Assembly: GCF_009805705.1 (NCBI RefSeq)
Contig: NZ_VSMB01000006.1
Coordinates: 62,001-126,000, forward strand
Direction: 5' to 3'
Source of the DNA: Ruania rhizosphaerae
GTDB taxonomy: Bacteria; Actinomycetota; Actinomycetes; Actinomycetales; Beutenbergiaceae
DNA: 64,000 nt
The translations under genes and the position numbers were made by a program. Below the pieces are notes generated by a model. It did not search any database and had not been told where the DNA came from. It saw only the letters and a program-made list of their open reading frames with translations. Shown here piece after piece: positions 1-64,000 of the stretch; position 1 is the first letter of the stretch; each line of letters starts with the position of its first letter.

Positions 1-2
1 AT

Positions 3-71
3 TGGCCGATGGTGACCAAGCCGGTGGATCTGGCCGAGTTGCTCGCCGGCGTCAGTCCTCGAACTGGGTGA
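3..71 (+). CDS. C-terminal fragment of a gene cut by the window edge (possible response-regulator receiver tail)
   Basis: Only the last 22 codons are present, ending at TGA 69-71. They read WPMVTKPVDLAELLAGV and then a short tail. A Lys-Pro followed by an acidic, Leu-rich helix is the usual end of CheY-like receiver domains, where the Lys is the conserved active-site lysine, so a stand-alone response regulator is one option. The fragment converges on the MarR gene and the two 3' ends overlap by about 20 bp. With so few residues this is a suggestion, not an identification. Confidence 0.3.
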   Translation, partial: WPMVTKPVDLAELLAGVSPRTG

Positions 72-546
72 GCAGGCTGCGCAGGATGCGCGCCAGATCC
101 TCGTCCTCGCCGGTGGCCAGCACGCCGAGAAGTTCGGCTTCCCGCCGCAGCAGGTCCTCCATCGCGGCGTCGACGACGTCCCGTCCTTGCGTGGTCAGCC
201 GCACCCGGACCACGCGCCGGTCGGTCGCGTCCGCGGTGCGGACCACCAATCCGTGCAGCACCAGCCGGTCGATGCGGTTGGTCATGGTGCCCGAGGAGAC
301 CAGCATCTGGGCGATGAGATTCCCCGGTGTCAGCTCATACGGCTCACCAGCGCGCCGCAGTGCGGAGAGCACGTCGAACTCCCACACCTCCAGGCCATGC
401 CTGCTGAATGCCGAGCGCCGGGCCAGGTCCAGGAGCCGGGACAGCCGGGAAATGCGCGAGAAGATCCGCAATGGCGCGACGTCGAGGTCGGGGCGCTCAC
501 GGACCCACGCCTCGACGATCCGGTCGACTTCATCCACCGCGGCCAT
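52..546 (-). CDS. MarR family transcriptional regulator
   Basis: A 164-residue winged-helix regulator of normal MarR length. Residues about 50-135 carry the DNA-binding core: a helix ending FDVLSALRRAG, a recognition-helix region with SSGTMTNRIDRL, and a wing with DRRVVRVRLTTQGR. The Ser-Gly-Thr-Met-Thr-Asn-Arg stretch is typical of the family. MarR proteins bind as dimers to palindromes and are usually released by small phenolic or oxidising ligands; no ligand can be inferred here. A perfect 12-bp palindrome and a -10-like TAATCT stand immediately upstream, so autorepression is likely. The ATG at 544-546 follows the -10 by only 6 nt, which suggests a leaderless mRNA. Confidence 0.88.
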   Translation of the reverse strand: MAAVDEVDRIVEAWVRERPDLDVAPLRIFSRISRLSRLLDLARRSAFSRHGLEVWEFDVLSALRRAGEPYELTPGNLIAQMLVSSGTMTNRIDRLVLHGLVVRTADATDRRVVRVRLTTQGRDVVDAAMEDLLRREAELLGVLATGEDEDLARILRSLLTQFED

Positions 547-552
547 GGACCG

Positions 553-570
553 AGATTACTCGATATCGAG
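553..570 (-). promoter_or_regulatory. MarR gene promoter with palindromic operator
   Basis: On the minus strand TAATCT (553-558) lies 6 nt before the ATG and fits a -10 box of a leaderless transcript. It abuts CTCGATATCGAG (559-570), a perfect 12-bp palindrome of the kind bound by MarR dimers. Occupying it would block the promoter. Confidence 0.55.
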
Positions 571-648
571 AGATCTGCTGGGATGCATGGTGGAAGCCGG
601 TGTCTGCCGCGGGTCGATGCCGCTGGCCGGCGCGACCATTCGTCGTCC

Positions 649-692
649 GGTATCGCCGCACCTCGTGTCAGGTACCGCCGCCGCTCGTGTCA
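649..692. repeat. 22-bp tandem duplication
   Basis: Two adjacent 22-bp units (649-670 and 671-692) match at 19 of 22 positions. Both begin GGTAYCGCCGC and end CTCGTGTCA. The second unit includes the stop codon of the neighbouring TetR gene (690-692). The rest of the 547-689 spacer shows no gene. Confidence 0.6.
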
Positions 693-1373
693 GGCGTGGC
701 CGCCGTCGGCCCGGTTCCCGGTGCGTCCACGGGGTCGCATTGCCGCGCGAGTGAGCCGAGGTTCGGCCTCCAGCGACTGCAGCCCGTTCCACGAGAGGTT
801 GACCAGGTGGGCGGCCACCTCATGCTTCCCGGGTGCGCGAGCGTCGAGCCACCACTGGCCCGTCAGCGCGATCATCCCGACCAGCATCTGTGCATACATG
901 GGCGCGGTTGCCGGATCGAGACCCTGGCGCTCGAACTGCGGTGCGAGCACCTCCTCCACCTGGGTGGCGACGTCGCCGATCAGGGAGGAGAACGTCCCAG
1001 TGGCCTGAGCAACGGGTGAGTCCCGGACGAGGATCCGGAACCCATCGGTGTTGGTCTCGATGTAGTCCAGCAGTGCCAGGGCGGTCCGTTCCACGATGAC
1101 CCGTGGGTGGCCGCCCTCGCGCAGCGATCCGGTCAACGCGGTGAGCAGGATCGCGACCTCGCGGTCAACGATCACCGCATAGATGCCTTCCTTACCCCCG
1201 AAGTGCTCATAGACGACAGGTTTCGAGACCCCGGCCCGGGCAGCGATCTCCTCCACGCTGGTGCCCTCGAAGCCCTTGTCAGCGAACAGCGGCCGGGAGA
1301 CTTCCAGCAGCTGCTCGCGGCGCTCATGGCCAGTCATCCGGGTGCGGGTGACGCGTCGTGTGGGTTCGCTCAC
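690..1373 (-). CDS. TetR family transcriptional regulator
   Basis: A TetR-type repressor of about 227 residues. The N-terminal helix-turn-helix is clear: RREQLLEVSRPLFADKG, then TSVEEIAARAGVSKPVVYEHF and GGKEGIYAVIVDRE. The C-terminal ligand-binding part is all helical and unassigned. I chose the GTG at 1371-1373 because GGAGG sits just upstream, although the spacing is short; the ATG at 1335-1337 is an alternative 12 codons downstream. The target is unknown. It lies upstream of the MarR gene on the same strand, separated by about 140 bp, so the two need not be cotranscribed. Confidence 0.85.
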   Translation of the reverse strand: MSEPTRRVTRTRMTGHERREQLLEVSRPLFADKGFEGTSVEEIAARAGVSKPVVYEHFGGKEGIYAVIVDREVAILLTALTGSLREGGHPRVIVERTALALLDYIETNTDGFRILVRDSPVAQATGTFSSLIGDVATQVEEVLAPQFERQGLDPATAPMYAQMLVGMIALTGQWWLDARAPGKHEVAAHLVNLSWNGLQSLEAEPRLTRAAMRPRGRTGNRADGGHA

Positions 1374-1535
1374 GCCTCCATCATGCCGTGCGTTGGCAAC
1401 GAGGTGACCGGCCGTACCCATGCGCGGCCGGCTGTCATACCTGGTCCGTCGTGCCTTATCCGGTACTCCGGTGCCAGCCGCCCGCGCGTCGCAGGTATGC
1501 TCGCATGCGTCCCGCGCACCGGCGTGCGCGGGCAG

Positions 1536-1607
1536 TCCGCCCTGGTGTAATGGCAGCACGCCGGCCTTTGGTGCCGTGTGGTCCGGGTTCGAATCCTGGG
1601 GGCGGAG
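1536..1607 (+). tRNA. trnQ: tRNA-Gln(TTG)
   Basis: The acceptor strands TCCGCCC (1536-1542) and GGGCGGA (1600-1606) pair perfectly. The anticodon loop CTTTGGT (1566-1572) has TTG at 1568-1570, reading CAA glutamine codons. The T-arm contains GGTTCGAATCC. The 3' CCA is not encoded (GCCG follows). The outermost anticodon-stem pair is a C-U mismatch, otherwise the cloverleaf is normal. Confidence 0.95.
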
Positions 1608-1737
1608 CCGACCTCGAGCGGGTTCAATCACCCGTCCGGTGATCCAATCCCGCCTGAGGCGCCCGCCAGGGATTCCAGCGCCGCAGCAGGATCGAGCCGT
1701 GAGTGTGGACGCGGGCTACGGCTCCCGGTTCAGCAGT

Positions 1738-1743
1738 TACAGT
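1738..1743 (+). promoter_or_regulatory. -10-like box of glmU, probable leaderless start
   Basis: TACAGT ends 7 nt before the GTG start codon of glmU at 1751. That distance places the transcription start on or next to the start codon, so no ribosome-binding site is needed, and none is visible. Confidence 0.5.
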
Positions 1744-1750
1744 GGCCTGT

Positions 1751-3313
1751 GTGAGCCTGACGCCACCCGCTGCCGTGATCGTTCTTGCCGCAGGCCAGGG
1801 CACCCGGATGAAGTCCGCGACGCCGAAGGTCCTGCACCGTCTCGCCGGCCGCTCCTTGCTGGGGCACGTGCTCCGGACGGCGACCTCGCTACGTCCGGAG
1901 AGGGTCGCCGTCGTGGTTCGCCATGAGCGCGATCTGGTGGCCGCGCACGCACGTGAGCTGGAGCCCTCCGTGCTCATCGCCGACCAGGACGAGGTACCCG
2001 GTACCGGCCGCGCCGTCGAGTGCGCTCTCCTGGCGCTGGACGCTGCCGTGCAGTCCGAAAACCTCGCGGAGAGGGACGAGCGCGCTCCGCTTGCGACGGC
2101 CGATGGCGGGATCACGGGGCCCGTGGTGATCCTCTCCGGGGACGTGCCGCTGCTGGACGGCCCGACCGTCAGTTCGCTGGTGCAGTCCCACCAGGACGAG
2201 GGCAACGCCATCACGGTGCTCACCACCGTCCTCGACGACGCCACGGGGTATGGCCGGGTCATACGCGACGAGAATGACCAGATCGCGAAGATCGTCGAGC
2301 ACCGGGACGCCACCGAGGACGAGCGGGCGATCAAGGAGATGAACTCCGGTGTCTACGTGATGGACTCCAGCGTCCTGCGCTCGGCGTTGGCCGAGGTCGA
2401 CCGTGCCAACGATCAGGGCGAGGTCTACCTCACGGACGTCATTGCTCTCGCCCGCCGCCGGGGTGGCGACGTGCGAGCGGTCGTCACCGATGACCCGATG
2501 CTCGTCGAAGGTGTCAACGACCGGGTGCAGCTCGCCACGCTCGGGGCTGAGCTGAATCGCCGCATCGTCACCGACTGGATGCGCGCCGGGGTGACGGTCG
2601 TCGATCCGGCGACCACCTGGATCGACGGCGATGTCCGGCTCTCCCCGGACGTGACCATCCTGCCCGGCACCCAGTTGCACGGAACGACCACTGTGGACAC
2701 CGGCAGCGTCATCGGTCCTGACACCACGCTCACCGACGTCGAGATCGGCGAGAACTCGACCGTCATCCGCACCCATGGCACCGGCGGACGCATCGGGGAC
2801 GATGCCACTGTGGGGCCGTTCACGTTCTTCCGGCCCGGGCTCGAGCTCGGAGAGCGGGGCAAGCTCGGGGCGTTCGTGGAGGTCAAGAACTCCCAGATCG
2901 GTGCCGGGACGAAGGTGCCGCACCTGTCCTATATCGGTGACGCCACCATCGGCGAGGAGACCAACATCGGTGCGGCCAGCATCACCGTCAACTATGACGG
3001 CGTGAACAAGCACCGCACGGTGATCGGCTCCTACGCCCGTACGGGCGCCGACAACATGTTCGTGGCACCGGTCCGGGTGGGGGACGGGGCCTATACCGGG
3101 GCCGGGACTGTCGTCAGGCGGGACGTCCCGCCGGGGGCGCTGGGCGTGACGACCGGCAATCAGCGCAACATCGAGGGGTGGACGGCCAGTCGCCGTCCTG
3201 GCACACCTGCTGCCGAGGCGGCCGGACGCGCCCTCGGTGACCAGTTCTCTGCACAGGCGCAGGCCGAGGCCAGTCGCCGTCAGACCGACTCCCACACCCC
3301 CGACCCGAGCTGA
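1751..3313 (+). CDS. glmU: bifunctional UDP-N-acetylglucosamine pyrophosphorylase / glucosamine-1-phosphate N-acetyltransferase GlmU
   Basis: A cytoplasmic enzyme of about 520 residues. It acetylates glucosamine-1-phosphate and then transfers UMP to give UDP-GlcNAc for peptidoglycan. The N-terminal uridyltransferase domain has the nucleotide-binding signature LAAGQGTRMKS at residues 12-22, followed by ILSGDVPLLDG. The C-terminal third is a left-handed beta helix of hexapeptide repeats, with HLSYIGDATIGEETNIGA and NYDGVNKHRTVIGS marking the acetyltransferase site. The length is slightly above the usual 450-490 because of an insert after the first domain start and a polar C-terminal tail. The GTG start is chosen because the upstream -10 implies a leaderless message and the N-terminus fits the family. 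prs follows after 29 bp. Confidence 0.96.
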   Translation: MSLTPPAAVIVLAAGQGTRMKSATPKVLHRLAGRSLLGHVLRTATSLRPERVAVVVRHERDLVAAHARELEPSVLIADQDEVPGTGRAVECALLALDAAVQSENLAERDERAPLATADGGITGPVVILSGDVPLLDGPTVSSLVQSHQDEGNAITVLTTVLDDATGYGRVIRDENDQIAKIVEHRDATEDERAIKEMNSGVYVMDSSVLRSALAEVDRANDQGEVYLTDVIALARRRGGDVRAVVTDDPMLVEGVNDRVQLATLGAELNRRIVTDWMRAGVTVVDPATTWIDGDVRLSPDVTILPGTQLHGTTTVDTGSVIGPDTTLTDVEIGENSTVIRTHGTGGRIGDDATVGPFTFFRPGLELGERGKLGAFVEVKNSQIGAGTKVPHLSYIGDATIGEETNIGAASITVNYDGVNKHRTVIGSYARTGADNMFVAPVRVGDGAYTGAGTVVRRDVPPGALGVTTGNQRNIEGWTASRRPGTPAAEAAGRALGDQFSAQAQAEASRRQTDSHTPDPS

Positions 3314-3342
3314 GACACCGCCCCATGAGGAGTACCCAGACC

Positions 3343-4323
3343 ATGACAGGTATCACGAGCCACGGCGAGAAGCGCTTGGTGCTGGTCTCCGGCCGTGCCC
3401 ACCCCGAGCTCGCTCAGGCCGTGGCCGACGAGCTGGGCATCGAGGTGGTCCCGACCACGCTGTACGACTTCGCCAACGGTGAGATCTACGTGCGATTCGC
3501 CGAGAGCGTGCGTGGCGCCGACGCATTCGTGCTGCAGTCGCACACTGCTCCGATCAACGAGTGGATCATGGAGCAACTGCTCATGACCGATGCGCTCAAG
3601 CGCGCGTCCGTGAAGCAGGTGACGGCGGTCATGCCGTTCTACGGGTACGCCCGCCAGGACAAGAAGCACCGCGGGCGTGAGCCCATCTCGGCCCGGCTGA
3701 TGGCCGATATGTTCGCCACCGCGGGAGCCGACCGGCTGATGAGCGTGGACCTGCACGCGGCGCAAACTCAGGGATTCTTCAACGGTCCGGTCGACCACCT
3801 GTGGGCGATGCCGATCCTCACCGACTATGTGCGTACCCGGGTCGATCTGGCCAACGCCGCTGTCGTCTCGCCGGATGCCGGCCGGATCCGCGTGGCCGAG
3901 CAGTGGGCGGCCAAGCTCGGCGGGGTTCCGCTGGCCTTCGTGCACAAGACCCGTGACATCACGCGCCCGAACCAGGCCGTGGCCAACCGGGTGGTCGGCG
4001 ATGTGGAGGGCCGCGACTGCGTGCTCGTGGACGACCTGATCGACACCGGCGGCACGATCGCCGAGGCCGCGAAGGTGCTGATGGCAGCCGGTGCCAAGAG
4101 CGTGATCGTCGCCGCCACCCACGGCGTGCTCTCGGACCCGGCCGTGCGCCGGCTCACCGAATCCGGCGCCCGTGAGGTGGTCATCACCGACACCCTGCCC
4201 ATCTCCGCGGACAAGCACTTCGAGCAGCTCACCGTGCTCTCGATCGCTCCGCTGCTGGCCCGCGCGATCCGGGAAGTGTTCGACGACGGTTCGGTGACCA
4301 GCCTGTTCGACGGGAACGTCTGA
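3343..4323 (+). CDS. prs: ribose-phosphate pyrophosphokinase
   Basis: Makes PRPP from ribose-5-phosphate and ATP, feeding purine, pyrimidine, His, Trp and NAD synthesis. The protein has 326 residues. Diagnostic motifs are FANGEIYVRFAESVRG, the catalytic-loop region YARQDKKHRGREP, DLHAAQTQGFF, and the PRPP-binding loop CVLVDDLIDTGGTI near residue 230. The ATG at 3343 is preferred because GAGGAG lies about 10 nt upstream; an ATG six codons earlier overlaps that site. glmU-prs is a conserved actinobacterial pair and the two are probably cotranscribed. NadC in this window consumes PRPP. Confidence 0.96.
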   Translation: MTGITSHGEKRLVLVSGRAHPELAQAVADELGIEVVPTTLYDFANGEIYVRFAESVRGADAFVLQSHTAPINEWIMEQLLMTDALKRASVKQVTAVMPFYGYARQDKKHRGREPISARLMADMFATAGADRLMSVDLHAAQTQGFFNGPVDHLWAMPILTDYVRTRVDLANAAVVSPDAGRIRVAEQWAAKLGGVPLAFVHKTRDITRPNQAVANRVVGDVEGRDCVLVDDLIDTGGTIAEAAKVLMAAGAKSVIVAATHGVLSDPAVRRLTESGAREVVITDTLPISADKHFEQLTVLSIAPLLARAIREVFDDGSVTSLFDGNV

Positions 4324-4378
4324 GCCGAACCGCCGACGGGTTCCTCACAGGCGCCCGCCGATCGGAGGTCAACTGTGG

Positions 4379-4447
4379 TTCCGGCTGCGGCGTTGCTCGG
4401 GTAGACTGCACCGGTTGCCTCGGCGAGGGGTGGGAGATCTCCCACCC
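4379..4447 (+). promoter_or_regulatory. rplY promoter and leader palindrome
   Basis: TAGACT (4402-4407) fits a -10 box, with a weak TTCCGG 17 bp upstream. Transcription would give a leader of about 140 nt before the rplY ATG at 4552. The leader begins with a perfect 20-bp palindrome, GGGTGGGAGA followed by TCTCCCACCC (4428-4447). It could be a protein-binding site or a hairpin of a ribosomal-protein leader. Function is inferred only. Confidence 0.4.
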
Positions 4448-4551
4448 GTGATCGACGCGGCGGATCCCCGACGGGCCTGGTCCGTGCGGTGTGTTCGCTC
4501 GCTGTCGCCCGCCTGGCGTGCCCACCACCACACCGTCTGCGAGAGAGATCC

Positions 4552-5187
4552 ATGGCTAGCAACGAGAACCGCGTCTCCGCCTCCGTCCGCTCCGACTTCG
4601 GTAAGGGTGCCGCGCGACGCACCCGCCGTCAGGGCCTGACCCCGGCCGTCCTCTACGGCCACGGCACCGACCCGGTGCACCTGTCCCTGCCGACGCACGA
4701 GACGTGGCTGATCCTCAAGGACAACCCGAACGCGCTGCTGACCCTGGACATCGACGGCAAGACCGAACTCGCGCTGCCGCGTGACATCCAGCGTCACCCG
4801 GTGCGTTGGACGCTCGAGCACGTCGACCTCATCCTGGTCCGCAAGGGCGAGAAGGTCGTCGTCGACGTCCCGGTCCACGTCGAGGGCGAGACGGCCTCCG
4901 GCACCAGCTACACGCTCGAGGCGTCGAGCATCAGCCTCGAGGCCGAGGCCACGCACCTGCCGGAGTACATCGAGGTTTCGGTCGAGGGCCTCGAGGACGG
5001 CGACATCATCCGCGCCGGCGCCCTGACCCTGCCCGAGGGCAGTGCCCTGGAGACCGACCCGGAGACCGCCGTCGTGGTCGTCTACGTGCCGCGTGAGGAG
5101 CCCTCCGAGGACGAGGCCGAGGACACCGAGGCGAGCGCTGCTGAGGCCCCGGCCGAGGCATCCGCCGAGTCCTCGGACGAGTCCTGA
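4552..5187 (+). CDS. rplY: 50S ribosomal protein L25/general stress protein Ctc
   Basis: A 211-residue member of the long L25 (TL5/CTC) form, which binds 5S rRNA. The N-terminal L25 domain has RVSASVRSDFGKGAARRTRRQG and LTPAVLYGHG, then DIQRHPVRWTLEHVDLILVRKGEKV. A C-terminal beta domain follows (LPEYIEVSVEGLEDGDIIRAGALTLPEG). The last 35 residues are an acidic Glu/Ala/Ser tail, as is common in actinobacteria. The ATG at 4552 is chosen because the family N-terminus starts here. pth follows after 30 bp, the usual partner. Confidence 0.95.
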   Translation: MASNENRVSASVRSDFGKGAARRTRRQGLTPAVLYGHGTDPVHLSLPTHETWLILKDNPNALLTLDIDGKTELALPRDIQRHPVRWTLEHVDLILVRKGEKVVVDVPVHVEGETASGTSYTLEASSISLEAEATHLPEYIEVSVEGLEDGDIIRAGALTLPEGSALETDPETAVVVVYVPREEPSEDEAEDTEASAAEAPAEASAESSDES

Positions 5188-5217
5188 TCCGAGCCAGTCT
5201 GATCTGAACCGAGCGCG

Positions 5218-5826
5218 ATGACCGATGTGAACGGGCCGTGGCTGGTGGTGGGCCTGGGGAATCCTGGGCCCACCTACGCCGCGAATCGCCACAACGTCGG
5301 TCACATGGTGCTCGACACCCTTGCCCGGGATGTTCCGGGCAGCTTCGCCACGCACAAGTCCCGGGCCGCCGTCCTCGACGGCCGGCTCGGGACTGTGGCG
5401 TCCGGTGCTCCTGGGCCCCGGGTGGTGCTGGCCAAACCTGCCAGCTACATGAATCTCTCCGGCAAGCCTGTGGCGGCACTGATGCGGTTCTACGACGTGA
5501 CCGCCGACCGGCTGCTGGTCGTCCATGACGAGCTCGACCTGCCGCTATCGACTCTCCGCCTGAAGCAGGGTGGCGGAGAAGGCGGCCACAACGGGCTCAA
5601 ATCGATCTCCCAGGCGCTCGGCACCCGGGACTACCTCAGGCTGCGCGTCGGTATCGGCAGACCGCCCGGACGGATGGACGCAGCCGACTATGTGCTGCGC
5701 GACTTCGCCGCCACTGAGCGAGACGAACTCGCCGTGACGTTGGTCGACGCGGCGGATGCCGTCACGGACCTCATCAACGAGGGACTGCTCCGGGCCCAGA
5801 CCCGCTGGCACGCCGCCCGTCCGTGA
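5218..5826 (+). CDS. pth: peptidyl-tRNA hydrolase
   Basis: Releases peptides from prematurely dropped peptidyl-tRNAs so the tRNA can be reused. The protein has 202 residues, the usual length. The N-terminus [20 protein letters not shown] holds the catalytic His (residue 25) and substrate-binding Asn residues. [13 protein letters not shown] and VVHDELDLP, the latter with the catalytic Asp, follow, and GGHNGLKSI is the family motif that contacts the tRNA. It lies directly downstream of rplY and is likely cotranscribed with it. Confidence 0.96.
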
Positions 5827-5852
5827 GTGGGACAGAACTTCTCACGCCCAAC

Positions 5853-5879
5853 TGTCGATTTCCACGACCGTCGCACGTC
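5853..5879 (+). promoter_or_regulatory. putative ECF42-type promoter of the DGPF-sigma operon
   Basis: TGTCGA (5853-5858) and CGTC (5876-5879) are separated by 17 bp, upstream of the DGPF gene at 5921. As I recall it, the reported target promoter of the ECF42 sigma factor in Streptomyces venezuelae is TGTCGA at -35 and CGA/TC at -10. The match suggests that the sigma factor encoded two genes downstream drives its own operon. Confidence 0.6.
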
Positions 5880-5920
5880 ATCGTCATGACAGATGTCGCT
5901 ACGGAGAGGAAACTCTGACC

Positions 5921-6289
5921 ATGTCCACGTATGTCGTCCTGTTGACTGGAGACGAGACAGTTTGGGAGAAGGTGGACGCCGAGCAACAGGCCTCCGTCTT
6001 CGCCAAACACGAGGAGTTCGCACGCTTGCTCGCGGCGAGAGGCCATCAGCTCGCCGGTGGCGAGGAACTGAAGCCGTCGCAAGGGACCAAGAAGATCACC
6101 CCAGGCGCCGATGGCAAACTCACGGTCACTGACGGGCCGTATGCCGAGACCGTCGAGCAGCTCGGCGGTTTCTACCTCGTCGAGAGCGACGATCTGGAGG
6201 ATCTGATCGAGATCTGCGGGGTGCTGGCCGAGTCCCACGGGGCGATCGAAGTGCGGGCAGCGGTGGACCACAGCGGCAACGGGGGCTGA
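5921..6289 (+). CDS. YCII-related/DGPF-domain protein
   Basis: A small (122 aa) ferredoxin-like YCII/DGPF protein. The hallmark DGPYAETVEQLGGFYLVE is at about residues 68-85, matching the DGPFxExKExxxGF signature of proteins that accompany ECF42 sigma factors. The ATG at 5921 is preceded by GGAGAGGA at a good distance. The sigma-factor gene follows within about 20 bp, so the pair is an operon. The biochemical role of DGPF proteins is not established. Confidence 0.88.
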   Translation: MSTYVVLLTGDETVWEKVDAEQQASVFAKHEEFARLLAARGHQLAGGEELKPSQGTKKITPGADGKLTVTDGPYAETVEQLGGFYLVESDDLEDLIEICGVLAESHGAIEVRAAVDHSGNGG

Positions 6290-6309
6290 CACTGCTCACG
6301 ATCGAGCGG

Positions 6310-7512
6310 GTGCTGCGCGATGAGTGGGGCCGATTGCTGGCCCTGCTCGTCGCGCGGTACCGCCGGCTCGATGTGGCGGAAGATGGTCTGGCCGATGCTT
6401 TCGAGGCGGCTGCCCGCACGTGGCCGGCCGACGGCGAGCCTGACAATCCTGCCGCGTGGCTGCTGACGGCTGCGCGTCGTAGGATCTCCGATCAGCTGCG
6501 TTCCGAAGCTGTGCTGGTCCGCCGCATGCCACACCTGGTGGTTGACGCGGAGCTCGCCGCCGGATCGCAGCGTGTGATGGCGGACCCCGGTGACGAACTG
6601 AGTGACGAACGGTTGCGCCTGGTGCTCTTGTGCGCGCACCCGCGACTGACGTCTGAGGCGGCTGCCGCGCTCACACTACGGCTTGTACTCGGCGTGTCCA
6701 CGGCGGACATTGCTCGGCTATTCCTGCTGCCGACATCGACGATGGCAGCTCGATTGACCAGGGCTCGACGCAAGCTCGCTGGAGCGGACTTCACGATTCC
6801 TACCCCTGCGGAACTACCGAGCAGGGTCGCAGTCAGCGCCGAGGTGGCCTACCTCGCGTTCGCTGCCGGTTACGCACCTGGCTCAGGTGCAGACGTGCTG
6901 CGCACAGACACTGCCGGAGAGGCGATCCGCCTGGTGCGTGTGATCCGGTCCCTGGTCCGTGGCGCCGACGCCGAACTCGATGCACTCCTAGCGCTCATGT
7001 TGCTTCAGCACTCGCGTCGTGACGCTCGGGTCCGTGATGGCAAACTGGTCGTGCTACCCGACCAGGACCGTGCCTTGTGGCGCTACGACGAGATCGGCGA
7101 AGCTCTCGAGCTTCTGAAACCACTGGCCGCCGCCCCACCGGCCTCCTTCCTGTTGCAGGCGATGATCGCAGCGGAGCACGCCATCGCGCCTTCGCCAGAT
7201 CAGACGGCGTGGAACCGGATCGTCGCGAGATACGACGAGTTGCTCACCCTGGTGGACTCACCGGTCGTTCGGCTCAACCGTGCAGTGGCACTCGCGGAGC
7301 TGGCCGGGCCAGACGCCGGCCTGGCAGCCCTGGAAGGCATCGCGATTCCCGGGCACCGGCTGCCTGCCGCGCGGGCTGAGCTGCTGGTACGTGTCGGCAG
7401 GATCGACGACGCCCGGCGTTCATTCGACACCGCCCTCGCCCTGTGTATGAACGAAGCCGAACGCGCACACCTGATCGCCCGACGGTTGCGGCTCGAGAGC
7501 AGGGCCGACTGA
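6310..7512 (+). CDS. ECF42-group RNA polymerase sigma factor with C-terminal TPR-like extension
   Basis: About 400 residues. Region 2 is the segment DVAEDGLADAFEAAARTWP to AAWLLTAARRRISDQLR. Region 4 is LTLRLVLGVSTADIARLFLLPTSTMAARLTRARRKL. A long helical C-terminal part follows, with VRLNRAVALAELAGPDAGLAALEG and a final ARAELLVRVGRIDDARRSF repeat, the TPR-like extension that marks ECF42. The start is uncertain. In-frame codons just upstream of the GTG at 6310 read LLTIER, which resembles the family N-terminus, but they contain no ATG, GTG or TTG. A CTG start at 6286 or 6292, translationally coupled to the DGPF gene, is possible. No anti-sigma gene is adjacent. Confidence 0.9.
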   Translation: MLRDEWGRLLALLVARYRRLDVAEDGLADAFEAAARTWPADGEPDNPAAWLLTAARRRISDQLRSEAVLVRRMPHLVVDAELAAGSQRVMADPGDELSDERLRLVLLCAHPRLTSEAAAALTLRLVLGVSTADIARLFLLPTSTMAARLTRARRKLAGADFTIPTPAELPSRVAVSAEVAYLAFAAGYAPGSGADVLRTDTAGEAIRLVRVIRSLVRGADAELDALLALMLLQHSRRDARVRDGKLVVLPDQDRALWRYDEIGEALELLKPLAAAPPASFLLQAMIAAEHAIAPSPDQTAWNRIVARYDELLTLVDSPVVRLNRAVALAELAGPDAGLAALEGIAIPGHRLPAARAELLVRVGRIDDARRSFDTALALCMNEAERAHLIARRLRLESRAD

Positions 7513-7639
7513 CGACGGTGGGCCCCCGGAGCCCGTTCCGTGCCCGACCCATCGGAGTACAGTAGAGCCCTGCCTGGTGCCCCGCCTGTGGGAGTGCATC
7601 GGGCTCGTTGTGCTGCCCGCCTGCTGGACGAACGGATCC

Positions 7640-10600
7640 ATGACTCTCACCGGTGTACTCTCCGCCTTCCGCGCCGACCCCGGCCTGCGCGCGCTGGTCG
7701 AGGCGATCCCTGCCCGTGGCACGCTCGACATCTCCGCCTCCGCCGGTGCGCGGGCGCCGATGCTCGCCGAACTGGCGATGCAGGGGAGCCGTCCGCTCGT
7801 CGTGACCGTGGCCACCGGGCGAGAGGCCGATGAGCTCGCTGCCGCGCTGGGGGCCTACCTGGACCCGGCAGGAATCGCCGTCTTCCCGGCTTGGGAGACG
7901 CTGCCGCACGAACGCCTCTCCCCGCGCAGCGACACGGTCGCCCGGCGGATCGCGGTACTTCGCCGACTCGCTCACCCCGATCCTGCTGATGACGGCGCCG
8001 GGGCCGAGCCGGCCAGTGGGGCCGGTGGGTCGAGTGCGCCGATCCAGGTGCTCGTCCTGCCCGTGCGGGCGATGCTGCAGCCGGTCGTGGCCGGCCTGGG
8101 GGACCTGGCACCGGTGGCGCTACGTGCGGGGGACAATGCGCCGATGGAGCAGGTGGTCGCCCAACTCGTCGCCGCCGCCTACACCCGCGTCGACATGGTC
8201 GAACGCCGCGGTGAGTTCGCCGTCCGCGGTGGCCTGCTGGACGTCTTCGCCCCCACCGAGGCACACCCGCAGCGCATCGAGTTCTGGGGTGACGAGGTGG
8301 AGGAGATCCGCTGGTTCTCCGCGGCCGACCAGCGCTCCCTAGAGATCAGTGACGACGGCATGTGGGCGCCCCCCACCCGGGAGATCCTGCTCACCGACGA
8401 TGTGCGCCAGCGCGCCACCGATCTGATGCCCACGCTGCCGGGGGCGGCGGAGATGCTCGAGAAGCTCAGCCAGGGCATCGCCGTCGACGGGATGGAGTCC
8501 CTCGCGCCGGTCCTGGTGGACGAGATGGTCCCGTTCCTCGAACTCGTCCCGGACGACGCCCTGCTGGTGCTGCACGACCCCGAGCGGATCCGCCGGCGGG
8601 CGCACGACCTGGTGGCGACCACGGAGGAGTTCCTTGCCGCCGCTTGGACTTCGGCCGCCGCGGGAGCCAACACACCCATCGACCTCTCCCAGGCCAGCTT
8701 CGCCACCCTGGACGCCACCCGCGACATCGCTCGCCGGCGCGGATTGGGCTGGTGGGCCGTGGGTGGCTTCACCGGTGACACCGAGCTGGAAGAGTTCGCC
8801 GAGCACCCCGGCGATGGTGCCTCTCCCGGCGTGAGCTTGGCGACGCGGGACGTTGCGGGCTACCGCGGAGAGACCGCCCGCGCGGTGGCCGACCTGAAAG
8901 AGCTGACGGCGCACGGCTGGCGGCTCGTGCTCGTCACCGAGGGAGCGGGTCCGGCCAGGCGCATGGTCGAGCAGCTGCTGGAGGCTGAGGTGCCCGCCCG
9001 GCTGGTCTCCGAGATCGCTCCCGCTGGGCCCGAGGCGAGGGACGGTGAAGACCCGGACCTTCCGCCGTCGGGAGTGGTGCTGGTGACCACGGCCAGTATC
9101 GGCCGCGGCTTCGTGGCGGAAGACCTCCGCCTGGCCGTCTTCACCGAGGCGGACCTGACAGGGCGGGCCGGAAGTTCCACCCGGGACATGCGCACGCTTC
9201 CCTCGCGGCGCCGTAACGTGGTCGATCCACTCGCACTGCGGCCCGGTGACCATGTGGTCCATGAGCAGCACGGTGTGGGGCGCTTCGTGGAGCTCATCCA
9301 ACGCACCGTGGGGGTGGGCAAGTCCGCGGTCACGCGCGAGTACATGGTGATCGAGTACGCCGCTTCCAAACGTGGGCACCCCGGGGACCGGCTGTTCGTG
9401 CCCACCGACTCCCTCGACCAGGTGACCAAGTACACCGGTGGGGAGTCGCCGAGCCTGAACAAGATGGGCGGTTCGGACTGGGCCAAGACCAAGGGCCGGG
9501 CCCGCCGGGCGATCAAGGAGATCGCGGGCGAACTGATCCGGCTCTACTCGGCCCGGATGGCCACCGAGGGCCACGCCTTCGGCCCGGACACGCCGTGGCA
9601 GCGTGAACTCGAGGACGCGTTCGCCTTCGTGGAGACCCCCGACCAGCTCTCCAGCATCGACGAGGTCAAGTCCGATATGGAGAAGCCGGTCCCGATGGAC
9701 CGCCTCATCTCCGGTGACGTGGGCTACGGCAAGACCGAGATTGCCGTCCGGGCGGCGTTCAAGGCGGTGCAGGACGGTAAGCAGGTGGCCGTGCTGGTGC
9801 CCACCACGCTGCTCGTGCAGCAGCACCTGGACACCTTCAGTGAGCGCTACACCGGCTTCCCGGTGACCGTGAAGTCGCTCTCGCGATTCCAGACCGCGGC
9901 CGAGGCCGAGGCAGTGCGCGAGGGGGTGCGTACAGGGGCCGTGGACGTGGTGATCGGCACCCACCGGCTCATCACCGGGGAAGTTCGCTTCAAGAACCTG
10001 GGCCTGGTGGTGGTCGACGAGGAGCAGCGGTTCGGGGTCGAGCACAAGGAGACCCTCAAGCAGCTGCGCACCAACGTGGACGTGCTCGCCATGTCGGCCA
10101 CTCCCATCCCGCGCACCCTGGAGATGGCCGTGACCGGCATCCGCGAGATGTCGACGCTCGCCACCCCGCCGGAGGAACGCCACCCCGTCCTGACGTACGT
10201 GGGGGCCTACGCGGAGAAGCAGATCACCGCCGCGATCCGCCGCGAGCTCCTGCGCGAGGGGCAGGTGTTCTACGTGCACAACCGGGTGGAGTCCATCGAC
10301 CGCGCCGCCGCCCGGCTCCGTGAGCTCGTGCCCGACGCCCGGATCGCTGTCGCCCACGGGAAGATGAACGAGCACGAGCTCGAGCGCGTGATCGTGGACT
10401 TCTGGGAGCGGCGGTTCGACGTGCTCGTGTGCACCACGATCGTCGAGACCGGACTCGACATCTCCAACGCCAACACCCTCATCGTGGAGCGGGCGGACGT
10501 CTTCGGCCTCTCCCAGCTGCATCAGCTACGTGGCCGTGTGGGGCGCGGCCGGGAGCGTGCCTACGCCTACTTCCTCTATCCGCCCGAGAAGCCGCTCACC

Positions 10601-11311
10601 GAGACCGCGCACGAGCGGCTGCAGACCATCGCTGCTCACACCGACCTCGGTGCGGGGATCCAGGTGGCCATGAAGGACCTGGAGATCCGGGGCGCCGGAA
10701 ACCTGCTCGGTGGAGAGCAATCCGGGCACATCGCCGGTGTCGGGTTCGATCTGTATGTGCGGATGGTCTCCGAAGCCGTTGCAGCTTTCAAGGGGGAGCA
10801 GACGCACGAACTCTCCGAGCTCAAGGTCGAGCTGCCGATCGACGCGCACGTGCCGCACGACTATATCGGCCACGAGCGGCTTCGCCTGGAGGCCTACACC
10901 AAGCTTTCCCAGGCGGCCGACGCGCAGGCGATCGACGCCGTCCGGGAAGAGCTCGTGGACCGCTACGGGCCGGTACCCGAACCTGTCGAGCGGTTGTTCG
11001 CCGTCGCGGGACTTCGTGTGAAGGCACGTGCCGCGGGACTGGCCGACATCACCTCCCAGGGCAAGTACATCCGATTCGCCCCGGTCGAGCTGGCCGAGTC
11101 CGCTCAGCTGCGCCTCAAGCGACTCTTCCCGGGTACCGTGCTCAAGCCCGCCGTCCGCACGATCCTGGTACCTGCACCGATGACCTCGCGCGTGGGCGGG
11201 CAGCCGTTGCGGGACGAGGCACTGCTCGCGTGGGTGGGGGAGCTCGTTGACGCAGTCATCGCTCCCGATGCAAGCGTCGCAGCAGCAGCCGCGGTCGCGG
11301 CACGTTCCTGA
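7640..11311 (+). CDS. mfd: transcription-repair coupling factor Mfd
   Basis: A DNA translocase of 1223 residues that removes RNA polymerase stalled at lesions and recruits UvrA. The N-terminal UvrB-like part includes YTRVDMVERRGEFAVRGGLLDVF. The RNA-polymerase-interacting (CarD-like) domain is HVVHEQHGVGRF, near residue 540. The RecG-like helicase has Walker A SGDVGYGKTE near 691, VVVDEEQRFG near 793, MSATPIPRTL, and the C-terminal lobe with QLRGRVGRG. The C-terminal TRCF domain is intact. The ATG at 7640 fits the family start; the ribosome-binding site is weak. The gene stands alone, followed by a 427-bp spacer. Confidence 0.97.
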   Translation: MTLTGVLSAFRADPGLRALVEAIPARGTLDISASAGARAPMLAELAMQGSRPLVVTVATGREADELAAALGAYLDPAGIAVFPAWETLPHERLSPRSDTVARRIAVLRRLAHPDPADDGAGAEPASGAGGSSAPIQVLVLPVRAMLQPVVAGLGDLAPVALRAGDNAPMEQVVAQLVAAAYTRVDMVERRGEFAVRGGLLDVFAPTEAHPQRIEFWGDEVEEIRWFSAADQRSLEISDDGMWAPPTREILLTDDVRQRATDLMPTLPGAAEMLEKLSQGIAVDGMESLAPVLVDEMVPFLELVPDDALLVLHDPERIRRRAHDLVATTEEFLAAAWTSAAAGANTPIDLSQASFATLDATRDIARRRGLGWWAVGGFTGDTELEEFAEHPGDGASPGVSLATRDVAGYRGETARAVADLKELTAHGWRLVLVTEGAGPARRMVEQLLEAEVPARLVSEIAPAGPEARDGEDPDLPPSGVVLVTTASIGRGFVAEDLRLAVFTEADLTGRAGSSTRDMRTLPSRRRNVVDPLALRPGDHVVHEQHGVGRFVELIQRTVGVGKSAVTREYMVIEYAASKRGHPGDRLFVPTDSLDQVTKYTGGESPSLNKMGGSDWAKTKGRARRAIKEIAGELIRLYSARMATEGHAFGPDTPWQRELEDAFAFVETPDQLSSIDEVKSDMEKPVPMDRLISGDVGYGKTEIAVRAAFKAVQDGKQVAVLVPTTLLVQQHLDTFSERYTGFPVTVKSLSRFQTAAEAEAVREGVRTGAVDVVIGTHRLITGEVRFKNLGLVVVDEEQRFGVEHKETLKQLRTNVDVLAMSATPIPRTLEMAVTGIREMSTLATPPEERHPVLTYVGAYAEKQITAAIRRELLREGQVFYVHNRVESIDRAAARLRELVPDARIAVAHGKMNEHELERVIVDFWERRFDVLVCTTIVETGLDISNANTLIVERADVFGLSQLHQLRGRVGRGRERAYAYFLYPPEKPLTETAHERLQTIAAHTDLGAGIQVAMKDLEIRGAGNLLGGEQSGHIAGVGFDLYVRMVSEAVAAFKGEQTHELSELKVELPIDAHVPHDYIGHERLRLEAYTKLSQAADAQAIDAVREELVDRYGPVPEPVERLFAVAGLRVKARAAGLADITSQGKYIRFAPVELAESAQLRLKRLFPGTVLKPAVRTILVPAPMTSRVGGQPLRDEALLAWVGELVDAVIAPDASVAAAAAVAARS

Positions 11312-11443
11312 ACGAGGAGCATCCCGCTCGACGCGGAATGCGATGTGCGCCTACCGTGCAGATTTCATAGGTCACGAAATCCTGCGCGGTCGTTCTTGGT
11401 CACTATTTGCACCGGTGCATATGGATGATTTTTGAATGACCGT

Positions 11444-11488
11444 TCAGGGTGATGACGGGGTGACGACAGGGTGATGGTGAGGGTGATG
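11444..11488. repeat. Four 11-bp direct repeats (GGGTGA/TCACCC), possible response-regulator operator
   Basis: Units at 11444-11454, 11455-11465, 11466-11476 and 11478-11488 share an RGGGTGAYG core; on the other strand this reads CRTCACCCY. The period is 11, 11 and 12 bp, so all copies face one side of the helix. Tandem 11-bp TCACC-type units are the known architecture of PhoP boxes in Streptomyces. The position is about 270 bp before the pilus operon start codon. Confidence 0.5.
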
Positions 11489-11548
11489 CTCTCGTTCCAT
11501 CGGTCGTCAAACAGTTGGGATTGCAACGTTTCTGAAGGGTGAGTCGAG

Positions 11549-11575
11549 CGTGTTCGTGCGTACCGTACGAACACG
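11549..11575. repeat. Inverted repeat upstream of pilus operon
   Basis: CGTGTTCGTGC (11549-11559) and GTACGAACACG (11565-11575) form an 11-bp stem with one G-T pair and a 5-nt centre. It could be an operator or an mfd transcript terminator; there is no T-tract. Confidence 0.45.
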
Positions 11576-11759
11576 GGCCATTTCGCCCCGGATTCCCGTG
11601 CCGTAGGCAGTCCGAAGGTCCGGTGCTAGCGTGCGGCACAGCGATGTTAAAGCCGTCAGCTCTCCGTAGCATCCGGACGCGGCTTCCATTTCGCCTACCT
11701 TTTCGAGCCCCTGCGCGGGGTCGAATTGATGTGCGTTCATGCAGGATCAGGGAGGAACC

Positions 11760-14750
11760 GTGCGAGGCGTGACTTCACAAGCGGGGTTGGTGCGGCACGC
11801 GGCAGGGATGCCCAATGCTGGTGCCGGCCGGAGACGCAGGATCGTTCTGGGGTGGGTCGTGGCGGTGGCGCTCGGCCTCGGAGCTCCAGCGTCGATCGCG
11901 GCGTCCGCCATGGCGGATGAACTGGCCGGTGAGACCGACAGCAGCACGACCGAGTCAGAGACGACGAGTGCGAGTGAGTCGGAGACGACCGAGTCCACTG
12001 CGGAGTCGAGCGACGAGTCCACCGATGGCTCCGGCGAGGAAGCCACCGAGGGTGACGAGTCGACCGGTTCCACCGAGGACGCCACGGGCACCGAGGAGTC
12101 CGACGGCGAGACCGATGATGGTCAGGACGCCGGCGGCGACTCGGCGACCAGCGAGGATGATTCCTCGGGAGGTGACTCCTCGGGTGAGGGCAGCACCGGC
12201 GAGGAGACCTCGACCGACGGATCCGATGGTTCCACCGAGGATGCCAGCGGTACGGCTGAGGGTGGATCCGAGGGGACCAGCGACTCGGAGTCGACTGACG
12301 AGCGCACGACCGAGGAGCAGGGCTCCGAGGAGGGCGCAGCATCCGAACCGGAGCTCGCAGCCGCCAACGAGATCACGCCTCTGGCCCTTGAGCCGGACTG
12401 CCCCGCGTGGCCGGTAGGGACGCCGGCAGGATTCGAGATCGACGGGAACCTGTGCACCAATGGCGCTTCGGACTGGTCGACCGTGGGCGGACAGCCAGTG
12501 GCCGCCGACGGCATCAACGACGGCACGCAGTTCACGCAGGGCGCGAAGGAAGACAACTGGCCGTGGAGTGCGGGCCAGACGAGTGGCACAGGCTCTGCCC
12601 CTGCGAAGGACGACATCGACAACGTGTATGCCCACTCCAGCACCGCTGGTGGCGACGTGTTCGCGTTCTTCGGGTTCGAGCGCGCAGTGAACACCGGCTC
12701 GGTCGCCTACCGGGTCGAGCTCAATCAGCTGCCGAACAGTTTCGGCCCCGTCCCGGACCGATCCGAGGGGGATCTCCGGTTGACGATCGAGCAAACAGGG
12801 AACGCCACCCCGTCTCTCGTCGGGGCTGACACGTGGGACGGTGCCGGGTGGGTCTCCTTGGGGTCGCTCGGAGGATTTATCGGTCAGGTCAACCAGGACA
12901 CCACCTTCAACCTGGCCGATGAGGAACTGGACAGTGGGATCTTCGCCGAAGTCGCCATCAACCTGACAGCGCTCTTCGGGGAAGTCGGTTGCAGTGGTGA
13001 ATACGGAACTTTGAACGTGCGCTCCAGTACGTCGACGAGCCTGAACTCGGCCGTCAAGGACTGGATCGTTCCCATCTCCCTCAACGTCCCCAGCACCTGC
13101 GCCTCGGTGCAGGTCGACAAGACCTGGGTGATCGACGGACAGAGCTATGACGACGGTGCCCAGCCGTTCGGTGACGCCACCCTCGAGCTCACCGGGCAGG
13201 ACGCTCCCGAGTTCGGCGAGACGTACACCGAGCACAGCGACACCACCGATTACGAGGCCGGAGACGTCATCACCATCGGCGAACAGGTCACCGATCTCCC
13301 GCCCGGGTGCACCAATGTGCCCTCCGGGGATCTCGGCGACCACAGCCTCTCCGCAGGCCTGAACAGCTACACGGTCACCAACACCGTCACGTGCACCTAC
13401 CTCACTCTGGTCAAGGAGGTTGTGGGCGAGGCAGATCCGACCGAGTGGACGCTCACCGCGGACGGCCCCACGCCCCTGAGCGGCGTGAGCGGCTCGGATG
13501 CCGTCACCCAGGCGCACGTCGCACCGGGTGAGTACACCATCGGTGAGACCGGCGGTCCCGAGGGCTACCAGCAGACCGACCTCGTGTGTACCCCCAACGA
13601 GGTCGACGGTGAGGCCGTGATGGTGAACGCAGGGGACGCCGTCACGTGCACCATCACCAACACCGCCGAGGTCGGTCTGCAGGTTCTCAAGACCTGGGTT
13701 GTGGACGGGGAGCAGTTCGCCGACGGCGACCAGCCGGTCGGGGATGCCCAGCTCACCCTGGACGGCGCCGATTCCGACTTCGGCACCGTCTATGACGGAT
13801 ATGTCGTGGGGTCTCAGGTCGTCGTGGCTGAGGAGGTCACCGGCCTCCCCGAGGCGTGCGACCTCGTCACCACGATCGACGGCGACGAGACGGCGAGCGT
13901 CGACCACACCATCACCCTCACCCCCGATCCGAACGTCCTCGAGGTCGTCAACACCGTCACGTGCACCCAGACGATCACTCTCGTCAAAGAGGTCGAATTC
14001 GGCAGCGCGCTGCCGAGCGAGTGGACCCTGACGGCGGTGGGCCCCGAGGACCACACGGTCACCGGGGCGAGCGGATCGCCGGAGGTCACCGATCAGGCCG
14101 TGGTCGCCGATGAGCCCTACGCGCTGAGCGAGTCCGACGGTCCGGTCACCTACGTCCAGAACGGCGACTGGGTGTGCGTGGATGTGCAGGACGATCCGGT
14201 CGACGTGATCAACGGCGAGGTGACTGTCGCCTACGGAGCGAGCGTGACGTGCACTGTCACGAACACCACCGCGATGATCACCATCCTCAAGCACATCGAC
14301 GACGGCTCGACCGAGGTCCTCTCGCCCGAAGACTGGACTCTGGTCGCCACCCCCGACTGCGACGTCGCCGAGCTGCCCGTCATCGAGGTGACCGGTGCCG
14401 AGACCGAGAGCGCTGACAACACCGCCGAGATCCTGCCGGACTGCAGTTACCTGCTCACCGAGGAACTTGCTGAGGGGAGTCCCATCGCCTACCGCGAGGT
14501 CGCCCTGCAGGTGTGGGACCCCGATGCCGCGGAGTGGGTGACGGTCGCCGACAACGCGGTGAGCGTGGAGCAGGGGGAGCACGCGGTCTACCGGTTCGTC
14601 AACGACGCACCACCGGCGGTCAGCTTGCCGCTCACCGGCGGCACCAGTACCGACGCCGTGACCTTCGCCGGGCTGACGTTCCTGGTGATGGCTGCAGGGC
14701 TCGTCTTCTACCAGTGGCACCGCCGCCGGGAAGTCGGGGTGAGGTCATGA
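11760..14750 (+). CDS. Large LPxTG-anchored surface/pilus-associated protein with repeated DUF5979-like domains
   Basis: A 996-residue exported protein. It has an N-terminal signal sequence (RRRRIVLGWVVAVALG, cleaved near AMA) and about 140 residues of Ser/Thr/Glu/Gly-rich acidic linker. A globular Cys-containing domain (CPAWPVGTPAGFEIDGNLC onward) comes next. Then come four or five tandem beta domains, each ending in a TCTxTNT-type strand (VNTVTCTQ, TCTITNT, TCTVTNT) and opening with LVKEV or a related phrase. The C-terminus is the sortase signal LPLTGG at residue 956, a membrane helix, and HRRREVGVRS. The GTG at 11760 follows GGAGG. It is the first gene of the pilus operon and is most likely the tip or minor pilin, covalently joined by the sortase three genes on. 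The exact domain family assignment is from memory. Confidence 0.85.
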   Translation: MRGVTSQAGLVRHAAGMPNAGAGRRRRIVLGWVVAVALGLGAPASIAASAMADELAGETDSSTTESETTSASESETTESTAESSDESTDGSGEEATEGDESTGSTEDATGTEESDGETDDGQDAGGDSATSEDDSSGGDSSGEGSTGEETSTDGSDGSTEDASGTAEGGSEGTSDSESTDERTTEEQGSEEGAASEPELAAANEITPLALEPDCPAWPVGTPAGFEIDGNLCTNGASDWSTVGGQPVAADGINDGTQFTQGAKEDNWPWSAGQTSGTGSAPAKDDIDNVYAHSSTAGGDVFAFFGFERAVNTGSVAYRVELNQLPNSFGPVPDRSEGDLRLTIEQTGNATPSLVGADTWDGAGWVSLGSLGGFIGQVNQDTTFNLADEELDSGIFAEVAINLTALFGEVGCSGEYGTLNVRSSTSTSLNSAVKDWIVPISLNVPSTCASVQVDKTWVIDGQSYDDGAQPFGDATLELTGQDAPEFGETYTEHSDTTDYEAGDVITIGEQVTDLPPGCTNVPSGDLGDHSLSAGLNSYTVTNTVTCTYLTLVKEVVGEADPTEWTLTADGPTPLSGVSGSDAVTQAHVAPGEYTIGETGGPEGYQQTDLVCTPNEVDGEAVMVNAGDAVTCTITNTAEVGLQVLKTWVVDGEQFADGDQPVGDAQLTLDGADSDFGTVYDGYVVGSQVVVAEEVTGLPEACDLVTTIDGDETASVDHTITLTPDPNVLEVVNTVTCTQTITLVKEVEFGSALPSEWTLTAVGPEDHTVTGASGSPEVTDQAVVADEPYALSESDGPVTYVQNGDWVCVDVQDDPVDVINGEVTVAYGASVTCTVTNTTAMITILKHIDDGSTEVLSPEDWTLVATPDCDVAELPVIEVTGAETESADNTAEILPDCSYLLTEELAEGSPIAYREVALQVWDPDAAEWVTVADNAVSVEQGEHAVYRFVNDAPPAVSLPLTGGTSTDAVTFAGLTFLVMAAGLVFYQWHRRREVGVRS

Positions 14751-14830
14751 CCCGCTTCAGATCCACCGGCAGTCCGAATCGTATGTCGCCAGGCACCAGC
14801 ATCCGCAGCACCATCACCCAGGAGGAAAGA

Positions 14831-16267
14831 ATGTCCCGTAGTCACCGGCCGCTGAGGCGGCTCGCAGCGGCGGTGAGCACGGCCGCACTGGGCGTGCTCG
14901 GCATCGTCGCCCTGTCCGCCCCCGCGGGGGCTGCGCCAGGTCCCAACCTTGACCCCGAGGTCACCGGATCGCTGACGATCCACAAGTACGAGAGCCCCGA
15001 GACTGACCCCGAACTGCCGAACGACGGCACCGAGATCACCCCGGATCCGACTCTCAACCCCCTGGAAGGGGTGGAGTTCACCCTCACTGAGGTGACCGAC
15101 ATCGACCTCACCACCAACGCCGGTTGGGACGAGGCCGAGGCCCTTTCGGCCACCGTGGCAGGCGGAGGCGGCCTCGGCGGGCACAGCACTGCCGTCGTCG
15201 GATCCCAGAGCACCATCGCGGACGGCACGACGACGTTCGCCGGCCTAGGCCTAGGCGTCTACTACGTCGAGGAGACGAACCCGGGACCGAACCAGATCGT
15301 CGGTCCGGTGGAACCGTTCATCGTCACCATCCCGATGCCGACGGCCGACGGCGAGAGCACGTCGTGGAACTACGATGTGCACGTCTACCCGAAGAACGCC
15401 CTCGGTGAGAACGAGAAGAGTCTGGACGACTCCGACGCCTACGGTCTCGGCGACACCGTTTCCTACAGCATCGACTCGGCCATCCCCAGCTTCTTCGGCA
15501 CCGAGGACCTGAGCAGCTACACGGTCGTGGACGAGCTCGACACCCGGCTGGCGTTCACCGCGGGCAGCACGGTCGTGACCGCCGTCGACAGCGGCGCCGT
15601 GGACCTCGGGCTCGTCGCGGGCGACTACACGATCACCGAGCCCGCCAGCGCTACCGGCGGCACCCTCACGGTCGACTTCACCGCCTCCGGTCTGGCCAAA
15701 CTGGCGGCCGCACCCGGAGGAACGGTCACCGTTTCCTTCGACACCACCGTGGACTCCATCGGGGACGGCACCATCCCCAACGACGCGACGACGTTCATCA
15801 ATGAGAACGCGATCGAGTCGAACACGGTGGAGACGCTCTGGGGCGCGATCGAGATCTACAAGTTCGACAACGAGACGGACCAGCCGCTCGAAGGGGCCGT
15901 CTTCGAGGTCTATCTCGCCGCTGAGGGCGGAGACCCGATCGCCGTGGACGGCGAGACCCAGTTCACCACCGGCGCTGACGGCCTGGTGGTCATCCCGGGC
16001 TTGAAGGTGGGCGACTACTACCTCGAGGAGGTCACGGCACCGGAGGGCTACTACGGCATCGAAGACCGCATCGGCCCGGTCACGGTGGTCGTCGGTTCCG
16101 TCGAGGAGGCGCTCCAGGTCGAGGTGCCGAACACCCCGATCCCGCCCGTCGAGCTCCCCCTGACTGGTAGCCAGGGTGTGGCGCTGTTCACCATCCTCGG
16201 GATCGGTCTGATCCTCGTCGGCGGCGGCACCGCCATCCTGCTGGCACGTCGCGGAGCGCGCCGCTGA
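14831..16267 (+). CDS. SpaA-type major pilin (LPxTG shaft pilin)
   Basis: A 478-residue secreted pilin. After a signal peptide ending at PAGAAPG comes an N-terminal SpaA-like domain with the lysine-bearing pilin motif VHVYPKN (Lys188). A middle adhesin-like D2 domain and a C-terminal prealbumin-like domain follow; the latter has the E-box YYLEEVTAPEGYY. The anchor is LPLTGS at residue 442 plus a hydrophobic helix and ARRGARR. In such pili the class C sortase joins the Lys of one subunit to the Thr of LPxTG of the next. The ATG at 14831 has AGGAGGAAAGA immediately upstream, the strongest ribosome-binding site of the operon, as expected for the most abundant subunit. Confidence 0.92.
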   Translation: MSRSHRPLRRLAAAVSTAALGVLGIVALSAPAGAAPGPNLDPEVTGSLTIHKYESPETDPELPNDGTEITPDPTLNPLEGVEFTLTEVTDIDLTTNAGWDEAEALSATVAGGGGLGGHSTAVVGSQSTIADGTTTFAGLGLGVYYVEETNPGPNQIVGPVEPFIVTIPMPTADGESTSWNYDVHVYPKNALGENEKSLDDSDAYGLGDTVSYSIDSAIPSFFGTEDLSSYTVVDELDTRLAFTAGSTVVTAVDSGAVDLGLVAGDYTITEPASATGGTLTVDFTASGLAKLAAAPGGTVTVSFDTTVDSIGDGTIPNDATTFINENAIESNTVETLWGAIEIYKFDNETDQPLEGAVFEVYLAAEGGDPIAVDGETQFTTGADGLVVIPGLKVGDYYLEEVTAPEGYYGIEDRIGPVTVVVGSVEEALQVEVPNTPIPPVELPLTGSQGVALFTILGIGLILVGGGTAILLARRGARR

Positions 16268-16280
16268 GTCTCGATGGCTA

Positions 16281-16331
16281 GGTGAGGGAGGCGGACCAAC
16301 TCCATCCCCCCGGGGTTCCGCCTCCCTCACC
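16281..16331 (+). terminator. Strong hairpin between pilin and sortase genes
   Basis: GGTGAGGGAGGCGGA (16281-16295) and its exact complement at 16317-16331 form a 15-bp perfect stem with a 21-nt loop. No T-tract follows. Lying between the pilin and sortase genes, it probably acts as a partial terminator or RNA-stability element that keeps sortase expression below pilin expression. Confidence 0.65.
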
Positions 16332-16373
16332 TCTCTCATGCAGGCGACCGGCTGACAGCGGAAGGAGCGTCCG

Positions 16374-17336
16374 GTGAGTGCGATCTGGGAGCTGGAACGC
16401 ACCGAGCCCGATGAGGAGCCGCCACGCTCACCCAAGAGCCGCGCCGATCGTCATCGTGCCCGACGCGGCGGCTGGCGGCTGCGTCCACTCTCCGTCGTCG
16501 TGGCGCTGGTGTGCGTGCTGGGTGTGGTGTTGCTGCTCGTCCCCACGGCCGCGAACTGGTTCGCGACATCCGATCATGCTGAACGGATCGTGGCGCTCAA
16601 CGACGACGTCGAGGTGATCGGTCCGCAGCAGCAGACCGCCCAGCTGGACGCGGCCCGGGTGTACAACGACTCCCTGACCGGGGGAGCGGCCACGGTGGGA
16701 GCCGGTCAGAACGTGCCGTTCGCCGATCGCGGTGACGGCGCCGAGTATGAGCAGATCCTGGCAGCGGCCGGCGGGGGCACGATGGCCCGCCTGGTCATCC
16801 CCTCGATCGGCGTCGACCTTCCGATCTACCACGGCACCAGCGACGAGGTGCTGCTGCGCGGGGTCGGCCACCTGGAGGGCACATCGCTGCCGGTCGGCGG
16901 TTCGAGTACCCATGCCGTCCTGACGGCGCACCGTGGGCTCGCCTCGGCCGAACTGTTCACCCACCTCGACCAGGTCGAGGTGGGTGAGACGTTCACGATC
17001 CAGATCTACGGTGAGGTCCTCACCTACCAGGTGATCGAGCGCCAGGTCGTCGAGCCGGACGAGACGCAGACCCTGTACCCACGGCAGGGGGAGGACCTCG
17101 TCACGCTCGTCACGTGCACACCCCTCGGCATCAACAGTCACCGCATCCTCGTGACCGCCGAGCGCGTGCTGCCCACCCCGCTCGACTCGCTGGAGCTCGC
17201 CTCCCAGCCTCCGGCTCCGGCCCCGTTCCCGTGGTGGGCGCTCGCGATCGCAGGCACGGTGCTCGCCGCCGGGACCTACGTCTACCTCACAGGCCGGCCG
17301 CGCCCCTCCGAGCGCAGCCGGCCCGATACAGTCTGA
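16374..17336 (+). CDS. Class C (pilin-polymerising) sortase
   Basis: A 320-residue membrane transpeptidase. It has a cytoplasmic basic N-terminus, a helix at residues about 40-65, and an extracellular sortase barrel with catalytic His186 (TAHRGL), Cys248 (LVTCTP) and Arg257 (NSHRILV). A second C-terminal membrane helix (WWALAIAGTVLAAGTYVYLTG) is typical of class C enzymes. A lid-like DPF/DPW motif was not obvious. The GTG at 16374 follows AAGGAGCG. The gene closes the pilus operon and converges on the ABC permease gene, with only 2 bp between stop codons. Confidence 0.93.
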   Translation: MSAIWELERTEPDEEPPRSPKSRADRHRARRGGWRLRPLSVVVALVCVLGVVLLLVPTAANWFATSDHAERIVALNDDVEVIGPQQQTAQLDAARVYNDSLTGGAATVGAGQNVPFADRGDGAEYEQILAAAGGGTMARLVIPSIGVDLPIYHGTSDEVLLRGVGHLEGTSLPVGGSSTHAVLTAHRGLASAELFTHLDQVEVGETFTIQIYGEVLTYQVIERQVVEPDETQTLYPRQGEDLVTLVTCTPLGINSHRILVTAERVLPTPLDSLELASQPPAPAPFPWWALAIAGTVLAAGTYVYLTGRPRPSERSRPDTV

Positions 17337-17338
17337 GG

Positions 17339-18997
17339 TCAGGTAGCCACCAGATCCCGACGGCGGAACGCCAGCAGTCCGACCGCTGCCAGAACCAGTG
17401 CCACCAGGGTCTGCACCAGGAGCGGGGCTGCCGTGATCGCCTCACCCGGGACGGCGGGTGTGTAGTGCCACGGCGAGATCGCCAGGAGAGCCTCGGGAAG
17501 CTCGAGCAACTCGCCGAAGAAGGCTGCCAGACCGCTGAAGGTGACGACCACCGTGGCGATAGGCAGCAGCCGGGGGGAGAGGCCGTACAACGCGCATGCC
17601 AGGCCGACGATCACGAGGACGGCGGGCGCTCCCACCAGGCCCGCGACGGTCAGCTCGCCGACCAATGACCAGTCGCCCGTGCTCGACGCGGCCGTCAAGC
17701 CCATCGCAGCACAGGCCAGCACCAGCAGCACGATCGAGGCGAGCGCCGTGACGAGAACGTGGCCGGCCAGCCATGCCTGCTTGCTGACCGCGGTCGCCAG
17801 CACCGGCTCAGCGCGACCGTCGAGCTCCTCCGCACGTACCCGCATCACGGCGAGCAGCGCGTAGACGGCGACGGCGATCACCATCATCACCATCAAGGTG
17901 TTGAGGTACCCGAGCACGGGGTCCGGGCCCGTGGTGAACATCTCACCCATCGTGCCGGTCATGTCCGCGAACGAGTCCACGAACGGGCCGGTGGTGCTCC
18001 CGTAGACCAGCCCGGCCACGACGAGTCCGAACACCCAGCCTCGGATCCCGCCCCGGTGCAGCCTCAGTGCCAGCGCGATCGGGTTCGTCACCCATGGCGC
18101 GGCAGATGCCCGACCCCGCCGGGAAGCGCGCAGCCCGGCTCCGAGGTCCCGGCGGTCGGAGAGCCGGTAGGCGAGCACGATCAGGGCGATCGAGACCACC
18201 GCCGAGATTCCCAGCGGCCACCACCGCTCGTCCACGAATGCCCGCGTCTGCTGCGACCAGGCGTACGGGGTCAGCCAGGACAGCAGGTTGCCGTGTTCGC
18301 TCGACATGTCCCCGGCGGCGCGCAGCACGTAGGTGCCGCCGAGGACAGCCCCGGCGAGCGCACTGCCCACCCGCGAGTACTCGCTCACCTGGGCGCAGAC
18401 GAACGCGACTGCGGCGAAGACCATCCCGAAGGCGCCGACGCCCACAGCCACCAGGAGCGATCCGGACGTGGGGGCGTCGAAGGCGAGCAGCCCACCGAGC
18501 ACGAGTAGCGTCACCGCGGCGTTGCTGATCACGGCCATGATCAGGGTCGCGGTGAGTGCTGCGTACCGGCCCACCACATTCGCGCGGATCAACTCGGCGC
18601 GGCCCGTTTGCTCCTCCACTCGCGTGTGCCGCGAGACGAGCAGGATGTTCATCAGTGCGGCTGCCAGCATGAAGTACACGACATAGAGCGCTGTGAAGAA
18701 TGTGACGTAGCTGAGCCCCTCGCCGAGACCGTAGCCCGGGCCGCCGAGCAGCCCGATCATCGGACCCGAGGTGAACGCGCTGAGCTCGGCCAACTCGGCC
18801 TCGCTCGGGAACAACGTCTCGAAGGCGGTGAAGAAGTACGGCACGAAGATGCCGATGCCGATCACCCATGCCGGCAGCCGGATCCGGTCGCGGCGGACCA
18901 TGAAGCGCAGCAGCTTCCCAGTCCCGGTGAACGGGCCCGATGGGCGGCCGTTGCTCGCCTGCGGGCTGGTCGGCCGGGCTCCCACGACGGCGCTCAT
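17339..18997 (-). CDS. ABC-2 type exporter permease (TnrB3-like)
   Basis: A 552-residue polytopic membrane protein with about 12 predicted hydrophobic segments in two related halves (one near FMVRRDRIRLPAWVIGIGIF, the second after AAPWVTNPIALALRLHRGGIRG). This matches the double-length exporter permeases of tetronasin-resistance type systems in actinomycetes. It overlaps the ATP-binding gene upstream by an ATGA junction, so the two are cotranslated. The substrate is unknown; a drug or amphiphile is the usual guess for a TetR-controlled pair. Confidence 0.85.
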   Translation of the reverse strand: MSAVVGARPTSPQASNGRPSGPFTGTGKLLRFMVRRDRIRLPAWVIGIGIFVPYFFTAFETLFPSEAELAELSAFTSGPMIGLLGGPGYGLGEGLSYVTFFTALYVVYFMLAAALMNILLVSRHTRVEEQTGRAELIRANVVGRYAALTATLIMAVISNAAVTLLVLGGLLAFDAPTSGSLLVAVGVGAFGMVFAAVAFVCAQVSEYSRVGSALAGAVLGGTYVLRAAGDMSSEHGNLLSWLTPYAWSQQTRAFVDERWWPLGISAVVSIALIVLAYRLSDRRDLGAGLRASRRGRASAAPWVTNPIALALRLHRGGIRGWVFGLVVAGLVYGSTTGPFVDSFADMTGTMGEMFTTGPDPVLGYLNTLMVMMVIAVAVYALLAVMRVRAEELDGRAEPVLATAVSKQAWLAGHVLVTALASIVLLVLACAAMGLTAASSTGDWSLVGELTVAGLVGAPAVLVIVGLACALYGLSPRLLPIATVVVTFSGLAAFFGELLELPEALLAISPWHYTPAVPGEAITAAPLLVQTLVALVLAAVGLLAFRRRDLVAT

Positions 18998-19983
18998 CGT
19001 CCGCTCCTGGACGTGGCGCCGCTCGTGTGGCCGGGCCGTGCGGGCTCTGCCGGACGTGCTCGGCCAGCCGGACGTGGTGCACTTGCTGAGGGGACGCCGT
19101 CACCGGTGCCGTAGTGCCGCAGCAGCAGCTGCTCGAGCGTGGGCGGGTGCGCCACGATCGACCGCACGCCCAGCGGTGCGAGGTGCTGCAACACGATCGG
19201 GACGTGCTCGCCGTCGACCTCGAAGCGCGTCTGACCGTCCTCGACGGCCAGGCCGTGCACCCCGGGCAGATCGGCCAGGGCATCGGCGGGCTGCTCGGTG
19301 GTCACGGTCACGGACGTGCGCGTCAAGTGCCTGAGCTCGGCGAGGGTTCCGGTCTCGATGGTCTGACCGGCACGCACGATGGACACACGGTCGGCGAGCA
19401 CCTCGACCTGGGCGAGGATGTGGCTGGAGAGCAGCACGGACGTTCCGGCGGCCTTCGCCTCGCTGATGCACTCCTGGAAGACGGCCTCCATGAGTGGGTC
19501 GAGCCCCGCCGTCGGCTCGTCCAGGACGAGCAGATCCACCTCGCTCGCGAGCGCGGCCACCAACGCCACCTTCTGGCGGTTGCCCTTGGAGTAGGTGCGT
19601 CCCTTCTTGCGCAGATCCAGGTCGAAGCGCTCCGCGAGTGATTCCACCAGCGAGCGATCGGCCCCGCCGCGCAGCCGGGTGAAGACGTCGATCGCTTCCC
19701 CGCCGGTGAGGTTCGGCCAGAGTTCGACATCGCCGGGCACATAGGCCAGACGCCGGTGCAGCGCGACGGCCTCGGCCGCCGGATCCTCACCGAAGAGCCG
19801 GACCGTTCCCGAGGTGGGGCGTAGCAGCCCGAGCAGGATGCGGATCGTGGTGGTCTTGCCCGCGCCATTGGGCCCGAGCAGGCCGTGGACTTCTCCGGGG
19901 GCGATGGACAGGTTCAAGCCGTCGAGGGCGCGGACCCGGCCGTAGTCCTTGACGAGGTTCTCGATGGTGATGACGTCGGTCAT
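18994..19983 (-). CDS. ABC transporter ATP-binding protein
   Basis: A 329-residue ATPase partner of the following permease. Walker A is LLGPNGAGKTT near residue 35. The signature loop YSKGNRQKV is a degenerate LSGGQ, seen in drug-exporter families. Walker B is LLVLDEPTAGLDPL, and the switch His lies in VLLSSHIL. About 90 extra C-terminal residues form a regulatory domain and a Pro/Ala/Arg-rich tail. The ATG at 19983 is preceded by AGGAGG. The TetR regulator lies 185 bp upstream on the same strand. Confidence 0.93.
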   Translation of the reverse strand: MTDVITIENLVKDYGRVRALDGLNLSIAPGEVHGLLGPNGAGKTTTIRILLGLLRPTSGTVRLFGEDPAAEAVALHRRLAYVPGDVELWPNLTGGEAIDVFTRLRGGADRSLVESLAERFDLDLRKKGRTYSKGNRQKVALVAALASEVDLLVLDEPTAGLDPLMEAVFQECISEAKAAGTSVLLSSHILAQVEVLADRVSIVRAGQTIETGTLAELRHLTRTSVTVTTEQPADALADLPGVHGLAVEDGQTRFEVDGEHVPIVLQHLAPLGVRSIVAHPPTLEQLLLRHYGTGDGVPSASAPRPAGRARPAEPARPGHTSGATSRSGR

Positions 19984-20168
19984 CGGATGCCTCCTGGTGG
20001 GAAGGGTGGAGCGACAGGGCCAGCAGGTGTCGCCGGATGTCGCTGAATGTGGATGGATGTGGCCGGAGCGCGGCACTCCGGGAGAGCGGGCGCCGGGATA
20101 CGGCGTTGTCGGGACCGACCCGCAGGCGGAGCCGGCCGGTGCGTTGTCGAACCGGGCGCTGATGCGCC

Positions 20169-20873
20169 TCAGGTGCGCTCGGGCGGATCGGTGGCGACAT
20201 CGTGCGGAGCGGGGGCGGAGCCGCCCTGCTGGTCGCCGTAGCCCGCGTCCAGGACGGCGTCGAGGATCCGCCTGTCGGTGAAGACCCCGTCGGTGTAGAT
20301 CTCGAGGCTGGGCAGCATGGACTGCTGCATGAAGGTGCGCATCATGGCGGCGGGGTCGCGTGGCCCGTCGCTGCTGGCTAGCCGGATCTGCAGCAGCAGA
20401 CCGCCCAACCCTGCGTAGGTGAGGTAGCGGGCCCGTGCTTCCGGGTCGCGGCTGGGTGTGATCATTCCCGTCCGTTCACCTTCGGCCAGGTAGTCGACGG
20501 CGTCGGCGACCATGTGCTCGATCAGGTCCCGCGCCAGATCGCCACCGTCGATGAGGCTGGCGATCACGTAGCCGGTCAGTGGCGCGTACTCCTCCATATG
20601 GGCGAGTCGCTCGAGCAGGCTCCGCGTATCGCTGGTCACCGATTCCATCTTGACCCGGCGTACCTGCGCGAGCACGTGCTCGTCGCAGGCGGCACGCAGG
20701 CCGTCCTTGGACCGGTAGTGCCGGATCACCAGCGCGGCGCTGACCCCGGCATCGGCGGCGATCTCACGGAGCCCGACACCGAAGCCGTCAATCCCGAATC
20801 GGTGCACCGCGGCAGTGAGGATCCGCTCGGGCGTGCTGCCCGAGCCGCTCTCCCGTCCTGCCGCATCTGTCAT
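20169..20873 (-). CDS. TetR family regulator, probable repressor of the adjacent ABC exporter
   Basis: A 234-residue TetR protein. The HTH is PERILTAAVHRFGIDGFGVGLREIAADAGVSAALVIRHYRSKDGL. The C-terminal domain is helical, with a polar tail. A near-ideal operator, GTGTAAACG-TT-CGTTTACAC, stands 7 bp before the ATG, so autoregulation is very likely. The ABC exporter genes follow on the same strand after 185 bp and are the natural target. The inducing ligand is unknown. Confidence 0.88.
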   Translation of the reverse strand: MTDAAGRESGSGSTPERILTAAVHRFGIDGFGVGLREIAADAGVSAALVIRHYRSKDGLRAACDEHVLAQVRRVKMESVTSDTRSLLERLAHMEEYAPLTGYVIASLIDGGDLARDLIEHMVADAVDYLAEGERTGMITPSRDPEARARYLTYAGLGGLLLQIRLASSDGPRDPAAMMRTFMQQSMLPSLEIYTDGVFTDRRILDAVLDAGYGDQQGGSAPAPHDVATDPPERT

Positions 20874-20880
20874 GTGACCA

Positions 20881-20900
20881 GTGTAAACGTTCGTTTACAC
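20881..20900. promoter_or_regulatory. TetR operator palindrome
   Basis: GTGTAAACG and CGTTTACAC are perfect 9-bp arms around TT. Arms of this type (GTAAACG/CGTTTAC) are common TetR-family operators. It lies directly upstream of the TetR gene. Confidence 0.75.
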
Positions 20901-21382
20901 CTCGAGCAAGTGGGCATGTCGCGGTGCCGCGGGGTGTGCGGTGGGTCCGCCGTCGCTGGGTGCCACTTCTCGTCGGCTCGGTCGCGGGATTCTGACAGAG
21001 AGTGGCACGTATCGACTGCATGGTTCCGCGGGAGGTGTCACCCGTCGTCGGTTGGCTGACGCAGGAGCGACATCGGGTGGCACCGAGCGTGAGCGAGTCG
21101 CGGTGGGTGCCATGGCTTGTCGCTCTGGTCAGGTGCGAGCGACATCGGGTGGCACCCAGAGCTGTCGCAACCTGCGGTAGGTGCCAGTCGATGTGGGTAT
21201 GTGGTGTCGATACCGACATCACGTGGCACCTACCCTGGGCGCGTTTCGGGAAGCGCGGGCGTGTACCCCGCTGGTGCGGCGACAAGTCGGTCGGGTCCGG
21301 AGCGCGCTCCCGATGCACATTCGTCCACAACCCGGGGTCGCCGTGCGCGCGCTGGTGCCGGCGGGAGCACCAGGCTCGATCC
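20901..21382. other. Spacer before the DUF559 gene, filled by palindromic repeats
   Basis: No gene is supported. Open frames through this stretch are rich in Arg, Trp and Cys and repeat the same phrases, because the DNA is repetitive. Positions 20960-21234 are the first hairpin cluster. The remaining 148 bp up to the GTG at 21383 show no clear promoter. Confidence 0.6.
20960..21234. repeat. Palindromic repeat cluster 1 (four hairpins, GGTAGGTGCCA/TGGCACCTACC family)
   Basis: Four consecutive hairpins have one design: an outer stem of GTGCCA type, a 2-5 nt symmetrical internal loop, then an inner stem of GTCG/CGAC type. They are 20960-21008, 21034-21084 (11 bp, 2x2 loop, 4 bp), 21104-21158 (9 bp, 5x5 loop, 7 bp) and 21176-21234 (11 bp, 3x3 loop, 5 bp, mismatch, 5 bp). 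Right halves at 20992-21013, 21067-21088, 21139-21160 and 21213-21234 align over 22 nt as YNGACR, five variable bases, then TGGCACCTACC or a close variant. Confidence 0.85.
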
Positions 21383-22312
21383 GTGAGACGACCGCGCCGC
21401 TTGCCCGAGAATCTGGCCCATCGGCCCTTCGCCGTCCGGACTGCACTCGACCAGGGGGTCGATCCGGAGCGGCTGCGCCGTGGTGACATCACAGCACCAT
21501 TCGTCGGCACACGCGTGCCAGCAGATCGTGAGCCCACGCTCCTCGATCTGTGCGCCGTGCTCACGGAGCGGCGACCCGAGTGCTTCATCTCCCATGCCAC
21601 TGCGGCTCGGCTGCACGGTCTCCCGCTTCCTGCGCGGTTCCGCGATGATGACGCGATCGACCTGGCACTGTTCGATCCGGGTCGATCGCCGCGGATCACT
21701 GGTGTGCGCGGGCATCATCTCGATCGCCGCTACACCTCGCTCGTGACGGTCGAGGGTGTGCGAACGTGCTCACCGGTCTCCACCTGGCGCCAGCTGGCCT
21801 GGATGCTGAGCCGAGTCGAGTTGGTTGCCGTCGGCGATTCGTTGTTGCGCCGGCAACATCCCCTGGCCACGATCGACCAGATGAGGTCCGCCGTCGACTC
21901 GCTTGTCGGGGTTCCTGGTCACGGACGGCTGTATCGGGCCTTCCTCGACGTGCGACCGGGTACGGACTCGGGGCAGGAGTCGCAGTTGCGGATCGACCTG
22001 CGTTCGGCTGGTCTGCCGGAGCCGGAGATCAATCCTGCGATCCGCGATGCACGAGGAGAGTTCATCGGGTATGCGGACATGGTCTTCCGAGAGCAGCGCG
22101 TCATCGTCGAGTATGACGGTGACCATCATCGAACTGACCTCGACCAGTACCGCAAGGACGTCAATCGGCTCAACGCCTTCGGGCGCGCGGGATGGTTGGT
22201 GATCCGTGTCAACATGACGCATCGTGGCCCCGATCGCGCCGTGATCATCCAAGAGATTCGCGATGCGCTGATCGAGCGTGGCTGGCGCGCGGGCCTGCGC
22301 ATATCGGGGTAG
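21383..22312 (+). CDS. DUF559 (Vsr-like endonuclease fold) protein embedded between palindromic repeat clusters
   Basis: About 309 residues if the GTG at 21383 is the start; upstream codons are repeat DNA. The N-terminal half resembles AbiEi-like winged-helix proteins found before DUF559 domains (CFISHATAARLHGLPLP, then VRTCSPVSTWRQLAWML). The C-terminal half is a DUF559/Vsr-like PD-(D/E)XK nuclease core: VIVEYDGDHHR near residue 242, then DVNRLNAFGRAGWLVIRV. The acidic residues of VEYDG are the expected metal ligands. No partner gene is present on either side. Repeat clusters flank it at once on both sides. No function is proven; a nuclease that acts on the repeats is an inference. Confidence 0.75.
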   Translation: MRRPRRLPENLAHRPFAVRTALDQGVDPERLRRGDITAPFVGTRVPADREPTLLDLCAVLTERRPECFISHATAARLHGLPLPARFRDDDAIDLALFDPGRSPRITGVRGHHLDRRYTSLVTVEGVRTCSPVSTWRQLAWMLSRVELVAVGDSLLRRQHPLATIDQMRSAVDSLVGVPGHGRLYRAFLDVRPGTDSGQESQLRIDLRSAGLPEPEINPAIRDARGEFIGYADMVFREQRVIVEYDGDHHRTDLDQYRKDVNRLNAFGRAGWLVIRVNMTHRGPDRAVIIQEIRDALIERGWRAGLRISG

Positions 22313-22329
22313 ACGTCGAAACCCTGGAC

Positions 22330-22566
22330 GGTGCCGGGGGCGTCGTGGCCCGACAGTGGTCGGTGGAAGTCGGCCGACAGCAGCTGGCACCTACCTGCGC
22401 CCGCCAGGCGCCAGAATCCGTCGGTCCGGGAGATCGATGCCGACGTCAAACGGCACCTACCGGGTTGTGTAGCTCGGGTAGGTGCCATGTGTCGTCGCGA
22501 GAGTGGCGATATACCGACGAGCAGTGGCACCTACCGGGGCGGTACTGACGAGAGGTGGCACCTACC
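22330..22566. repeat. Palindromic repeat cluster 2 (three hairpins plus a half-site)
   Basis: Hairpins at 22330-22391, 22407-22457 and 22477-22535 share the layout of cluster 1. The last is the best: GGTAGGTGCCA pairs with TGGCACCTACC, then a 4x4 internal loop, then TCGTCG/CGACGA. A lone right half lies at 22545-22566. Right halves at 22374, 22440, 22514 and 22545 align over 22 nt with those of cluster 1. The last copy contains the stop codon of the cysteine desulfurase gene (22562-22564). Confidence 0.85.
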
Positions 22567-23866
22567 CGCTGACAGCGGCGACCGCCTCGGCCACCAGCGG
22601 TGCGGCTTGGTGGGTGATAGCTGCCAGCTGGTCGCCGCTGACCTCGCCACCGGCCGTGAACCGGACCGACGTCTGCGCCACCTCCGGCTCGATCCCGCAG
22701 GCCAGTAGCACGTGCGAGGGCTCATCCGATCCGGCCGCGCATGCGGAACCGCTGGAACTGATCACCCCCCGCCGCTCCAGTTCCAGTAGCACCGCCTCGC
22801 CTGAGACGCCGGGGAAGCAGAAGGAGGCGTGATTCGGTAGCCTGCCTACCCTCCCGACGGCGGAGCCACCCACTCGCGCCGACGTCGCCTCAGCCTGGGA
22901 GTGGGGAGGCGGGGTGGTCTCGTCAGCCTGGGCATCCGGGCGAGCCGCTGCCTGATCGGCCGGGATGTGCGGTGCAGCGGCAGGACCCGCGTCGTCCCGC
23001 ACGTGCGATGGGCCGGTGAGCCGCGCCGTCGGGACCTGCGTGAGCACATCGGCGGTGAAGGCAGCCATCGCAGCCCCGACCTGGGCCACGCGCTCCTCGC
23101 GCCCGGACTCGGCCAACGCCAGCGCCACCCCCATCGCCACCGCCCCGGCGACGTTCTCGGTCCCCGACCGGCGATCGCGCTCCTGGCCGCCGCCGTGCAG
23201 CACTGGCTCCACCGCCAGCCGCCCCCGCAGGAACACCACCCCGATTCCCTTCCCGGCGCCCACCTTGTGCCCGGAGAGGGACAGGGCGTCGACCCCGAGT
23301 GCCCGCACGTCCAGGCTGAGCCAGCCGGCTGCCTGGACCGCGTCGGTGTGCATCAGCGCGCCGGCGTCGTGGGCCACGGCCGAGAGCGCCGCGATATCCT
23401 GCACGGTCCCGATCTCGTTGTTCGCCAGCGCCACACTCACGAGCGTGGTGTCCTCACGCAGCACCGCGCGTAGCGAGTCGGGCGTCACCACCCCCTCGCG
23501 GGTGACAGGCACCATCGACACCTCGAACCCGTGCACCCGCCGCAGGTAGTCCACCGACTCCAGGACGGCTTCGTGCTCGATCGCGGCCGTCACCAGATGC
23601 CGGCCGCGCGGATTGGCCAGGGCGAGGCCCTTGATGGCGAGGTTGGCGCCCTCGGTGCCGCCGGAGGTGAAGGTCACCTCGCTCGCCCGCCCGCCCAGCA
23701 CCGCTGCCACCGACCTCCGAGCCCCGGACAGCCCGGCCGCCGCCCGTTCCCCCACACCGTGGTGGCTGGAGGGGTTGCCGAACTCACCGGTCAGGTAGGG
23801 CCACATCGCCTCCAGTGCCTCCCGGCGCATCGGCGTTGTGGCGGCGGCATCGAGGTACAGGTTCAT
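22562..23866 (-). CDS. Cysteine desulfurase (NifS/IscS family) of the NAD operon
   Basis: A PLP enzyme of 434 residues that removes sulfur from cysteine for Fe-S assembly. LYLDAAATTPMR starts the fold. The PLP lysine is in LSGHKVGAGKG, and the persulfide Cys in SSGSACAAGSDEPSHVL. Between VRDDAG and PNHASFCFPG there is an insert of about 50 residues rich in Ala, Pro, Gln and Thr, not found in typical family members. The ATG at 23866 is preferred over the GTG three bases earlier. It is the last gene of nadA-nadB-nadC, 18 bp behind nadC, so it probably serves the 4Fe-4S cluster of quinolinate synthase. Its 3' end runs into palindromic repeat DNA. Confidence 0.92.
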   Translation of the reverse strand: MNLYLDAAATTPMRREALEAMWPYLTGEFGNPSSHHGVGERAAAGLSGARRSVAAVLGGRASEVTFTSGGTEGANLAIKGLALANPRGRHLVTAAIEHEAVLESVDYLRRVHGFEVSMVPVTREGVVTPDSLRAVLREDTTLVSVALANNEIGTVQDIAALSAVAHDAGALMHTDAVQAAGWLSLDVRALGVDALSLSGHKVGAGKGIGVVFLRGRLAVEPVLHGGGQERDRRSGTENVAGAVAMGVALALAESGREERVAQVGAAMAAFTADVLTQVPTARLTGPSHVRDDAGPAAAPHIPADQAAARPDAQADETTPPPHSQAEATSARVGGSAVGRVGRLPNHASFCFPGVSGEAVLLELERRGVISSSGSACAAGSDEPSHVLLACGIEPEVAQTSVRFTAGGEVSGDQLAAITHQAAPLVAEAVAAVSG

Positions 23867-23884
23867 CACCGGATCACCTGCACC

Positions 23885-24751
23885 TCATCGTGGGTCCACC
23901 CGCACGTCCAGACCCAGATCCAGAGCCGGTGCCGAGTGTGTGAGCGCCCCGACGCTGATCACGTCGACGCCCGTCTCGGCGATCGCGCGCACCGTGTCCA
24001 GGCGCACAGTCCCCGAGGCCTCCACGATCGCGCGACCGGCCACCATGTCCACCCCGGTTCGCAGATCGGCGAGGGAGAAGTTGTCGAGCATGATCGTGTC
24101 CACCCCGGCGGCAAGCACAGGTTCGATCTGATCGACGCGATCGACCTCCACCTCCACGTGCACGGTGTGTCCCAGGCGGGCCTTCGCGGCACGGATTGCC
24201 TCGGTCAGACCGAGCCCCGCCGCCCGCGCCACGGCGAGGTGGTTGTCCTTGACCATGACCGCGTCGGAGAGCGAGAACCGGTGATTCGACCCGCCGCCGG
24301 CCAGCACGGCGTGCTTCTCCAGTGCCCGCAGCCCGGGCGTGGTCTTGCGGGTGTCGGCGATCCGAACGCCGGTTCCGGCCACGGCGTCCACGAACGCCGC
24401 TGTGAGCGTGGCGGTACCGGAGAGGCGTTGCAGGAAGTTCAGGGCGATCCGTTCGGCCCGCAGCACCGCCGTGGCCGGACCGCTCACCTCGGCGAGGACC
24501 TCGCCTGCCTGGAAGCGTGTCCCGTCGCCGATCCGCCAGCTGAGGGTGGCGCCCGCCTGTGTGAAGGCCTCGGTCGCCAGGGCTGCCCCCGCGAGGGTGC
24601 CGTCGACGCGAGCGGTGAGCTGCGCCGTCGCGAGGGCCGACGGCGGAACGAACGCCGCGCAGGTCACATCGCCCCACGGTGCATCCTCAGCGAGGGCGGC
24701 GTGCACCACCTGCTCCACATGAGCGGGGTCGAGCGCCGGCAGCCAGGTCAT
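23885..24751 (-). CDS. nadC: Quinolinate phosphoribosyltransferase (decarboxylating)
   Basis: Converts quinolinate and PRPP to nicotinate mononucleotide, the third step of de novo NAD synthesis. It has 288 residues. Family motifs are ERIALNFLQRLSGTATLT, ADTRKTTPGLRALEKHAVLAGGG, MVKDNHL and VEVEVDRVDQ, then IMLDNFS and ASGTVRLDTVRAIAETGVDVISVG. The ATG overlaps the nadB stop codon (ATGA), indicating translational coupling. Confidence 0.97.
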   Translation of the reverse strand: MTWLPALDPAHVEQVVHAALAEDAPWGDVTCAAFVPPSALATAQLTARVDGTLAGAALATEAFTQAGATLSWRIGDGTRFQAGEVLAEVSGPATAVLRAERIALNFLQRLSGTATLTAAFVDAVAGTGVRIADTRKTTPGLRALEKHAVLAGGGSNHRFSLSDAVMVKDNHLAVARAAGLGLTEAIRAAKARLGHTVHVEVEVDRVDQIEPVLAAGVDTIMLDNFSLADLRTGVDMVAGRAIVEASGTVRLDTVRAIAETGVDVISVGALTHSAPALDLGLDVRVDPR

Positions 24752-26319
24752 GAGGCGGTCTCCAGCATGTGGGCGTCGTCGGTGCGGAAGTGGGCCCCGG
24801 CAGAGCCGGTGCGTGCGCGTGCGGCTCGGGCCATGAGCCGGGCGACGAGGAGCAGGTTCGCGGTCTCATGTTCGGCGGAAGTGCGGGACCTGACGCCGGC
24901 TGCGGCCCACCCGGCGAGGGTCTCCTCGGCCTGTGCGAGCCCGTCGTCGTCGCGTCCCAGCCCGACGGCGTCCCACATCACCCGCTGCAGGTCCGCCCGG
25001 GCGCCGCTCACCGTGGCGCCTGCCGGGTGCTCGGTGGTGATCGCAGGGTCGTTCTGGTCGGCGACGTCCAGCGCCGGTGTGTGACTGAGAGAGATGGAGT
25101 CGGTGAGCGAGAGCGCCGCCCTGTGTCCGAACACCGCCCCCTCGAGCAGTGAGTTGGAGGCGAGCCGGTTCGCGCCGTGCACGCCCGTGCGGGCCACCTC
25201 CCCGACGGCGTACAGCCCTGGGATCGAGGTGCGCCCGGCCAGATCGGTGGCCACCCCGCCCATCCAGTAGTGCGCGGCCGGGGTGATCGGCACCGGTTCA
25301 CGTGCCCAGTCCAGGCCGGCCGACCGCACGGCGGCGTCGATACTGGGGAACCGCCTGGCGAGCCGGTCGCCGAGCCGGGTGGCGTCGAGCACCACCGGAG
25401 CACCGGTCTCGCGCATCCGATCGGCCACGCCGCGTGCCACCACATCCCGCGGTGCGAGCTCGGCGTCGGGGTGCACGCCGATCATGAACCTGCTCCCGGC
25501 ACTGTCCCGCAGCACGGCGCCCTCCCCGCGGACGGCTTCGGAAACCAGGAAGTTCCCCGGCAGGGCGAGGGTGGTGGGGTGGAACTGGTAGAACTCCAGA
25601 TCGGTGAGCACGGCGCCGGCGCGGGCCGCGAGCGCCACCCCGTCGGCCGTGGCAACGTCGGGGTTGGAGGTGTACGGGTACAGCTGCCCGGCGCCGCCGG
25701 TGGCCAGCACGACGGCGTCGGCCTGGATCTCCTGGACCACACCGGCCCCTATGGCCCCGTGTGACTCTGACCCGTCCGACCCAGCTCCGTCCGACCCAGC
25801 CCCGCCCGAGGTGAGCACCCGTACGCCACGCACGTGTCCGCCGTCGGTGATCAGCTCGGTGACCAGGGTGTGCCCGCGCACCTCGATACCCCGCTCGGCC
25901 ACCGCGCGAAGCAAGGCCTCGGCGATCCCGGCACCCGTGGCGTCCCCACCGGCGTGCAGGATGCGCGCGACCGAGTGCGCGGCCTCCAGGCCGCGGGAGA
26001 GGTCCCCGTCCGGGGTGCGGTCGAACGGGACGCCGGCGGCGATGAGGTCGGCGATCCGGTCCGGCCCGTCGCCGCACAGGGTCTGCACGGCCTCGGCCTC
26101 GCACAGGCCCGCACCGGCGGTGAGGGTGTCCGCGACGTGGCTGGCAATACTGTCCCCAGGGGCCGGAGGGTTGGTGACCGCCGCGATGCCGCCCTGGGCG
26201 GCAAAGGTGTTGGACGCGCTCGGATCGGCCTTGGTGAGCACCAGGACGTCCTCGGGATCGGGGTGGGCGAGAGCGCACACCAGGCCGGCGATCCCGGTGC
26301 CGACGATGACGGTGGTCAT
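24748..26319 (-). CDS. nadB: L-aspartate oxidase
   Basis: An FAD enzyme of 523 residues that oxidises L-aspartate to iminoaspartate for NadA. The FAD-binding N-terminus is VIVGTGIAGLVCALA. FAAQGGIAAV, the active-site stretch DLEFYQFHPTTLALPG, and AAHYWMGGVATDLAGRTSIPGLYAVGEVARTG identify the fumarate-reductase-like flavoprotein family. A Gly/Ser-Asp rich insert with repeated GSDG phrases (nt 25755-25815) is not usual. The start overlaps the nadA stop by one base, and the end overlaps nadC. Confidence 0.96.
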   Translation of the reverse strand: MTTVIVGTGIAGLVCALAHPDPEDVLVLTKADPSASNTFAAQGGIAAVTNPPAPGDSIASHVADTLTAGAGLCEAEAVQTLCGDGPDRIADLIAAGVPFDRTPDGDLSRGLEAAHSVARILHAGGDATGAGIAEALLRAVAERGIEVRGHTLVTELITDGGHVRGVRVLTSGGAGSDGAGSDGSESHGAIGAGVVQEIQADAVVLATGGAGQLYPYTSNPDVATADGVALAARAGAVLTDLEFYQFHPTTLALPGNFLVSEAVRGEGAVLRDSAGSRFMIGVHPDAELAPRDVVARGVADRMRETGAPVVLDATRLGDRLARRFPSIDAAVRSAGLDWAREPVPITPAAHYWMGGVATDLAGRTSIPGLYAVGEVARTGVHGANRLASNSLLEGAVFGHRAALSLTDSISLSHTPALDVADQNDPAITTEHPAGATVSGARADLQRVMWDAVGLGRDDDGLAQAEETLAGWAAAGVRSRTSAEHETANLLLVARLMARAARARTGSAGAHFRTDDAHMLETAS

Positions 26320-27602
26320 CAGGACGCCTGCGGCTTGGCGGCGAGCATCCGTTCCAGCGCGACACGTGCGGGTTCGGCGACGTCGCTCGGCACCTGGATC
26401 CGGTTGACGACCTCACCGGCCACCAGCGACTCCAGCACCCAGGCGAGGTAGCCCGGGTGGATCCGGTACATCGTCGAGCACGGGCACACCACCGGGTCGA
26501 GGCAGAAGATGGTGTGCTGGGGGTACTCGGCGGCCAGGCGCTGCACAAGGTTGATCTCGGTGCCGATGGCGAAGGTGGTGGGTTCGTCGGCTGCCGCGAT
26601 GGCCTTCGTGATGTAGTCGGTGGACCCTGATTCGTCAGCTGCATCCACCACGGGCATCGGGCATTCGGGGTGCACGATCACCCGGACGCCGGGGTGCTCC
26701 GCGCGGGCCTGCTCCACCTGCGCCACCGTGAAGCGGCGGTGCACCGAGCAGAATCCGTGCCAGAGCACCACCTGAGCGTCGAGGAGAGCCTGCTCGTCAT
26801 TGCCGCCCAGGGGCTTGTTCGGGTTCCACATCGGCATCCGGTCCAACGAGATGCCCATCGCCTTGGCGGTGTTGCGACCCAGGTGCTGGTCGGGGAAGAA
26901 GAGCACGCGCTGACCGCGCTCGAACGCCCACTCGAGCACGGTGGCGGCGTTGGAGGAGGTGCACACGATGCCCCCGTTGCGCCCGCAGAATCCCTTGAGG
27001 GCGGCGGAGGAGTTCATGTAGGTGACGGGGATGATCGACTGGCGGCCGCCGGTGGCGGTGGGCCCGTACACCTCCATCAGCTGCTCCCAGCACTCCTCCA
27101 CCTGGTCGATGTCGGCCATGTCGGCCATGGAGCAGCCGGCGGCGAGGTTGGGCAGGATCACGGCCTGCTCGGGCTGGGAGAGCATGTCGGCGGTCTCGGC
27201 CATGAAGTGCACGCCGCAGAACACGATCGCCTCCGCGTCCGGGCGAGTCAGCGAGGCGTTCGCGAGCTGGAAGGAGTCGCCCACGAAGTCGGCGTGGGCG
27301 ATGATCTCGTCGCGCTGGTAGAAGTGGCCGAGGATCACGAGCTTCTCGCCGAGGGTCGCTTTCGCGGCACGGATGCGCTCGTGCAGGTCCTCGGTGGTGG
27401 CCTGCTTGTACTCCTCGGGCAGTTCGCCCTGCCGCGGTGCGGTGGTGGGGATGTCGTCCGCCATGGAGGCGCCGGGGCCGTACCCGGGCTGTGGGTCGAA
27501 CTCCCACGGGCCCTGGGCCAGATCGGGGGAGCAGGTGCTGCCGGGGGCCTGCTGGGTGGTGATCAGCTGGATCCGGGTGTCGACGGAGGCGGTCTGGCTC
27601 AT
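26319..27602 (-). CDS. nadA: Quinolinate synthase
   Basis: Condenses iminoaspartate with dihydroxyacetone phosphate to quinolinate using a 4Fe-4S cluster. It has 427 residues. GHFYQRDEII and GDSFQLA mark the first of three pseudo-repeats. Likely cluster Cys residues lie in VFCGVHFMAE, HPECPMP and VVCPCSTMYRIHP. The first 60-70 residues are a poorly conserved extension; an ATG at residue 47 (MADDIPTTAP) could be an alternative start. The 5' end overlaps nrtR by 4 bp, so it is expressed with its regulator. Confidence 0.96.
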   Translation of the reverse strand: MSQTASVDTRIQLITTQQAPGSTCSPDLAQGPWEFDPQPGYGPGASMADDIPTTAPRQGELPEEYKQATTEDLHERIRAAKATLGEKLVILGHFYQRDEIIAHADFVGDSFQLANASLTRPDAEAIVFCGVHFMAETADMLSQPEQAVILPNLAAGCSMADMADIDQVEECWEQLMEVYGPTATGGRQSIIPVTYMNSSAALKGFCGRNGGIVCTSSNAATVLEWAFERGQRVLFFPDQHLGRNTAKAMGISLDRMPMWNPNKPLGGNDEQALLDAQVVLWHGFCSVHRRFTVAQVEQARAEHPGVRVIVHPECPMPVVDAADESGSTDYITKAIAAADEPTTFAIGTEINLVQRLAAEYPQHTIFCLDPVVCPCSTMYRIHPGYLAWVLESLVAGEVVNRIQVPSDVAEPARVALERMLAAKPQAS

Positions 27603-28429
27603 CGGGAGCTCCTCATGGCCGGGGTGGTCGGTTCGGGTGTGGTCGGTGCTGTGGTGGTCGTGGCCAGCGGACCCAGGTCCACCGGTGCGATCGCGGTGTT
27701 GTAGCGGTACAGGCGGGCAGGGCGATGCCGCCCGCCCGTGCGGAAGGAGTCGGTGGGCACGACGGCGTCGCTCGCCTCCACCTGGCGGCGGAAGTTGGCA
27801 GGGTCCAGGGTGCGGTCCAACACCAGTTCGTGGACCTCGCGCAGTTCCCTCAGAGTGAAGGTCTCGCCGAGGAAGGCGTGGGCGATTCGGGAGTACTCGA
27901 CCTTGGTGCGCAGTCGCCAGAGGGCGTAGTCGACGATGAGGTTGTGATCGAATGCCAGCGTCGGCAGCGTGTCGGCCGCCAGCCAGCGCACGTTCTGACT
28001 GACGCGGGCGCGGGCGGCTTCCTCCTGGCCGACGAGCGCCCAGTAGACGATCGAGACGACACGTTCGCGATCGGAGGCAGTGCCGGCGGGGATGCCGGAG
28101 TCTCGCGGGCCGCCGGCTTCCGGTGCCTCTGTTGTGTCCGTTGGGTCGAGCATCGACCGATCCGGATCGCCGAAGGCGTAGAGCTGCTCCAGGTAGGCCG
28201 GGCGCAGGCCGGTGGTCTCTTCCAGCGTGCGGGCCGCGGCCTCGGTGAGGCCCTCGTCCTCGCGCAACGGGCCGCCCGGTAGGGCCCAGTACCCGTCATA
28301 GGGATCGCGGACCCGGCACACCAGGGGAAGGGAGAGGATCGGCCGGGAGTCCTCCGGTGAAGCGCGCCGGACGGCGCGCCGGTCCGGCTCGCGCAGGGCG
28401 AAGATCACCGTGGAGACAGCGAGTTGCAC
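27599..28429 (-). CDS. nrtR: NrtR-type Nudix transcriptional regulator of NAD synthesis
   Basis: A 276-residue protein with an N-terminal Nudix domain (WALPGGPLREDEGLTEAAARTLEETTG) and a C-terminal winged helix (VEYSRIAHAFLGETFTLRELREVHELVLDRTLDPANFRRQVEASDAVV). The Nudix box departs from the canonical REUxEExGU: the RE pair reads RT. This fits NrtR proteins, which sense ADP-ribose rather than hydrolyse it. It is the first gene of the nrtR-nadABC-desulfurase operon, overlapping nadA by ATGA. The GTG at 28429 follows GGAAGGAGG. A palindrome 43 bp upstream is the probable operator. The last 30 residues are a Thr/Pro-rich tail. Confidence 0.92.
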   Translation of the reverse strand: MQLAVSTVIFALREPDRRAVRRASPEDSRPILSLPLVCRVRDPYDGYWALPGGPLREDEGLTEAAARTLEETTGLRPAYLEQLYAFGDPDRSMLDPTDTTEAPEAGGPRDSGIPAGTASDRERVVSIVYWALVGQEEAARARVSQNVRWLAADTLPTLAFDHNLIVDYALWRLRTKVEYSRIAHAFLGETFTLRELREVHELVLDRTLDPANFRRQVEASDAVVPTDSFRTGGRHRPARLYRYNTAIAPVDLGPLATTTTAPTTPEPTTPAMRSSR

Positions 28430-28471
28430 GGTGCCTCCTTCCGGGCCGCCTGATCGCCGTGATGAGTTAAG

Positions 28472-28490
28472 AGTACACGTGACCTGTACT
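28472..28490. promoter_or_regulatory. Probable NrtR operator
   Basis: AGTACA and TGTACT (28472-28477, 28485-28490) form an inverted repeat with a 7-bp centre, 43 bp upstream of the nrtR start. It is the only clear dyad in the operon's upstream DNA. The assignment to NrtR rests on position. Confidence 0.5.
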
Positions 28491-28530
28491 CCGCGTCGAT
28501 GTAAAGGTCGATGCGACCATAATTAAGTCT

Positions 28531-28584
28531 GGGCGTGGGCGTGGGCGTGGGCGTGGGCGTGGGCGTGGGCGTGGGCGTGGGCAC
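28531..28584. repeat. GGGCGT hexanucleotide tandem repeat
   Basis: Eight perfect GGGCGT units (28531-28578) and a ninth, GGGCAC. It lies between the stop of the response-regulator gene and the nrtR promoter region. Such G-runs on one strand can slip during replication and could form G-quadruplex-like structures. Confidence 0.9.
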
Positions 28585-28625
28585 GGATGATGGCCAGCCA
28601 CCGCGCGTCGACGGGTTGGCTGCCC

Positions 28626-29339
28626 TCAGGCGCTGTGCTCGAGGACGCGGATCGCGAGCTGCACGCGGTTCGTCACGTGCAGCTTGTCGAACAGGCGACC
28701 GAGGTGTGTCTTGACCGTGGCGGTGCTCAGGTACATCGCCTCGGCGATCTCGGAGTTGGTGAGGCCTTGGGCCACGAGTTCGCCGACCTCCCACTCCCGT
28801 GGTGTGATCCCGACGGGCACTGACGGCACTGACGGCACTGAGGGCACTGAGGAGTCCGGCGGCAGCCGCCGATCGGCTTCGATCGCCCACGTGACCAGAC
28901 GCGTGAGCACCGGTGCTGAGAACTGGGGGTTCCCATCGACGGCGCCCTGGATCGCCGCGATCACCTCTGCCGGTTTGGCGTCCTTGAGTAGGAACGACAC
29001 AGCGCCCGACCGCAAGGCCTCGAGGACGTATCCGTCGGTGTCGAACGCCGTCAGCACGATGACCCGGGCACGAATGCCCTCGGCCTGAAGGCGGCGGGTC
29101 GCTTCCAGGCCGTCGCAACCGGGCATGCGTACGTCCATGAGCACCACGTCGGGATCGAGTGCTCGTGCCTGATCGATCGCCGTGGCACCGTCGGCAGCCT
29201 CACCGACCACGCGGATCTGATCCACGCCGTCAGTAAGCAGGCGTAGCCCCGCCCGCATCAGCGATTCGTCGTCGGCGATGAGGACGCGGATCGGTGACAG
29301 CGCCTCGGTCGAGGACTCCTCGGTTCTCACGAGTGCCAC
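28626..29339 (-). CDS. NarL/FixJ family response regulator
   Basis: A 237-residue DNA-binding response regulator. The receiver domain begins IRVLIADDESLMRAGLRLL, with the phospho-acceptor Asp in PDVVLMDVRMPG, the Thr in VLTAF and the Lys in FLLKDAKPAEV. The C-terminal LuxR HTH reads ITPREWEVGELVAQGLTNSEIAEAMYLSTATVKTHLGRL. The linker holds the micro-repeat SVPSVPSVPSVP, encoded by 9-bp DNA repeats. The GTG start lies 13 bp inside the kinase gene, so the two are coupled. Confidence 0.93.
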   Translation of the reverse strand: MALVRTEESSTEALSPIRVLIADDESLMRAGLRLLTDGVDQIRVVGEAADGATAIDQARALDPDVVLMDVRMPGCDGLEATRRLQAEGIRARVIVLTAFDTDGYVLEALRSGAVSFLLKDAKPAEVIAAIQGAVDGNPQFSAPVLTRLVTWAIEADRRLPPDSSVPSVPSVPSVPVGITPREWEVGELVAQGLTNSEIAEAMYLSTATVKTHLGRLFDKLHVTNRVQLAIRVLEHSA

Positions 29340-30598
29340 GGGATCCTCACCTCCACCTCGAACTGGTCGTGCGGGGTGTGGCCCCAGCGAGCCGTTCCGC
29401 CGACGAGGCGGGCGCGCTCGGCGACACCCACGAGGCCGAATCCCGTCCCGAGCGTGTGCGGCTGCGATCCTCGGGCTGGGTTCTGCGCATGCAGCACGAA
29501 CTCAGTGCCGGTCAGTTCCAGTTGCAGCGCAACGGCGGCGCCCGGGGCGTGCTTGCGCGCGTTCGTGATCAGCTCCGAGCAGATGCGCACCAGCGAGGTG
29601 CCCGTCGTCGGTGACCACTCCTGGAGGGCTTGCGCCGTCGCCCCCCGCCAGGAAACAGTGACCTGCTGACCTGTAGTGCGTGCCTGGTCGGCGAGCGCAT
29701 CGATGGTCGTTGCCACAGGCAGGGGCTCGGTGACTCGTTCGCGCTCCTCGGAGCCTCGGTGCCTCGCGTGCCGCAGAGTCGAGAGCACCTCCCGAAGCAC
29801 CGCATTGGCCTCGCCGGCGCACGTGTGGATCGTCCGGGCAGCCTCTCGTATCCGCACTGGCGGAAGGTCGTCCCGATGAGCGAGAGCGCCGGCATGGACC
29901 GAGATGAGAGAGAGCTGGTGCGAGAGCGAGTCGTGCATATCACGCGCGATGGCGCTGCGCTCTTCGGCACGTGCGCGAGCGATGTCAGCCTCGCGCTCGC
30001 GGCGGGTGGCTTCACGGGCGCGTTCGGCGGCTGCTGCCTGGTGGCGTAACGAGGTGATCAGTGCGGCTCGGGTTCCGCGAGCGCGGCCCCACATCAGGGC
30101 GGCGATCGCCACTGCGGCTACCGTCACCGCTCCGATCAGCCGCCATGCCAGCGATTCGCCGCCGGAGAGTGGATGGACCCATGCCATGGCGAACGTCCCG
30201 GCAACCATGATTGCCACCACTGCGCCGTCCCACACAGGCGAGCGGCGGCCTCCGATCCGCACCATCGCGACCATGCTCGCGGGCACGCTCCAGGCGCTGA
30301 GGCTGCCCGCGACCACGAGCAACAGATTGCCGGAGCGCGACCCACGGACCGGACCAGACGCGATTCCTGCAACGAGGCCCACCAGCAGGTCCAGGGCCAT
30401 CAGTGCGACGATCGATGCGGTCGGCTCGGGCTCGTTCTCCTCGAGCGCCAGCCCGTATGTCGCGACGAAGACGAGCGCTCCCGTCACGCAACAGCAGGCC
30501 GAGATCAACACGGCCCGCGCGGTGCGACGGGCTCGCGGTCCGAACCGCTCCACGGGCCCGTTGGGTGTGGTGACCGGCGTGGCGACGGAGATGGTCAT
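29327..30598 (-). CDS. NarL-family sensor histidine kinase
   Basis: A 423-residue membrane kinase. Four or five hydrophobic segments span residues about 28-170 with almost no extracellular loops, so it probably senses membrane state or an intramembrane cue. The HisKA_3 box RSAIARDMHDSLSHQLSLISVHAGAL carries the phospho-accepting His. The HATPase part has ELITNARKHAPGAAV and a GTGFGLVGVAERARLVGG lid. The ATG is 6 nt after TATGCT, suggesting a leaderless mRNA. The neighbouring genes give no target. Confidence 0.92.
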   Translation of the reverse strand: MTISVATPVTTPNGPVERFGPRARRTARAVLISACCCVTGALVFVATYGLALEENEPEPTASIVALMALDLLVGLVAGIASGPVRGSRSGNLLLVVAGSLSAWSVPASMVAMVRIGGRRSPVWDGAVVAIMVAGTFAMAWVHPLSGGESLAWRLIGAVTVAAVAIAALMWGRARGTRAALITSLRHQAAAAERAREATRREREADIARARAEERSAIARDMHDSLSHQLSLISVHAGALAHRDDLPPVRIREAARTIHTCAGEANAVLREVLSTLRHARHRGSEERERVTEPLPVATTIDALADQARTTGQQVTVSWRGATAQALQEWSPTTGTSLVRICSELITNARKHAPGAAVALQLELTGTEFVLHAQNPARGSQPHTLGTGFGLVGVAERARLVGGTARWGHTPHDQFEVEVRIPWHS

Positions 30599-30717
30599 CG
30601 CGCCAGCATAGGAACCGATGGGTGCCGCGAGATCGTCCGAACGGAGGAGTTCGCAGGCGGGGCATCGAACCCTTTCGGAGGATCCACCTGGTGTGAGGAC
30701 TGCGCCATGGTGACCGG

Positions 30718-31683
30718 ATGACGCATCACCTCCCCGGTCAGGTCACGACTGCCGTCCCGGCGCTACGCCCGCAGCGGGAAGCGCCACCCACTCCGGTGCC
30801 GTACCACCGGCTGGCGCACCTGCATCGGCGAACGTCGCAGCGGTGGCGCCCGCTCCTGACGCTGCTGCTCACCGCGGCGCTGTGGTGCGGATTCCTGATC
30901 GCCGCAGGTCTGCTCGGGCTGCTGCTCTGGTGGCTGGTGCCGGGTCTGCCGCAGCCGACTCCGGGGCTCGACGACCCACGCAATCCGAGCGACATGCTCA
31001 TCGCCTTCGGCATGATCGCCCTGCTGCTGCCGTCCGTGGTGCTCGGCAGCAGGTGGGGCGGTGGTGCTCCGCGCATCGTCCACTCGGTGCTCGGGTGCGT
31101 GCGGTGGCGACTGCTGCTGCGCGCAGGCGTGGTTGTCCTGCCGCTCTACGCGATCGTCTGGTGGACCTCCTTCCTGCTCGACCCGCCCGCGGATGCCTCG
31201 ATGCCGCGCCTCGACGTCTCGCTGGTGGCACTCCTCGTGATCGTTGTGGTGGTGGTGCCCTTGCAGAGCGCTGCGGAGGAGTATGCGTTCCGCGGCTTGC
31301 CGCAACTGGCCCTGGGGACCTGGCTACGTTCTCCGGTGTGGGGCATCGTGCTGCCTGTGCCGCTGTTCATCGTCGGGCATGGGTACGACGTGGTGGGCCA
31401 GGTGAGCGTGGGGATGTTCGCTCTCTGCGCGGGGTTTCTTGTCTGGAAGACCGGCGGTCTGGAACTGGCGGTCGTCATGCACGTGGCCAACAATCTGCCG
31501 CTGGCCGTGATCGCTCCGCTCAGTCCCTCCTCGATGCATCAGGGCGCCGTTGATCCGGTGTATCTCCTGATCGATCTGCCGCTGACGATTGGCGTGACCG
31601 TAAGTCTGACACTGTGGGTCTCGCGGATCCACGGCCTCAGGGTGCTCGAACCGCTCCGTGGTCCAGGTGCCTCGGCGTGGTGA
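30718..31683 (+). CDS. CPBP family intramembrane metalloprotease (CAAX protease/Abi)
   Basis: A 321-residue polytopic protein with about eight membrane helices. The metal-binding motifs of the CPBP family are present: EEYAFRG (EExxxR) in QSAAEEYAFRGLPQ, a conserved His in LFIVGHGYD, and HVANNLP near the C-terminus. Members process prenylated or peptide substrates or protect against bacteriocins; the substrate here is unknown. It is divergent from the two-component pair, with about 120 bp between the starts, and followed by a hairpin. Confidence 0.88.
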   Translation: MTHHLPGQVTTAVPALRPQREAPPTPVPYHRLAHLHRRTSQRWRPLLTLLLTAALWCGFLIAAGLLGLLLWWLVPGLPQPTPGLDDPRNPSDMLIAFGMIALLLPSVVLGSRWGGGAPRIVHSVLGCVRWRLLLRAGVVVLPLYAIVWWTSFLLDPPADASMPRLDVSLVALLVIVVVVVPLQSAAEEYAFRGLPQLALGTWLRSPVWGIVLPVPLFIVGHGYDVVGQVSVGMFALCAGFLVWKTGGLELAVVMHVANNLPLAVIAPLSPSSMHQGAVDPVYLLIDLPLTIGVTVSLTLWVSRIHGLRVLEPLRGPGASAW

Positions 31684-31708
31684 TGCATCGCTTCGCCGGC
31701 GATGCATC
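31682..31708 (+). terminator. Hairpin after the CPBP protease gene
   Basis: GATGCATCGC (31682-31691) and GCGATGCATC (31699-31708) form a perfect 10-bp stem with a 7-nt loop, starting within the stop codon of the gene. There is no T-tract, as is common for actinobacterial terminators. Confidence 0.6.
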
Positions 31709-31772
31709 GTCTCGCCGCCTCCGGGCTCTACGATGGGAGCAGCCGAACCACACCGCTGAAAGGTCCGTGTCA

Positions 31773-32327
31773 ATGACGTCCCGCTTGCGCCGTATCGCCG
31801 CACCCGCCGTGGCCGTGATCACCGCCGCCCTGCTCGCTGCCGGGTGCGCCGGTCAGCCGGGCGCAGCAGCCGTGGTGAACGGCGAACCGATCGCCGAGGC
31901 CGACCTGACCGACGCTTCGACCACGCTCGCCCCGTTCCTGCAGGAAGGTGTGGCCCCCGCGGCCCTGCTCGCGGCCATGATCCAGGCCCCCGTACTGATG
32001 GACATCGCCGCCGAGCACGGGATCGCCGTCTCCGCCGATCAGGCGCAGGAGCAGCTGGCCGCGAACGCCGAAGCGGGTGGTATCGAGGTGCCGGAGGAGT
32101 ACTCGCCGGAGACGATGGAGCTCGCGCGGTACCTCTTCCTCGTGAACATGGTGAACCAGAGCCCGGATGCCCAGAGCATCAACGAGGAGTTCGCCGCTCG
32201 GCTGGCCGAGCTCGATGTCGAGGTGAGCCCCCGCTACGGAACCTGGAACCCGGATCTCTCCCAGGGATCGACCATCCAGGCCACCGCGCCAGAATGGATC
32301 GCGCCCGTCGCACCCGAGCAGGCATGA
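31773..32327 (+). CDS. SurA-N-like lipoprotein
   Basis: A 184-residue lipoprotein. The signal sequence is SRLRRIAAPAVAVITAALLAAGC, with lipobox LAAGC and lipidated Cys25. The mature part starts with AAVVNGEPIAEADLTDA, the opening of SurA/PrsA-like N-terminal chaperone domains, and is helical. No PPIase (parvulin) domain follows. The ending RYGTWNPDLSQGSTIQATAPEWIAP resembles the tail of such proteins in other actinobacteria. It overlaps mazG by ATGA, so the two are coupled. It may act in folding of exported proteins, by inference. Confidence 0.82.
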   Translation: MTSRLRRIAAPAVAVITAALLAAGCAGQPGAAAVVNGEPIAEADLTDASTTLAPFLQEGVAPAALLAAMIQAPVLMDIAAEHGIAVSADQAQEQLAANAEAGGIEVPEEYSPETMELARYLFLVNMVNQSPDAQSINEEFAARLAELDVEVSPRYGTWNPDLSQGSTIQATAPEWIAPVAPEQA

Positions 32328-33055
32328 CCGGGTCCAGCGGGGCCCACTCCACGGACGTTCCGCGCGAGGACGGCCTGCCGTCGGACCCCCTGCGAGCCGC
32401 TGTTGCGGTGATGGACCGTCTCCGGTCCCCGGGCGGCTGCCCGTGGGATGCCGAGCAGACGCACGCCTCACTCGCTCCGTACGCGATCGAAGAGGCGCAT
32501 GAGGTGGCCGAGGCCGCCGAGAACAGCGACCGGGAGCACCTGCTCGAAGAACTCGGCGACCTGCTGCTGCAGGTGCTGTTCCACGCCCGGATCGCTGCGG
32601 AGGGGAGTCTGGGCGAACCGTTCGATGTGGACGACGTTGCTCGCGGACTGGTCGGGAAACTCACTTCCCGCCACCCGCACGTGTTCGGAACCGGTGCGAG
32701 CGGCGTCTCCGGTCAGGGCGAGACCGGCACCGTGACAGCCTCGGATGTCAACGAACGCTGGGAGCAGCTCAAGGCGGCGGAGAAGCAGCGCACCTCGCTC
32801 CTGGACGGCATCCCCACCTCCATGCCCGCCTTGGCGCGCACGCAGAAAGTGGTGCGCCGCGCTCAGCGTGCTCAGGTGCCCCTTCCCGAACCCGGTGAGG
32901 ACCTGGCAGGGCGACTGGACGCCGTCGTGCGGGATGCGGTGGCTGCCGGCGTGGATGCTGAAGCGCTCCTACGGAAACGGCTACGCGTACTCGAGGACGC
33001 GGTGCGCGAGGCCGAGCGCCCGGGTGTGCCATCTGCCGAGACTCGCGCGCCCTAG
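32324..33055 (+). CDS. mazG: Nucleoside triphosphate pyrophosphohydrolase MazG
   Basis: Hydrolyses NTPs and dNTPs, including damaged ones, to monophosphates. The protein has 243 residues, shorter than the two-domain 260-330 residue forms. The N-terminal MazG domain is complete: LRSPGGCPWDAEQTH, then YAIEEAHEVAEAAE and HLLEELGDLLLQVLFHARIA, with the EExxE and ExxD metal ligands. A degenerate second part follows (TSLLDGIPTSMPALARTQKVVRRAQ). It lies upstream of eno, as is usual in actinobacteria. Confidence 0.95.
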   Translation: MTGSSGAHSTDVPREDGLPSDPLRAAVAVMDRLRSPGGCPWDAEQTHASLAPYAIEEAHEVAEAAENSDREHLLEELGDLLLQVLFHARIAAEGSLGEPFDVDDVARGLVGKLTSRHPHVFGTGASGVSGQGETGTVTASDVNERWEQLKAAEKQRTSLLDGIPTSMPALARTQKVVRRAQRAQVPLPEPGEDLAGRLDAVVRDAVAAGVDAEALLRKRLRVLEDAVREAERPGVPSAETRAP

Positions 33056-33070
33056 CAACCCTCGCGCTAT

Positions 33071-34434
<1,364 letters not shown>

Positions 34435-34478
34435 GCATGACGCTGCGGTAGTCACGCGGCGGCCGGCTACGGCACGCG

Positions 34479-34514
34479 CTGACGGCGGGTACCCACACGG
34501 GTGCCCGCCGTCAG
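34479..34514 (+). terminator. Terminator of eno
   Basis: CTGACGGCGGGTACCC (34479-34494) pairs over 16 bp, with one G-T, to 34499-34514 around an ACAC loop. It lies 45 bp after the eno stop. No T-tract is present, but the stem is the strongest in this part of the window. Confidence 0.8.
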
Positions 34515-34654
34515 TGGTGTCCGGGCGCATGCGACGTAGACCGGCGCATTCCAACGCCGGTGGCGGCAGGGATCGAGGCGGCGTCGAACGTGCCTCAGCG
34601 ACTCGCGCCCAGGCGATACCCCGGATCGGCGGGCGGGTGGGCGACCATAGGGAC

Positions 34655-35332
34655 ATGCCTGCCCGCCGTCCGCCCGCGCCGCGTACTCGCGCGTCCGCAG
34701 GATCGGGCACCGGTACGGCCACCACATCGCGCACACCCCCGGCGCGCACCACACCACCCCGTGCGAGTACGACGCGCTCCGGCAGTGCGGGGCGTGGGCG
34801 CGGGTCGGGCTCCGCCCGCTCGAGCACGCGCTCGACCCCCAGCCAAGCGCCGGATCGCCCGCGCGGCAAACCGGGACCCACGTCCTCGACAGCGCGACGC
34901 GGCTCCCGCGGGAGCGCCGCTCGCGAGGAGGTCGATGAACCTCGCCAGATCACCGTCCGTGGCCTGGTGCTGTTCGTGGTGATCCTGATGGCATTCATCG
35001 TGCTGGCCCCCACCTTGCGTGCCTACGTCTCGGTGCAGGAGGAGAGCCGGGACCTGGCAGCGCAGATAGCGGCCACGCAGGAGCGCAACGCTCAGCTGCA
35101 GGCCCAGATCGACCAGTGGAACGATCCGGTCTATATCCAGTCCCAGGCCCGGGACCGACTAGGATTCGTGATGCCGGGGGAGACGCCGTACCGTGTGGTC
35201 GACCCCGAGACAGTGACCGGGGAGGAGCCGGCCGGTGCCGATGACCAGGGCCCGGTCTCGGTGCCACCGACCGGCCCGTGGTATCTGACCGTGTGGGATT
35301 CGGTGCAGGTGGCCGGTGAGGTCGAGGACTGA
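34655..35332 (+). CDS. FtsB/DivIC-type septum formation initiator
   Basis: A 225-residue bitopic division protein. The first 90 residues are a very basic, low-complexity Arg/Ser/Thr/Pro cytoplasmic region. One membrane helix follows (GLVLFVVILMAFIVLAPTL), then a coiled coil (EESRDLAAQIAATQERNAQLQAQIDQWNDPVYIQSQARDRLGFVMPGETPY). The last is the DivIC/FtsB signature; partners are expected to be FtsL and FtsQ. The ATG at 34655 opens the basic region; the true start could be further downstream. It sits in the conserved eno-divIC-DUF501-ppx run. Confidence 0.88.
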   Translation: MPARRPPAPRTRASAGSGTGTATTSRTPPARTTPPRASTTRSGSAGRGRGSGSARSSTRSTPSQAPDRPRGKPGPTSSTARRGSRGSAAREEVDEPRQITVRGLVLFVVILMAFIVLAPTLRAYVSVQEESRDLAAQIAATQERNAQLQAQIDQWNDPVYIQSQARDRLGFVMPGETPYRVVDPETVTGEEPAGADDQGPVSVPPTGPWYLTVWDSVQVAGEVED

Positions 35333-35345
35333 CGAGCGGAGCACA

Positions 35346-35840
35346 GTGACGGACGAACAGTTGCTGCCCGGCGACCTGGACGTGGTGGCCGAGCAACTCG
35401 GGCGCGAGCCGCGGGGAGTGGTCGCGGTGGCGGCACGGTGCGTCTGCACTCGCCCACTGGTGGTGCGGACGCGACCCCGCCTGGACGACGGCACGCCCTT
35501 TCCGACGTCGTTCTATCTCACCTCACCAGGAGCTGTGGGCGCGGTCAGCACCCTCGAGGCGAACGGCGTGATGCGTGAGATGACCGACCGGCTCGGCGAG
35601 GACGACGAGCTGGCGACGGCCTACGGGCGCGCGCACGAGGACTACCTGCGCCGTCGGTCCGAGCTCGGTGAGGTTCCCGAGATCGACGGCATCTCCGCCG
35701 GTGGCATGCCCACCCGCGTCAAGTGCCTGCACGTGCTGGTCGCGCACTCGCTCGCCGTGGGGCCCGGAATCAATCCGCTCGGGGACGAGGCTCTGGCGAT
35801 GATCGCCCAGACCTGGCGTCCTGACCGCTGCACCTGCTGA
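35346..35840 (+). CDS. DUF501 family protein
   Basis: 164 residues, matching the DUF501 family, which is largely restricted to actinobacteria and spirochaetes and has no known function. Conserved phrases seen here are LGREPRGVVAVAARC, TSFYLTSPGAVGAVSTLEANGVMREM and VKCLHVLVAHSLAVGPGINPLGDEAL. The several Cys and His residues could bind metal. The GTG at 35346 is 13 bp behind the divIC-like gene. ppx follows, the standard order. Confidence 0.9.
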   Translation: MTDEQLLPGDLDVVAEQLGREPRGVVAVAARCVCTRPLVVRTRPRLDDGTPFPTSFYLTSPGAVGAVSTLEANGVMREMTDRLGEDDELATAYGRAHEDYLRRRSELGEVPEIDGISAGGMPTRVKCLHVLVAHSLAVGPGINPLGDEALAMIAQTWRPDRCTC

Positions 35841-35922
35841 GAGGTTCGGAGGCACGACGGCGTCCCTTGTGTTGCTGAGGGACGGGTCCGTCGTCGGTCG
35901 GCGGGCATGGCAGGCTTGGTCT

Positions 35923-36870
35923 GTGACTCGAGTGGCTGCCATTGACTGCGGGACGAACTCCATCCGACTGCTGATCGCGGATCGATCTGACGGCGTGCTC
36001 AGCGACGTGCTGCGGCGGATGGAGGTGGTCCGGCTCGGTCAGGGCGTCGACCGGACCGGCGAGTTCGATCCGGTGGCGTTGCAGCGGACGCTGCAAGCCA
36101 CCCGCCGGTATGCCGAGCTGTGCGAGGAGCACGGCGTGGAGGCGGTCCGCTTCGTCGCCACCTCCGCCACCCGGGATGCCCGCAACCGGGATGTCTTCAT
36201 CGACGGGGTCCGGGATGCACTCGGCGTCCAGGTGGAGGTCATCTCCGGGACGGAGGAGGCCGCGTTGTCCTTCGCCGGTGCGGTCAGCATCCTTGACGAG
36301 AGTGCTGCTTCGGACCGGCTCGTGGTCGATATCGGTGGGGGCTCGACCGAGCTCGTCCTCGGAGGTGGACAGGCGCCCGATTCCTCAATCTCTCTCGACA
36401 TCGGGTGCGTCCGGATGACCGAGCGCCACCTGCACGACGACCCGCCGACGGACGCCCAGATCACCTCGGCCATCGCCGATGTGAGGGCTGCCCTGGACGA
36501 GGCGGCCGCGGTGGTGCCCCTGGAGCGGGTGGGCACGATCGTGGGTGTGGCGGGTTCGGTGACCACGGTGACGGCGCATGCCCTCGGGCTGCCCAGCTAC
36601 GAGCCGGAGCGGATCAATGCCTCCCGTCTGCCCATCGACGACGTCCGCGTGGCCTGTGCGGATCTGCTCGCCATGCCCCGCGCCCGGCGCGAGGCGCTCG
36701 GCTTCATGCATCCGGGACGAGTGGACGTGATCGGCGGTGGAGCGCTCATCTGGTCCGAGGTGCTGGCCCGGGTCGCCGCTGAGGTTCGGGGCGCCGGGGG
36801 AGTGCTCACCGAGGCGATCACGAGCGAACACGACATCCTGGACGGGATTGCGTTGTCGGCGTCCCGCTGA
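35923..36870 (+). CDS. ppx: Ppx/GppA family exopolyphosphatase
   Basis: 315 residues of the short actinobacterial Ppx/GppA type, which hydrolyses polyphosphate or pppGpp and influences the stringent response. The ASKHA fold is clear: VAAIDCGTNSIRLLIAD (phosphate 1), FVATSATRDARNRD, VISGTEEAALSFAGAV, VVDIGGGSTELVLGGG (phosphate 2), and VGVAGSVTTVTAHALGL. The C-terminal HD domain of long forms is absent, as usual here. The GTG at 35923 follows CAGGCT by 6 nt, perhaps a leaderless start. Confidence 0.92.
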   Translation: MTRVAAIDCGTNSIRLLIADRSDGVLSDVLRRMEVVRLGQGVDRTGEFDPVALQRTLQATRRYAELCEEHGVEAVRFVATSATRDARNRDVFIDGVRDALGVQVEVISGTEEAALSFAGAVSILDESAASDRLVVDIGGGSTELVLGGGQAPDSSISLDIGCVRMTERHLHDDPPTDAQITSAIADVRAALDEAAAVVPLERVGTIVGVAGSVTTVTAHALGLPSYEPERINASRLPIDDVRVACADLLAMPRARREALGFMHPGRVDVIGGGALIWSEVLARVAAEVRGAGGVLTEAITSEHDILDGIALSASR

Positions 36871-36922
36871 CGTGGCCTCCGTGCCCGTGAGCCGCCCGTG
36901 AGCCGTCCGGGCAGGGTGGCTC

Positions 36923-37288
36923 TCAGCCTGCCTCGGTGATCCCCTCGTACAGCCCGATGGTGTTGCCGTCGGTGTCGGTGAAGATCGCCCACCAGCTGGT
37001 CTCGCTGATCGGCTGCTTGTCCATCACGACCGAGCCGCCGAGAGCGGTGACCTTCGCCAACGTCTCCTCGATCGAGTCGACCTCCACGTAGGAGCGGGGC
37101 TGGGTGAAGCCCTCCTCCCGCGGAGCCAGCCCGCCGCCACTGATCTTGTTGGGCGCCTGCCACATTGGATAGCCCTCGAAGCCGGGCAGCTCGGCGATCT
37201 GCCAGCCGAACAGTTCACCGTAGAAGCGGGACGCGGCACCGGTGTCGCTGACCGGGATGTCGATGTGGGTGATATCGCCGTGTGCCAT
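36923..37288 (-). CDS. VOC (glyoxalase/bleomycin-resistance fold) protein
   Basis: 121 residues, a single VOC module pair: DITHIDIPVSDTGAASRFYGELFGW, then SYVEVDSIEETLAKVTALGGSVVMDK and WAIFTDTDGNTIGLYEG. This is the form common in actinobacteria, similar to the glyoxalase-like proteins of hydroxylase operons. Substrate unknown. The ATG at 37288 has AAGGAG at a good distance. Convergent with ppx, divergent from guaB3. Confidence 0.88.
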   Translation of the reverse strand: MAHGDITHIDIPVSDTGAASRFYGELFGWQIAELPGFEGYPMWQAPNKISGGGLAPREEGFTQPRSYVEVDSIEETLAKVTALGGSVVMDKQPISETSWWAIFTDTDGNTIGLYEGITEAG

Positions 37289-37430
37289 GGCACTCTCCTT
37301 GCCGGAACGGGTCGCCACCGTTGCGGTGACGCCATCATGGCCGAGTCTGGCACCGGGTACTGACACCACGCCAGAGGCCGGATGTTGGAAGACCGGTGCG
37401 TGGACGTCCATGGCTGTGGGTGCCGGACGG

Positions 37431-37436
37431 TAGCCT
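37431..37436 (+). promoter_or_regulatory. -10-like box of guaB3, probable leaderless start
   Basis: TAGCCT ends 7 nt before the GTG of guaB3 at 37444. No ribosome-binding site is seen between them. Confidence 0.5.
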
Positions 37437-37443
37437 GCTGGGT

Positions 37444-38568
37444 GTGAGCAACGAGATCGAGATCGGCCGCGGCAAGCGCGGCCGCCGCGCCTACTCCTTC
37501 GACGACATCGCCGTCGTCCCCTCCCGTCGGACGCGGGATCCCGAAGAAGTCTCCGTGGCCTGGCAGATCGACGCCTATCAGGTGGAGCTGCCCGTCCTGG
37601 CCGCACCGATGGACTCGGTGATGAGCCCGGAGACCGCGATCCAGCTGGGCGAGCTGGGCGGGATCGGGGTGCTCGATCTCGAGGGTCTGTGGACGCGGTA
37701 TGAGAACCCCACCGCGCTGCTGGAGGAGATCGCCGAGCTCCCTCCCGAGGGTGCGACGGCGCGGATGCAGGAGATCTACGCGGCACCGATCATGCCCGAG
37801 CTCATCACCGCCCGCCTGCAGGAGATCCGCGCAGCTGGAGTCACGGTGGCCGGGGCACTCTCCCCGCAGCGCACCCAGGAGCACTGGCGCACCGTCGTCG
37901 ACGCGGGCGTCGACCTGTTCGTCATCCGCGGTACCACCGTCTCGGCCGAGCACGTCTCCGGCCAGGCCGAGCCGCTGAACCTCAAGCGGTTCATCTACGA
38001 ACTCGACGTCCCCGTGATCGTCGGCGGAGCGGCCACCTACACCGCAGCCCTGCATCTGATGCGCACCGGTGCCGCCGGTGTGCTCGTCGGATTCGGCGGC
38101 GGGGCCGCGCACACCACCCGGCAGACCCTGGGCATCCACGCCCCACTGGCCAGTGCCGTTGCCGATGTCGCCGCGGCGCGCCGTGACTACCTGGACGAGT
38201 CCGGTGGCCGGTACGTGCACGTGATCGCCGACGGTGGCGTGGGCCGCAGCGGCGACCTGGTCAAGGCGATCGGATGCGGGGCGGACGCCGTCATGCTCGG
38301 CGCCGCCCTCGCACGGGCCGCGGAAGCTCCGGGGCGTGGGTGGCACTGGGGCCCGGAGGCGCACCACCCGCAGCTACCTCGCGGCGAGCGGGTGCACGTG
38401 GGAAGCGTCGGGAGCCTCGAGGAGATCCTGCTCGGTCCCGGCAACCGCGCTGACGGGACGTTGAACATGTTCGGTGCGCTCCGCCGCGCCATGGCCACCA
38501 CCGGCTACTCCGACCTCAAGGAGTTCCAGCGCGTGGAAGTTGTGGTCTCGCCCTACTCGCCCCGGTGA
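37444..38568 (+). CDS. guaB3: GuaB3 family IMP dehydrogenase-related protein
   Basis: 374 residues with the IMPDH TIM-barrel fold and no CBS domains. RAYSFDDIAVVPSRRTRDPEEVS and LAAPMDSVMSPETAIQLGELGGIGVLDLEGLW identify the GuaB3 subgroup of actinobacteria. Where IMPDH has its catalytic Cys loop (GxGSICTTR), this protein reads GFGGGAAHTTR, so the Cys is absent. Related GuaB3 proteins have been proposed to act as GMP reductases or to have no IMPDH activity. The loss seen here argues against simple IMP oxidation. guaA is 20 kb away. Confidence 0.92.
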   Translation: MSNEIEIGRGKRGRRAYSFDDIAVVPSRRTRDPEEVSVAWQIDAYQVELPVLAAPMDSVMSPETAIQLGELGGIGVLDLEGLWTRYENPTALLEEIAELPPEGATARMQEIYAAPIMPELITARLQEIRAAGVTVAGALSPQRTQEHWRTVVDAGVDLFVIRGTTVSAEHVSGQAEPLNLKRFIYELDVPVIVGGAATYTAALHLMRTGAAGVLVGFGGGAAHTTRQTLGIHAPLASAVADVAAARRDYLDESGGRYVHVIADGGVGRSGDLVKAIGCGADAVMLGAALARAAEAPGRGWHWGPEAHHPQLPRGERVHVGSVGSLEEILLGPGNRADGTLNMFGALRRAMATTGYSDLKEFQRVEVVVSPYSPR

Positions 38569-38730
38569 CCACAGCGGTACGTGAGGCACGCATCGAGGTC
38601 GCCTCCGCCGTCGTGGGCTGGTGGCGGGCCGCGGGCCTGACCAGGCCGTGGAGCGGTGCTGGGGGAGTGTGACGCCTCGCTCGGCTATGAGCCGCAGGAC
38701 GTCACCGTGCGGGGGCGATGGCTGGGCTAG
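38565..38730 (+). pseudogene. Remnant of a YpeA-like GNAT acetyltransferase gene
   Basis: The 5' piece (GTG at 38565, overlapping the guaB3 stop) reads EVASAVVGWWRAAGLTRPW, the opening of YpeA-like acetyltransferases. It breaks off after about 30 codons and meets TGA. In another frame the DNA then encodes CDASLGYEPQDVTVRGRWLG and stops at TAG 38728-38730, the typical C-terminus of the same family. About 90 central codons are missing, so the gene was destroyed by an internal deletion. Confidence 0.7.
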
Positions 38731-39122
38731 CCCGTCAAGAGCACGAGGGTGAGGAGGGCCAGGGCGAGTGCGGGCAGGGCGCCCTGCATCGTCGCCGCCC
38801 GGGCCATCGCACGATTCTTCGTCACCAGCACCACTGCGGCCAAGAGCATCGACCCGGCACCCGCATAGATCAGTGCCGGCCCTGCTCCCGCGGGACCGGT
38901 GCCCGTCGCCACCAGGATCACCCCGATCGCGGTCGCCAGTGCCAGGAACAGGTTGTAGAAGCCCTGGTTGTAGGCAAGCTCCTTCGTGGCGTCGGCGCCC
39001 TCGCGGGTGGTGCCGAATGTCGCTCGTCCGCGCGGAGTGTCCCAGGCGAACGATTCCAGAACGAAGATGTAGACGTGCAGCAGGGCGGCGAGTGAGGCAA
39101 GCAGGAGCGCGACCGTGAGCAT
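38727..39122 (-). CDS. DUF1304 family membrane protein
   Basis: 131 residues with four membrane helices. The family signature ALLHVYIFVLESFAWDTPRGRATFG is followed by AYNQGFYNLFLALATAIG. No function is known for DUF1304. On its strand TAGGCT lies 7 nt before the ATG, another probable leaderless start. Its stop overlaps the end of the GNAT remnant, so the deletion there may have brought the two together. Confidence 0.9.
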   Translation of the reverse strand: MLTVALLLASLAALLHVYIFVLESFAWDTPRGRATFGTTREGADATKELAYNQGFYNLFLALATAIGVILVATGTGPAGAGPALIYAGAGSMLLAAVVLVTKNRAMARAATMQGALPALALALLTLVLLTG

Positions 39123-39214
39123 GGTAGGTAGCCTACGGCGCCGCGCGGCACATACGGCGAATCGCAGGTGGAATACTGACGCGTGGCAGCGACAGGTCCG
39201 ACCACGGAGCAGTG

Positions 39215-40606
39215 ATGACGCAGGAGATCGAGTACCGCATCGAGCACGACACGATGGGTGAGGTGAAGGTCCCGAAGAACGCCACCTATCGAGCGCAGAC
39301 CCAGCGGGCGGTGGAGAACTTCCAGATCTCCGGCAGTGGGATCTCCCGGCACCACATTGCTGCCCTCGCGCACATCAAGCGCGCCGCCGCGCAGGCGAAC
39401 GCCGAGTTGGACGTGCTCGACCAGGCGCGGGCCGACGCGATCGGTGCCGCCGCGGACCGGGTGATCGCCGGTGAGTTCGACCACGACTTCCCGATCGACG
39501 TCTTCCAGACCGGCTCGGGCACGTCCTCGAACATGAACACCAACGAGGTGATCGCCACGCTCGCGAGCACCGACGCTCTCGACGTGCACCCGAATGACCA
39601 CGTGAACGCCTCACAGTCCTCCAACGACACCTTCCCGGCATCGATCCACATCGCGGCCACCCAGGCCGTGATCGAGGAACTGATCCCGGGCCTGGAGACG
39701 CTCGCCGCCTCCCTGGAGGCGAAGGCCACGGAGTTCGCCGACGTCGTCAAATCGGGCCGTACGCACCTGATGGACGCCACCCCGGTGACCCTCGGTCAGG
39801 AATTCGCCGGGTACGCCCAGCAGATCCGCAACGGCATCGATCGGGTGAACGCGGCCCTGCCGCGACTGGCCGAGCTGCCGTTGGGCGGCACCGCTGTCGG
39901 TACCGGGATCAACACCCCGCCCGGGTTCGCGCCGCGGGTGATCGAGCTGATCGCCGAGCGCACCGGCTTGCCGCTGACCGAGGCGCCGAACCACTTCGAG
40001 GCCCAGGGCGCCCAGGACTCTCTCGTGGAGACCTCGGGACAGTTGCGGACCATCGCGGTCTCGCTGGTGAAGATCTGCAACGACATCCGCTGGATGGGCT
40101 CCGGTCCGCGCACCGGCCTCGGCGAGATCGCGCTGCCGGACCTGCAGCCGGGCTCGTCGATCATGCCGGGCAAGGTGAACCCGGTGATCCCGGAGGCAAC
40201 GCTGATGGTCTCCGCCCAGGTAATCGGCAACGACGCCGCCATCGCGTTCGCCGGCGCCTCCGGGTCCTTCGAGCTGAACGTGATGCTTCCGGTGCTCGCT
40301 CGGAACATCCTGGAGTCGATCACCCTGCTCGCCAACGCCTCTCGGCATCTGGCCACCAAGTGCGTGGACGGGATCGCCGCCAACGAAGAGCGTGCGCTAC
40401 AGCTGGCCGAGTCCTCACCCTCCATCGTGACGCCGCTGAACCGACACATCGGGTACGAGGCGGCCGCGAAGATCGCCAAGCACTCGGTGGCCGAAGGGAT
40501 CACCATCCGGCAGGCCGTCGAGGACCTCGGGTATGTCGAGCGAGGTGAGATCACCGCCGAGGTGCTCGATCAGGCGCTCGACGTCTCGACGATGACGCAT
40601 CCCTGA
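39215..40606 (+). CDS. fumC: Class II fumarate hydratase
   Basis: TCA-cycle hydration of fumarate to malate; 463 residues, iron-independent class. N-terminus [30 protein letters not shown]. Active-site segments are [33 protein letters not shown], and [18 protein letters not shown] with the catalytic His. The superfamily signature is [16 protein letters not shown]. Start may be the ATG at 39215 or the GTG at 39212. Convergent with pepN across a short spacer that holds a repeat half-site. Confidence 0.97.
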
Positions 40607-40629
40607 CCAGCCACGACGGGTGGCGCCCG

Positions 40630-40651
40630 CCGTCCAGGGTTGGCACCTACC
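40630..40651. repeat. Isolated half-site of the TGGCACCTACC repeat family
   Basis: CCGTCCAGGGT followed by TGGCACCTACC. The last 11 bp are identical to the conserved half of the clusters at 21 and 22.5 kb, and the first six match the consensus at four positions. It lies in the fumC-pepN spacer. A weaker copy (GGGCACCCACC) lies at 40673-40683. Confidence 0.6.
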
Positions 40652-40709
40652 GGCCGGTGAGTGACCTGTGACGGGCACCCACCGGCCGTGGATCAGCGTG
40701 AGGAACCGC

Positions 40710-43250
40710 TCAGTGCTGCGCCTCGCGAGCCCTGAGCGCCCGCTGCATATCGTCCAGCCCTTCGCGCACGTACCGCTTCGCGGCCGGGTTCGCTGAGGAT
40801 GTCGCCAGCCACTGGCTCACGCGGTCCACAGCCTCAGCGGAGACGAGCGGGAGCGGGAACATGGACGTCAGCGCCGTGGAGGCACGCTGCACGCCCTTGT
40901 CCTCCCAGATGGTCTCGGCCGCTGTGAGGTACTTCTCCAGGTAGGGCGCGAGCAGGTCGGCCTGCCCGAGCGTGGCGAAGCCCAGGGCGATCTGGCGCTG
41001 GGTCTCGTTGGCCACGTCGTCCCGCTCGACGGCATCCCGCCATGCCTGCGCCTTGGCCTCAGCGTCGGGGCGGACGGCGCGGGCCATGCCGGCACGCTCC
41101 TGACCGGAGATGGTGTTGTCCCGCTCCAGCTCGGCGGCGATCTGCGGTTCCCCGGCGCGGCCGGTACGCGTCAGGGCGGTCAGCAGTGCCCAGCGCAGGT
41201 CCGTGTCCACGGTCAGCCCCTCGAGCACGGCCGACCCGTCCAGTAGGCCGGCGATGAGGTCCAGGCTCGCTCCGGTCTCGGCACTGCCGGCCAGGGCGCG
41301 TGCGAGGGCCAGCTGATGGTCGCTGCCCGGCGCTGCCTGCGCGAGGAGGTCACGCAGTCCAGACTCCCAGACCTCCCGCAGCCCGTCCCGGTCGGCCGGG
41401 TCGGTGTAGAGCTCGATGGCTGTTCGCGCGAAGACGGGCAACCGGGAGACCGCTGTCAGATCGGACTCGGTGCCGATACCGGTGAGCACCAGTTCGACGA
41501 AGGTGGCCGCGGGCATCTGAGCATCGCGGGTCATGTCCCATGCCGCACCCCATAGCAGCGCCCGGGTGAGGGAGTCCGGGGAATCCTGGATGTGTGCCAC
41601 CGCCGTGGCCAGGGAGCGCTCGTCGAGGCGGATCTTGGCGTAGGTGAGGTCGCCGTCGTTGAGCAGCAGCAGGTCCGGCTGAGTCTTGCCCACCAGCTCC
41701 TCGATCTCGGTCAACTCGCCGCGTACGTCCACCTCAAGCCGTTCCCGCAGGGTGAGGGCGCCGTCGGCCAGGTCGTACAGGCCGATCCCGATCCGGTGAC
41801 GGCGCAGCGTGGGGAAGTCCGATGACGCCCCCTGGCGCACGGCAAAGGTCTCGTACGCTCCGCCGTCGGAAATCGTGAACTCGGGAGTGAGGACGTTCAC
41901 GCCCGAGGTCTTCAGCCACTCATCCGCCCAGGACGCGAGCTCACGGCCGGAGGCGGCTTCGAGCGCCCGCAGCAGGTCCGCGAACTCGGTGTTGCCGAAC
42001 GCGTGCTCGGTGAAGTAGGCGCGTAGGCCGGCGAGGAACTCCTCCAGACCCACCCAGGCCACCAGCTGCTTCAGCGTCGAAGCGCCCTTGGCGTAAGTGA
42101 TCCCGTCGAAGTTGACCTCCACGGCCTCCAGGTCGTGGTTGTCCGCGGCGATCGGGTGTGTGGAGGGCAACTGGTCCTGCCGGTAGGCCCAGTTCTTGCG
42201 GGCATTGGTGAAGGCGGTCCACACCTCGGTGTATTCGGTGGCGCTGGCCATCGCGTGATGGGAGGCCCACTCGGCGAAGGACTCGTTCAGCCACAGGTCG
42301 TCCCACCACTTCATGGTGACCAGATCGCCGAACCACATGTGCGCCATCTCGTGCAGGATGGTGTTCGCGCGCTGCTGGTAGAAGGAGTGGGTCTGCCGCG
42401 AGCGGGGCAGGTACTCGTCGCGGAAGGTGACCGCGCCGGCGTTTTCCATCGCGCCCATGTTGTACTCCGGCACATACAGCTGGTCGTACTTGCCGAAGGC
42501 GTAGGGGACGCCGAAGGTCTCCTCGAAGAAGGCGAAGCCCTGCTTGGTGACGTGCAGCAACGTCTCGACGTCGAGGTGTTCGGCCAGGGACTGGCGGCAG
42601 TAGTGGCCGAGCGCTATTGACCCGTTGGTGCCGTTGTAGACGTCGAGTACCTCGTGGTACTCGCCCGCCACCAGCGCGGTGATGTAGGTGGACATCCGCT
42701 CGGTGGTGGGGAAGGACCAGGTGGCGGTGCCCTCGCCGGCGGGGGCAGGCTCAGGGGTGGGTGCGTTGGAGATCACCCGCCACTGCTCCGGCGCAGTGAT
42801 CGTGAAGGTGAACACCGACTTCAGGTCGGGCTGCTCGAAGGTGGTGTACACGCGACGGGCGTCCGGCACCTCGAACTGGGTGTAGGTGTAGACGCGATCG
42901 TCGGCGGGGTCGACGAAGCGGTGCAGTCCCTCGCCCGTACGGGAGTAGGGGAGCGTGGCGATCACGCGCAGCTCGTTCTGCTCCGCCAGGTCGCGCAGCA
43001 GGATCCGGGAGTCGGAGTAGACCTCGGCGGGGTCCAAGGAAGCACCGTTCAGGCTGATCTCGTGGACCTCGGCGCCCACCAGGTCGGCGAAGGTTGCGGC
43101 GCCGGGTTGCGAGCAGGAGAACCGGATCACGGTGGTGCTCGCGAAATGGGTGTCCGAACCGGTCAGGTTCAGATCGATCGTGTAACTGTCAACGGAGAGG
43201 AGTGCGGCGCGGGTAGCGGCCTCGTCCCGGGTGAGGTTGGTTCCAGGCAT
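40710..43250 (-). CDS. pepN: Aminopeptidase N (M1 family)
   Basis: A zinc aminopeptidase of 846 residues, the usual actinobacterial length. MPGTNLTRDEAATRAALL opens the family. The exopeptidase motif is GAMENAGAVTF, and the zinc site is HEMAH with the third ligand Glu 18 residues on in WLNESFAEW. A Tyr-containing FDGITYAKGAS loop follows. The C-terminal ERAP1-like helical domain is complete. An open frame runs on upstream of 43250, but that part overlaps the divergent HNH gene and has no family similarity. Divergent spacer of 202 bp. Confidence 0.96.
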   Translation of the reverse strand: MPGTNLTRDEAATRAALLSVDSYTIDLNLTGSDTHFASTTVIRFSCSQPGAATFADLVGAEVHEISLNGASLDPAEVYSDSRILLRDLAEQNELRVIATLPYSRTGEGLHRFVDPADDRVYTYTQFEVPDARRVYTTFEQPDLKSVFTFTITAPEQWRVISNAPTPEPAPAGEGTATWSFPTTERMSTYITALVAGEYHEVLDVYNGTNGSIALGHYCRQSLAEHLDVETLLHVTKQGFAFFEETFGVPYAFGKYDQLYVPEYNMGAMENAGAVTFRDEYLPRSRQTHSFYQQRANTILHEMAHMWFGDLVTMKWWDDLWLNESFAEWASHHAMASATEYTEVWTAFTNARKNWAYRQDQLPSTHPIAADNHDLEAVEVNFDGITYAKGASTLKQLVAWVGLEEFLAGLRAYFTEHAFGNTEFADLLRALEAASGRELASWADEWLKTSGVNVLTPEFTISDGGAYETFAVRQGASSDFPTLRRHRIGIGLYDLADGALTLRERLEVDVRGELTEIEELVGKTQPDLLLLNDGDLTYAKIRLDERSLATAVAHIQDSPDSLTRALLWGAAWDMTRDAQMPAATFVELVLTGIGTESDLTAVSRLPVFARTAIELYTDPADRDGLREVWESGLRDLLAQAAPGSDHQLALARALAGSAETGASLDLIAGLLDGSAVLEGLTVDTDLRWALLTALTRTGRAGEPQIAAELERDNTISGQERAGMARAVRPDAEAKAQAWRDAVERDDVANETQRQIALGFATLGQADLLAPYLEKYLTAAETIWEDKGVQRASTALTSMFPLPLVSAEAVDRVSQWLATSSANPAAKRYVREGLDDMQRALRAREAQH

Positions 43251-43452
43251 GGGATCGATCTTGTCATGCGGGTGGGACAGTTGGGTGCTCATCGGGGATG
43301 CGGAACGTCGGTACTGACCGGTGCTGACAAGGGCGTGGTCGGTGTTCTGGCTCGATGCTCGGGGCTGGTGGCTGCACGGGAACGAGGTCGTCACTGTGTG
43401 CCGTTCCCGCAGGTCAGCGCGAATGTCAGTGGTCGGTGTCAGGGTGTGAACC

Positions 43453-45168
43453 ATGAGATCGACGGCTGTGGCAGGGGAGGCGGGCGAGGCGCCCGGTGCG
43501 TCTGTGGTGCTGGCTGCGGTTCGGTCGACTCGGTCGGGGCTGAGGTCTGCGGCCACCAGCACCGATCTCGCTGCTCTGGGTAACACCGAGCGCGTGGATC
43601 TCCTGCGGGAGCTGGAGGAGCTGGCCGGGTCGGTCGCGGCGGTGCAGGCGCGGCTGTCGGCAGATCTGGATGCCTCGATCCGTGCGGAGCGGGCAGGGGT
43701 GGGAATCCCACCCGAGCAGCAGGGTGCCGCGGTGGCGGCGCAGGTGGCGCTGGCCCGCCGGGTCTCGCCGGTGCGCGGCAGCCAGTACCTCGGAATGGGC
43801 AAGGCGCTCGTGAACGAGATGCCGCACACGATGGCGGCGCTGGCAGGCGGTGCGCTGAGCGAGTGGCGTGCCACCCTGCTGGTGCGTGAGTCCGCATGTC
43901 TGAGTGTCGAGGACCGGGCGGCATTCGACGCGGAACTGTGTGCTGATCCCGAGCGGTTCGCCGGGTGGGGAGACAAGCGGTTCGTTGCCGAGGCGCGTGC
44001 CCTCACGAATCAGCTGGACCAGGCGGCGTTGGTGCGAAGGGCGGCCAAAGCTGAGGCGGACCGGCGGGTGACGATCCGGCCGGCGCCGGACGTCATGGCT
44101 CAGGTCACTGCCATGGTCCCGGTGGCCCAGGGGGTGGCGGTGCACGCGGCCTTGACCCGCCGTGCCCAGGCGCTCCGTGCTCAGGGCGATGAGCGCAGCA
44201 CTGCCCAGCTCATGGCTGACACGCTGGTGGAACGGGTGACGGGTCAGTCCCGGGCAGACGGGGTACCGATCCAGGTCCACGTGGTGATGAGTGACCGGGC
44301 TCTGCTCGATCAGGCCGATGAGGCCTCGTATGTGAATGGGTACGGCACGGTGCCCTCCCGCTGGGCCCGGGACCTCATCGCGCGGGCGAGTGAGCAGGCG
44401 GGAGAAGAGCAGACGGGGGACGCTGGGGGGAACCAGCCTGCGACAGGGCCGGGGAGCGTGGATCCGGTGGAGGACAGCGGCGATGAACACCAGGGGAGCC
44501 GGCTCGGTGCGTGGATCCGGCGCCTCTTCATCCGGCCCGAGAGTGGAGAACTCGTCGCCATGCAGTCGCGGGCGCGCCGGGCGCCGGCTGGACTGGCGGC
44601 ATTCATCAGAGCCCGCGACCGCACCTGCCGGATGCCATGGTGCGACGCGCCGATCCGCCACATCGACCACGTCACCGAGCACGCGGCCGGCGGGTCGACA
44701 AGCGAGTCGAACCTTCAGGGTCTGTGCGAAGCGTGCAACTACGCCAAATCAGCACGCGGGTGGTCAGCGCGGGCCGAGCACGAACGACGGGACAGCCGCT
44801 CAGAGCGGCCGGATGACGGCGATCTGCCAGCGGTTGCGGCGTGCCGCAGCCATCGGGTGCGCACCACCACGCCGACCGGCCATGTCTACTCCTCCCAACC
44901 ACCCAGGGTGCTGGGACCGCCCCATCCGGCGGGTCATCCGTGGTGGCGGCGCGAGCGGGACGTGCGTGGACCGTTCACGGCCCGTGAGCGTGGACCGACC
45001 ACGCAGGGAGGAATCGACGACGCACGAGTTGTCGACACCGCCATCTGGACCTCGACGGACCGGCACGCTGCCGCGTACGCGCGCGAGCTCGAGGAGGCGT
45101 ACGCCGATGCCGGAGATTCAACGGCTATGGGTGCCGGGCGGATCCGACGAGCGCCCCTGGTGGCGTGA
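43453..45168 (+). CDS. DUF222 / HNH endonuclease-domain protein (13E12 repeat type)
   Basis: 571 residues. The N-terminal DUF222 region (about 40-300) includes ERVDLLRELEELAGSVAAVQARLSADLDASIRAERAGVG and SEWRATLLVRES. The HNH domain near 390-435 reads CRMPWCDAPIRHIDHVTEHAAGGSTSESNLQGLC, with paired Cys and the His-Asn-His triad, then EACNYAKSARGW. Such genes are numerous in actinobacterial genomes (the REP13E12 family of mycobacteria) and are thought to be mobile or domesticated. An acidic Gly-rich linker separates the domains. About 120 C-terminal residues are Arg/Pro-rich and unconserved. Confidence 0.9.
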   Translation: MRSTAVAGEAGEAPGASVVLAAVRSTRSGLRSAATSTDLAALGNTERVDLLRELEELAGSVAAVQARLSADLDASIRAERAGVGIPPEQQGAAVAAQVALARRVSPVRGSQYLGMGKALVNEMPHTMAALAGGALSEWRATLLVRESACLSVEDRAAFDAELCADPERFAGWGDKRFVAEARALTNQLDQAALVRRAAKAEADRRVTIRPAPDVMAQVTAMVPVAQGVAVHAALTRRAQALRAQGDERSTAQLMADTLVERVTGQSRADGVPIQVHVVMSDRALLDQADEASYVNGYGTVPSRWARDLIARASEQAGEEQTGDAGGNQPATGPGSVDPVEDSGDEHQGSRLGAWIRRLFIRPESGELVAMQSRARRAPAGLAAFIRARDRTCRMPWCDAPIRHIDHVTEHAAGGSTSESNLQGLCEACNYAKSARGWSARAEHERRDSRSERPDDGDLPAVAACRSHRVRTTTPTGHVYSSQPPRVLGPPHPAGHPWWRRERDVRGPFTARERGPTTQGGIDDARVVDTAIWTSTDRHAAAYARELEEAYADAGDSTAMGAGRIRRAPLVA

Positions 45169-45267
45169 AGGAACGCCGGCGGACGAGGCCGAGCGGCGAA
45201 CCGGCGTGTCGAGCGGGTCACTCTCCGAGCGGGCACACGTCGTGCGGAGTGCGTGGCTTCCCAGACC

Positions 45268-45765
45268 TCAGTTGTGCCGTAGTACGAGTTCGTCCACCAC
45301 CCGGCCCCGGTCCGGGGCATAGCCGGTCTCGTCGCCCACGAGGTGGAACCCGTTCCGGCGCAGCACCACCACCGCCGCCTCGTTGTGCCGCGGCACCCGG
45401 GCGATCACGGGGCGGTGCGGGATTTCCTGCAGGAAGGCGCCGAGGGCTCGCGTGGTGATCCCGCGCCCCCAGTAGGCCCGGTCGATCCAGAAGGAGACGC
45501 GGTGCTCATCCGACTCCGGGCGGCCGCGGATATGACCCACCACGCGGCGCTCGTCATCGTCGTCGATCTCGATCGTGCGCACATCGGCGGTCTCGTCCGC
45601 GCGCAGGTGGCGCCAGTGAGCGTTGAACGCTTGCCGTTCGTTCGGGTCCTCGAAGGTGTCGCCGGCGAGGGAGGCTGCCTCGGGGTCGCGGAGCTGGGTG
45701 AAGAACGCGTCGAGGTCTGCGTCTTCGACCGGACGCACGTTCACCGTGATCTGGCCCTCACTCAT
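45268..45765 (-). CDS. GNAT family N-acetyltransferase
   Basis: 165 residues of the RimJ/RimL-like GNAT type: VNVRPVEDADLDAFF at the start, RRVVGHIRGRPESDEHRVSFWIDRAYWGRGITTRALGAFL as the acetyl-CoA-binding A motif (RGxxxx), and HNEAAVVVLRRNGFHLVGDE as the B motif. Substrate unknown. The ATG at 45765 follows GGGAGG. Convergent with the HNH gene. Confidence 0.92.
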   Translation of the reverse strand: MSEGQITVNVRPVEDADLDAFFTQLRDPEAASLAGDTFEDPNERQAFNAHWRHLRADETADVRTIEIDDDDERRVVGHIRGRPESDEHRVSFWIDRAYWGRGITTRALGAFLQEIPHRPVIARVPRHNEAAVVVLRRNGFHLVGDETGYAPDRGRVVDELVLRHN

Positions 45766-45869
45766 CGGGTCACCTCCCGGGCTCCATGGTAGGCGGGTGT
45801 GATCTCTGTCACCAGGGCAAGTCCGCGGGCGGCACGCGACGGGCGCTCGGCCTCCGGCGTGCCGGAACG

Positions 45870-47099
45870 TCACTGCTCGGAGATCGCCCGGACGACGCTC
45901 ACGGCTTCTCGTGCGATCTCCCACTCCTCGTTGGTCGGCACCACGAGTACGGTCACGGGCGAGTCGAGTGCGGAGATGGGCGTGATGACGCCTCGCTCGA
46001 GCGAGGCGTTGGCCACCGGGTCGAGCACGATTCCCAGGTTCTCCAGATCGCGCAGCGCGCCGGCGCGCACGGGGGCGCTGTTCTCGCCGACACCTGCCGT
46101 GAACACCACCGCGTCCACCCGGCCCAGCACGGCCGTGTACGCGCCGATGTACTTACGCAGCCGGTAGCAATAGACGTCGAGTGCGAGCTGGGCGTCGTCG
46201 TCGCCGCTCTCGGCAGCGTCCACGACATCGCGCATGTCGTTGCTGCCGGCGAGCCCCAGCAGTCCCGAGCGCCGGTTCATCACCGTGTCGATCTCGTCGA
46301 TGCTCATCCCCGCGGTGCGGGCGAGGTGGAACACCACCGCAGGATCGATGTCCCCGGTGCGGGTGCCCATCACCAGGCCTTCCAGCGGTGTCAGCCCCAT
46401 CGAGGTGTCGACCGACCGTCCGTTCGCCACCGCCGTGACCGAGGCGCCGTTGCCGAGGTGGAAGATGATCAGGTTCGCCGCCTCCGGCGCCAACCCGAGC
46501 TCACGGGCAGCGGTGCGCGCCACGTACTGATGTGAGGTGCCGTGCGCCCCGTACCGGCGCACGCGGTGAGCCTGGGCGATCTCCCGGTCGAGGGCGTAGG
46601 TGGCGGCGTGGGCGGGCATGGTGCGGTGGAAGGCGGTGTCGAAGACCGCCACCTGGGGAAGGTCGCCGAAAGTGGCCTGCGCAGCCCGGATCCCGGCCAG
46701 GTTGGGAGGGTTGTGCAGCGGTGCCAGGTCCGAGACGTCCTCGATCGCCGCGACCACCTCGGCGTCGATGCGCACCGAGGCGCTGAACTCCGGTCCTCCC
46801 TGCACCACACGGTGCCCGACGGCCATCAGATTGGCGCTCGCGAGCTCGGGGCCGAACGCCTCGAACGATTCCCGCATGGCCGCCATCGCCGCACCATGAT
46901 CGGGTAGCGGCAACTCGCGTTCGTGCACGTCCTCGCCCACCTCATGGCGCAGGTGCCCCTCGGCACCGGCTTGCCCCACCCGCTCCGCCAACCCTGAGGC
47001 GAGCGCCTCACCGGAGGCGGCATCCACCACCTGGTACTTGAGCGAGGAGGAGCCGGCGTTGATGACCAGGACGTGCTGCGCCGTCCTGGGCTCGCCCAC
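45870..47099 (-). CDS. ackA: Acetate kinase
   Basis: Converts acetyl phosphate and ADP to acetate and ATP; 409 residues. VLVINAGSSSLKYQVVD and the catalytic-region phrases GHRVVQGG, FDTAFHRTMP, YGAHGTSHQYVA, IIFHLGNGASVTAV and FTAGVGENSAPVR are diagnostic. The GTG at 47099 is 8 bp after the pta stop and has GAGGGGGG upstream, so it is translated from the pta-ackA message. Confidence 0.97.
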   Translation of the reverse strand: MGEPRTAQHVLVINAGSSSLKYQVVDAASGEALASGLAERVGQAGAEGHLRHEVGEDVHERELPLPDHGAAMAAMRESFEAFGPELASANLMAVGHRVVQGGPEFSASVRIDAEVVAAIEDVSDLAPLHNPPNLAGIRAAQATFGDLPQVAVFDTAFHRTMPAHAATYALDREIAQAHRVRRYGAHGTSHQYVARTAARELGLAPEAANLIIFHLGNGASVTAVANGRSVDTSMGLTPLEGLVMGTRTGDIDPAVVFHLARTAGMSIDEIDTVMNRRSGLLGLAGSNDMRDVVDAAESGDDDAQLALDVYCYRLRKYIGAYTAVLGRVDAVVFTAGVGENSAPVRAGALRDLENLGIVLDPVANASLERGVITPISALDSPVTVLVVPTNEEWEIAREAVSVVRAISEQ

Positions 47100-47107
47100 G
47101 GCCCCCC

Positions 47108-49174
47108 TCACCCTTCCTCGCCCTGTGCCTGGACGGCGGTGATCGCCACCGTGTTCACGATGTCCTGCACGAGTGCGCCCCGGGAGAGGTCGTTGACCGG
47201 CTTGCGCAGACCTTGCAGCACCGGCCCGACGGCAACCGCACCGGCACTGCGCTGAACCGCCTTGTAGGTGTTGTTGCCGGTGTTCAGATCCGGGAAGATC
47301 AGCACCGTGGCGCGCCCGGCCACGTCCGAGCCGGGCATCTTCGTGCTCGCCGTGGTGGGGTCCACGGCGGCGTCGTACTGGATCGGTCCCTCGACCACCA
47401 GGTCGGGCCGTCGCCGGCGCACCTCGGCCGTCGCGGCCCGCACCTTGTCCACATCGGCGCCGCTTCCGGACTCGCCCGTGGAGTAGGAGAGCATCGCGAT
47501 CCGCGGCTCCACCCCGAACTGTGCCGCGGTCGCCGCCGAGGAGATCGCGATATCGGCCAGCTGCCCGGCGTCGGGATCCGGGTTCACGGCGCAGTCGCCG
47601 TACACGAGCACCCTGTCGGTCAGGCACATGAAGAACACCGAGCTGACGATCGAGACCCCCTCAGCGGTCTTGATCGTCTCGAAGGACGGCTTGATCGTGT
47701 GCGCCGTGGTGTGGCGGGCGCCGGAGACCATGCCATCGGCGAGGCCCTCGTAGACCATGAGGGTGCCGAAATAGGACACGTCGGTGACGATCTCGCGGGC
47801 GCGTTCGACCGTCATGCCCTTGTGCTCGCGCAGCCCGGCGTAGGTGCGGGCGAACCGTTCCCGCAGCTCGGGATCCTTCGGGGAGAGCACACGAGCCGCC
47901 GTCAGGTCCAGGCCCAGCTCACTGGCCCGGGCGCGGATGGTGGCCTCGTCGCCGAGCAGAGTGAGGGCCGCCACCTCGCGCGCCAGCAGCGTGCTCGCCG
48001 CCCGCAGGATCCGGTCGTCCTCTCCCTCGGGCAGCACCACGTGCTTGCGGCCGGCGCGGGCGCGTTCGAGCAGCTCATGCTCGAACATCAGGGGCGTCAC
48101 CACCGTGCTGCGGGGGATGTCGACGGCGTCCATCAGCCGCTCTGAGTCGATCGCTTGCTCGAACGTGGACCGGGCGAGGTCGAGCTTGCGCTGGGAACCG
48201 GTAGAGAGCAGCCCCGGTGTCCGGGCGGCGCGGCTGGCGGCTTCGAACGTGCCCAGATCGGTGGTGATGATCGGCAGCCGTTGACGCAGACCGTCCATCA
48301 ACCGGGTGGTCTGTTCCGACGGAGCGAAGCCGCCATTGAGGATCAGCGCCGCCAGCGACGGGAAGTTCTCGGCGGCGTGTGCCGCGACGAGCGCGAGGAT
48401 CACCTCGGACCGGTCACCTGGCACGATCACCACGGCACCGTCGGAGAGGCGCTGGAGGATGTGCTCCATCGTCATGCCGCCGACGATCAGTTCCTCGGCC
48501 TCGCGGTCGAGCAGTTCATCGTCTCCTGTGATGAGCGTGCCGCCGGTCGCCTGCATCAGATCCCGCACACTCGGCGCTGCCAGCAGCGGCACGTCCGGCA
48601 TGACCCACGCCGGCACCGGCAGGTCAGCCAGGTCCGCCCTGATCTCCGCGCTGTTCTCCGGCCGGGCTCGGTTCGCGACCACCGCCACCAGCGAGGCGTG
48701 CGCTCCGGCCAGCTCAGCCGCCGAGACGTCCACCATCTGGCGCACATCGCTGGCCTCGCGATCGACTGCGGAGACCACGAGGACGACCGCCGAACCGAGG
48801 TTCGCGGCCACGCGGGCGTTGAACGCCAGCTCGGTCGGCCCGGCGACATCGGTGTAGTCCGAGCCCACGATCACGACGGCGTCACACCGGTCGGCCACGT
48901 GGTGGTAGCGCTGCACGATGGTCGCCAGGGCGCCGTCGGGGTCGGCGTGCACGTCGTCGTAGGAGACGCCGACGCAGTCGTCGTAGCTGAGGTCGACCCC
49001 GTCGTGGGCGAGGAGGAGCTCGACGACTGAGTCCTTGTCGGCATCGCCCCGGGTGATCGGACGGAACACCCCGACCCGGCCGACTCGCCGGACGAAGGAC
49101 TCCAGCAGCCCGAGAGCGACCGAGGACTTCCCGGTATGTCCCTCGGGCGACGTCACGTAGACACTGGTCACCAT
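47108..49174 (-). CDS. pta: Phosphate acetyltransferase (long form with BioD-like and DRTGG domains)
   Basis: Interconverts acetyl-CoA and acetyl phosphate; 688 residues. The N-terminal third is a BioD-like P-loop domain (VYVTSPEGHTGKSSVALGLLES). A DRTGG domain follows in the middle. The C-terminal catalytic PTA_PTB domain begins near HELLERARAGRKHVVLPEGEDDRILRA and has SYSTGESGSGADVDKV and FPDLNTGNNTYKAVQRSAGA. The long form is allosterically controlled in other bacteria. Divergent from the SURF1 gene; first gene of pta-ackA. Confidence 0.96.
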   Translation of the reverse strand: MVTSVYVTSPEGHTGKSSVALGLLESFVRRVGRVGVFRPITRGDADKDSVVELLLAHDGVDLSYDDCVGVSYDDVHADPDGALATIVQRYHHVADRCDAVVIVGSDYTDVAGPTELAFNARVAANLGSAVVLVVSAVDREASDVRQMVDVSAAELAGAHASLVAVVANRARPENSAEIRADLADLPVPAWVMPDVPLLAAPSVRDLMQATGGTLITGDDELLDREAEELIVGGMTMEHILQRLSDGAVVIVPGDRSEVILALVAAHAAENFPSLAALILNGGFAPSEQTTRLMDGLRQRLPIITTDLGTFEAASRAARTPGLLSTGSQRKLDLARSTFEQAIDSERLMDAVDIPRSTVVTPLMFEHELLERARAGRKHVVLPEGEDDRILRAASTLLAREVAALTLLGDEATIRARASELGLDLTAARVLSPKDPELRERFARTYAGLREHKGMTVERAREIVTDVSYFGTLMVYEGLADGMVSGARHTTAHTIKPSFETIKTAEGVSIVSSVFFMCLTDRVLVYGDCAVNPDPDAGQLADIAISSAATAAQFGVEPRIAMLSYSTGESGSGADVDKVRAATAEVRRRRPDLVVEGPIQYDAAVDPTTASTKMPGSDVAGRATVLIFPDLNTGNNTYKAVQRSAGAVAVGPVLQGLRKPVNDLSRGALVQDIVNTVAITAVQAQGEEG

Positions 49175-49269
49175 GAGCCGCTCGTCTCCTGTCTGCTGAA
49201 CCCCGCTCGTCCCCGCACACGCTACCGGCGCGGGCGGCCTGCGGGGCAGGGCCTTTTGTCCCGGGTGCA

Positions 49270-49300
49270 CACCGGGGCACCGTGCCCCGGTGCGTATTCT
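49270..49300. promoter_or_regulatory. 23-bp palindrome and -10 box upstream of the SURF1 gene
   Basis: CACCGGGGCAC and GTGCCCCGGTG are perfect 11-bp arms around one C (49270-49292). TATTCT (49295-49300) follows at once and lies 6 nt before the GTG of the SURF1 gene. The dyad covers the -35 to -10 space, so it reads as an operator in the divergent pta/SURF1 spacer. Its regulator is unknown. Confidence 0.6.
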
Positions 49301-49306
49301 GGACAG

Positions 49307-50107
49307 GTGAGTGGGAGTGAACGCGCCGGTGGGCTGGCGGACTGGATCCGGGCAGCGACCCGTCCGCGACTGTTGGGGATCCTGCTGATCCTGCTCGCCG
49401 GGGCCGCGCTGTGCATCCGCCTGGGTGCCTGGCAGTTGGACCGCGCTCAGATCCGGGGCAACCAGGAAGCCGAGGTGGCCGCCTCGGCCCGCGAGAACGG
49501 ACCGGCGCTGCCGCTGGCGGACGTCCTGGGGCCGGGGGAGGGGCTGACGCAGGAACAGCTCGGCCAGCGGGTCGAGGTTGCCGGCGAGTGGGAGCCGGAC
49601 CTGCAGGTCTTCGTGGAGGGCCGCGGGTACGAAGGCGAGCTCGGCTACTACGTGCTTTCGGCGCTTCGCGTGAGCGAGGACGACGCGCTGCTGCCGGTGG
49701 TGCGCGGATGGGTGCCCAGCACCGACGAGGCGGCGCTCGCGGTTTCCCCGGGTGAAGTCGAGGTGATCGGCTTCCTCGCCGGTCCGGAACATGCTGAACG
49801 GGGTATCGACCCTTCAGCCGGCACCGGCGCGATGGTGGAGTCGGTGAGCCCGGCTCAGCTGGTGAACTTCTGGAACGAGCCCACCTACGCGGTGCCGGTG
49901 CGGCTCGCGGAGATGCAGCCGGCCGGGCCTGCGGCCGCGACCGTGCCGACCCCGATCGGCCCGCCCGAGATTCCCGACGGCGGCCTGAACGTCCGCAATC
50001 TGGCGTATGCGGCGGAGTGGTGGATCTTCGGGGGGTTCGCGCTGGTGCTGTGGTGGCGGATGGTGCGGGATGAGGTGCGTCACCTGCGGCAGGAGCGGGT
50101 GGGGTGA
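49307..50107 (+). CDS. SURF1-like cytochrome oxidase biogenesis protein
   Basis: 266 residues with the SURF1 layout: an N-terminal helix (LLGILLILLAGAALCIRLGAWQLDRAQIRGN, where GxWQLxR is the family mark), an extracytoplasmic domain with VEVAGEWEPDLQVFVEGRGY and LPVVRGWVPS, and a C-terminal helix (NLAYAAEWWIFGGFALVLWWRMVRDE, the family's NxxYxxxWxxF motif). It is thought to help insert haem into cytochrome c oxidase. The GTG at 49307 appears leaderless. Confidence 0.9.
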   Translation: MSGSERAGGLADWIRAATRPRLLGILLILLAGAALCIRLGAWQLDRAQIRGNQEAEVAASARENGPALPLADVLGPGEGLTQEQLGQRVEVAGEWEPDLQVFVEGRGYEGELGYYVLSALRVSEDDALLPVVRGWVPSTDEAALAVSPGEVEVIGFLAGPEHAERGIDPSAGTGAMVESVSPAQLVNFWNEPTYAVPVRLAEMQPAGPAAATVPTPIGPPEIPDGGLNVRNLAYAAEWWIFGGFALVLWWRMVRDEVRHLRQERVG

Positions 50108-50143
50108 GGGTGCTCTAGTGACGCCACAGAACGCTCCCTCACC
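50103..50143 (+). terminator. Possible terminator at the SURF1 stop codon
   Basis: GGTGAGGG (50103-50110, including the stop) pairs with CCCTCACC (50136-50143). The loop is 25 nt with two further inner pairs. It is a weak candidate. Confidence 0.35.
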
Positions 50144-50439
50144 GGTGAGTGTTGCGGACAGGTCGTGCGGGACGATGGCGTCCTTGCCCGGGGCCGGTTA
50201 CTGGTCTGGTGCGCCAGTCGTGGTCAGGGTTCGGCTTACGAGACGGTTCGGTGGGGTGCGGGCTCAATTCCTCCGTACTTGCGGATCCGGAGCGTGGCCG
50301 GACCGTCTGTCCCGCTGGAGTCGAACGCACCGGATATGGTCGAGCACCAGGCTCGGTGGCGGCAGCAGGCCATCGCCGTGAGTGGCCGCGCTTGATCTGG
50401 AATCGAAGGGTGTGGCGTGACAGGAACAGGTTCGTAGAC
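50144..50439. other. Gene-poor left flank of the accessory island
   Basis: About 300 bp without a supportable gene. Open frames here are short, overlap one another and lack ribosome-binding sites. It must hold the promoter of the HNH-NACHT gene, but no clear boxes were found. No integrase or attachment-site duplication with the right flank was seen. Confidence 0.5.
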
Positions 50440-53400
50440 GTGGCAATCACTCCGCAGACCAGCAAGGTCCTGTTCTCCCGCGCGCGTGACCTGTGCGCCT
50501 ATCCGGCTTGCCATGTCCGGCTCACGTCGGATCAGGTCAATGTCGCTACTGGTGAGTCCAACGCCATCGTCCTGGGAGAACAGGCGCATATTCGGTCGCC
50601 CCGGCCGGATGGCCCTAGGTACGACGTGGATTACCCCTCGGAGAAGCTCGACAGCCCTGAGAACGTGATCCTCTTGTGCCCGACCCATCACCGGATGATC
50701 GATAAGGATGGTGGCTCGGGATACTCGGTCGACGAGCTCGTGGAGATGAAGCGCCACCACGAGGGGCAACAGCAGCGGCGCTCACGTCTTGAGCAAGTGG
50801 TCATGGCGTATCTGGGCGACCGGTACGCCGCAGACGACGCGATCCAGTTCCAGCAGGTCGATCTCAACGCACCGTCCGTCGACGCGCTGTTCGTCGACGT
50901 CCCCTTCTCCTGCCGACGAGACTCTCCGCGGGCGGACTTCATTGGCCTGGTGGTGGCCGAGGCTCCGCCTGATCAGGAGGCTCTCGAAGGTGCGGCAGAC
51001 CTCGCGGTTGCCGGTGCAGCGCAGGCGCTGCTGCACCCGCAGTGGGCTGGGAATGCTCTCATCGTTGGCGGACCAGGCCAGGGAAAGTCGACGCTGCTGC
51101 AGTATCTCTGCCAGTTCCATCGAGCCAAGCGCCTCGGGCACGACACCTACACGGGTGAGGCGCAGTCGTTGGTGCGAGTGACCGCGACTCCCAGAGTCCC
51201 AATCCGGATCGACCTGAGGAAGTACGCGCAGTGGGCGTACTCGGCACGCGGGGAGAGTAACGGCCGGACCAAGAAGAAGAGGAAGCGGGGAACGGCCAAG
51301 ACCGACCCGCGTACCCTTGAGCAGTACATTGCTGCCGATATCGCTATGAGGAGCGGCGGCCATGAGTTCAGCGTGGCGGACCTAGCCGTCCTTGTCGCCA
51401 CCGACGCTGTCTTGATCGCCTTCGATGGTCTCGACGAGGTTGCCAACCCGTCCCACAGGGATCTCGTGGGAGCCGAGATCGTGCAGGCTGAGGCCCGGCT
51501 CCGGTCGGATGCAGCTGACCTCGTCGTCCTGGTCGCCACGCGACCTGGTGGCACGACCTCTCGTCTGTGGTCCGCCGCTGAGTTCCCCAGATTTGACCTG
51601 CGCAGGCTGTCCCAAGGGCTCAGGCTGCAGTACCTGCAGCGGTGGTGCGCGGTGAGTCAGCTGAGCCCCGACCAGACGGATCGGCTCCAGCGGACGTTCC
51701 TCGAGCACCAGCACGTGGTCCACATCCGCGAGCTTGCCTCACAACCGATGCAGCTGGCGATCCTTCTCCATCTTCTCTACCGACGGCAGCTCCTCCCGCA
51801 ACAGCGCACCGAGCTGTACCGGGAGTACCTGATGACGTTCCTCGACCGTGAGCAGACCGAAGGCAAGGAGCCGTTGCTCGCCGAGCGGCGCCCCGTCATC
51901 GAGGAGGTGCACGCATACCTCGGATGGCTGCTCCAGAGCCTTGCCGAAAGCCGAACGACCGCCGGGTCGATCGCACGCGATGCCCTGAGGACAGAACTGC
52001 GGGCGCACTTCGAGGACGACGAGGACGGACAAAGGCTCGCTCGGGAGCTGTTCTCGGCGTTCGTGTCCCGCGTCCTCTGTCTCGTCGAGCGCGATCCAGG
52101 TTACTTCCAGTTCGAGGTCCAGTCCCTCAGGGAGTATTTCGCCGCGCTGCACATCTTCGACAACGCCCCGCCGAGGGGCGTCGGGAACACGCGCGACGAC
52201 TGCCTCAACGAACTCCTCATCCGGCCGTACTGGTCCAACGTCTGCAGGTTCTTTGTCGGCATGCTTTCCAAGGGCGAGGTCCGCGCTCTTGTGGCGAACC
52301 TGCGCAATGCGCAGCAGCGCGTCCCCGGGCTGCCTATGGTGCGCTCTGCTGCAGCGCTCTTTCTCGACGACCGCATCTATGAGGTCCAGCCGTCGTCGAC
52401 TATCCGTGAGGTCGTCGACCTCATCCTCGAGGGACCCGGTGTTGTGCTGGCCGAGGACGGCCTTCTTGACACCAGCGGCGCGGCCCTTGCCCTGAGTGAG
52501 AAGGCCGGCAGATCGCAGGCGGTCGATCACCTCATGGAACGCATGATGGTCGAGACCGACCCTGGTGTTCGACGTTCGGCTGCGGCCAGCTTGCTCCGGC
52601 ACGTAGGCGACGAGGTCGACCTCGCTGGCTGGTGGTGGGGTGAACACCGGAGCGATGCAACGTGGATCGAGAGCGCCGCAGACCTCTTCCTGTTCGCTGA
52701 GGTTCGCACTGACCAACGTCGGCCGCTCTGCGACGCGATCCGCGGGTACACCTCGGACACCACGTGGGCGACTGAACTTCTTGTGCGCGGAGGGTATGTC
52801 GATGGCGACGACCGCCTGCTCGCCGTTGTCGTGGACGAGTTGAACGACGGGGCTTGGGGTGCCGTTCACGACCTGGGTGACGGCGACCTTGGCAAGATCA
52901 TCAGCGCCGCGGCTGGTGCGCTCGCTCGGGTGCGACGCAAGCCCGCTCTGGGCGAGCGCACCCGACGGGCCCGGACCCGCCAGCGGACAGGCAGCAACGT
53001 TTCGGTCGTTTTGGGAGCCGGCGACACCGTTCCTGCCGTGCCGCCTGACGCGTCGTCGTCAGGCGAATGGAGCGAGAGGCTGGCACGCATCTCGTCGGCC
53101 TGGGGCGACGGATGGGTGCTCTGGCAGGCGGTTGCGACGACACCGCGCGAGATCGACTTGAACGCGATGGCAGTCGTCATTTCCGCGCGAGACGCCGTCC
53201 TCGCACGGGTGCTCAACCGGGTCGCGGACCTCCGTCAACATCTTGACGACCCCGGGTGGTGGACTGACTGGCACGGCTCCTGCTCGTCCGAGAAGGAGCG
53301 CCGCTTCTGGGGCGCCTGCATGATCGCCTCAGCGCGCAGCTCCGTCATCGTCGCCCTCAGTGACCAGCTCGGCTCGGCCGTCGATGCGATGGCTCCTAAG

Positions 53401-53892
53401 CACTACGAAGCCCTCCGCGCAGAGCTGACCGAACTTGGGCGAAGCGTCGGTCCTCTCGATCTCACCGACGACCTTCGACTTCGGCAGGCTGACCTCACAC
53501 CTCGGCTCCTGTGGCTCCTTCGCCACGTCTCCACAGAGCGAACGCGAAGACAGATCGACAACCGCCTAGCGGTCGATCCCACTGCTGTCCTGCACCGCGC
53601 CGTAGGCGACTATCGCGAGTTCGCCCGGGTCGTCGGCTCAGTACGGACGCTCAAAGTGGACACGCTCCGAGGAGCGCGCGCAGTGCTACCCACCGGTGGA
53701 TGGGCAAGCGACATCAAGCTCGGGTCAATGCGAGCAAAGATTGCGAGCGAGATCGTCGCCGATCCCGCGCAATGGCCTGCCGACATCGTCCAGCGTGCCA
53801 TTGACCAACTCGCTGCCGGGTTCGCCAGGTCAACCCCGCCCCTTGCCGAAGTCGCCGAGCACGACCGTTGGTTCCGAGCCGACAAACTATGA
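50440..53892 (+). CDS. HNH-NACHT (NLR-like STAND ATPase) protein, candidate anti-phage defence effector
   Basis: About 1150 residues. An N-terminal HNH nuclease module has CAYPAC (Cys19, Cys24), GEQAHI (His50), then SPENVILLCPTHHRMID (Asn75, Cys80, His83/84). The NACHT ATPase has Walker A GGPGQGKST at 210-218 and the NACHT-type Walker B FDGLDE at 328-333, then VLVATRPGG. A helical winged-helix-like region and about 500 C-terminal residues of alpha-helical repeat follow, probably the sensor. Effector-NACHT-sensor is the layout of bacterial NLR-like defence proteins, which oligomerise on phage detection. The start is uncertain (GTG at 50440 or 50410). GC is lower than in the core genes. No partner gene is adjacent on its strand. 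Confidence 0.85.
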   Translation: MAITPQTSKVLFSRARDLCAYPACHVRLTSDQVNVATGESNAIVLGEQAHIRSPRPDGPRYDVDYPSEKLDSPENVILLCPTHHRMIDKDGGSGYSVDELVEMKRHHEGQQQRRSRLEQVVMAYLGDRYAADDAIQFQQVDLNAPSVDALFVDVPFSCRRDSPRADFIGLVVAEAPPDQEALEGAADLAVAGAAQALLHPQWAGNALIVGGPGQGKSTLLQYLCQFHRAKRLGHDTYTGEAQSLVRVTATPRVPIRIDLRKYAQWAYSARGESNGRTKKKRKRGTAKTDPRTLEQYIAADIAMRSGGHEFSVADLAVLVATDAVLIAFDGLDEVANPSHRDLVGAEIVQAEARLRSDAADLVVLVATRPGGTTSRLWSAAEFPRFDLRRLSQGLRLQYLQRWCAVSQLSPDQTDRLQRTFLEHQHVVHIRELASQPMQLAILLHLLYRRQLLPQQRTELYREYLMTFLDREQTEGKEPLLAERRPVIEEVHAYLGWLLQSLAESRTTAGSIARDALRTELRAHFEDDEDGQRLARELFSAFVSRVLCLVERDPGYFQFEVQSLREYFAALHIFDNAPPRGVGNTRDDCLNELLIRPYWSNVCRFFVGMLSKGEVRALVANLRNAQQRVPGLPMVRSAAALFLDDRIYEVQPSSTIREVVDLILEGPGVVLAEDGLLDTSGAALALSEKAGRSQAVDHLMERMMVETDPGVRRSAAASLLRHVGDEVDLAGWWWGEHRSDATWIESAADLFLFAEVRTDQRRPLCDAIRGYTSDTTWATELLVRGGYVDGDDRLLAVVVDELNDGAWGAVHDLGDGDLGKIISAAAGALARVRRKPALGERTRRARTRQRTGSNVSVVLGAGDTVPAVPPDASSSGEWSERLARISSAWGDGWVLWQAVATTPREIDLNAMAVVISARDAVLARVLNRVADLRQHLDDPGWWTDWHGSCSSEKERRFWGACMIASARSSVIVALSDQLGSAVDAMAPKHYEALRAELTELGRSVGPLDLTDDLRLRQADLTPRLLWLLRHVSTERTRRQIDNRLAVDPTAVLHRAVGDYREFARVVGSVRTLKVDTLRGARAVLPTGGWASDIKLGSMRAKIASEIVADPAQWPADIVQRAIDQLAAGFARSTPPLAEVAEHDRWFRADKL

Positions 53893-53901
53893 ATCCGAGG
53901 G

Positions 53902-54059
53902 CGGTTGGTCAGCCGCGTGACTGAACCGGCGACTGCTGCCAGTCTCCAGCGTACCCAGTGCGGTTCAAACCTTCAACCGACGAACCGACGTGTTGCGCTC
54001 GACCTTGGAAAGTGCCCTGTCATGCGTGCTCTTGGGCCTTCAACGAGCCCAAGCTTTCC
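53902..54059. terminator. Inverted repeats between the two convergent island genes
   Basis: CGGTTGGTCA (53902-53911) pairs with TGACTGAACCG (53918-53928), with a one-base bulge, 10 bp after the HNH-NACHT stop; this is a likely terminator. Further on, CTTGGGC (54031-54037) and GCCCAAG (54047-54053) form a perfect hairpin. It is enclosed by GGAAAG (54007-54012) and CTTTCC (54054-54059), which could serve the opposite gene. Nothing else is seen in the 262-bp spacer. Confidence 0.5.
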
Positions 54060-54154
54060 GCACCATACGGGCGATTCCGTCTACCTGCCCATCCGTGTCG
54101 ACCCACCAGTTTGAAGCGCCGAGGTGAAGTACGCGGAGCCAGCAAAGTTTCCCT

Positions 54155-56020
54155 CTATTCTGTCCCGCTTGATGACCAATTGCTTTGAACGAGATCCGAC
54201 AAACGACGTTCGAGTTCTTGCAGGTCGTCGGGCTTCGCCGCAGCGCCATCTGCCAATCCTCGTCTGAGAACAGAACTGATGGTTGCTTGTTTAGAGAAGT
54301 AGCCGAGCTTGTTTACCACTGAATTAAGGGCCAGTTTCGGATCTACCAGCTGCCGCGAGTCCGACTCCCAACGCCCATTAATCTCCGATTCAACTTCGCG
54401 CCTGACGTCGTCAAAAGTTTCAGCGGCGCGGCTATAGATCGCGGAGCGTGTCCTTAGCCACTGCCTGCCGTGTTCTTTTCCTTGGGGGGCGTCCTGCTCG
54501 CGCTTAGCGCGCGCCAGAACCCTATCGTTGGCAGTCGTGCTGATGACCTCGCCGCGCAGTTCTTGGACCGCAGACTCTAAAGCTTCTCGTACTCTGCTCT
54601 CCTCCAAATCCCACCCGACGGCTCTATAGGCGGAAGATATCAGGTTTTCGCTTAGGTATACGCTCTCCAGGTCTCGTCCTTGCCACACAAATAGTTGAGG
54701 GTGCCTCATTGTGAGTTCAGCGACCTCTTCGGCGGTACGCAGGTCTCGATCGATTACGCAAATCCATTTTACCCAGGAGCCGAGCGAAGTCAGAGTATCG
54801 CAGTATTTTAGCGCTCGATTAACGCCGCCCGCTTTTACGATCCGGACTCGACTTGAGATCAAAGGGAAAACTGAGCTAATGAATTCTTCATCCGAGCGAC
54901 CCTCAACGACTACTAGCGCGTCAACCCCCAGTAGTTCAGGCACGCTGACGCCGAGCTCGCTGAGTATGTCAAAGTTGGCGTCTTCCTTCGCCCAGCGCAA
55001 CTGGGTCTCGCCGGACGCGTGCGGCTTATCTAATACGAGAACCCCTGTCCCAGCAGCGGCTGCGATCGCTCCTGCCGCGTGGGAAACTACAAATATCTGT
55101 GCCTCTGGTGCTAGCTCGACCATCGAGGCCATGAGGGGTGCAACGAGTGTTGGATGGAGATGTTGCTCAGGCTCGTCGATCAGTAGAATTCCGCCTTGGG
55201 TTGCTACGCGTCGAACGTAGAAGAGCAGGGAGAGCATTGCGCGCTCGCCACTACTTAAGTCGTTGACTGAGTGTCTTTCTCCGTCGGCCAGCGTGGCCTC
55301 GAAACGCGCGGTCGATCCGACGGCGACCGAGGGAGCAACGATTTTCTTGCCGGTCGCCGTTTCGAAGACTCTGACGACGCGCTGAAGTTCTCCTCCCGCG
55401 ATTTTCTCCCTAGTGGCAAGTAGATCTAGGTAGTCCAGCGCGGTCAGTTGACTCGAGACCGTGGGAGTTAGGAGAGGCTCTCCGCGCGAGAGGGCTCGAT
55501 CGATGCCTTCTTCTCGCGAGCGACGAACTCGCTCCGGGTCCAAGGAGTCAAGTTCGAGTACCCCATGCCCGTTGGCCTGCACCGCTCGCACCGCTGGTAG
55601 GAAGCTGAGATCGACGAAAGGGTGGGAATCCCGGAAGTCCTCGTCGTTGAGAAGCGTCCACGCCCATTCATCGCCGACGAAGTGGAATTCGTTCTTGCTT
55701 CCCTTGACGCTTAGCTGGGCGCGATTGGTTACCTCCCCTGCGTGGGGTGACCTGCGCGCAGCCAGCCAGTCGGCGGCAGCCTGTAGTTCGGCCTCGTCGA
55801 AAACCACCGTCACCGAGGCTTCAAATTCTGAACCCCATGGGCCGACTGGATTATTCATCGGGCCGCGGTTTGTTAAAACTAGCGTCATCGCCTCGAGGAG
55901 CAATGACTTGCCCGTCCCATTCCGACCGGTCACGGTCAACACCGATTGCTGAGCGAGGCCGTGCAGTTCGGCACGACGAATCCCGCCATAGTTGGCTATG
56001 CGCACTTTGTCTATTCGCAT
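54155..56020 (-). CDS. AAA ATPase fused to a TOPRIM/DUF4435-like domain (PARIS/OLD-like), candidate defence protein
   Basis: 621 residues. The N-terminal SMC-like ATPase has MRIDKVRIANYGGIRRAEL, Walker A GRNGTGKS (32-39), signature LSSGERAML and Walker B GILLIDEPEQHLHP. The C-terminal part starts at DALVVVEGRSDEEFISSVF and has WICVIDRDL and GRDLESVYLSENL, matching TOPRIM-like DUF4435 domains (invariant Glu, then the DxD motif). ATPase plus DUF4435 is the make-up of PARIS (AriA+AriB), which also occurs as a fusion; an OLD-family nuclease is the alternative. No UvrD/GajB gene is adjacent, so it is not a standard Gabija. Composition is far more AT-rich: 54841-54900 has 28 G/C of 60. Confidence 0.8.
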   Translation of the reverse strand: MRIDKVRIANYGGIRRAELHGLAQQSVLTVTGRNGTGKSLLLEAMTLVLTNRGPMNNPVGPWGSEFEASVTVVFDEAELQAAADWLAARRSPHAGEVTNRAQLSVKGSKNEFHFVGDEWAWTLLNDEDFRDSHPFVDLSFLPAVRAVQANGHGVLELDSLDPERVRRSREEGIDRALSRGEPLLTPTVSSQLTALDYLDLLATREKIAGGELQRVVRVFETATGKKIVAPSVAVGSTARFEATLADGERHSVNDLSSGERAMLSLLFYVRRVATQGGILLIDEPEQHLHPTLVAPLMASMVELAPEAQIFVVSHAAGAIAAAAGTGVLVLDKPHASGETQLRWAKEDANFDILSELGVSVPELLGVDALVVVEGRSDEEFISSVFPLISSRVRIVKAGGVNRALKYCDTLTSLGSWVKWICVIDRDLRTAEEVAELTMRHPQLFVWQGRDLESVYLSENLISSAYRAVGWDLEESRVREALESAVQELRGEVISTTANDRVLARAKREQDAPQGKEHGRQWLRTRSAIYSRAAETFDDVRREVESEINGRWESDSRQLVDPKLALNSVVNKLGYFSKQATISSVLRRGLADGAAAKPDDLQELERRLSDLVQSNWSSSGTE

Positions 56021-56064
56021 CGTTCTTCGCCCTTTCCTCCGGTGGACTGTAGACTAGAAGGTAC

Positions 56065-56244
56065 ATGAACCGAGCGACTCTTTGGGGGAAGGGCAGTGCC
56101 TTCACGGGGCTCCGTGACGCCCTGGCCGATATGTCGGTCACGGTCGGCCGCTCAGATGTAGTTCGTGGACTGCAGGCCGGGGAGACTGGGTGTGTATTGC
56201 CCTCGCCAGTGAGCAGAGGTGGCGGCGCGTTCGTTGGTAGGTGA
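56065..56244 (+). CDS. Hypothetical small protein, divergent from the ATPase-TOPRIM gene
   Basis: A 59-codon open frame beginning MNRATLWGKGSAFTGLRDAL and ending GAFVGR. GAAGG lies 5 nt before the ATG, and the gene is divergent from the island ATPase with 44 bp between starts. No similarity is recognised. It could be the broken 5' end of a longer gene, since the DNA downstream looks degenerate. Confidence 0.3.
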   Translation: MNRATLWGKGSAFTGLRDALADMSVTVGRSDVVRGLQAGETGCVLPSPVSRGGGAFVGR

Positions 56245-56761
56245 GGAACTGCCAGCAGGGGCACTCGGATGCGGCGAGCGCGGCGACGTGTTCCATGACG
56301 ACGACGCGGGTCGCTCGAAATTCAGGCTTCGGCGATGGTGGAGATGGGTTGCGTTGGAGAAATTGTGTTCGTGTTTGGTTGGTCTGCTCAGGTCGACCTC
56401 GCTACGCGGGCGCAAGTGTTGGAGACGTTCGTTCACTCAGCAAGGGCGCGATCTTCACGTTCGCTGCGCTTGACGGACGCCTGCGCTGCGATGTGCATCG
56501 GGCCGGAGGTACTGTCGTTGGTGCTCGTCGGCTCTCGGCCGATGCAACGACGGTTCCTGTCACCCGGGACGCCACCGGTACAGTCCACTGGAAACGCGGT
56601 TCCGAAGGATCTGCGGCTGTGGGCCGGGCCGTAGCGGCGGGATGGGACGACCTAGCAGTTTACATCCGCAAGTGGCGATGAGCCCTGAACGCCGACGACG
56701 GCCACTGCCGCGCGGCCTACGTCGTCGAGGGTGCTGGCTCTACGCAGTAATTCCGACCCCA
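56245..56761. other. Degenerate right flank of the accessory island
   Basis: About 500 bp with no intact gene. One reverse frame gives MEHVAALAASECPCWQFLTYQ and then shifts frame before a stop. A forward frame ends with GRAVAAGWDDLAVYIRKWR at 56681. Both look like pieces of decayed genes, but neither family could be named. No insertion-sequence ends were recognised. Confidence 0.45.
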
Positions 56762-57559
56762 CTACCACGTGGCGACGAACTCGCTTGCAACCTCCTGCAC
56801 CTGGCCGGCTACGCCGTCGGCGTGCTCGTCCACCACCTCAGCAAGCGCCGCCTCCACCTCCGCCGGCTGCTGCGGATCTACGTCAGCGAGCCCGGGCAGG
56901 TCCGACCCCACGACAGCCTCCGCCCAGCTCGCACGGGCCGCCTCCGTCTCTCCGCCCTCGCTCGCCAGCGCCTCCGCCGCCTCGATCGTTGCGGCACACA
57001 CCGCCTCCAACTCGGGCAGTGGGCACTGCACCCGCAACGACTCGGCGATCCTGTGGTTCGCCTCAGCCGCATCGCCCTCGGCCCGGGCGGTCAGCAGCGT
57101 CGGCACGGTCCCGCAGTAGCGGCGCACGGTGGAGAGCGGCGCCGTGAGCCCGGCGCGCAGCCCGGCCAGGGCCGCCTGATCGGCCTCGAACTGCTCGCTC
57201 TCCTGCGCCGTCGGCTCCACCTCGGCTGGCGCGGCCGGCGGCCCGGGCGCGAACTCCACCTGGTCGCCGTAGGCGGTGAGCGTGGTGCACGCGGCGTTCA
57301 TGGCGTCCGCATCCGCCGCCTCAGCGGCACCGCCGGCCCAGACCGGGCTCAGCCACGTGGCCGGACCGGGGGAGAGGTCGACCTCCTCGGGAGTTGCGAG
57401 CGCCGTCGTCTGCTCGGACTCCCAGGCGCGCAGGTCCGCGTGCCAGGCCTCGAGCGCGACGGTGCGTTCGCCGTCGGAGCGCTGGGAGAGCGCCACAGCG
57501 ATGACCACGGCAACCACCACCACGGCGGCGGTGACGATCAGGACACGACGGGAGGGCAC
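56762..57559 (-). CDS. Hypothetical membrane-anchored extracytoplasmic protein
   Basis: 265 residues. A single N-terminal helix (RRVLIVTAAVVVVAVVIAVALSQ) acts as a signal anchor. The remainder is Ala/Glu-rich and mostly helical, with four Cys (CTTL, YCGT, QCPLPELEAVCAATI) that may form two disulfides outside the cell. No family is recognised. The gene is complete and core-like in composition, so it marks the return to the ancestral chromosome. Confidence 0.7.
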   Translation of the reverse strand: MPSRRVLIVTAAVVVVAVVIAVALSQRSDGERTVALEAWHADLRAWESEQTTALATPEEVDLSPGPATWLSPVWAGGAAEAADADAMNAACTTLTAYGDQVEFAPGPPAAPAEVEPTAQESEQFEADQAALAGLRAGLTAPLSTVRRYCGTVPTLLTARAEGDAAEANHRIAESLRVQCPLPELEAVCAATIEAAEALASEGGETEAARASWAEAVVGSDLPGLADVDPQQPAEVEAALAEVVDEHADGVAGQVQEVASEFVATW

Positions 57560-57619
57560 ACGCTCACCGTAGCCGCGCGCGGCTCCTCAGCCCTGCCGCC
57601 CGGGTGAGAGACTGGGGGC

Positions 57620-58024
57620 ATGACCGAACCGGAGGCCACGGACGAGGGCAGCACCACCGACGCGCAGGACATGCGCGACCGCGGCGCATTCACGCGCTAC
57701 CGGATCATGGCGTTCATCACCGGCGGGATGCTCCTGCTGCTGTGCCTGGAGATGCTGCTGAAGTACGTGGTGCAGGTCAATGGGGTGAACGCCGACGGCA
57801 GCGCGCGCCCGGTGATCGGATCCTGGGTGGCCTTCGTGCACGGCTGGATCTACGTCGTCTACGCCGTGACGGTCTTCGACCTGTGGAGCCGGATGCGGTG
57901 GGGCTTCGGCCGGATCGTCCTCCTCATTGCCGGTGGCGTGATCCCGGTGCTCTCCTTCGTGATGGAGCAGAAGGCCGGCCGGTGGGTCACCGAAACGCTG
58001 CAGGCGCGCCAGAGCGCGAGTTGA
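57620..58024 (+). CDS. DUF3817 family membrane protein
   Basis: 134 residues. A charged N-terminus is followed by three or four helices with the family phrases FTRYRIMAFITGGMLLLLCLEM, WVAFVHGWIYVVYAVTVFDL and PVLSFVMEQKA. The function is unknown; members typically sit directly upstream of guaA in actinobacteria, as here. GAGACT lies 6 nt before the ATG, a possible leaderless -10. Confidence 0.9.
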   Translation: MTEPEATDEGSTTDAQDMRDRGAFTRYRIMAFITGGMLLLLCLEMLLKYVVQVNGVNADGSARPVIGSWVAFVHGWIYVVYAVTVFDLWSRMRWGFGRIVLLIAGGVIPVLSFVMEQKAGRWVTETLQARQSAS

Positions 58025-58087
58025 GTCCTCTGCCGAACCTCGGCCACTGACGCCGCTGCGGAGGTTCGAGCGGGCCCGTGGGGCCAC

Positions 58088-58093
58088 TATCCT
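58088..58093 (+). promoter_or_regulatory. -10-like box of guaA, probable leaderless start
   Basis: TATCCT ends 6 nt before the guaA GTG, with TTCGAG 17 bp further upstream as a weak -35. Confidence 0.5.
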
Positions 58094-58099
58094 TCTCGG

Positions 58100-59692
58100 G
58101 TGAGTGCCGCCACTGATCCTGCCCTGCCCCGGCCCGTCCTTGTCGTCGACTTCGGCGCCCAGTACGCCCAGCTGATCGCCCGCCGTGTGCGCGAGGCGGA
58201 CGTGTTCTCCGCGATCGTGCCCCACACCATGCCGGTGGCGGACATGCTCGCCAAGGACCCGGCCGCGATCATCCTCTCCGGCGGGCCCGCCTCGGTCTAT
58301 GCCGACGGCGCGCCGGCGGTGGACCCGGCGTTGTTCGAGGCCGGGGTGCCGGTGCTCGGCATCTGCTACGGATTCCAGGCGATGGCGCGGGCGCTCGGCG
58401 GCACCGTCGCCCACACGGGCACCCGCGAGTACGGCGGCACGACCGTCACGGTGGACGAGGCAGGAACGCTGCTGCACGGCTCGCCACAAGCACAGACCAC
58501 GTGGATGAGCCACGGCGACGCGGTGCACGAGGCCCCGGACGGCTTCGACGTGCTCGCCACCTCGCCCGGATCGCCCGTGGCCGCCTTCGAGGACCACCAG
58601 CGCCGGCTCTACGGGATGCAGTGGCACCCCGAGGTCAAGCACTCCGAGCGAGGGCAGCAGGCGCTGGAGAACTTCCTCTACCGGGCCGCCGGCCTCGAGG
58701 CCTCGTGGACGGCGGGCAACGTGATCGCCGATCAGGTGGCAGCGATCCGTGCCCAGGTCGGGGATGCCAAGGTCATCTGCGGTCTGTCCGGCGGCGTGGA
58801 CTCCTCCGTGGCTGCCGCCCTCGTGCAGCGGGCGATCGGTGACCAGCTCACCTGCGTCTTCGTCGACCACGGGCTCCTGCGCAGCGGTGAGGCCGAGCAG
58901 GTCGAAGAGGACTTCGTCGCGGCCACCGGGGTGAACCTCAAGGTGGTGGATGCCTCCGAGCGGTTCCTCAGTGCTCTGGCGGGGGTTTCGGACCCCGAGA
59001 CCAAGCGCAAGATCATCGGCCGGGAGTTCATCCGGGTGTTCGAGCAGGCGGCGCGTGAGGTGGTCGAGGAGGCCCACCAGTCCGGTGGTGACGGTGGCGA
59101 GGTGCGCTTCCTCGTCCAGGGAACGCTGTATCCGGACGTGGTGGAGTCCGGCGGCGGCGAGGGTGCGGCCAATATCAAGTCCCACCACAATGTCGGCGGC
59201 TTGCCTGACGATCTGCAGTTCGAGCTGATCGAGCCCCTGCGCACCCTGTTCAAGGACGAGGTCCGTGCCGTCGGGCTCGAGCTGGGGGTACCGGAGGCGA
59301 TCGTCTGGCGTCAGCCGTTCCCCGGCCCGGGTCTGGGCATCCGGATCGTCGGTGACGTGACCGCGGACCGGTTGGAGACACTGCGCGCGGCCGACGCCAT
59401 CGCCCGGGCCGAGTTGACCGCCGCCGGGCTGGACCGGGAGATCTGGCAGTGCCCGGTGGTCCTGCTCGCCGACGTTCGTTCGGTGGGGGTGCAGGGCGAC
59501 GGCCGCACCTACGGTCACCCGATCGTGCTGCGCCCGGTCTCCTCGGAGGATGCGATGACGGCGGACTGGACCCGCGTGCCCTTCGACGTGCTCGCGCGCA
59601 TCTCCACCCGCATCACCAACGAGGTCGCCGAGGTCAACCGGGTGGTGCTGGACGTGACCAGCAAGCCGCCGGGCACCATCGAGTGGGAGTGA
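58100..59692 (+). CDS. guaA: GMP synthase (glutamine-hydrolysing)
   Basis: Converts XMP to GMP; 530 residues. Class I glutaminase domain: [20 protein letters not shown], the nucleophile Cys in [10 protein letters not shown], and His/Glu in [13 protein letters not shown]. The ATP-pyrophosphatase domain has the PP-loop [18 protein letters not shown]. The C-terminal dimerisation domain ends KPPGTIEWE, the universal tail. [13 protein letters not shown] is conserved. All key residues are present. Confidence 0.98.
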
Positions 59693-59733
59693 ACGTCCCG
59701 GCGGCATGAGCTGACGAGCGGAGGGAGCGCATC

Positions 59734-60918
59734 GTGCGTATCGTCCACATCTCCGACTGCTACGCCCCGCGCGTGGGCGGCATCGAGAGTCAGGTGGAGG
59801 ATCTGGCGGCGCACCAGGTCCAGCGTGGCCACGCCGTGCACGTGCTCACCGCCACGGCGGCCGAGCCTGGCTCGGACTCCGCCGTGGGCCGCTACCGCGA
59901 GTCGGTGACCCAGGCCTCCGGGGTGCGCCTGCACCGGATGGCCTCACCGGTGACCTTCGGCCTGCCCGTCCACCCACGCGGACGTGCCCTCGTGCGGCGT
60001 GCCCTGCAGGTGCTGGATCCGGACGTGGTGCACGTGCACGCAGGCGTCGTCTCACCGTTCGCCTACGACGGCGCCCGTGCAGCACGGGCACTCGGCCTGC
60101 CGGTGGCCCTCACCTGGCACTGCATGCTCGACGGCGTGGAGCCCCTCCTCGCACTGGGATCCCGGGCCATGGGCTGGCGGCAGGCTCCGGTTGCGCTGAG
60201 CGCCGTCAGCGGGGTGGCGGCCGAACGTGTGGCCGCAGCGCTGGGCCGCACGGACGTCAGCGTGGTGCCGAACGGACTGGACCTGACGCCGTGGCGAGCG
60301 GTGGCCGCCCGGGGCGAGCGGCCGCCGTCGGGGATCGGACCGTTGCGGGTGGTGGCCACGCAACGGCTGGCGCCGCGCAAACGTGCCGTGCCACTGGTGC
60401 GCACCGTGATCGAGGCTGCCGAGCGGCTCGGGCCCGACGGCGCAGGTCGCCCGCGCATCCATCTCACCGTGGCCGGGGGTGGGCCCGCCGAGCACGGGGT
60501 GCGCACCGAGGTGGCGTCGGCGGGGGCCGAGGAGGTGGTGACGGTCCTCGGCCGCGTCCCGCGGCCGACGCTGCCGACCCTGTACCGGGACCAGGACGTC
60601 TTCCTCACCTCATCCACGCTGGAGGCGTTCGGGATCGCTGCGCTGGAAGCACGCGCTGCAGGCCTGGCCGTCGTGGCGCAGGCAGGGACCGGGGTGAGCG
60701 AGTTCGTCCGGGATGGACGCGAGGGGCACCTCGTCCGCGGGGACGAGGCGGCCACGCAGGCGCTGGTGCGGCTCGCCGAGGATCGGGAGCTGCTGGCTGG
60801 GATCCGGCGGCACAACAGTTCCGAACCGCCGCCGATGTCCTGGGAAGACGTCATCGGGCGGGCCGAGCGGGTCTACGCACGAGCCCGGGAGGCGGTGGGC
60901 CTCCCGGGCTCGGGATGA
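59734..60918 (+). CDS. GT4 family glycosyltransferase
   Basis: 394 residues of the GT-B, family 4 type. The N-terminal lobe starts VHISDCYAPRVGGIESQVEDLAAHQVQRGH, and the acceptor region has LDPDVVHVHAGVVSPFAY. The C-terminal lobe has RVVATQRLAPRKRAVPLV and the donor-binding ExxxxxxxE motif in LEAFGIAALEARAAGLAVVA. Probably a mannosyl- or glucosyltransferase on a lipid carrier; the acceptor is unknown. Separated from guaA by 41 bp. Confidence 0.9.
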   Translation: MRIVHISDCYAPRVGGIESQVEDLAAHQVQRGHAVHVLTATAAEPGSDSAVGRYRESVTQASGVRLHRMASPVTFGLPVHPRGRALVRRALQVLDPDVVHVHAGVVSPFAYDGARAARALGLPVALTWHCMLDGVEPLLALGSRAMGWRQAPVALSAVSGVAAERVAAALGRTDVSVVPNGLDLTPWRAVAARGERPPSGIGPLRVVATQRLAPRKRAVPLVRTVIEAAERLGPDGAGRPRIHLTVAGGGPAEHGVRTEVASAGAEEVVTVLGRVPRPTLPTLYRDQDVFLTSSTLEAFGIAALEARAAGLAVVAQAGTGVSEFVRDGREGHLVRGDEAATQALVRLAEDRELLAGIRRHNSSEPPPMSWEDVIGRAERVYARAREAVGLPGSG

Positions 60919-60969
60919 GGATGCGGCCGTCCCGATCCGTCAGCTCTTGGGCCGTCAGCTCGTGGGCCG

Positions 60970-61317
60970 TTAGTTCTTCGGGCGGCCACGTGCGGCGGAG
61001 ACGAGCGCCCCTACTAGCAGGGTCGCTCCCGCGATCGCCAGGATCCCGATGAACACAGTGGCCGGGTCGAGTCGTGCACCCAGGCCGATCGCGATCACCA
61101 CCGCTCCGAGCAGGATCAGCACCAGACCCCACACGACGGTGCGCAGGCGCGTGCCTTCCCGGGCGGGCTCCGGCGCCGCGGCGCCGTTGTACTCGACAGT
61201 GCTGGTGGATGACATTGGAACGGTCTCCTCGCGATCGACATTCTGGTTCATGAGGTACTCCTGGGGGCGTGCGCCCTGCTGCTCGGCATTCATCGGAGTG
61301 TCCGGGCCGGTGTTCAT
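60970..61317 (-). CDS. Small membrane protein of the PspC operon
   Basis: 115 residues. A polar N-terminal half precedes two membrane helices (VVWGLVLILLGAVVIAIGLG and TVFIGILAIAGATLLVGALV), ending in RGRPKN. The start could also be the internal ATG at residue 35. It overlaps the PspC-domain gene upstream by ATGA. No function is known. Confidence 0.75.
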   Translation of the reverse strand: MNTGPDTPMNAEQQGARPQEYLMNQNVDREETVPMSSTSTVEYNGAAAPEPAREGTRLRTVVWGLVLILLGAVVIAIGLGARLDPATVFIGILAIAGATLLVGALVSAARGRPKN

Positions 61318-63107
61318 GACCGCTCCTCGATCACGATCTCGCCGAATCCGAGATCGACCTCCAGCCGCAGGGGCTCGACACCCTCCGGCGACTCGGACTC
61401 CGGTGAGTTCAGGGTGATCTCCCGGTTCCCGCCGAAGCGCCAGCCGTAGTCCAGCTCACCGTCAACGGTCTGGGCGGACCGGCCCTCGACCTGCGCCGTC
61501 CAGCCGTCGAGGTTCCGGGTGCTGATCTCACCGGTGACTGAGGTCTCGATGCTGATCGGCATGCCCTCCGGTACCTGGACGATGATCTGGCCCGCACCCA
61601 TCTCGACCTCCACCGGATCGGCGACCGTGACCCCCTCGAGATCACGGAGGTCGACCCGGAGCGCACCGCCTGCCAACTCGTCGAAGCCGTCGGCAGCCTC
61701 GGACGCGGTGCCCGGGCGCCACGTCTCGTCGCTGTAGGCGGTGGAGTCGTTCCAGTCGAAACGGTGCACGACGTCCGCCGAATGCACCAGTGCCATCGGG
61801 ACGGCGACCAGGGCCACCAGGGTCCCCAGCACCCCGAGGCTGCCGGAGCGGCGTCCCATCAATCCGGCGAGCACTGCGCCGAGACCGAAGAGCGTGACGG
61901 CGGAACCCAGCGCGAGTAGTTCCACGCTCCAGCCGCTGCCGGAGATGGCACCAGCCCACGGATCGATCCACGCACTGCTGAGGCCGGTGTAGTCGGCCGC
62001 GAGCAGGAGGGCGATCACGAGCAGGACCAGACCGAGGGTGACGCGGACGAGGGTGGCTCCGGGCCCGGGAATGCGCGGTTTCGGCGGTGGCGGAGGGGTA
62101 GGGGCCGGTTGGGGAGTGGGCGGTTGCGGCGGACCGGCCGGCGGGATTGGCGGGGTTGGCGGGATCGACTCAGTGGTGCCACCGGGGCCGCCCGGGTGCT
62201 GAGACTGCGCGGTGGCGTCGTCGTGGGTGGTGCTCATGGTGTCGGTTGGATCGCTCTCGGTCGAATCGCTCTGGTGGGCTTCATCGTTGTGGCGGGACTC
62301 GGCCGGGTCACCCGGATCGCCGGTGCCGGAGGAACTCTCCTGCAGTGGTTCGGCTGGTTCCTCGTGTGGCTGCCCCGTCGTGCTGTCGGTCATAGCGCCG
62401 GCTTCGGACGCGCTGCCCTCGGACGCGCTGCCGGAGAGCGGCCCATCGACCGTCGCAGGTGCAGGGACCGCCCGGCTGCCTGCGGCCGCGAACGGGACGG
62501 TCAGGGCTGACGATGGCTGGTTGTCCGGGGCAGTGGCGGGCGGCGGGCCGCTCTCCGGCGGGGGAGGAGGCGAGCCTGCGCCGTCATGCGATGGGCCGGT
62601 GGCCCCACCCGCGGGCGCTGGCGAATCCGCCTCCCCGGCTGCCCCTGTCTGGCCGGCACGGCGGCCCTGCTGGATGGCGAGCACCACGACGGCGGCCAGG
62701 GCGATCAGTGCGATCAGCCCGACGCTGAACGCCAGCCCATCCCAGCCGCCCCACCAGAAGCCGGCCCGGGAGAAGCCGATGATCACCATCACGATCGCAC
62801 CAGCGAGCGCGGCGTCGAAGCGCCCGCGGAAGGCCTCCTGCAGGTGGATCCTGGCGTCGGACCGCTCGGGCAGGAGCGCCCAGGCCAGGCCGTACAGCAG
62901 CAGGCCCAGTCCTCCGAACAGCGTCACCAGGAGCAGAGCCCCACGCACGATCAGTGGGTCGACGCCGAGCCTGTGGGCCAGGCCCGCGGCCACACCACCG
63001 ATCCAGCGGTCATCGGTGCGGGCGACGCCGATGCGTCGCAGCGAGTCGAAGAAGCTGTCCGCTGCCTGTGGAGGCGGCGGGGCAGAGAAGTTCGAAGTCA
63101 TGACCAC
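61314..63107 (-). CDS. PspC-domain membrane protein with LiaF-like C-terminal domain
   Basis: 597 residues. The N-terminal PspC domain is RIGVARTDDRWIGGVAAGLAHRLGVDPLIVRGALLLVTLFGGLGLLLYGLAWALLPE. Two more helices and a long (about 220 residue) Pro/Ser/Glu/Thr-rich cytoplasmic or surface linker follow. Four helices come next, then a C-terminal beta domain (VTVADPVEVEMGAGQIIVQVPEG ... LRLEVDLGFGEIVIEE) that resembles the LiaF/toast-rack domains of cell-envelope stress sensors. The GTG at 63107 has GGAGGAG about 7 nt upstream. Divergent from the PspC-domain kinase, so the two form an envelope-stress module. Confidence 0.85.
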   Translation of the reverse strand: MVMTSNFSAPPPPQAADSFFDSLRRIGVARTDDRWIGGVAAGLAHRLGVDPLIVRGALLLVTLFGGLGLLLYGLAWALLPERSDARIHLQEAFRGRFDAALAGAIVMVIIGFSRAGFWWGGWDGLAFSVGLIALIALAAVVVLAIQQGRRAGQTGAAGEADSPAPAGGATGPSHDGAGSPPPPPESGPPPATAPDNQPSSALTVPFAAAGSRAVPAPATVDGPLSGSASEGSASEAGAMTDSTTGQPHEEPAEPLQESSSGTGDPGDPAESRHNDEAHQSDSTESDPTDTMSTTHDDATAQSQHPGGPGGTTESIPPTPPIPPAGPPQPPTPQPAPTPPPPPKPRIPGPGATLVRVTLGLVLLVIALLLAADYTGLSSAWIDPWAGAISGSGWSVELLALGSAVTLFGLGAVLAGLMGRRSGSLGVLGTLVALVAVPMALVHSADVVHRFDWNDSTAYSDETWRPGTASEAADGFDELAGGALRVDLRDLEGVTVADPVEVEMGAGQIIVQVPEGMPISIETSVTGEISTRNLDGWTAQVEGRSAQTVDGELDYGWRFGGNREITLNSPESESPEGVEPLRLEVDLGFGEIVIEERS

Positions 63108-63259
63108 GAGTCAACTCCTCCGCGGCTTCGGGCGGTATCGGGGGACACCCTGAACGACCCCTGAATCGGCCAGGCCCGGACCGGGGCGCGACCCTGATCC
63201 GCCCCTGAGGTGCTGCTCCGAGAGCGTCTGTGAGCGCCGCCGCGTGCCACGATGTTGCT

Positions 63260-64000
63260 GTGACCCAGGCCGAGACTCCGAGGACGCACCGTGGTGCGGT
63301 GCCGCTGCGACGACCTGTCCAGGGCCGGCTCCTGCTCGGGGTGAGCGCCGGACTGGCGCAGCACCTGGCCGTGCCCGTGACCGCCGTCCGGTGGTTCTTC
63401 GTGATCCTCACACTGCTGTTCGGTGCCGGGGCCGTGCTCTATGCCTGGTTCGCGCTCACGGTGCCAGGCGGGGACCCGCAGGAGGCGGCGGCGCAGGCCC
63501 GGCCCACCAGGTTGACCCGGCTGGTGCCGCGGCTGCGTGCGGCGACGGCCAGCACCCGCGGGTCCGACCTGGTGATCGGTGCCGCCCTCCTGCTCGTGGC
63601 GGCGCTGCTGCTGGCCAGCCAGGTGCAGGACTGGTTCGGTGGCGCCTGGCTGCTGCCGGTGGTCGTGCTGGTAGCCGGCGCCGCGCTGGCGTGGAGCCAG
63701 ATCGAAGTGACGGAGCGGCAGCGTCGCACCGGGCAGCCGGTGCGCCGGATGTCGGTGCTGCTCCGCGTCGGTGGAGGAGTGGCGCTGGCGCTGCTGGGCG
63801 TAGTGATCTTCGTGGCCCGCGGCAAGCCGCTCGGTGACGTGGTCAACGGTGTGCTGGCTGGGTTGGCCATCCTGGCCGGCACGGCCTTCGTGCTCGCGCC
63901 ACTGGGCCTGCGGTTGTGGCGCGACCTGGTGGCTGAGCGAGCCGCGCGGGCCCGTGAGTCCGAGCGCGCCGACATCGCCGCGCATCTGCACGACTCGGTG
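63260..64000 (+). CDS. PspC-domain sensor histidine kinase (3' end beyond the window)
   Basis: The first 247 residues are present and the frame is open to the window end. PspC domain: GRLLLGVSAGLAQHLAVPVTAVRWFFVILTLLFGAGAVLYAWFALTVP. Further helices are SDLVIGAALLLVAALLLAS, AWLLPVVVLVAGAALAWS, VGGGVALALLGVVIFVA and VLAGLAILAGTAFVLAP. It ends in ERADIAAHLHDSV, the HisKA_3 phospho-acceptor box. A response regulator should follow outside the window. The GTG at 63260 is inferred from the start of similarity. Confidence 0.88.
   Translation, partial: MTQAETPRTHRGAVPLRRPVQGRLLLGVSAGLAQHLAVPVTAVRWFFVILTLLFGAGAVLYAWFALTVPGGDPQEAAAQARPTRLTRLVPRLRAATASTRGSDLVIGAALLLVAALLLASQVQDWFGGAWLLPVVVLVAGAALAWSQIEVTERQRRTGQPVRRMSVLLRVGGGVALALLGVVIFVARGKPLGDVVNGVLAGLAILAGTAFVLAPLGLRLWRDLVAERAARARESERADIAAHLHDSV

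Follow-up and report, generated by a model that had tools for sequence, protein, structure and literature searches.

A DUF559 nuclease gene flanked by its own palindromic repeats in Ruania: a candidate nuclease-repeat pair

In the 64-kb stretch of DNA analyzed here (the window), taken from a host genome of the genus Ruania (G000), a nuclease gene of the DUF559 kind lies among palindromic repeats, and this gene and the palindromes probably form a cognate nuclease-repeat pair, with the elements acting as double sites that are copied, converted or kept. The support, read from sequence, comes from the gene's own repeats on both its sides, the dispersal of these repeats, a repeat type that follows the nuclease type over an allele swap, a 59-nt geometry and the predicted fold of the protein. 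From these observations we infer binding by an AbiEi-like half of the protein, cutting, and any copying or movement of the elements.

The nuclease gene is bordered by a TetR-family gene and a class-V aminotransferase gene, which we take to be NifS-like, both on the opposite strand (Table 1). Elements 1 to 4 are located upstream of the gene and elements 5 and 6 downstream. The original prediction described seven hairpins and a half-site: repeats do stand on either side of the gene, and the recount gives six 59-nt elements and two half-sites. The motif TGGCACCTACC, at one mismatch or fewer, is found at 10 sites in the window, as against 0.72 expected and a maximum of 4 in 100 shuffles, and eight of the ten fall at 21102-22566. 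That no similar repeats surround any other gene is true inside the window, whereas genome-wide the repeat family is dispersed.

Table 1. Features of the nuclease-repeat locus (positions in the window)
Feature	Position	Strand	Remarks
TetR-family gene, left boundary of swapped module	20169..20873	-	PF17933 E 1.6e-38, PF00440 E 7e-9
Element 1, 59 nt, degenerate arms	20955..21013	.	ssDNA fold z -3.0
Element 2, 59 nt, degenerate arms	21030..21088	.	
Element 3, 59 nt	21102..21160	.	ssDNA fold z -4.0
Element 4, 59 nt, perfect 11-nt outer arms	21176..21234	.	ssDNA fold z -5.2
Nuclease gene, 309 aa	21383..22312	+	AbiEi-like N-terminal half fused to DUF559 (Vsr/I-Bth0305I-like) nuclease domain
AbiEi-like region, residues 1-191	21383..21955	+	proposed half-site reader
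Nuclease domain, residues 194-301	21962..22285	+	
Lone half-site CGAC-N6-TGGCACCTACC	22375..22395	+	
Element 5, 59 nt	22403..22461	.	
Element 6, 59 nt, perfect 11-nt outer arms	22477..22535	.	ssDNA fold z -5.6
Lone half-site	22546..22566	+	
Class-V aminotransferase gene, right boundary of swapped module	22562..23869	-	PF00266 E 8e-67

An element is made up of an inverted pair of half-sites, CGAC-N6-(T/C)GGCACCTACC, the cores of which are nearly invariant. In the loci scanned from G000 and G015, these type A elements are arranged as inverted doublets at fixed spacing: in 41 of 44 neighboring (-,+) pairs of half-sites the starts are separated by exactly 38 nt, which corresponds to 59 bp, and in 19 of 25 (+,-) pairs by 36 or 37 nt, giving tandem elements a period of about 74 nt. 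The 59-bp geometry is equal to that of the double operator in the Rv2827c promoter, 23 + 13 + 23 bp (PMC7319586). When folded as single-stranded DNA, four window elements reach z values of -3.0 to -5.6 and one dispersed element -6.4. Compensatory changes between the arms, proposed earlier as a check on the hairpins, did not appear: over 51 elements, pairing between the two arms of an element is no better than between arms drawn from different elements, and a conserved hairpin was rejected on this ground. Two half-sites a constant distance apart are consistent with the data, a conserved hairpin structure being unsupported.

The long DUF559 genes, to which the nuclease gene belongs, form a widespread, little-studied and uncharacterized family. 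Alignment with orthologs suggests that the gene starts at the GTG at 21383. The Vsr-like DUF559 nuclease domain recognized in the original prediction is borne out by a Pfam match to PF04480 (E 6e-5) and by the AlphaFold2 model of the 309-aa protein (pLDDT 93.5), in which VIA-align detects an AbiEi-like N-terminal half and an I-Bth0305I/Vsr-like nuclease domain; residues E199, D232, E243, D245, D259, and R262 of the latter are conserved. Structural alignment of the model with AbiEi gives an rmsd of 5.8, and a Foldseek search with the predicted protein returned no PDB match at E ≤ 1e-3, AbiEi being absent from the best 50 rows. Judging from the model, the AbiEi-like half, which is absent from the original prediction, is the likeliest reader of the repeats. 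The window protein matched no NCBIfam family, no PADLOC entry and no transposase or recombinase family in Pfam. A known defense system was rejected on the lack of a PADLOC match for the window protein, although 3 of 48 homologs have weak matches to NCBIfam antiphage_ProA (best E 2e-4). The nuclease gene is single-copy in G000, where the next best homologs are at most 36% identical.

Beyond the window, the 11-mer has 21 exact matches in the host genome against 5 for its backwards control, and the longer type A motif (≤1 mismatch) has 59 against 15 in G000 and 87 against 16 in G015. Within the family set of 24 genomes including G000, only these two, which carry the same nuclease type, are far over control; the other 22 contain 1 to 24 matches (controls 3 to 17), and in G001, the highest of them (24 versus 8), none of the matches listed are paired at the distance typical of an element. 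Sixteen further type A places were inspected in G000. According to a crude ORF caller, self-inconsistent on the orthologous pair L317/L321, 12 of the 16 are within 65 nt of a gene 3′ end and 2 are inside an ORF, as are 4 of 10 type B places (see below); one of the 16 (L328), a single half-site inside an ORF, is probably background.

Dispersal was also assessed for 15 repeat units of this kind, searched against 11 genomes; the figures that follow hold among the matches listed, a part of 425, so per-unit counts are lower bounds. The units have 2 to 74 matches per genome, and at least 10 of the 15 have matches away from their own gene, while those of L068, L022, L019, L073, and L053 have none among the matches listed. 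Units match their own genome, again among the matches listed, except for the G000 units of L084 and L065, which also match G020; G020 possesses a relative of the L084 protein, 70% identical. Several enzyme-repeat pairs are present per genome. The G000 DUF559 paralogs at C38:27491 (L065), C22:100510 (L084), and C33:117527 (L068) have their own, unrelated flanking repeats, which for L065 and L084 are likewise dispersed.

Close relatives provide a natural allele swap at this locus. The nuclease gene keeps its place between the TetR and NifS-like genes in G000, G015, G017, G019, and G020. G015 is the more distant from G000 (TetR 80%, NifS-like 74-78% identical), yet the two nucleases are 77% identical. 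Between G000 and G017, the TetR and NifS-like proteins are 89% and the flanking DNA 87-90% identical, yet the DNA alignment stops near 20913 and resumes near 22650, with only a weak antiparallel match in the nuclease gene in between; the G017 nuclease is 48% identical to that of G000 and inverted. The type B motif, CGACRRWTYGNGGCAAC, has 23 matches in G017, 16 in G019, and 19 in G020, compared with 10 in G000, 4 in G015, and 0 to 5 in the other 19 genomes (controls 0 to 2). The genome-wide repeat type thus goes with that of the nuclease: G000 and G015 have type A, and G017, G019, and G020 type B. The nuclease gene of G019 (L199) looks disrupted, in two parts in different frames, and the genome still has its 16 type B matches. 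In G021 and G016 (L344, L343), the space between the TetR and NifS-like genes is filled by unrelated genes, which by eye look like a zinc-type dehydrogenase and an MFS transporter.

Eight of the type B matches in G000 make up four elements, all located at places orthologous to type B places of G017, with flanks 87-94% identical; at one of them, G017 keeps a single half-site within one mismatch. Because G000 has no type B nuclease (next homolog 36%), these four elements look like orphan relics of the other type. Comparison of eight dispersed G017 type B places gave these 4 relics in G000 and 2 places with type A there (L008, L334); the remaining 2 had no counterpart among the loci fetched. The L008 place carries four type A elements in G015 and type B in G020. 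At the L005 place, the element is absent from G017, G015, and G020, G017 having ~25 nt where G000 has ~100 nt; at this one empty place aligned in detail neither a clean target duplication nor a clean insertion footprint was found. The swap concerns one locus in one genus and is stronger evidence than the likeness of repeats between close proteins.

Association of such repeats with DUF559 genes, suggested earlier as a check in related genomes, is observed in many lineages, with controls near zero. For each long DUF559 gene, flanks of up to 500 nt on either side were compared for a common repeat, with a cut of score ≥20 chosen after the nulls were seen. A cross-flank repeat was detected in 32 of 60 family loci (70, less 2 duplicates, of which 60 of 68 have both flanks ≥300 nt), in 30 of 63 order loci (70, with 30 taken automatically and 40 hand-picked down the E-value list, less L164 without an HMM match, the duplicate L128 and short flanks), in 35 of 74 named loci (usable among 80 fetched from Cryobacterium, Agromyces, Herbiconiux, Microbacterium, and others), and in 8 of 27 usable phylum loci. 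The rest, 28/60, 33/63, 39/74, and 19/27, score below 20, so that roughly half show no repeat. As controls, the 179 neighboring genes of the named loci give none, the 630 mispaired flanks one, and the 115 G000 genes two; one of these two, at L009, lies next to the repeat family. This control gene, L009:1496-2179, has a cross-flank score of 45.5 and GGCCCTGGCCTGGCACCGG-type repeats beside it. At a looser cut of 16, the positives are 45/60, 39/63, 49/74, and 10/27; among the controls, 5/115 G000 genes, 6/179 neighboring genes, and 10/630 mispaired flanks pass. A first, less strict run of the test on family loci gave 43/50 at ≥15.5, its mispaired null not yet being free of related loci. The loci are related, hence Fisher values overstate significance.

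The window and many other loci show an enzyme gene between copies of its own repeats. Homologs elsewhere have repeats that differ from those of the window and are typically ~60-nt palindromes. Strong palindromes are present in both flanks of 28 of 74 named loci versus 3 of 198 control genes, and 94 of 224 of them span 55 to 64 nt. At L063, L064, L034, and L053, short-unit arrays with opposite directions on the two gene sides replace the ~60-nt palindromes. Of the eight phylum-level positives, two come from short proteins, whose repeats (low-complexity or parS-like) are doubtful; setting the short proteins aside, 6 of the other 17 loci are positive. Ten phylum-level loci of short DUF559 proteins (<160 aa) show no convincing repeats, the three that score ≥16 being L290 (low complexity), L295 (parS-like) and L292 (16.0); the L295 flank repeat contains TGTTTCACGTGAAACA, which we take to resemble a ParB parS site. 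Another motif, the presumably DnaA-box-like TNTCCACAG, is present on either strand in the 150 nt that precede the start, typically at a distance of about 48-60 nt. It occurs in 94 of the 209 genes of the family, order, and named sets, whereas 313 control genes and 28 phylum-level loci have one case each, and the downstream side 1 of 234; the window has a degenerate copy, GTCCACA at 21323-21329, upstream of the nuclease gene.

Among 105 loci with a defined repeat unit, some proteins being 95-99% identical, the repeats are similar in 10 of 11 pairs at ≥80% protein identity and in 5 of 8 at 70-80%, versus 6 of 42 at 60-70% and 2 of 5,399 under 60%. Such tracking of protein identity is expected for cognate pairs, and shared descent of the flanking DNA would contribute too; since common descent also predicts likeness, close-pair similarity alone is no proof of co-recognition.

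How the pair could work is suggested by the predicted fold and the element geometry. Each element would be a double recognition site composed of two inverted ~21-bp half-sites (CGAC-N6-nGGCACC...), with the CGAC cores about two helical turns apart. Most likely the AbiEi-like half would bind each half-site as duplex DNA, and two subunits would thereby bring two Vsr/I-Bth0305I-like nuclease domains onto one 59-bp element; the promoter-side elements may double as autoregulatory operators. Nuclease action at the elements or at preferred intergenic places could then lead to elements being copied, converted or kept across the genome, while the gene would stay single-copy, as reported for REPINs and RAYTs. 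A broader claim, which we offer tentatively as somewhat short of probable, is that AbiEi-Vsr fusion nucleases of Actinomycetota drive many independent replicator families: each would recognize a private ~59-bp duplex double operator, a DNA break there or nearby would let copies spread or be converted, and an allele swap would bring turnover of the entire palindrome population and leave orphan relics.

Counting against a cognate pair are the roughly half of homologs that score below the cut, the five units with no match away from their gene among the matches listed, the L005 place, the disrupted G019 gene in a genome with 16 type B matches, the loose structural fit to AbiEi, and the upstream elements insofar as they fit plain operators. 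The main rival is an operator regulon, in which the AbiEi-like half would be an autorepressor with the palindromes as its operators at the gene and genome-wide, and the nuclease domain would act elsewhere and spare the repeats. It agrees with the predicted AbiEi-like N-terminal half and with the position of the strong upstream palindromes, at a median of 95 nt before the start codon. For AbiEi and Rv2827c, binding to 23-bp inverted repeats in the promoter of their own gene is described, in Rv2827c with a 59-bp geometry (PMC7319586). It does not readily accommodate the strong downstream palindromes, at a median of 22 nt past the stop codon, the 12 of 16 dispersed type A places close to gene 3′ ends by the crude caller, arrays such as the four G015 elements at one site, or the replacement of one element type by another at two places between close relatives. 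The elements past stop codons and the replacement along with the nuclease type oppose the regulon as the whole story, and we regard it as unlikely.

Host selection rather than copying would maintain the repeats if they were chromosomal marks, recognized or spared in defense, repair or chromosome organization. The fixed geometry, nearly invariant cores, several pairs per genome, the resemblance to the fold of a repair enzyme, and the weak antiphage_ProA matches (NCBIfam, 3/48, best E 2e-4) are compatible with such marking, but the window protein lacks a PADLOC match, copy number among the matches listed ranges from gene-flanking only to many places, and close relatives differ by the loss or replacement of repeats, so that this seems improbable. 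Terminal inverted repeats of an insertion sequence, with this gene as its transposase and the dispersed copies as MITEs, would explain the repeats on either side, the gene-less copies, and a module that differs as a unit between relatives. This ordinary transposon appears very improbable given one gene copy (other G000 matches ≤36% identical), the missing target duplication at the single empty place for which a detailed alignment was made, a gene that keeps the TetR/NifS-like locus in G000, G015, G017, G019, and G020, and the lack of a Pfam transposase or recombinase match for the window protein. Terminators or hairpin-forming noise, close to the gene by accident, would suit elements that fold better than shuffled DNA and often come after stop codons, but the near-zero flank-test controls already contradict this, the repeat type tracks the nuclease type over the swap, and the arms do not covary; we give it hardly any credence.

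If the cognate pairing is true, REPIN-like genome repeats would have a second origin unrelated to the first, and a widespread uncharacterized gene family would gain a possible function. The enzyme-repeat pairing is readable straight from sequence, and the natural allele swap with its orphan relics makes repeat spread and persistence testable by comparing close relatives. A search for DUF559 paired with repeats in the open-licence PMC literature, where 14 papers mention DUF559, returned nothing.

Among known proteins, the I-Bth0305I homing endonuclease and Vsr have a fold like that predicted for the catalytic domain. Unlike I-Bth0305I-type genes, the present one is free-standing between TetR and NifS-like, beside its own repeats and not in an intron or intein, and there is no sign here of homing or mismatch repair. 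Caulobacter VsrA carries a DUF559 domain (PMC12907096). Short DUF559 proteins have the domain in common, without convincing repeats at the short phylum-level loci. With AbiEi/Rv2827c of the type IV AbiE toxin-antitoxin, the protein shares an AbiEi-like predicted fold, inverted half-sites near the gene, and, for Rv2827c, the 59-bp half-site pair geometry (PMC7319586). It differs in being fused to a nuclease and in having repeats on both sides and genome-wide; its neighbors are TetR and a class-V aminotransferase, and it is not an AbiE toxin-antitoxin because no AbiEii (DUF1814) toxin gene adjoins it. Nor is it an ordinary insertion sequence, as the gene is single-copy, the next best in G000 being 36% identical.

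The closest behavior is that of REPIN/RAYT (TnpA-REP), with dispersed inverted doublets, repeats on the flanks of an enzyme gene present once, more than one distinct pair in a genome, and enzyme and repeat that co-diverge (PMC3116915; PMC8266576). Unlike there, the enzyme is an AbiEi-like half with a Vsr/I-Bth0305I-like nuclease, not HUH/Y1, and conserved single-strand structure is not seen in the 51 elements. Among the 24 family genomes, the Y1/HUH transposase PF01797 is present only in G003 and is lacking in the other 23, including G000, so a RAYT in the host genome was rejected, and the system is not a member of REPIN-RAYT because the defining HUH enzyme is absent. Of the RAYT-REP-like partnership with a non-HUH nuclease initially proposed, the association, the Vsr/I-Bth0305I-like fold and the missing Y1/HUH domain hold, while the confinement of the repeats to the gene and the conserved hairpin fall away. 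The pairing of this kind of enzyme with its own repeat families has no counterpart in the open-licence PMC papers searched, though its behavior resembles REPIN-RAYT.
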